Source: a virus
Direction: 5' to 3' (one strand)
IMG/VR virus record: IMGVR_UViG_3300020450_000114
Coordinates: 1 to 21,492 of that record
DNA length: 21,492 nt
Shown in pieces: positions 1-21,492 of this stretch (position 1 is its first letter; each line of letters begins with the position of its first letter). A program made the translations under genes and the position numbers. The notes under the pieces were generated by a model that had not been told where the DNA came from, made no database searches, and saw only the letters and a list, made by a program, of their open reading frames with translations.

Positions 1-560
1 TGTGTTGTTTCAAAATTTCTTAACTGTTGTAAATTTTTTTGGGGTCCTGCTTGTAGTGATATATAACCATCTGTTATGCCTGCCAAGTCATCATTAAATA
101 AACCATACTCATTATATCTTGCTTCATCTTCAGGTTTGTGTACATTCATTGACTCAGGTAGTTTTGTATAGGTTACAGTTGCAAGACCATAACCTGTGTC
201 TACATTATGAGAGTGTATGGGGTTATACTCATTTTCGAAACTATGTACTGACCAGATATCTTCAGTTTTTATTTCACAATTAGGATAACTACCAGTCTTA
301 GTGCTACTGATGTATGTTTCTATATATTCAACTGCCTTTGATTGTTGCCAATCACAATATCTAGAGACTCTAGGATCACTTTGATTAAGAAAATATTGTT
401 GTCTTATATCTGCTGCTAGAAAAGGTTCAGCATTTCTTTTATCGTGATATTGTTTATCCTCTAAAACTTCTTCAGTATAATTGTGAAGATCATTCAATAT
501 AAGATCAGGAACGGTAAAATGTAGAACTATTGCTGAAGGTATGATGTGTATATGCTTCAT
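1..560 (-). CDS. 2OG-Fe(II) oxygenase family protein, partial (C-terminus beyond left edge)
   Basis: The leftward reading frame opens with ATG at 560-558 and stays open for about 186 codons to the window edge, so the C-terminus is missing. It resembles the putative 2-oxoglutarate/Fe(II)-dependent oxygenases of marine T4-like phages. The visible signature is NPIHSHNVDTGYG (His116 and His118), followed by a beta strand ending in TYTKLPES; in the family the first His and the second residue of an HxH/HxD pair bind iron. The distal histidine and the 2OG-binding arginine would lie outside the window. The start overlaps the stop of the upstream oxygenase by ATGA, which suggests coupled translation. 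The family hydroxylates proteins, nucleic acids or small molecules; the substrate here is unknown. The frame and partial status are seen directly. The family call is inference from motif and context. Confidence 0.75.
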   Translation of the reverse strand, partial: MKHIHIIPSAIVLHFTVPDLILNDLHNYTEEVLEDKQYHDKRNAEPFLAADIRQQYFLNQSDPRVSRYCDWQQSKAVEYIETYISSTKTGSYPNCEIKTEDIWSVHSFENEYNPIHSHNVDTGYGLATVTYTKLPESMNVHKPEDEARYNEYGLFNDDLAGITDGYISLQAGPQKNLQQLRNFETT

Positions 561-1231
561 CTAAGAGGTGGTCCGTTAAACCAACAAACAGCACTATATC
601 GTGTGCCTCTGGTTACCGGAGTGACTCTATGTCTGACCCAAGATGGGAAAACAACAACTGCACCTTTATCACGAAAACTAGGATTAGTAAATGTTTCTAA
701 TTCATTTATTCTAGAATCTTGAGGGTGTTTAGTTAACCATAAATCGCCGCCATCATAATCGAGAGGGTCTGATAAGTTAATGGTTACGGAAATCTTTCTA
801 CACAACCCAATATGCCTAAGATTTGAGGTTTCAGTAATAGGCATTACCTGACCTTTTTTCTCATAGTCTTTGTGTCTTGCGAAAACTTTTGAAGCGTGAT
901 GATCACATTGACCGTCAATATGCCAATGATAGTGTTGTTCTTTTCCGTACTTTGTAAATTGTATCATTTCACATTCTCTAATATCTAATCGCCAACCTGC
1001 CTGTTCATTAGCAGAATTAACAAACGGCCATATGCAATCGTAAACTGATTCATCATTCAACCAAGCAATACGACTTGCTCTAATCTCGTCATCTTCGGAT
1101 CTTTCTAGATTTCCTAATTGGTGGGTAGCAACTTGCTCTTGAGCAGCAAGACCTTTTGCCATAATATGATCGACTTTTTCCTGCGATAGAACATTATCGC
1201 CGGAAAACTGCCAGCAAATGTTTTGAAACAT
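557..1231 (-). CDS. 2OG-Fe(II) oxygenase, prolyl 4-hydroxylase-like
   Basis: A complete 224-aa protein with the full facial triad of the prolyl-4-hydroxylase-like 2OG-Fe(II) oxygenases. HYHWHIDGQ gives HxD at His104/Asp106, and RHRVTPVTRGTRYS gives the distal His201 with Arg211 ten residues on, the usual 2OG carboxylate ligand. Between them DYDGGDLWL matches the Y-GG-L strand of the PKHD-type fold. Such enzymes use O2, Fe(II) and 2-oxoglutarate to hydroxylate a substrate; phage copies are common in marine T4-like genomes, but their targets are mostly unknown. No strong Shine-Dalgarno precedes ATG 1231; an AGGATAAATA stretch lies 10-19 bases upstream. The gene ends in an ATGA overlap with the next oxygenase, so the two enzymes are probably made together. 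The family call is firm; the substrate cannot be told from sequence. Confidence 0.88.
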   Translation of the reverse strand: MFQNICWQFSGDNVLSQEKVDHIMAKGLAAQEQVATHQLGNLERSEDDEIRASRIAWLNDESVYDCIWPFVNSANEQAGWRLDIRECEMIQFTKYGKEQHYHWHIDGQCDHHASKVFARHKDYEKKGQVMPITETSNLRHIGLCRKISVTINLSDPLDYDGGDLWLTKHPQDSRINELETFTNPSFRDKGAVVVFPSWVRHRVTPVTRGTRYSAVCWFNGPPLR

Positions 1232-1239
1232 AATATTAT

Positions 1240-1392
1240 TTATTTATCCTTTATCTTCCTTATAATCTCAAGCATTCTACCTAATTCTAGTGTAATGCTA
1301 TCAATGTGATATTTCATTTTACCTAATATATATAAGGCATAGAAACACATAAAAATAACAAAGATAGAGAGTGTTATTACAATGATATCCAT
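1240..1392 (-). CDS. Small single-span membrane protein, unknown function
   Basis: A 50-aa leftward ORF starting at ATG 1392-1390 and ending in TAA at 1242-1240. Residues 3-23 are almost entirely hydrophobic (IIVITLSIFVIFMCFYALYI), one clear membrane span, followed by a charged amphipathic helix ending RKIKDK. The short N-terminus and basic C-terminus fit an N-out/C-in protein with a cytoplasmic tail. The start lies inside the preceding 46-aa gene (16-bp overlap) and the stop is 8 nt before the oxygenase start, so it belongs to the same transcript. The family is not recognised. A holin-like or superinfection-related role is possible for a small phage membrane protein, but nothing specific supports either. 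The clean ORF, the tight packing and the membrane segment argue that it is real. Confidence 0.6.
   Translation of the reverse strand: MDIIVITLSIFVIFMCFYALYILGKMKYHIDSITLELGRMLEIIRKIKDK
1241..1248 (-). promoter_or_regulatory. Possible late-type box GATAAATA before the oxygenase pair
   Basis: On the minus strand GATAAATA lies 9 nt before the ATG of the 224-aa oxygenase. It matches the NATAAATA form of the T4-like late -10 box used by cyanophages. It also overlaps the last codons of the upstream 50-aa gene, where AT-rich sequence could give a match by chance, so this is a weak call. Confidence 0.2.
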
Positions 1393-1517
1393 TCTTCATC
1401 CCACTTATTCTCTAGACATTCTCTAGCATATTTTTCTGCTTGTTTAACAGTCATGCCCTCGTCTAGTCCTTGTTCATACTTATCTTCTAAGAATCTTTCT
1501 GTATAATAATTACTCAT
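1377..1517 (-). CDS. Small hypothetical protein (46 aa)
   Basis: A 46-aa leftward ORF from ATG 1517 to TAA 1377. It is highly charged, rich in Glu, Lys and Tyr, and likely helical, with a central segment GMTVKQAEKYARECLENKW that resembles short helix-turn elements in many small phage proteins. The start shares one base with the stop of the 79-aa gene (TAATG), and a good Shine-Dalgarno (GGAAGGA) sits about 11 nt upstream. The 3' end overlaps the next small membrane gene by 16 bp. I do not recognise the family. The overlaps and ribosome site indicate a real gene of the leftward operon. Confidence 0.6.
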   Translation of the reverse strand: MSNYYTERFLEDKYEQGLDEGMTVKQAEKYARECLENKWDEEWISL

Positions 1518-1756
1518 TATGATAACAATCCTTCCGTTGCAAATTCAGAATAGATACTTTGTTCATTATCAAAGTCCATATCCATAACATCTTCGATTGT
1601 TAGATTAATCGAATTAGCAACTCTTTCTATTTTATCGCCAATCAGGTTCTCATCACCCATATAGGCGCCAGCAAGAATAGCATTATATTCTGCTTTTAGA
1701 TTTTTTAACTCAGTCATTGTTGACTGAATATTTACATTTTCATCAAAGTTATTCAT
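1517..1756 (-). CDS. Small hypothetical acidic protein (79 aa)
   Basis: A 79-aa leftward ORF with a near-perfect Shine-Dalgarno, AGGAGG, 7 nt before ATG 1756. It is acidic, rich in Asn, Asp and Glu, and probably mostly helical; residues 13-30 look like a short amphipathic helix and residues 40-60 (DKIERVANSINLTIEDVMDM) like a second. No catalytic or metal-binding motif is visible and no signal peptide. The stop codon of the preceding 61-aa gene overlaps the ribosome site, and its own stop overlaps the next start by TAATG, so translation along this operon is probably coupled. The family is not recognised. Confidence 0.65.
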   Translation of the reverse strand: MNNFDENVNIQSTMTELKNLKAEYNAILAGAYMGDENLIGDKIERVANSINLTIEDVMDMDFDNEQSIYSEFATEGLLS

Positions 1757-1768
1757 TATATTACCTCC

Positions 1769-1954
1769 TTAGTAATTTATTACGATTAAATTTTGTAGTT
1801 TTCTGATTACACCGTCTAGGTCAAGATCATAATAGTAGTCATAGGCATCTTTTTTTAACTGTTTAGCATAATCTAATTTAGCAAAGATATCTTTACATTC
1901 TTTGAATTCTTTGAAAACTTGATATTTTGTTTTATATTGAAAATTATTTGTCAT
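1769..1954 (-). CDS. Small hypothetical protein (61 aa), first gene of the leftward operon
   Basis: A 61-aa protein, basic and aromatic in its middle part (many Lys, Tyr, Phe, Asp), predicted largely helical. The frame is open upstream to 2056, which would give 95 aa, but I chose ATG 1954. That ATG has AAAAGGA 6 nt upstream, and the N-terminal extension is unlike the rest, basic, and would overlap the proposed promoter. Residues 48-51 are DLDG within DYYYDLDLDGVIRKL, which might tempt one to see a calcium loop, but the loop is incomplete. The gene lies immediately downstream of the divergent control region, so it is probably the first gene of the leftward transcript. Family and function are not recognised. 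Confidence 0.6.
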   Translation of the reverse strand: MTNNFQYKTKYQVFKEFKECKDIFAKLDYAKQLKKDAYDYYYDLDLDGVIRKLQNLIVINY

Positions 1955-1983
1955 ATTAGTCCTTTTTGTTAATTTATGAGTAA

Positions 1984-2012
1984 ATCTTAACATATTTTGA
2001 GGTGTAAAACAA
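1984..2012 (-). promoter_or_regulatory. Putative extended -10 sigma70-like promoter for the leftward operon
   Basis: On the minus strand TTGTTT (2012-2007) and TAAGAT (1989-1984) are 17 bp apart, and the -10 is preceded by TGT, the extended -10 element. Transcription would start near 1976, about 20 nt before the chosen ATG 1954 and leaving room for the AAAAGGA ribosome site. The boxes match only 3 of 6 and 4 of 6 consensus bases, so this is a candidate. It is unlike the TATAAATA boxes on the other strand, which would fit early or middle use by host sigma70. Confidence 0.4.
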
Positions 2013-2070
2013 GCACTTTTTCCCCTTTTTAGGGATTTTCTTTCGTTTAGAATCAATAGGTTAGAAGAAA

Positions 2071-2155
2071 AGTGAAAAAAACTTGAAAAATCGCAGAAAA
2101 CTGCGAAAAATGACTAAAAATGACGAAAAACTGCGAAAAAAATGACTAAAAAAAG
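2071..2155. repeat. Phased A-tract array (about eight A-tracts, 10-bp period)
   Basis: Successive blocks of about 10 bp each end in a run of four to seven A: GTGAAAAAAA, CTTGAAAAA, TCGCAGAAAA, CTGCGAAAAA, TGACTAAAAA, TGACGAAAAA, CTGCGAAAAAAA, TGACTAAAAAAA. The words CTGCGAAAAA and TGACTAAAAA each occur twice. A-tracts in phase with the helix bend DNA, so this stretch should be strongly curved. It fills the gap between the leftward and rightward gene blocks and ends directly before a late box. Roles as an upstream activating element, protein-binding array or origin-like element are inference. Confidence 0.7.
2086..2106 (-). terminator. Perfect hairpin with T-tract, terminator-like on the minus strand
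   Basis: TCGCAG (2091-2096) and CTGCGA (2101-2106) form a perfect 6-bp stem with a 4-nt loop. Read leftward, the stem is followed by TTTTT, the form of a short intrinsic terminator. It would stop leftward transcripts entering from the rightward block before they reach the leftward operon. The stem is short, and it lies within the A-tract array, so it may instead be a palindromic protein-binding site. Confidence 0.35.
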
Positions 2156-2158
2156 TCT

Positions 2159-2166
2159 TATAAATA
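2159..2166 (+). promoter_or_regulatory. T4-like late promoter box TATAAATA
   Basis: An exact TATAAATA, the -10 box recognised by the T4 late sigma factor gp55, follows the phased A-tracts directly. With T4 spacing (+1 about six bases after the box) transcription would begin at 2172, the A of an in-frame ATG. It is the first rightward late box and would serve the small basic genes, the PAAR gene and probably the wedge genes. Confidence 0.6.
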
Positions 2167-2171
2167 GTAAA

Positions 2172-2342
2172 ATGAGGGATTTTTGTTATGACGGCGTGAT
2201 TCTTTACGAATCAAACAACTTTGTATGGGAATTAATCTTAGAGAGACACGAATTTATCGTGGAAATCTTCAATCCGAGTATTTCCAGACTAAAACATAAA
2301 AATGTCGTTATGCAAGGAGTGACCTTCGGTACAAATTATTAA
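2172..2342 (+). CDS. Small hypothetical protein (56 aa), first rightward gene
   Basis: The frame is open from ATG 2142 (66 aa), but that start lies inside the A-tract array and upstream of the late box, so a transcript from that box could not include it. I chose ATG 2172, giving 56 aa, exactly at the predicted transcription start. Neither start has a Shine-Dalgarno. The protein alternates hydrophobic and charged residues (DGVILYESNNFVWELILERH), which suggests a small beta-rich domain, and ends VVMQGVTFGTNY. No known family is recognised. It is followed after 14 nt by the 35-aa lysine-rich gene. The coding call rests on the open frame, the promoter and the operon position, and is moderate. Confidence 0.5.
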   Translation: MRDFCYDGVILYESNNFVWELILERHEFIVEIFNPSISRLKHKNVVMQGVTFGTNY

Positions 2343-2356
2343 AAAAAGGAAAGAAA

Positions 2357-2464
2357 ATGCAAGAAATTATTAAATTTTTTAGAAATAGTGTCGAAGTCTT
2401 TTGGCCGTTACCTAAAAAAGTAACAAAAAAGAAGAAAAAGACAACTAAGAAGAAGAAAAAGTAA
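2357..2464 (+). CDS. Tiny lysine-rich protein (35 aa)
   Basis: A 35-aa ORF with a good ribosome site (AAAGGAAAG ending just before ATG 2357). The N-terminal half, QEIIKFFRNSVEVFWPLP, could be an amphipathic helix. The C-terminal half is nearly all lysine: residues 20-35 contain 12 Lys, with Thr and one Val. Its stop overlaps the next start (TAATG). No family is recognised. The polycationic tail suggests binding to nucleic acid or to an acidic surface, perhaps a virion component, but this is inference. The A-rich codons include an in-frame A-AAA-AAG heptamer at 2425-2431. AT-rich sequence can code for Lys runs by chance; the ribosome site and overlap argue for a real gene. Confidence 0.6.
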   Translation: MQEIIKFFRNSVEVFWPLPKKVTKKKKKTTKKKKK

Positions 2465-2610
2465 TGGCAAGAATATCAAAAACTCATGGGATCAATTCAG
2501 GACATACTCCTACAATAAAAGGTACTTCTCAAGGTAGAAAACCTATTAAGAGTACAATGAATAAATCTAAAAAGAGATCATTCAAGGCATATAGAGGTCA
2601 GGGCAGATAA
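2464..2610 (+). CDS. Small strongly basic protein (48 aa), coupled to the PAAR gene
   Basis: A 48-aa protein with 13 Lys/Arg, two His and no Asp or Glu at all. It is rich in Gly, Ser and Thr (INSGHTPTIKGTSQGRKP) and ends KKRSFKAYRGQGR, so it is probably unfolded alone and binds a polyanion or an acidic partner. It starts in a TAATG overlap with the 35-aa gene and ends in a TAATG overlap with the PAAR gene, a coupling that suggests a linked role, for example in spike or hub assembly or as a packaged protein. The composition recalls small basic ribosomal or histone-like proteins, but no family signature is visible. The function is unknown; that the ORF is coding is fairly likely. Confidence 0.6.
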   Translation: MARISKTHGINSGHTPTIKGTSQGRKPIKSTMNKSKKRSFKAYRGQGR

Positions 2611-2870
2611 TGCCAGGTGTCAGTAGAGATAATGATACCGCAGGTGGGGATCTCATACCTTCTCAGAGTACAGTCTTTGCAAACGGTGAAGAAATTATTG
2701 TTAACGGTAATAGTGTAGCACCTCATGGCATCGCACCTCACATTTCTGCAACAATGCAAGCAGGTTCTAATAATGTTTTTGTAAATGGCATAGCAGTAGT
2801 AAATGCTGGCGATAATGCGACTTGTGGGCATAGTGCAACAGGATCATCAACTGTATTTGTAGGGGATTAA
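2610..2870 (+). CDS. PAAR-domain tail-spike tip protein
   Basis: An 86-aa protein that is one PAAR domain from end to end. PAAR proteins fold into a small metal-binding cone that caps the central spike of contractile tails (gp5.4 in T4) and sharpens it for membrane piercing. Visible marks are GVSRDNDTAGGDLIPSQ at the N-terminus, the repeated strands VFANGEEIIVNG and VFVNGIAVVNAGD, and candidate metal ligands His39, His44, Cys72 and His74 (ATCGHSATG). The length is typical for stand-alone phage PAAR proteins, and no effector domain is fused. It starts in a TAATG overlap with the basic 48-aa gene and sits upstream of gp25, as expected for baseplate assembly genes. The family call is firm. Confidence 0.9.
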   Translation: MPGVSRDNDTAGGDLIPSQSTVFANGEEIIVNGNSVAPHGIAPHISATMQAGSNNVFVNGIAVVNAGDNATCGHSATGSSTVFVGD

Positions 2871-2892
2871 TGGCAATATTATGTGATTGCCA
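2871..2892 (+). other. Inverted repeat between the PAAR gene and gp25
   Basis: TGGCAAT (2871-2877) and ATTGCCA (2886-2892) form a perfect 7-bp stem with an 8-nt loop directly after the PAAR stop codon, ending one base before a TATAAATA box. No T-tract follows, so it is not a standard terminator. It could be an RNA stabiliser or processing site at the end of the PAAR message, or an operator next to the late box. It also places the GTG at 2883 in the loop. Confidence 0.45.
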
Positions 2893-2893
2893 A

Positions 2894-2901
2894 TATAAAT
2901 A
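2894..2901 (+). promoter_or_regulatory. T4-like late promoter box TATAAATA before gp25
   Basis: An exact TATAAATA, followed by five bases and then ATG 2907. With T4-like spacing the transcript would start at the A of that ATG. No Shine-Dalgarno sequence is present near this start. The box decides between the two possible gp25 starts, because the GTG at 2883 lies upstream of it. Confidence 0.55.
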
Positions 2902-2906
2902 GAAGT

Positions 2907-3332
2907 ATGGCATACTCAAGATCAGGACAAGGCACAAGTTTAGATAGAAATACTAAAGTATGGAAAGACCTAAACTTAAACTTTACTAAAAATCCTGTAA
3001 CTAATGATGTAGTGAAAATAGAAGGTGTGAATGCTGTAAAAAGAAGTGTTAGAAATCTAATTAACACGAATCACTATGAAAGACCTTTTCACCCTGAATT
3101 AGGATCAGGCGTAAGAGAAATACTATTTGAAAATGTTACACCTTTAACAGAGATATTTTTAGCAAAAAAGATTGAAGAGATATTAGTCGAATATGAACCT
3201 AGAATAAAACTCGTATCAGTTAATATCAATGCACAACCAGATAATAATAGATATGGGGTAGTGGTAGAATTTTATGTTATTAATCACCCAGAACCGATCA
3301 TAATAGACACATTCTTAGAAAGATTAAGATAA
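2907..3332 (+). CDS. 25: Baseplate wedge subunit gp25
   Basis: A T4 gp25-like baseplate wedge protein (the gp25-like lysozyme family, a structural protein without real lysozyme activity, also found as TssE in type VI secretion). It links the inner baseplate ring and starts sheath assembly. Visible marks are VWKDLNLNFTKNPVTNDVV near the start, then AVKRSVRNLI, and NHYERPFHPELGSGVREILFE around residues 54-75, whose ERPF-P-GSG is the family signature. I chose ATG 2907 (141 aa; T4 gp25 is 132 aa). The frame also has a GTG at 2883 giving 149 aa, but it sits in a hairpin loop and before the late box. The gp6 gene follows after one base, the usual T4-like order. Confidence 0.92.
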   Translation: MAYSRSGQGTSLDRNTKVWKDLNLNFTKNPVTNDVVKIEGVNAVKRSVRNLINTNHYERPFHPELGSGVREILFENVTPLTEIFLAKKIEEILVEYEPRIKLVSVNINAQPDNNRYGVVVEFYVINHPEPIIIDTFLERLR

Positions 3333-3333
3333 A

Positions 3334-5211
3334 ATGGCAACAACAACTAGCACAACTGAAACAAAAAAATTACAGGTTACTGAATTAGACTTTGATCAAA
3401 TAAAAACTAATCTAAAACAATTTCTAAAAAATCAATCTGAATTTATTGACTATGATTTTGAAGGTTCTGGTATGTCAGTTCTTCTTGATCTACTAGCATA
3501 CAATACACACTATTTAGGTTTCAATGCAAACATGGCAGCAAACGAAGCATTTTTAGATAGTGCTGAGTTAAGATCAAGTGTTGTTTCATTGTCAAAGATG
3601 TTAGGATATACACCTTCATCAGCGATAGCACCTAAAGCAATAATTAATTTAGTTCTTACTGATGCCACAGGTTCTTCAGTAACAATGCCTGCAGGTACAA
3701 AATTTACAACTACAGTTAATGACAACTCATACACTTATGTTACCAATTCAGATAATACTATTACACCTACAGACGGTGTTTATACTTTTTCTAATCTAGA
3801 TATTTTTGAAGGTACTAGAGTTACTTTTGAATATACAGTTGATAGCACAAATGAAGAACAAAGATTTGTAATACCTAATAATAATGTTGATATAACAACT
3901 TTAGGTGTATTAGTTCAAAACTCAATTTCAGATACAACAAGTTTTACATATGCGAAAGCAAATTCTCAAATAGGTGTTACTGCAAATAGTAAAGTATATT
4001 TCTGTCAAGAAGTTGAAAACGGTAAGTTTGAAATATATTTCGGTGATGGTGTTACAGGTGTAAAACCTTCTAATGGTAATATAGTTAAGTTAACTTATAT
4101 TGTAACTAATAAATCTGCTTCAAATACTGCATCAGTATTTTCATTATCTGGCACAGTAGGAGGATTTACAGGTACAGTTACAACTGTTGCTAATTCTTCT
4201 GGTGGCACAGATGCTGAAAAAGTACCGTCAATTAAATTAAATGCACCTTTACAGTTTTCTGCTCAAGATAGAGCAGTCACCGCTGCCGATTATAAAACAT
4301 TAGTAAAACAAATATATCCTGCTGCAAGTGCAATTCAAGTGTGGGGTGGGGAAGATAATTCAACACCACAATATGGTAAAGTTTTTATATCTGTTAAGGC
4401 AGCAGACGGCACAACACTAACAAGTGCTGATAAAACAAGTATTCAAACACAATTAGAAGATTTTGCTGTTGCATCTGTCAGACCTCAAATTGTAGATCCA
4501 GAAACAACATTTATTACTTTAAAAACTACATTTAAATATGATAGTAATTTAACAGTAGAAGATGCTACTACACTTGCAAGTAAAATACAAACTGTAATTA
4601 GTGATTATAGTGATGATAATTTAAATAATTTCGTAGGTGTGTTTAGACATTCACAACTAACAGGTTTAATAGATGATGTTGATTCTTCAGTTCTAAGTAA
4701 TATTACAACTGTTAATATATATCAAACATTTAAACCAGTTTTAACTTCTACTGTCTCTCAAGCATATACGATATTATTTAATAATGCAATCTATAATCCT
4801 CATACAGGTCATCAATCATCAACTGGTGTGGTACAGTCAACAGGATTTCAATTAGATAGTAATACAGATAGAGAATATTTTTTCAATGATGATGGCGCTG
4901 GTAATATTAGACTTTACTATCTTGTATCCGGTATTAAAACTTATGAAAATAATAATTGGGGTACAGTTAACTATGCAACAGGTGAAATCAAAATTTCTTC
5001 AGCGATTATAACTGGTGTATCAAATGTAGATGGTGCTACTTCTACAAGTATAAGGGTTACTGTAAAACCTGATTCAAATGATGTTGCACCTGTGCGAGGT
5101 CAAATTTTAAGTATTGATCTTTCTAATACGACAGTTACTGGTGAAGTAGATACGATTGCTTCTGGTTCTAGTTCTTCTGGTGTAGGATATACTACAACCT
5201 CATCATACTAA
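3334..5211 (+). CDS. 6: Baseplate wedge subunit gp6 (baseplate J-like)
   Basis: A 625-aa homologue of T4 gp6 (660 aa), the wedge protein that dimerises to form the inner baseplate ring and governs the dome-to-star change. The N-terminal 100 residues carry the classic signature: LDFDQIKTNLKQFLKNQ, DYDFEGSGMSVLLDLLAYN and ANEAFLDSAELRSSVVSL. Around residues 305-400 comes the second conserved block, with AQDRAVTAADYKTLV, IQVWGGEDNSTPQYGKVFIS and VDPETTFITLKTTFKY, typical of the gp6/baseplate J family. The last 80 residues are Thr/Ser-rich and less conserved. The start is one base after the gp25 stop with no clear Shine-Dalgarno, so translation is probably coupled. The identification is firm. Confidence 0.95.
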   Translation: MATTTSTTETKKLQVTELDFDQIKTNLKQFLKNQSEFIDYDFEGSGMSVLLDLLAYNTHYLGFNANMAANEAFLDSAELRSSVVSLSKMLGYTPSSAIAPKAIINLVLTDATGSSVTMPAGTKFTTTVNDNSYTYVTNSDNTITPTDGVYTFSNLDIFEGTRVTFEYTVDSTNEEQRFVIPNNNVDITTLGVLVQNSISDTTSFTYAKANSQIGVTANSKVYFCQEVENGKFEIYFGDGVTGVKPSNGNIVKLTYIVTNKSASNTASVFSLSGTVGGFTGTVTTVANSSGGTDAEKVPSIKLNAPLQFSAQDRAVTAADYKTLVKQIYPAASAIQVWGGEDNSTPQYGKVFISVKAADGTTLTSADKTSIQTQLEDFAVASVRPQIVDPETTFITLKTTFKYDSNLTVEDATTLASKIQTVISDYSDDNLNNFVGVFRHSQLTGLIDDVDSSVLSNITTVNIYQTFKPVLTSTVSQAYTILFNNAIYNPHTGHQSSTGVVQSTGFQLDSNTDREYFFNDDGAGNIRLYYLVSGIKTYENNNWGTVNYATGEIKISSAIITGVSNVDGATSTSIRVTVKPDSNDVAPVRGQILSIDLSNTTVTGEVDTIASGSSSSGVGYTTTSSY

Positions 5212-5212
5212 A

Positions 5213-7774
5213 ATGGAAAACTATTTTACTTTAAAAGAAAAAATATCTTCACTAGTAGGACAACAATCACCTGAGTTTGTTCAATCTGATCATCCTGGTT
5301 TCGTAGATTTTCTTAAATCATATTTTATTTTTATGGAATCTGCTGAGATGCAGGTTACAAATATTTCTGAACAAGATGAGATATTATTAGAAACAGAAAA
5401 TCCAGACATAAATTTTAAAATATTAAATGAAGATGGCACAGCACCCTTACTAGAAAGTAATAGTTTTGCCTCTGCATTTACTTTGGGTGAAGTTATTACA
5501 GGATCAGTTACAGGTGCTCAGTCAACTATTCTAAGTCCTGATATTACTAATTCAAAACTATTCATATCTGCAAACTCAAGATTTAAAACAGGCGAAACAA
5601 TAACAGGCGCTACTTCAGGTGCAACAGCAACTGTTAGTAAATATAGAGGTAATCCTGTACAGAATATTCAACAATTTTTAAATTTAGCAGATGCTGATAA
5701 AACTATATTTGATTTCTTATCTGATATGAGAAAATCTTTTATGACAGGCATAACAGAAAATTTACACCCAGATGTTGATAAAAGAAAAACTTTAAAAAAT
5801 ATAAAAGGTTTATATAGAGCAAAAGGTACTGCAAAGGCAAATAAACTATTCTTTCAGATGTTATTTAATGAGACACCTGATATCTATTATCCTAATAGAG
5901 ACTTACTAAAACCATCAATCGGTAAATTCTCAAGAAAAAGTATTCTAAGAGTCACTCAAAACTCAGGTAGTGTATTAAATCTTACAGGTAAAACAATAAC
6001 AATGGTCAGCGGTAATAATACTGCAAGTGCCTTAGTAGAGAATGTTACCTCTTTTGCTATAGGATCTACAGTTCTGTTTGAATTAGAATTAAATACAGAA
6101 ACAATAAAAGGAACATTTTTAGATGGTGAAGTAATCACAGGTGTTGATAATACAGATAATACATTAGTTGCAAAAGGTACAATTAAAACTATTTTAAATG
6201 ATATATCAATAACAAATGACGGTCACTTATATACTACTGCTAGTTCTGTTAGTCTAAGTGGTGGTGGAGGATCTGGTGCAACTGCATTTATTGAAGAGAT
6301 CGGTTCTGGCGGTGTCGAAGAAATTATTGTTGTAGATGGCGGATCAAACTATGCTGTTGGTGACACACTAACATTTAATTTTACTAACTCTGATGGTGCA
6401 GGTGCTGAGGCGGTCGTTGCTGTTGTAAACGGTGGTATTGCAGGTGAAACTGGCACTTCGGCAGATCATATTATATTAGAAGATGGCACACAAGCAGGTG
6501 ATCCTTATACAGGTAATAAAATAGTTCAAGAGGCAGGAACATCAGCAACAAAAGATATTACTGATGTAAGAGTCACTAGAAGCGGTCATGGCATGACCTC
6601 TTTACCTACAGCAACAGTTTCAAGTACACTTGGCACAGGTGCTGTTGTTAGAACATACGGTAATGAAATAGGTAGAATTAAAAAGTTTTCAATATTAGAT
6701 CAAGGCATTAATTTTACAGGCACACCTACGGTTGTATTAGAAGGTAATGCTGTTTATAAATCAAGTTCAGGTACTATATCAGCAGATGAAACATTCACTG
6801 GTAGTGGTAGTACATCAGGTACTTTAAAATCTATTGATACAAGTACAAACAAAATTTCATTTACAACTGCAACTGGTGCTGTTGTCGCTGGTCAAACTTT
6901 AACATTTTCTGGTTCAGGAACAGTAGTAATTGAAAAGGTAGATCAGGCAACTGCTACTGCTTCAGTAGCAACAAAAGTATTAACAAGTGGTGCATATACA
7001 ACTCAAGACGGATTTATTTCAGAGAAAGATAAAAGAATTCAAGATAGTGTTTATTATCAAGATTATTCTTATGTTGTAAAAGTTGGTGAAAGTATTACAA
7101 AGTGGAGAGACTATATTAAAAAGGCAATACACCCATCAGGATTTAATGTATCAGGTCTAGTTAGAATTCAGACAAGAGTTAGTGGTGAAATTTCTGTACC
7201 TGTTCAAGGTATCGTAACTGGCATTGAAGATACACCATTATTCTCAACATACAAATTCTTATTTGCAACTGTATTTGGTAGAAGAGCAGGAACAGATACA
7301 GATGGCACTACTTTAAGAGCAAGTGCTAAAGTAGGTAATGACAATAGAGATACACATACCGCAAGTACAAGAGATGTTACAGTAAATAGAAAAGTAACTG
7401 TAAAACTATTTGGTGACTCTGAAGATTTAGGTTTCAAAATAAGAGGTCAACTTAGAAATCACGGATTTGCATATGCAGGACCTAGAACGAAAAATGCATT
7501 TCAGTTTGGGATATTCTCAGGACCATACATAAACGGTACAGGTGTGCCTGTTTCTCAATGGGGCAACTATCATTTATCAGGAATGTTAGATAGCACATTA
7601 AATGGTACTGTATTAACACTAGGTGAATTAAATGATCCTGTGAATAATAGTAGAAATCTAAAGACAAATATTGCATTCCCAAGTGAGTTTTCTAGAACAG
7701 TAGGGGATTTTTCTTCAACTACTAGGACTTTTGATAGCACTAATACAAATTTTGATGAGGACGATCTAACTTAA
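5213..7774 (+). CDS. Baseplate wedge/virion structural protein in the gp7 position
   Basis: An 853-aa structural protein directly after gp6, where T4 has gp7 (1032 aa). Residues 1-45 hold FVDFLKSYFIFMES. Two short beta modules (LGEVITGSVTGAQ and TGETITGATSGATATV) follow at about residues 85-145. A helical block (FDFLSDMRKSF, LYRAKGTAKANKLFFQMLF, PDIYYPNRDLLKPS) lies at about 160-235. Residues 330-600 are Gly/Thr-rich beta repeats with GGGGSGATAFIEE, GGSNYAVGDTLTF and similar turns. A conserved C-terminal block begins at about 615 with YYQDYSYVVKV and KAIHPSGFNVSGLV. I believe this is the marine T4-like counterpart of gp7, from position and layout rather than clear sequence match to T4 gp7. 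There is no Shine-Dalgarno and a 1-nt gap to gp6. Confidence 0.7.
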   Translation: MENYFTLKEKISSLVGQQSPEFVQSDHPGFVDFLKSYFIFMESAEMQVTNISEQDEILLETENPDINFKILNEDGTAPLLESNSFASAFTLGEVITGSVTGAQSTILSPDITNSKLFISANSRFKTGETITGATSGATATVSKYRGNPVQNIQQFLNLADADKTIFDFLSDMRKSFMTGITENLHPDVDKRKTLKNIKGLYRAKGTAKANKLFFQMLFNETPDIYYPNRDLLKPSIGKFSRKSILRVTQNSGSVLNLTGKTITMVSGNNTASALVENVTSFAIGSTVLFELELNTETIKGTFLDGEVITGVDNTDNTLVAKGTIKTILNDISITNDGHLYTTASSVSLSGGGGSGATAFIEEIGSGGVEEIIVVDGGSNYAVGDTLTFNFTNSDGAGAEAVVAVVNGGIAGETGTSADHIILEDGTQAGDPYTGNKIVQEAGTSATKDITDVRVTRSGHGMTSLPTATVSSTLGTGAVVRTYGNEIGRIKKFSILDQGINFTGTPTVVLEGNAVYKSSSGTISADETFTGSGSTSGTLKSIDTSTNKISFTTATGAVVAGQTLTFSGSGTVVIEKVDQATATASVATKVLTSGAYTTQDGFISEKDKRIQDSVYYQDYSYVVKVGESITKWRDYIKKAIHPSGFNVSGLVRIQTRVSGEISVPVQGIVTGIEDTPLFSTYKFLFATVFGRRAGTDTDGTTLRASAKVGNDNRDTHTASTRDVTVNRKVTVKLFGDSEDLGFKIRGQLRNHGFAYAGPRTKNAFQFGIFSGPYINGTGVPVSQWGNYHLSGMLDSTLNGTVLTLGELNDPVNNSRNLKTNIAFPSEFSRTVGDFSSTTRTFDSTNTNFDEDDLT

Positions 7775-7777
7775 TCG

Positions 7778-7785
7778 TATAAATA
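7778..7785 (+). promoter_or_regulatory. T4-like late promoter box TATAAATA
   Basis: An exact TATAAATA in the 17-nt gap between the 853-aa and 196-aa genes, six bases before ATG 7792. T4-like initiation would fall at 7791, one base before the ATG, with no Shine-Dalgarno in the gap. Confidence 0.6.
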
Positions 7786-7791
7786 GTTCAT

Positions 7792-8382
7792 ATGGCAAAA
7801 CAATCACTCAATTTAGGATCAAGTGCAAACGATGGAGGGGGTACTACTCTTCGTGCTGGGGGCGATTTAATTAATGATAACTTTAATGAGTTATATACTG
7901 CATTGGGTGATGGGTCAGCACTACAAATTTCAATATCAGGATCACCAAGCACTGGTGATGTTCTTACTTGGAACGGTTCTGCCTTTGCCTCTGCGACACC
8001 TAGTACACTTGCAAACATTGTAGAAGATACGACACCTCAACTTGGTGGTAATTTAGATGTCAACGCAAAACAAATTGTATCAGCAAGTAATAATAATATC
8101 GTTATCACACCTAATGGGTCAGGTTCAGTTGTATTAGATGGTCAGTCTTGGCCGCAAGCAGATGGTTCTGCGAATCAAGTTTTAAAAACAGACGGTTCAG
8201 GACAGTTATCTTATAGTAATCTTGAAAGTGTTGCTGCTACTCACATTCAACTTCCTGTTTATGCAACTACAAGTGCTAGAGATGCAGCACTAAGTTCACC
8301 TGCTGCAGGTATGATGATTTATTTAACCGCAACAAATAAGGCACAAGTGTATAATGGCACTTCTTGGACAGATTTACACTAG
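7792..8382 (+). CDS. Small fibre-like virion structural protein
   Basis: A 196-aa protein of the type often encoded among wedge genes in marine T4-like phages. The N-terminus has GGDLINDNFNELYTALGDG, a pattern seen at the start of many phage fibre or fibre-adaptor proteins. The middle has TTPQLGGNLDVNAKQI and ITPNGSGSVVLDG, a beta-strand module shared by marine phage tail fibres. The C-terminal 50 residues (YATTSARDAAL, GMMIYLTATNKAQVYNGTSW) form a common small terminal domain of phage structural proteins. It probably sits at the tail periphery or baseplate edge. There is no Shine-Dalgarno; its start is set by the late box 6 nt upstream. The structural role is fairly sure, the exact place in the virion is not. 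Confidence 0.65.
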   Translation: MAKQSLNLGSSANDGGGTTLRAGGDLINDNFNELYTALGDGSALQISISGSPSTGDVLTWNGSAFASATPSTLANIVEDTTPQLGGNLDVNAKQIVSASNNNIVITPNGSGSVVLDGQSWPQADGSANQVLKTDGSGQLSYSNLESVAATHIQLPVYATTSARDAALSSPAAGMMIYLTATNKAQVYNGTSWTDLH

Positions 8383-8384
8383 GG

Positions 8385-8404
8385 GATAAATATTTGTATA
8401 AATA
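8385..8404 (+). promoter_or_regulatory. Tandem late boxes GATAAATA and TATAAATA before gp8
   Basis: GATAAATA (8385-8392) and TATAAATA (8397-8404) lie 12 bp apart between the 196-aa gene and gp8. The second is followed by 16 bases containing AAGGA (8411-8415) and then ATG 8421. This is the only exact TATAAATA before a gene start in the window that leaves room for a Shine-Dalgarno. Confidence 0.6.
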
Positions 8405-8420
8405 GTAATAAAGGAAAATT

Positions 8421-9893
8421 ATGGCAGCGATTATCACTTCAAAATTCAGATTAAATAATGCGGAACAGTTCGTTGAGTCTTTCTCAGAAACAGCGGCAAC
8501 TGCATACTATCTGTTTATCGGTAGATCATCTACTTGGCAAACAGATACAGATGTTCAAGGTAATACAGTAAATGAGGGTACAGACTCTACACCACCTACA
8601 CCAAATGATGATGTAAGTTCTGAGTTTTACAATTATGATGAAATACTTGGTTTAAAAAAGATTGCTTCTTCAGATATTTCTCAAGTTATTCCTAAAAGAA
8701 CATGGGTCACAGGTACAACTTATGATATGTACGAACATAATATAAGTTCTTCAAATACTGCTAATAGTGGTGCAACAAATATATTTGATTCATCTTTCTA
8801 TGTAATCAATTCTGCTAATAATGTCTATAAAGTTATTGAGAATGATGGTGCAACAGCGTCAACTAACGAACCTACTTCAACCTCAACTTCAATATTCTCA
8901 ACTGCTGATGGGTACAGATGGAAGTTTATGTATTCACTATCTACTTCTCAAGTTACTAACTTTGTATCAACTGACTTTATGCCTGTTGCAACCAATTCAA
9001 CTGTTTCAAATGCCGCTGTTGACGGTGCATTAGACACTATTCTTGTTGTTGCTGGTGGTTCTTCATATGATGTTAGTGGTGGTGCAACCTCTGGTACAAT
9101 TACTGCAATACCTATTCGTGGTGATGGTTCTGGTGGTATTGCTTCAGTTACACTAACCTCTGGTGCTATAACTGCTGCAACGGTAACAACTGCAGGTACT
9201 GGTTATACTTTCGCATATATTCGTAGTGCTGATGTTGTCGCCGCTACAAATGCTGGTGGTAACGGATCAGGGTGTAATTTAAATGTGATTATTCCTCCTA
9301 AAGGTGGTCACGGTAAAGATGCTATCAAAGAGTTAGGTGGTTTCTTTGTAATGTTAAATACAGATTTAACTGGTAGTGAAGGTACTTCAGATATTTTAGC
9401 AACAAACGATTTTAGAACAGTAGGTGTTGTAAGAGACCCAACAAACTTCGGCACCTCAACTGTTTCAACAGGTACTACATTAAGAGGTGTTAAGGCAATT
9501 AAAATTGCTTCATCACCAACACCAGGCACATTTACGATTGATGAAGAAATAAATCAAGCAACAACTGGTGCTGTAGGTAGAGTAGTATCTTGGGACTCTG
9601 ATAATAAAATTTTATACTATTGTCAAACTAGATTCCCAGATTATGGTACAGATGCAAATGGAAATTTAACTGCATTTAGTGGCGCTAATGTAATAACAGG
9701 ACAATCTTCGGGTGCAACTGCAACACCAGATACAAGTTCAAGTGCTACTGTTAATGCTGTTGTATTCTCTTCTGGATATTCAAACCCAGAAATTCAACCC
9801 GACTCAGGAGATATAATCTATGTAGAACACAGGTCGCCTATTTCCCGTGCTTCTGACCAAACAGAAAATATTAAACTAATTATTGAGTTCTAG
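8421..9893 (+). CDS. 8: Baseplate wedge subunit gp8
   Basis: A homologue of T4 gp8, a wedge protein that sits on gp6/gp7 and helps anchor the short-fibre apparatus. The gp8 signature is clear: IITSKFRLNNAEQFVESF at the start, AYYLFIGRSSTW, PPTPNDDVSSEFYNYDEILGLKKI, VIPKRTWVTGTTYDMYEHN, and DGYRWKFMYSLS near residue 170. The last part (DIIYVEHRSPISRASDQTENIKLIIEF) matches the usual gp8 end, which reads as edge or constraint naming followed by a strand. At 490 aa it is longer than T4 gp8 (334 aa); residues about 200-300 are a Gly/Thr/Ala-rich insertion (VVAGGSSYDVSGG, TTAGTGYTFAYI). AAGGA lies 5 nt before the ATG. The identification is firm. Confidence 0.9.
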   Translation: MAAIITSKFRLNNAEQFVESFSETAATAYYLFIGRSSTWQTDTDVQGNTVNEGTDSTPPTPNDDVSSEFYNYDEILGLKKIASSDISQVIPKRTWVTGTTYDMYEHNISSSNTANSGATNIFDSSFYVINSANNVYKVIENDGATASTNEPTSTSTSIFSTADGYRWKFMYSLSTSQVTNFVSTDFMPVATNSTVSNAAVDGALDTILVVAGGSSYDVSGGATSGTITAIPIRGDGSGGIASVTLTSGAITAATVTTAGTGYTFAYIRSADVVAATNAGGNGSGCNLNVIIPPKGGHGKDAIKELGGFFVMLNTDLTGSEGTSDILATNDFRTVGVVRDPTNFGTSTVSTGTTLRGVKAIKIASSPTPGTFTIDEEINQATTGAVGRVVSWDSDNKILYYCQTRFPDYGTDANGNLTAFSGANVITGQSSGATATPDTSSSATVNAVVFSSGYSNPEIQPDSGDIIYVEHRSPISRASDQTENIKLIIEF

Positions 9894-9901
9894 GATAAAC
9901 A

Positions 9902-12900
9902 ATGGCAACCTTAACGGATTTTAATGTCAGTCCATACTATGACGATTATGCTGACAGCAATAGTTACCATAGAGTACTATTCAGACCTTCTTTTGCTGTT
10001 CAGGCAAGAGAGTTAACTCAAGCACAAACAATTCTTCAAAATCAAATAGAAAGATTTGGTAATAACATCTTCAAAGAAGGTGCTATGGTCATACCTGGTC
10101 AGATTTCTGTTAATACTGATTATGAAGCAGTTAAACTAACCTCTTTCTCTGGTACTTCAACACTTTCAAATTTAGTAGGCGGCACATTTACAGGTGCAAC
10201 TTCTGGTGTTCAAGCGACAGTTGTAAATACAGTAGTTACTGATGGTACTGATCCTGATACTTTATTTGTAAAATACATTAACTCAGGTTCTAATAATACA
10301 ACTAGTACATTTGCTGCAGAAAATATTACTGCAACGATTTCTATTGGTGGTGTAAACACTTCAATAACCTGTGCCGTGAGTGGAACTGCAACCGGTTCTG
10401 CTGCACAAGTAGAAGCAGGTATTTTTTATACTAGAGGTTTCTTTGTACAAAACACAGCACAAACTTTAATACTAGACAAATATACAGATACACCTTCTTA
10501 CAGAATAGGACTTGATGTAACAGAAACCATAAACACACCTACTGAAGATGGTAACCTAAATGATAATGCTGCTGGTTCTTCAAATGAAAATGCACCAGGT
10601 GCTCATAGATTAAAAATTTCCCTTACTTTAGCAAAATTAGCACTTACTGCAACAACAGATAATAATTTCATTGAGTTAGCACGAGTCAATACTGGTATCT
10701 TAACTAAACAGGTTCGTGCTACAGAATTTAATGTAATTGAAGATACAATGGCAAGAAGAACCTTTGATGAGTCAGGCGATTACTCAGTAAGAGATTTCGC
10801 ATTAGATATTAGAGAGAGTGTTCTAGACGGAAATAACAGAGGAATTTTTTCTGACGGTGCTACAACTGAAGATGATGGCACTGCTTCTACTGCAAAACTT
10901 GCTGCTCTTCTATCTCCTGGTAAAGCATATGTAAGAGGATATGAAATAGAAAAAATATCTCAAGCAATTAAAGATGTTGACAAGGCAAGAGATTTTGCAA
11001 CTGTTAATAATAATAAAACTACATTCGATATAAACAACTTTGTTAATGTAACAAATGTTCATAGTCTTCCTGACATGGGCGTTGTTACTGGTTCTAATGC
11101 CTCAGATGTTTCACCTTATCGTACTGTAAGTTTGATGGATGAATTAACAGTTACACCAGGTACTAAATCGACCGTTTCAGATGCACAAATAGGTCGTGCA
11201 AAAATAAGAGGGTTCGAACATAGATCAGGAACAGCAACAAGTAAAGTATTTGCTCAAACAAGTGTATTCAAAGCATTCTTATTTGATGTTGAAATGTTTA
11301 CTAGTATCGAAGTAGACGGCACAATTAGTAATGCTGCTGGATTTACAACCGGTGAAACAGTAACAGGCGGCACTTCAGGTGCAACTGGTATTGTAGAAAG
11401 TGTCTCAACTGAAAAATCTGCAACTATAACTGGTGCTTCAACAGCAACTCCTGTTGTTGTTACAATGTCAGGTGGTCATTCATTTAAAGAGGGTCAAGTA
11501 GTTACGATTGCAGGTGTTTCTGGTATGACTGATATTAACGGAAACTTTACAGTTAAGAATCCTACCTCAACTACTTTTGAGGTGTTCTCAGATGCAAGTG
11601 TTGGTGGCACACCGACTGCTGTAGGTTCTTCACAAACATATTCTGGTTCTGGCGCAACTGCAAAACACGATACTGTACAACTTTCAAATGTTCAAGGTAC
11701 ATTTACAGAAAACGAAACTATAACAGGTTCAAGTTCATCTTATACTGCTGTTGTTCAGTTTAGTGCTTTTGGCCGTAAGGGTGCGACTTCTAGAACATTT
11801 AGTGAAGTTAAACAACTTCATAGTGATACTGCAAATGAAGATTTTACTGCTGATGTTGATTTATCTGCCGACTTTGGTTCAAGAGTTGCATTAACAGGAA
11901 ACATTTCTATTGCAAACTCTGGCACAGGTATTCTTGGTTCTGGTACAAAGTTTCAAAGTGAGTTAGTTATTGGTGATCAAATTACATTTATTGATAATGC
12001 TGGTTCTACTACAACAAAAATTGTAGAAAGTATTACAAGTGATACTGATTTAGAATTAACAACTGCTGTTGGTGGTTCGGGTGCTGCAACTTCTAAAGTA
12101 GCAACTAAAAATAGAACATTGATTAATGGTAGTGATAAAAATACCGCAATATTTAAATTACCATTTACACCTATAAAAACATTATTAACAACTTCAAACA
12201 GTTTACAAACAGATACAAGTTATACAGTAAGAAGAACATTCATAGGTAACTTATCATCTGGGTCAATCTCATTATCTGCTGCTTCAGGTGAAACATTTTT
12301 ATCTGCTGCTGATGCAGATTATGTTCTTAGTTTAGAAACTGCACCTGGTTCTGGTGCTGTAGGTGATCTAATACAACTAACTTCAAGTGAGTTATCTGGT
12401 ACAGGTTCTGGTACATTAACGATTGCTTTAGGTGCTGGTTTTGGTTCTGCTAAAGTAAAAATTATTGCATCACTATCTAGATCAACTGCAGGTCAAAAAA
12501 GTAAAACAGATAATACAGCACAAACAGTACAAATATCTACAGAGGCAGCAGCAACTGCTGATGTTATTAGTATCGGCAAAGCAGATGTTCACACACTCAC
12601 TAGTGTTAAGATGGCAGCAGATTTCAGTACAAATGCAACCGCTAGTGATACAGATGTTACTGATAGATTTATTTTAGATACAGGACAAAGAGATAACTTC
12701 TATGATATAGGTAGATTAATCAAAAAAGAAAATGCTATTGCAATCACTGGTAGATTATTAATTACATTTAGTTTCTATTCTCATGGTTCTGGTGAATATT
12801 TTAGTGTTGATAGTTATCCGTCATCACAATATGAAATTATTCCTGAATATACTTCAGATACAACTGGTGAAGTATTTAAACTTAGAGATTGTTTAGATTT

Positions 12901-15900
12901 TAGACCTAGAGTAGATGACGCAACAACAATTAACTCTGGCGGTAATGATAGAGAATTTGACGGCACTGGCGCTGCAGCGATTGATGTACCTAAATTTGGT
13001 TCTTTGATATCTTCAGATTTAGAACACTACTTAGATAGAATTGATAAAATATTCATAACTGAAAAGGGTGACTTCGAAGTAGTAAAAGGCACCTCTTCAG
13101 TAACTCCTATAGTACCTAAAGATATTGATAACGCTATGCATATCTATACTTTAGATATACCTGCATATACATTTAGTGTTGATGATATCACAATAAATTC
13201 ACAAGATAATAGAAGATACACAATGAGAGATATTGGTAATCTTGAAAGAAGAATAGAAAATGTTGAATATTATACTCAGTTATCTTTACTAGAAACTGCA
13301 GCAGAAAATTTACAAATACAAGATGCTGATGGTTTTGATAGATTTAAAAATGGTTTCATTGTAGATAACTTTACAGGACATGACACAGGTGATGTAACAA
13401 ATGATGATTACAATATTGCTATGGACATGGCAAATGGTGAAGGTAGACCTACACACTTTACAGATGCTGTTAAATTAATAGAATCAGATTCAGATGGTTC
13501 AACTTCAGCATTAAATGATACAACTAGATCAAATTCTAATTATCAAAAAACTGGTGACTTCTTAACTCTAAAATATTCTGAAACAACAGAAATCACACAA
13601 CCTTATGCTACACAAACAGAAAATATAAATCCGTTTGATATTGTTAAGTTTACCGGTCTTGTCGCATTAAGTCCTTCAAGAGATGAGTGGAAAGAAACAG
13701 AGAGACGACCTGAGTTAGTAATTAATCAGGCAGGACCTTTTGATACAATGACACAAAATGCAACACAAAATAGAGATGGTAGTTTCTCTCTAGGTACTGT
13801 ATGGAATGAGTGGCAAAATTCATGGACTGGAACACCTCAAGTAACTACTTCATCTAGAAGAAGAGGCAGAAATTTAACAACTACAACAACCACAACAACT
13901 AGAGTAGGACAAAGAAGAACAGGAATTAGAACAAATATAATTCCTAGAACAGTTAGAAGAAGTGCTGGTGATAGAACAATTAATGTTGCCTTCATACCGT
14001 TTATCAGATCAAGAACAATATCGTTTACTGCTACTGAATTAAGACCTAGTACAAGAGTTTATCCTTTCTTTGATAATGTGGCAGCAACTGCATATGTAAC
14101 ACCTAACGGTGGTTCACTTGGGGGTTCTTTAATTACAGATGCAAATGGTAAAGTACAAGGTACTTTTGCAATACCTGATCCTAAAGTAAATTCAAATCCT
14201 AGATGGAGAACAGGTGAAAGAGTATTTAGGTTGACTTCAAGTTCAACTAATTCTAATGATTCATCTCTGATTTCAACAAGTGCTGAAGCAACATATACTG
14301 CCTCAGGTATTATAGAAACAAAACAAGAGTTAATTATAGCAACTAGAGAGGCACAAATAAGAAGAAGTGTTGTGAATGAAGATAGAACAACAACAAGAAC
14401 AAATACAAGAGTTACAAGTGCAGAAAGAGGTTCAGGTCGTGGTCGTTCTAGAGCATTTACTAGAGATCCCACGAGAGATCCCTTAGCGCAAACATTTATG
14501 GTAGATCAAGACGGTGGTATGTTCGTGACCTCAGTAGAGGTATTCTTTAAAACTAAATCATCTAATATACCTGTATGTTGCGAATTAAGACCAGTTGTTA
14601 ACGGGTACCCTTCAAATAGAATTGTGCCACTTGCATCTAAAACAATAAATCCTGGTTCAGTAAATACATCAACAACTGGTGAAACTGCAACTAAATTTAC
14701 TTTTGACGCACCTATTTACTTACCTCAAGATACAGAATATGCAATAGTTCTTTTAGCAAATACAACTGACTATACTGTTTATGTTGCTGAGACTGGTAAG
14801 AAAGCATTATCAAGTGGTAGATTAGTTTCTAAACAACCATCAACGGGTGTATTATTTAAATCACAAAATGGTTCTACATGGACTGCAAACCAAGAATTAG
14901 ATTTAAAGTTCAAACTTAATCGTGCATCTTTTGAAACTTCAAGCACAGGATCTGTTACTTTAGTTAATGATGCTGTTGATACAAGAACATTAGCAGCAAA
15001 CCCATTTAAAACAACTGCAAGTTCTGCTGTTGTAAGAGTAACACACCCTAATCATGGTATGCATAGTACAACTGCAAATGTAACTATCTCAGGTGTAGGT
15101 TCTACTCTTAATAATATACCTGCAAGTGAATTTAACACAACACATACTAGTATCTCAAATATTACACATGATAGTTATGATATAACACTTTCTACAAATG
15201 CAAACGCAACAGGCAACGCTGGCGGTTCTTCAGTTGTTGCATCACAGAACAGACATTTAGATCAATGTCAACTATTCATTCCTACAATGACTGTTCCTGG
15301 TACTGCAATCTCAACTAAAATAAGAACAACAACTGGTACATCAATAGATGGTTCACAAACATCTTATACTTTAACATCAGCACCTAATGCTGAAGCAGCA
15401 CCTATTGGTGAAAATATATTATTTAATGCACCTCAAGTTATTGCTTCATCTATTAATGAAACAAATGAAATGAGTGGCAATAAATCATTTATGACAATAC
15501 TAGATATGACTACTACTCAAGATAATTTATCACCAGTTATTGATACAGAATCAATGAGTGTATTTGTAACTAAAAATAGAATAAATAGTCCTGCTAGTGG
15601 TACTACACCAGATTTTGTTGCTGAAACTAAGGCAAGTCAAACTAGTGCTGAGACAAAATATTTAACTAGACCAATAATTCTAGATAATAACTCAACTGCT
15701 CTAGATATTCGTATTAGTGCGAATATACAAACTGGTTCTGATATGAAATTATTTTTTAGAACAACTGGTGGTGAAGAAACAAGAAGATTACAAGATATAG
15801 GATTTACAGGATTTAATTCAACTGGCGCTGAAGATACTAATGTTCCTGATGCTGAAGATGATACTACATTCAAAGAATATAAATTTAGTGCTTCAGACCT

Positions 15901-16003
15901 AAGTGGTTTCACTTCGTTTCAACTTAAAATAGTTTTAACTGGCACAAATAGTGCGATTGTACCAAGAATAAAAGATTTGAGAGGAATTGCATTGGCAGTA
16001 TAA
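9902..16003 (+). CDS. Giant DUF4815-type virion structural protein (2033 aa)
   Basis: A 2033-aa protein, the largest in the window. Its N-terminus (VSPYYDDYADSNSYHRVLF, then VQARELTQAQTILQNQIERF) is the DUF4815 signature of marine T4-like phage structural proteins. Other parts: a TGETVTGGTSGATGIV module at about residue 485; an FCCH-like beta unit at about 515-560 (GHSFKEGQVVTIAGVSGMTD); a conserved FKLRDCLDFRPRVDD block at about 990; an Arg/Thr-rich linker at 1316-1355 with eight Thr in a row; VAFIPFIRSRTISF at about 1365; a second Arg-rich linker at about 1490-1525; then DPLAQTFMVDQDGGMFVTSV, probably a beta sandwich. A second FCCH-like unit (HPNHGMHST) is near 1715. Likely a baseplate-peripheral or fibre-linking protein, perhaps replacing T4 gp9/gp10. 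It has AGGA about 6 nt before ATG. Confidence 0.8.
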   Translation: MATLTDFNVSPYYDDYADSNSYHRVLFRPSFAVQARELTQAQTILQNQIERFGNNIFKEGAMVIPGQISVNTDYEAVKLTSFSGTSTLSNLVGGTFTGATSGVQATVVNTVVTDGTDPDTLFVKYINSGSNNTTSTFAAENITATISIGGVNTSITCAVSGTATGSAAQVEAGIFYTRGFFVQNTAQTLILDKYTDTPSYRIGLDVTETINTPTEDGNLNDNAAGSSNENAPGAHRLKISLTLAKLALTATTDNNFIELARVNTGILTKQVRATEFNVIEDTMARRTFDESGDYSVRDFALDIRESVLDGNNRGIFSDGATTEDDGTASTAKLAALLSPGKAYVRGYEIEKISQAIKDVDKARDFATVNNNKTTFDINNFVNVTNVHSLPDMGVVTGSNASDVSPYRTVSLMDELTVTPGTKSTVSDAQIGRAKIRGFEHRSGTATSKVFAQTSVFKAFLFDVEMFTSIEVDGTISNAAGFTTGETVTGGTSGATGIVESVSTEKSATITGASTATPVVVTMSGGHSFKEGQVVTIAGVSGMTDINGNFTVKNPTSTTFEVFSDASVGGTPTAVGSSQTYSGSGATAKHDTVQLSNVQGTFTENETITGSSSSYTAVVQFSAFGRKGATSRTFSEVKQLHSDTANEDFTADVDLSADFGSRVALTGNISIANSGTGILGSGTKFQSELVIGDQITFIDNAGSTTTKIVESITSDTDLELTTAVGGSGAATSKVATKNRTLINGSDKNTAIFKLPFTPIKTLLTTSNSLQTDTSYTVRRTFIGNLSSGSISLSAASGETFLSAADADYVLSLETAPGSGAVGDLIQLTSSELSGTGSGTLTIALGAGFGSAKVKIIASLSRSTAGQKSKTDNTAQTVQISTEAAATADVISIGKADVHTLTSVKMAADFSTNATASDTDVTDRFILDTGQRDNFYDIGRLIKKENAIAITGRLLITFSFYSHGSGEYFSVDSYPSSQYEIIPEYTSDTTGEVFKLRDCLDFRPRVDDATTINSGGNDREFDGTGAAAIDVPKFGSLISSDLEHYLDRIDKIFITEKGDFEVVKGTSSVTPIVPKDIDNAMHIYTLDIPAYTFSVDDITINSQDNRRYTMRDIGNLERRIENVEYYTQLSLLETAAENLQIQDADGFDRFKNGFIVDNFTGHDTGDVTNDDYNIAMDMANGEGRPTHFTDAVKLIESDSDGSTSALNDTTRSNSNYQKTGDFLTLKYSETTEITQPYATQTENINPFDIVKFTGLVALSPSRDEWKETERRPELVINQAGPFDTMTQNATQNRDGSFSLGTVWNEWQNSWTGTPQVTTSSRRRGRNLTTTTTTTTRVGQRRTGIRTNIIPRTVRRSAGDRTINVAFIPFIRSRTISFTATELRPSTRVYPFFDNVAATAYVTPNGGSLGGSLITDANGKVQGTFAIPDPKVNSNPRWRTGERVFRLTSSSTNSNDSSLISTSAEATYTASGIIETKQELIIATREAQIRRSVVNEDRTTTRTNTRVTSAERGSGRGRSRAFTRDPTRDPLAQTFMVDQDGGMFVTSVEVFFKTKSSNIPVCCELRPVVNGYPSNRIVPLASKTINPGSVNTSTTGETATKFTFDAPIYLPQDTEYAIVLLANTTDYTVYVAETGKKALSSGRLVSKQPSTGVLFKSQNGSTWTANQELDLKFKLNRASFETSSTGSVTLVNDAVDTRTLAANPFKTTASSAVVRVTHPNHGMHSTTANVTISGVGSTLNNIPASEFNTTHTSISNITHDSYDITLSTNANATGNAGGSSVVASQNRHLDQCQLFIPTMTVPGTAISTKIRTTTGTSIDGSQTSYTLTSAPNAEAAPIGENILFNAPQVIASSINETNEMSGNKSFMTILDMTTTQDNLSPVIDTESMSVFVTKNRINSPASGTTPDFVAETKASQTSAETKYLTRPIILDNNSTALDIRISANIQTGSDMKLFFRTTGGEETRRLQDIGFTGFNSTGAEDTNVPDAEDDTTFKEYKFSASDLSGFTSFQLKIVLTGTNSAIVPRIKDLRGIALAV

Positions 16004-16233
16004 TGAGTGAATTAAAAGTAGAAGGTTTTGAGAATTTAGTTAGAGACACAGAATCAACTGCAATCGTCAATAAAGATAAAGATGGTTATGAAGTTTATAT
16101 GAGAAAAGTCTCTGCAAGAAAAGTAGAAAAAGAAACAGTAAGAGGATTAGTTAGAGAAGTGAATGAATTAAGAGAAGATTTTAAAGAGATAAAAAACTTA
16201 CTAAATAAGATGGTAGATACAAATGGCAGATAG
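16003..16233 (+). CDS. Small coiled-coil protein (76 aa)
   Basis: A 76-aa protein starting in a TAATG overlap with the 2033-aa gene and ending 11 bp inside the next gene. The N-terminal half (GFENLVRDTESTAIVNKDK) looks like a small beta unit. The C-terminal half is an obvious amphipathic helix with a heptad-like pattern (VRGLVREVNELREDFKEIKNLL), so it should oligomerise or pack against a neighbour. Similar short proteins with a beta start and a helical end lie between structural genes in marine T4-like phages. It may link fibre proteins to the baseplate, or be an assembly factor. The exact role is not known. The overlaps at both ends make it clearly coding. Confidence 0.7.
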   Translation: MSELKVEGFENLVRDTESTAIVNKDKDGYEVYMRKVSARKVEKETVRGLVREVNELREDFKEIKNLLNKMVDTNGR

Positions 16234-16933
16234 AAATGTAACCACATCCAATACTCTAGAAGAGTTTAGAGTTGAATTCAATGAGTTAGCAGTAGATGTA
16301 GGTGATATAGCAAGTGTAACTGGCGCTTCAGGAATGATCGCATCAGCAACTGATATTGTTGAGGCGGTTGTCGCCCTAAATAGTAATAGTGCAACTTCAG
16401 CAAATCCTGTAATTACAGGTATTGCAAGTTTTCCTGACGGTTCTGCCTCAGCACCTTCAATTACAAATACTGGTGATACAAACACTGGTATATTCTTTGG
16501 CGCTGCTGATCAGGTAGATATAAGTGTTGGTGGTACAGGAATTGTATCAGTAACATCCGATGGTTTAGGGGTCACTGGTAATATTACTGCAACAGGTAAT
16601 ATTACAATGGGTGATGCCGCTACTGACAATGTTGTATTTAATGCTGATGTAAACTCTAATTTCATACCTAATACTCATAATAGTTTTGATTTAGGTGCTG
16701 ATACTCAATCGTGGAGAAGTTTATATCTCGGGACTAGTGTAATATTTGAAGGAACAGGCGTTGATGCACATGAAACTAGTTTAGTCGTTGCAAACCCAAC
16801 GGCGGATAGAACGATAACATTACCTGATCAGTCAGGTACAATGTTAACAACTGGTGTTACAGATGCTGACCTTGCTGGTTCTAATATTGCAACAACAGGA
16901 TTTTCAATCGCCATGGCGATTGCTTTAGGATAA
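16223..16933 (+). CDS. Fibre-like virion structural protein (236 aa)
   Basis: A 236-aa structural protein overlapping the coiled-coil gene by 11 bp. A short helical start (LEEFRVEFNELAVDVGDIA) may be an attachment or trimerisation element. It is followed by tail-fibre beta modules common in marine phages: PSITNTGDTNTGIFFGAADQ, VTSDGLGVTGNITATGNITM, then a block with HNSFDLGADTQSWRSLYLG, and the very common NPTADRTITLPDQSGTMLTT near residue 195. These modules are typical of trimeric beta-helical fibres. It lacks any enzymatic motif. The C-terminus (ATTGFSIAMAIALG) is short and hydrophobic, as in proteins of this class. A host-recognition or decoration role is inferred from composition and position. 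Confidence 0.7.
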   Translation: MADRNVTTSNTLEEFRVEFNELAVDVGDIASVTGASGMIASATDIVEAVVALNSNSATSANPVITGIASFPDGSASAPSITNTGDTNTGIFFGAADQVDISVGGTGIVSVTSDGLGVTGNITATGNITMGDAATDNVVFNADVNSNFIPNTHNSFDLGADTQSWRSLYLGTSVIFEGTGVDAHETSLVVANPTADRTITLPDQSGTMLTTGVTDADLAGSNIATTGFSIAMAIALG

Positions 16934-16939
16934 TAAATA
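16932..16939 (+). promoter_or_regulatory. Late-type box AATAAATA
   Basis: AATAAATA spans the stop region of the 236-aa gene and the gap, 10 nt before ATG 16950. It matches the NATAAATA form reported for cyanophage late promoters. AGGAATAAC just before the ATG gives a weak ribosome site. Confidence 0.4.
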
Positions 16940-16949
16940 GGAATAACAA

Positions 16950-17288
16950 ATGGCAAATGATTTTAAAAAAGGTTTCGTTTCAGGAATGAGCGGTAGTTCA
17001 GGGTCTCCCTCTACACTATATACTGTACCAAGTTCAAAAACTAGTGTATTAATTGAGTTAGACTGCTGTAATACTTCTAATGCTTCTCAAACTGTAACTG
17101 CTATTTTGTCTCACGGAGGAAGTACAGATGTTCATTTAGTGAAAAATGTACCGATACCTGCTGGTTCAACTTTAAAAGTTATATCAGGACAAAAAATAGT
17201 GGCAGAACAGAATGATGTAGTAAAAGTATTCGCTTCAAATGCAAGTAGCGTTGATGCTGTGCTTTCAATTCTTGAAGATGTTAACTAA
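16950..17288 (+). CDS. Small conserved virion structural protein (112 aa)
   Basis: A 112-aa protein of a beta-sandwich type often found among the tail genes of marine phages. The pattern is a short charged start, then TLYTVPSSKTSVLIELDCCN, QTVTAILSHGG, HLVKNVPIPAGSTLKVISGQ and an ending with VLSILEDV. In related phage proteins this architecture is a small decoration or baseplate-peripheral domain. It has two neighbouring cysteines (Cys49-Cys50), which is unusual for such a protein, and no signal peptide. AGGA lies about 8 nt before the ATG. It is followed 11 nt later by the 561-aa fibre-like gene. The family is recognisable by pattern, the function is not established. Confidence 0.65.
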   Translation: MANDFKKGFVSGMSGSSGSPSTLYTVPSSKTSVLIELDCCNTSNASQTVTAILSHGGSTDVHLVKNVPIPAGSTLKVISGQKIVAEQNDVVKVFASNASSVDAVLSILEDVN

Positions 17289-17299
17289 GAAAGATAATA

Positions 17300-18985
17300 A
17301 TGGGTAATTATACAGGACCATCACCGGCTAGAAGTTTTGCTCCCGTAGCGACTAAAGATAGATTTAGTGGCGATGGTAGTTCAGTAAACTTTGATTTAAG
17401 TTTTGATATACCTTCAGGTGGATTTAATTCATTAAATGTATATGTAGAAGATGTATGGCAAGAACCTACTGTCGCTTATACTGTAGGTAATGATGGTTCA
17501 GGCAACCCTAGACGAGTAACTTTCACAACTGCCCCACCTAGTGGCACAAACAATATTGTTATCATCAATAGAGATAGAGAAACTGCTCGAGTTATACCAG
17601 ACGCTAATTCAATAACTGCTACACAATTAAATAGTGAAATGATTACTGGTTTAACTGAGGTGACTGCTGTTGGTGCTGACCATGTTTTAATTTATGATGC
17701 CAACCAAACTGCATTGAAAAAGGCATTAGTATCTACACTAGGTAATACAGTTTCAAATAGTGCAAATAACAGAATTCTTACAGATACAGGTACAACTGGA
17801 TCAATTAATGCAGAAAGTAATTTAACTTTTGATGGGTCAACTGTCGCCCTTACAGGATCACAAACTGTTTCTGGTACTGTAACTGCTGGTGGTTTTACAA
17901 TCGGTTCTGCTGCAATCAACGAAGCAGAGTTAGAAATCTTAGATGGCGCTACAATATCTACAAACGAATTAAATAGTCTTGCAAGTATCGGTTCTGATAC
18001 AGTTGCAACTCAACTTGCTACAAAGGCACCTCTCGCTAGTCCAGCATTAACTGGTACTGCAACTGGTGTAAACTTAACACTATCAGGAAACTTAACTGTT
18101 AATGGTACTACAACTACTTTAGCAACCACAAATTCAGTTATTAGTGATAATATGATAGAGTTAAATACTGGTTCATCTTCAAATGCGAATGACTGTGGTA
18201 TTGTTATTGAACGAGGATCAACTGGTGATAATGCGATATTTGCTTGGGATGAATCTGTTGATAGATTTATTCTAGGTACTACAACTGCAACTGGTGCTTC
18301 TACTGGTGATTTAACAATCGCTGCTGCTCCTCTTGAAGTTAGTGGTCTTATAATTGGTAGTGCTGATATCAATGAGACAGAATTAGAAATTTTAGACGGT
18401 GCAACATTATCAACTACTGAATTAAACTATGTTGATGGTGTAACAAGTCCGATACAAACACAATTAGACGCAAGATTACCACTCGCTGGCGGCACTATGA
18501 CTGGTGATTTAATACTTGGTGATAATGTTAAGATAGAAGTAGGAGATGCTACAGGTGGTGATTTACAAATTTACCACGATGGTTCAGATTCATATATTGC
18601 TGATGCCAGCACAGGTTCATTAAAATTATTAACTGATACTTTCAGAGTGCAAAATCCTGCTGGAACTGAGAACATGATAGTTGCTACTGAAAATAGCGGC
18701 GTCTCTTTACACTTTGATAATGACGCTAAATTAACAACTGTAACCGGTGGTGTTAATATTACAGGTACAGCAACTGCAACTACATTTAGTGGTTCAGGTG
18801 CGAGTTTAACAAGTTTACCTGCTGCAAATATTTCGGGTCAATTACCTACAGGTTCAACGGTAACATTAGATTATGATAGTATACCACTAACTGATCCGGG
18901 TGTTAAGGGTAGACTTTATATTAATACTACAGGCGGTAGTGGTGGTAACCCAATTCATAGAAATTTAGCAGTAAGTGACGGATAG
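17300..18985 (+). CDS. Modular tail fibre-like protein (561 aa)
   Basis: A 561-aa fibre-like protein. Residues about 20-95 form a beta-sandwich head (DRFSGDGSSVNFDLSFDI, NVYVEDVWQEPTVAYTV, VTFTTAPPSGTNNIVIINR) also seen in the next gene. The shaft consists of repeats: an IGSA-IN-ELEILDGAT unit occurs twice (residues 198-225 and 349-376). It also has LTVNGTTTTLATTNSVISD and VIERGSTGDNAIFAWDES. Residues about 415-500 hold the very common marine fibre module GDLQIYHDGSDSYI, then TENMIVATENSG, FSGSGASLTSL. The C-terminus has DPGVKGRLYIN. It likely forms a trimeric tail fibre, but no chaperone or receptor-binding tip can be named. The start has only AAGATAA upstream. Confidence 0.78.
   Translation: MGNYTGPSPARSFAPVATKDRFSGDGSSVNFDLSFDIPSGGFNSLNVYVEDVWQEPTVAYTVGNDGSGNPRRVTFTTAPPSGTNNIVIINRDRETARVIPDANSITATQLNSEMITGLTEVTAVGADHVLIYDANQTALKKALVSTLGNTVSNSANNRILTDTGTTGSINAESNLTFDGSTVALTGSQTVSGTVTAGGFTIGSAAINEAELEILDGATISTNELNSLASIGSDTVATQLATKAPLASPALTGTATGVNLTLSGNLTVNGTTTTLATTNSVISDNMIELNTGSSSNANDCGIVIERGSTGDNAIFAWDESVDRFILGTTTATGASTGDLTIAAAPLEVSGLIIGSADINETELEILDGATLSTTELNYVDGVTSPIQTQLDARLPLAGGTMTGDLILGDNVKIEVGDATGGDLQIYHDGSDSYIADASTGSLKLLTDTFRVQNPAGTENMIVATENSGVSLHFDNDAKLTTVTGGVNITGTATATTFSGSGASLTSLPAANISGQLPTGSTVTLDYDSIPLTDPGVKGRLYINTTGGSGGNPIHRNLAVSDG
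17891..17974 (+). repeat. Fibre-shaft repeat, copy 1
   Basis: 28 codons reading GFTIGSAAINEAELEILDGA and on to TNELN (residues 198-225 of the 561-aa protein). It is matched by copy 2 at 18344-18427, with most residues the same and many silent base changes. Confidence 0.75.
18344..18427 (+). repeat. Fibre-shaft repeat, copy 2
   Basis: 28 codons reading GLIIGSADINETELEILDGA and on to TTELN (residues 349-376). Copy 1 is at 17891-17974. A shorter relative, VIGSASMDETDLEKLDG, occurs in the 314-aa protein near 20280-20330. Confidence 0.75.
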
Positions 18986-18995
18986 GAAATAAAAT

Positions 18996-19589
18996 ATGCC
19001 ATTTAGTTCATACATAGGAAGAGAACCTCAATTTGGGGCATTAGAAAAACAAGTTATCACAGGTGATAATAGTACAACCTCTTTTGCTTTAAACTTTAAT
19101 GTAGGCGATCCTAATATGTTATTAGTAGTTTCAAACGGTGCTGTATTGACACCTGGTACTCAATATACGATAGATACTGCAGGTGCAAATATAACTTTTT
19201 CTGCTGCACCGTCATCAAGTCAAACACACCATATTATATTCTTAGGACAACAATTATCAAGCACTTCGATAACTGTATCCTCAGAAACAGTTTCAGGTGA
19301 TGGTTCTGGAACAGATGCTATAAATAAAGACAGATTAGTTACTTTCTTGAATACAAGTGGAGGAACATCATCTTTAACACTAGCAACTGGTTCTTTTGCC
19401 GGTCAACTTAAAATTATTATAATGAATGTAGCAGGTAATGCTGCAACATTGACTGCCGCTAATGGTAATTTAAATACAACTGCGGTGTCTACTTCAATAG
19501 TGTTTGATGCTGTAGGAGAAAGTGTAACTTTAGTTTATGATGGAAGTAAATGGTTCCCAACTTCAAGTATAGGGGCAACGATATCATAA
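18996..19589 (+). CDS. Virion structural protein with fibre-head-type N-terminus (197 aa)
   Basis: A 197-aa structural protein. The N-terminal 85 residues (YIGREPQFGALEKQVITGD, STTSFALNFNVGD, LLVVSNGAVLTPGTQYTID, ITFSAAPSSSQTHHIIFLG) are a beta-sandwich head like that of the preceding 561-aa protein, and are common in marine T4-like phage structural genes. The rest is a beta-rich domain (RLVTFLNTSGGTSSLTL, GQLKIIIMNVAGNAATLTA) ending ESVTLVYDGSKWFPTSSI, a C-terminal motif of phage fibre or decoration domains. No enzymatic residues are visible. The ribosome site is AGGAA about 8 nt before ATG. It probably decorates the fibre or baseplate region. Confidence 0.68.
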   Translation: MPFSSYIGREPQFGALEKQVITGDNSTTSFALNFNVGDPNMLLVVSNGAVLTPGTQYTIDTAGANITFSAAPSSSQTHHIIFLGQQLSSTSITVSSETVSGDGSGTDAINKDRLVTFLNTSGGTSSLTLATGSFAGQLKIIIMNVAGNAATLTAANGNLNTTAVSTSIVFDAVGESVTLVYDGSKWFPTSSIGATIS

Positions 19590-19598
19590 GGATAATAT

Positions 19599-20543
19599 AT
19601 GTCAAGAAATACGATAGGAAATCAGGCAGTAGATAAAACCTTAATCACAGGTAATAGTACAGTAACAGCAGCGTCAGATGATGCTATAATGATATCTGAT
19701 ACTAGTGATTCAGGTAATATTAAGAAGGCAACTATATCTACAATAACTGATACTTTAATCGCTAACGGTGGCGATAATCGAGTATTGACCGATACTACTA
19801 CTGCTGGTTCTATTAATGCTGAGGCAAACTTAACATATGACGGCACAACTCTTGCTGTTGGTAATAATATTACGATCGGTGATGGCGGAACAATAGGTTC
19901 TGCTTCAGATGCTGATGCAATTACGATTGCTGCTAATGGTAATGTAACCATAGCACAAGACTTAATTATAAACGGAACTTCAACAACTGTCAATAGTACA
20001 ACAGTTACGATTGATGATCCTATCTTTACAGTAGGTGGTGATTCTGCACCTGGTTCAGACGATAACAAAGACAGAGGTATTGAGTTTAGATATCACGATG
20101 GATCATCTGCTAAACTAGGTTTCTTTGGTTTTGATGATAGTACAGGTAAGTTTTCTTTCATACCTGATGCAACTAATTCAAGTGAAGTATTTAGTGGTAC
20201 AAAAGGCACAATAGATGTTGGTGCTGTTGAGTCTGCTACAGTAACTACAACTGGCAATATTACTTCAGGTGATTCTTTCGTAATTGGTTCTGCTAGTATG
20301 GACGAAACTGATCTAGAAAAATTAGACGGTATCACAAACGGTACTGCTGCTGCAAACAAGGCATTAGTTCTTGGTGCAAGTGGTGAAATAGCAACAATTA
20401 CAACTGCTACTATTACAAATTTATCAACTACTACATTAACTGGTGGTGCAATCACTTCATCTAATTTTGCTGCTGTTGTTACTCTATTAATTAAAGACTC
20501 TGCTGGTACAACTTTAAAAACCATTCGTAGTCCTAGTTCATAA
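19599..20543 (+). CDS. Modular tail fibre-like protein (314 aa)
   Basis: A 314-aa fibre-like protein sharing modules with the 561-aa one. It lacks the beta-sandwich head and begins SRNTIGNQAVDKTLITGNST, followed by DDAIMISDTSDSGNIKKATI and GDNRVLTDTTTAGSINAEAN (the latter close to residues 155-175 of the 561-aa protein). Next comes the LIINGTSTTVNSTTVTIDDP module, RGIEFRYHDGSSAKLGFFGF, and VIGSASMDETDLEKLDG near residue 230. The C-terminus is short and ends LKTIRSPSS. The layout suggests a second shaft protein or an accessory fibre made by duplication and loss of modules. A strong AAGGA lies 8 nt before the ATG. The function as a tail-peripheral structural protein is inferred. Confidence 0.72.
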   Translation: MSRNTIGNQAVDKTLITGNSTVTAASDDAIMISDTSDSGNIKKATISTITDTLIANGGDNRVLTDTTTAGSINAEANLTYDGTTLAVGNNITIGDGGTIGSASDADAITIAANGNVTIAQDLIINGTSTTVNSTTVTIDDPIFTVGGDSAPGSDDNKDRGIEFRYHDGSSAKLGFFGFDDSTGKFSFIPDATNSSEVFSGTKGTIDVGAVESATVTTTGNITSGDSFVIGSASMDETDLEKLDGITNGTAAANKALVLGASGEIATITTATITNLSTTTLTGGAITSSNFAAVVTLLIKDSAGTTLKTIRSPSS

Positions 20544-20548
20544 GGAGT

Positions 20549-20556
20549 TATAAATA
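20549..20556 (+). promoter_or_regulatory. T4-like late promoter box TATAAATA
   Basis: TATAAATACTATT here closely follows the extended T4 late consensus, and the ATG (20562) comes five bases after the box. AAGGAG lies at 20542-20547, upstream of the box and 14 nt from the ATG, so it would not be on the late transcript and is too far to serve as a good ribosome site. Confidence 0.65.
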
Positions 20557-20561
20557 CTATT

Positions 20562-21488
20562 ATGACCGTTCGATTTTCTTTATATAATGATGGTTCTAAT
20601 AACCTGCAGGAATTTACTGCAGCGCAGAATACAACTAATCAATCACAAGCAATTTATCAATACAGTACTGACCCTTCAGTTACTTTGACTGTTGGTTCTG
20701 GTTCTAGTATTGGTACTAGAGCAGATACAAGATTACAAGCGGGTGCTGGTACAACCCATCCTTCATCTTTTCAAACACCTGCGAGTACAAGCACGATAAC
20801 CGTAAACTACACAAACATAGGACAAAATGTTGCTACAGTAACAGATCCTACAGATACGAATAATGTTGCATATCCTGTTTACTATGATGGCACAGATGTT
20901 GTATCAATGACTAAAGCAGATTTTCAAGATACATTTATTAAACCTGCAATAGAAACAATGGTACAAACAACTTCAACTGGTGCAGATCAAGCAGGAACAT
21001 TTACGATTGGTACTTCAACAAGTTTAGCAAATCATACTAATATCTCTTCAACTGCTGTATTTACAGATACTAGAGCAAATGCTGGTGCTTATTCTTCATC
21101 AAGTTTATTTGAAACTCAAGATCAACCTACGACTATCACAAACTACTTTTTACATAGAAGAAATGGCGTTGATAATATTGGTTCTTGTACTGTACCTATG
21201 TTTGCTGATACAAGTGGTAATTTAGAAACTTATACTAATGCTGAGTGGGGAACATTATTGAAAAATGAAATTAGAAGAGTTGCGGCAAGTCTTAGTGGGC
21301 ATCAAATAAGATATTCCTCTAGCACAACTTCTACATTTGCAAGAGGCACTGGTATGGCAGATACAAAATTGAATGGTCAAACACTAGCACAACAACAGAT
21401 AAATACAGACGATTACAGATCACAATTTTTTCCGTCTGGTGCAGCAACAACTATAAATACTTATTATTTAAGACCGTTCTTATCGTAA
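20562..21488 (+). CDS. Virion structural protein, unknown domain (308 aa)
   Basis: A 308-aa protein with no shaft repeats. The first 90 residues are Ser/Thr-rich (TVRFSLYNDGSNNLQEFTA, VTLTVGSGSSIGTRADTRL). The middle and end have more aromatic and charged residues: YPVYYDGTDVVSMTKADFQD, TITNYFLHRRNGVD, EWGTLLKNEIRRVAASL and DYRSQFFPSGAATTINTYYL. This organisation, with a Thr-rich beta start and a helix-bearing C-terminal half, is known in structural proteins of marine T4-like phages, but I know no assigned function. It could be a fibre tip, a fibre connector, or a neck or whisker-type component. The start codon sits at the predicted late transcription start. The last bases of the window (AAGGA) look like the ribosome site of a further rightward gene. 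Confidence 0.65.
   Translation: MTVRFSLYNDGSNNLQEFTAAQNTTNQSQAIYQYSTDPSVTLTVGSGSSIGTRADTRLQAGAGTTHPSSFQTPASTSTITVNYTNIGQNVATVTDPTDTNNVAYPVYYDGTDVVSMTKADFQDTFIKPAIETMVQTTSTGADQAGTFTIGTSTSLANHTNISSTAVFTDTRANAGAYSSSSLFETQDQPTTITNYFLHRRNGVDNIGSCTVPMFADTSGNLETYTNAEWGTLLKNEIRRVAASLSGHQIRYSSSTTSTFARGTGMADTKLNGQTLAQQQINTDDYRSQFFPSGAATTINTYYLRPFLS
21452..21459 (+). promoter_or_regulatory. Possible late box for the gene to the right of the window
   Basis: TATAAATAC lies inside the last codons of the 308-aa gene. Initiation would fall near 21465, before the AAGGA at the window end. It fits a late promoter for the next gene, but exact matches inside genes also occur by chance in DNA this AT-rich. Confidence 0.35.
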
Positions 21489-21492
21489 AGGA

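Follow-up and report, generated by a model that had tools for sequence, protein, structure and literature searches.

Which of two divergent transcription units is served by an array of phased A-tracts lying between them, and in what way? The question is raised by a 21,492-base IMG/VR virus record, which was analysed over its full length and is called the window here. Leftward genes for a 2OG-Fe oxygenase and small proteins face away from rightward genes for the PAAR, gp25 and gp6 baseplate proteins, and we assign the window to a marine T4-like phage because its best annotated matches were HTVC008M, Mosig and Melnitz (73-76% identity over 9-16% of a 2-kb query, in the baseplate genes). An earlier note on this DNA had placed the array in the divergent control region, and it is indeed flanked by the leftward small genes and the rightward genes. 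The features of the junction are collected in Table 1. An ATG at 2142 was considered as the start of the rightward gene and rejected, the start conserved in relatives being that at 2172.

Table 1. Elements of the junction, with their positions in the window
Feature	Position	Strand	Description
First leftward small gene	1769-1954	-	61 aa, no known family; AAGGA ribosome site at 1960-1964
Predicted leftward sigma70-type early promoter	1984-2012	-	TTGTTT at 2012-2007, 17 bp, TAAGAT at 1989-1984
Three T-runs (A-runs when read leftward)	2017-2039		9-9.5 bp apart, directly upstream of the -35 box
IHF-consensus site AATCAATAGGTTA (consensus WATCAANNNNTTR)	2051-2063	+	Window and 15 other loci, several of them near-identical
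Phased A-tract array	2068-2154		Predicted curved; nine A-runs of 4-7, about 10 bp apart: 2068-2071, 2075-2081, 2086-2090, 2097-2100, 2106-2110, 2116-2120, 2126-2130, 2136-2142, 2148-2154
Inverted repeat TCGCAG-TTTT-CTGCGA, then T5	2091-2106	-	Terminator-like hairpin or two half-sites
Second CTGCGAAAAA, distal CGCAG copy	2131-2140	+	About three helical turns from the first copy
T4-type late box TATAAATA	2159-2166	+	For the rightward genes; TCTTATAAATAGT conserved
First rightward late gene	2172-2342	+	56 aa, no known family; ATG 5 nt past the late box

Phasing and predicted curvature of the array

The array, which reads as T-tracts on the leftward strand, had been described as eight A-runs recurring at about one helical turn. 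The periodicity held, phasing as good being reached in 4 of 5000 random placements of the same runs, and the count was corrected to nine when all runs of at least four were included; centre-to-centre spacings are 8.5, 10, 10.5, 9.5, 10, 10, 11 and 12 bp. Two decamers each occur twice, as previously reported, CTGCGAAAAA at 2101-2110 and 2131-2140 and TGACTAAAAA at 2111-2120 and 2143-2152. Four bases (GTCT), and not three, separate the last A-run from TATAAATA.

Curvature was predicted with wedge models, the check that the earlier note had proposed for its claim of an intrinsic bend. The array was the strongest predicted bend in the window (153 degrees per 60 bp, against a window mean of 28.6 with a standard deviation of 15.9), and none of 1000 dinucleotide shuffles of the stretch equalled it. 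A simple AA-wedge model gave 152 degrees, again unequalled in 1000 shuffles, and both models ranked the array first, so that the excess curvature looked for was found. Since the bend was calculated as a small-angle vector sum with approximate wedge parameters, the ranks carry more weight than the absolute degrees. The largest predicted bend in the whole 147-kb genome of HTVC008M was 101 degrees. The array region was also the top curvature site in three related contigs (G001, over the first 20,000 of its 21,883 bases, G008 and G009) and tied for the top in two others (G002 and G006); G016, a contig without the conserved core described below, differed from these five in its curvature ranking. 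The array is confirmed to have the characteristics of intrinsically curved DNA, namely helix-phased A-tracts and a predicted curvature above that of composition-matched controls. A count of curvature peaks in divergent gaps (20 of 82 gap-bearing loci) was discarded because simple ORF calls misplace the gaps.

A putative control module kept in fixed order

Relatives were fetched with the gp25 and PAAR proteins, giving 150 loci in which the gp25 set comprised the best 80 of 367; contigs beyond these 80 were reached only through DNA patterns. Homologues of both neighbouring genes were found in 11 of the 150 protein-fetched loci, corresponding to 10 distinct contigs, some near-identical, and the core (CGCAGAAAACTGCGAAAAA) lay between them in every case. 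A search at the same junction in relatives, suggested in the earlier note, was therefore positive in 10 of 10 contigs with both neighbours. In all ten, a homologue of the 61-aa leftward gene lay left of the module, not always as the first gene, and the 56-aa rightward gene had a homologue of 52-64% identity. Between the closest relatives, the non-coding module is more strictly conserved than the adjoining genes: the 96 bp at 2045-2140 are 97% identical to L129 and 96% identical to L135, against 62-86% for the DNA of left1, right1, right3 and gp6. Identity of the module drops to 68-74% in the comparison with L126, L136, L137 and L205, to which a spacing change of 21 bp contributes, and several neighbour genes are then more alike than the module (left1, 92% in L126; right3, 77-84% across this set).

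The exact core was present in 25 loci, ten of which lacked the junction and were excluded (L280, L281, L283, L285, L288, L292, L294, L296, L299 and L300); 16 further loci were found by pattern, and L302 and L308 were excluded from them as unrelated. Identity of the core among exact-core loci, and of the IHF site among loci found by an IHF pattern, is true by selection and was not used as evidence. Loci from a scan of viral contigs for AAAAATGACTAAAAA, which gave at least 120 matches, were left out of all counts. The core was absent, at up to 3 mismatches, from the whole HTVC008M genome and from the Mosig junction; the leftward genes of both phages have promoter-like sequence in front of them (in Mosig as judged by eye). 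The array is reduced in L289, L293, L301 and L307, where the module has a predicted bend of 69-86 degrees. At this junction we also noticed by eye, in more distant phages, a small rightward gene for a lipoprotein-like protein, the start of which overlaps the leftward promoter region; these are Mosig (MT647606.1, locus L274 2970-3173), L143, L154, L158 and L183.

Read on the leftward strand, the junction consists of the T-run array, a CGCAG element, the IHF-consensus site, A/T-runs, TTGnnn-N17-TAnnAT, a ribosome site and ATG. The A-tracts, IHF-consensus site, A/T-runs and predicted promoter are kept in fixed order across at least four architectures. All 16 loci selected by protein or core alone, window included, contained WATCAANNNNTTR, with variation in the NNNN letters, and six more loci found with an IHF-containing pattern were left out of this count. 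Loci of the L278 type keep the consensus although their flanks have diverged. As the window as a whole contains three matches to the consensus, a number expected by chance (3.1), the proposal of an IHF site rests on position and conservation. The T-runs at 2017-2039 rank second or third among the curvature peaks of the window, according to the model and window size used.

The promoter of the window is weak, with 7 of 12 consensus bases (3/6 in TTGTTT, 4/6 in TAAGAT), and several relatives carry a perfect TATAAT. The pattern CTTGnnn-N17-TAnnAT, an extended form of TTGnnn-N17-TAnnAT, was found in 22 of 22 loci, none of which had been selected on it. A generic sigma70 scan requiring at least 9 of 12 bases did not return the 1984-2012 promoter among its sites; between 1700 and 2500 it gave eight other promoter-like sites, against 3.9 expected. 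The module does not extend to the group as a whole, since the core is missing from HTVC008M and 2 of 35 predicted early promoters there have an IHF consensus upstream (0.68 expected). By eye, L301, L303, L305, L306 and L307 have a second early-type promoter, which immediately precedes the CGCAG element, and both promoters have recurring ACTTTCGGGC motifs nearby. In the integrase-bearing contig L296, AATCAATAACTTA, the 13-mer of the L277 type, was found near the integrase gene, a setting in which IHF sites would be expected; at 5525-5613 this 13-mer, the core and a tRNA-like half sequence (by eye) lie within about 90 bp in an attachment-site-like arrangement, and ARAGORN found no complete tRNA in this region.

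The distances between elements vary in a regular manner. From the IHF site to the -35 box they are 31, 51, 61 or 62 bp, from the CGCAG element to the IHF site 21, 30, 31, 42 or 43 bp, and from the CGCAG element to the -35 box 61, 62, 82, 83, 93 or 94 bp in total; in window-type loci the late box lies 82, 91, 93, 103 or 113 bp from the IHF site. Random spacings were as coherent as the first two distances jointly in 174 of 20,000 sets, as IHF to -35 alone in 482, as the late-box distance in 71, and as all three distances in none (clustered values). The CGCAG-IHF spacing is unremarkable by itself (2040 of 20,000), and the CGCAG to -35 totals were equalled in 26 sets taken as six values or 590 taken as three clusters. 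The support for element spacings that change from one lineage to another in steps of about a full helical turn is moderate, and not more, because the lineages are few, the clustering was manual and the period was the best one between 10 and 11. Slippage within a 10-bp repeat could produce the 10-bp indels in lineages that are few and related.

The late box and the leftward promoter

In the window, TATAAATA occurs seven times, always on the plus strand (at least seven in 6 of 100 shuffles), and in five cases an ORF starts within 45 nt of the box, after 5, 5, 6, 16 and 5 nt. The boxes placed 5 nt (once 6 nt) before an ATG are those at 2159-2172, 2894-2907, 7778-7792 and 20549-20562. HTVC008M has TATAAATA boxes exactly 5 nt before ATG at 6267, 7549, 18914, 31119 and 49747, and all five are annotated gene starts. 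Matches to the box followed within 0-22 nt by ATG, with the backward control in brackets, numbered 14 (3) in HTVC008M, 20 (6) in Mosig, 10 (5) in Melnitz and 13 (15) in T4; the gap was exactly 5 nt in 5 of 14, 2 of 20, 3 of 10 and 1 of 13, respectively. For Melnitz, 15 late promoters had already been predicted (PMC9004378). According to a review, T4-type late transcription starts about one turn downstream of the box (PMC2988020); with a gap of 5 nt, transcription would therefore begin on the A of the ATG or beside it. Leaderless mRNAs are accordingly predicted for several late genes, among them the gene that starts at 2172 next to the array.

The earlier note suggested that the array could act as an upstream element for late RNA polymerase; at the 2159 promoter it might aid either the polymerase or the sliding clamp. 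The array ends 4 bp short of the box, the box of window-type loci is phased with the IHF site over 82-113 bp, and the box at 7778 also follows a fairly curved stretch (7696-7778, four T-runs, 83 degrees per 60 bp, 99.4th percentile of the window). Such a phase would, however, persist from slippage of the array in 10-bp units alone, and for five of the six other late boxes in the window, the preceding 100 bp contain no more than one A-run and one T-run. A review describes T4 late promoters as lacking an upstream or -35 element, the clamp pushing the alpha C-terminal domains aside (PMC2988020).

Ten loci in which the two gene sets have been pulled apart bear directly on this suggestion. In L278, L287, L298, L289, L293, L301, L303, L305, L306 and L307, a leftward gene and a nuclease gene separate the module from the baseplate genes (the nuclease is an SNase by Pfam for the L287 copy, and the other copies are assigned by likeness). 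The IHF-consensus site, the CGCAG element and the predicted promoter remain in all ten at the leftward operon, whose first gene varies, and a second gap contains the late box, at a distance of 373 to 1146 bp from the IHF site. A-runs of at least four were absent from the 100 bp preceding this box in all ten loci, and a single T-run was present there in L293 only; the predicted bend was 39-52 degrees. It is mainly because of this comparison that we do not accept an upstream element for late RNA polymerase, which we regard as improbable. The late box to the right of the array is best explained as a separate promoter that abuts the module in this lineage, and the module, with its predicted bend, seems to be part of the control DNA of the leftward early operon, not of the adjoining late genes. 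In the second gap of L278, L289 and L293, the late box stands back to back, by eye, with a leftward TTTACA-N17-TATAAT-like promoter, within about 50 bp and without an array.

A probable role at the leftward early operon, alternatives and known systems

Our preferred reading, which we hold with a confidence slightly above even, a little reduced by the weak promoter match, is that the array is the distal part of a control module upstream of the predicted leftward early operon, in which curvature and an IHF/HU-type bend would assist a sigma70 promoter. On infection, host sigma70 RNA polymerase would read the leftward promoter and a host protein of the IHF or HU family would bend the site at 2051-2063; this bend, together with the curved array, could swing the upstream DNA back onto the alpha C-terminal domains of the polymerase. 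Alternatively, the bend may bring a protein bound to the CGCAG elements to the promoter. Either would result in more early transcription of the leftward small genes, and the module probably helps host RNA polymerase to start early transcription. The predicted IHF site upstream of a sigma70-type promoter, conserved in 16 of 16 loci, is the arrangement expected of an IHF-assisted phage early promoter. The idea of a binding array for a nucleoid protein, raised in the earlier note, survives in a narrower form, that of a predicted IHF-type site beside the array.

Possible bending proteins were sought in SAR11 (Pelagibacteraceae), which may not be the host of this phage. Two to three IHF/HU-family genes were present in all eight genomes tested, which were taken from 80 listed Pelagibacteraceae loci. 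A copy scoring higher as hip than as himA (up to 86 bits) was found in seven of the eight, the exception being G022; copies scoring higher as himA reach 82 bits, and those near 65 bits may be HU. None of the matches in the eight genomes exceeded the curated himA or hip cut-offs (near 120), which are strict, as only one of 14 control genomes passed that for himA and two passed that for hip.

The array region could also have functions unrelated to promoter activation. The minus-strand hairpin at 2106-2091 is terminator-like (-8.7 kcal/mol, z -4.3; 0.1 expected in region shuffles), and a leftward gene ends just before it in L278, L289 and L293, so that the module might mainly be a terminator or insulator that blocks leftward read-through, with the other A-runs as by-products. 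The palindrome is nevertheless lost in six loci (L301, L303, L305, L306, L307 and L304), in which the left half CGCAGTTTT is kept and the combination of hairpin and U-run is not conserved. Moreover, a likely leftward gene directly to the right of the hairpin was not found in the window, and a terminator would leave unexplained both the phased A-runs and the 96-97% identity to L129 and L135 over 96 bp; we find this account very improbable. Long phased A-tracts are typical targets of xenogeneic silencers and other nucleoid proteins, and the array is the most curved stretch of the window; it could be a target of such a host protein, which would keep the early operon off or pack the DNA. A silenced early promoter would, however, be of little use to a lytic phage, and in the comparison with L129 and L135 the base sequence itself is conserved, beyond A/T content. 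We consider a silencer target very improbable.

An origin of replication equivalent to T4 oriE, the main rival of the preferred reading, is unlikely as well. The early leftward promoter would make the primer RNA, and the iteron-like repeats, the IHF-type bend and A/T-rich DNA would help duplex opening; origins commonly combine an IHF site with repeats and A/T-rich stretches. The annotated T4 oriE (79355) lies 1.4 kb upstream of gene 5.4; its primer is leftward, as are repEA and repEB there. The predicted leftward promoter of the window is found some 0.6 kb before the PAAR (5.4-like) gene, in the same general place and direction, and precedes the 5.4-like, gp25 and gp6 genes; gene 5 is outside the window, its order being taken from HTVC008M, in which a pair of short leftward genes is retained between gene 5 and gp25/gp6. 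A review describes oriE as apparently dependent on an early promoter (PMC3016281). Against an origin, the proteins encoded at 1769-1954 and 1517-1756 gave no BLASTP alignment to T4 RepEA or RepEB, and the two nearest leftward proteins had no useful family match. HTVC008M has an early promoter at the junction but the core nowhere, and no origin signal was seen in its GC skew, which climbs through the junction and does not switch at 30 kb; the skew dips near 15-20 kb and 55-60 kb, in stretches of leftward genes. The contigs are fragments, from which origin activity is not readable. A combined switch-and-origin element, in which the IHF-bent, curved iteron array would both drive the early leftward transcript and prime replication with it, is a speculative extension that we think distinctly unlikely; if true, it would be a functional equivalent of oriE with a different DNA-bending design in marine T4-like phages.

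Returning to the control module of an early operon, pelagimyophages infect some of the most abundant bacteria and their transcription control is poorly known; the locus provides a concrete early promoter candidate. The preferred reading predicts that T4-like phages of streamlined hosts make use of a host DNA-bending protein. In titles and abstracts, a scope that does not prove absence, we found no pelagiphage or methylophage early promoter based on IHF or curvature. One genomic study reports that middle and late promoters could not be found in them with the methods used for this purpose (PMC7029224).

Four known systems resemble parts of the junction. With the T4-type late promoter it shares TATAAATA at 2159-2166, all seven boxes of the window being on the late-gene strand, whereas the array has no part in such a promoter and the 5-nt gap to the ATG found here is seen in 1 of 13 T4 matches. 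In the T4 oriE region, too, an early promoter and small genes, all leftward, precede 5.4 and gene 6; T4 repEA and repEB, however, are antisense inside gene 5, and the two window proteins do not align with their products. Promoters activated by curved DNA or UP elements have phased A/T-runs upstream of the -35 box, as seen here on the leftward strand. Most of the present array lies beyond -90, outside the usual UP element, with the IHF-type site in between. The Pe promoter of phage Mu, a temperate phage whose IHF site lies within the operator/enhancer region, has in common with this locus an IHF site upstream of an early promoter. The site predicted here from sequence is centred about 80 bp before the predicted start, and it is found in a T4-like phage, accompanied by CGCAG repeats and a long array of phased A-tracts.
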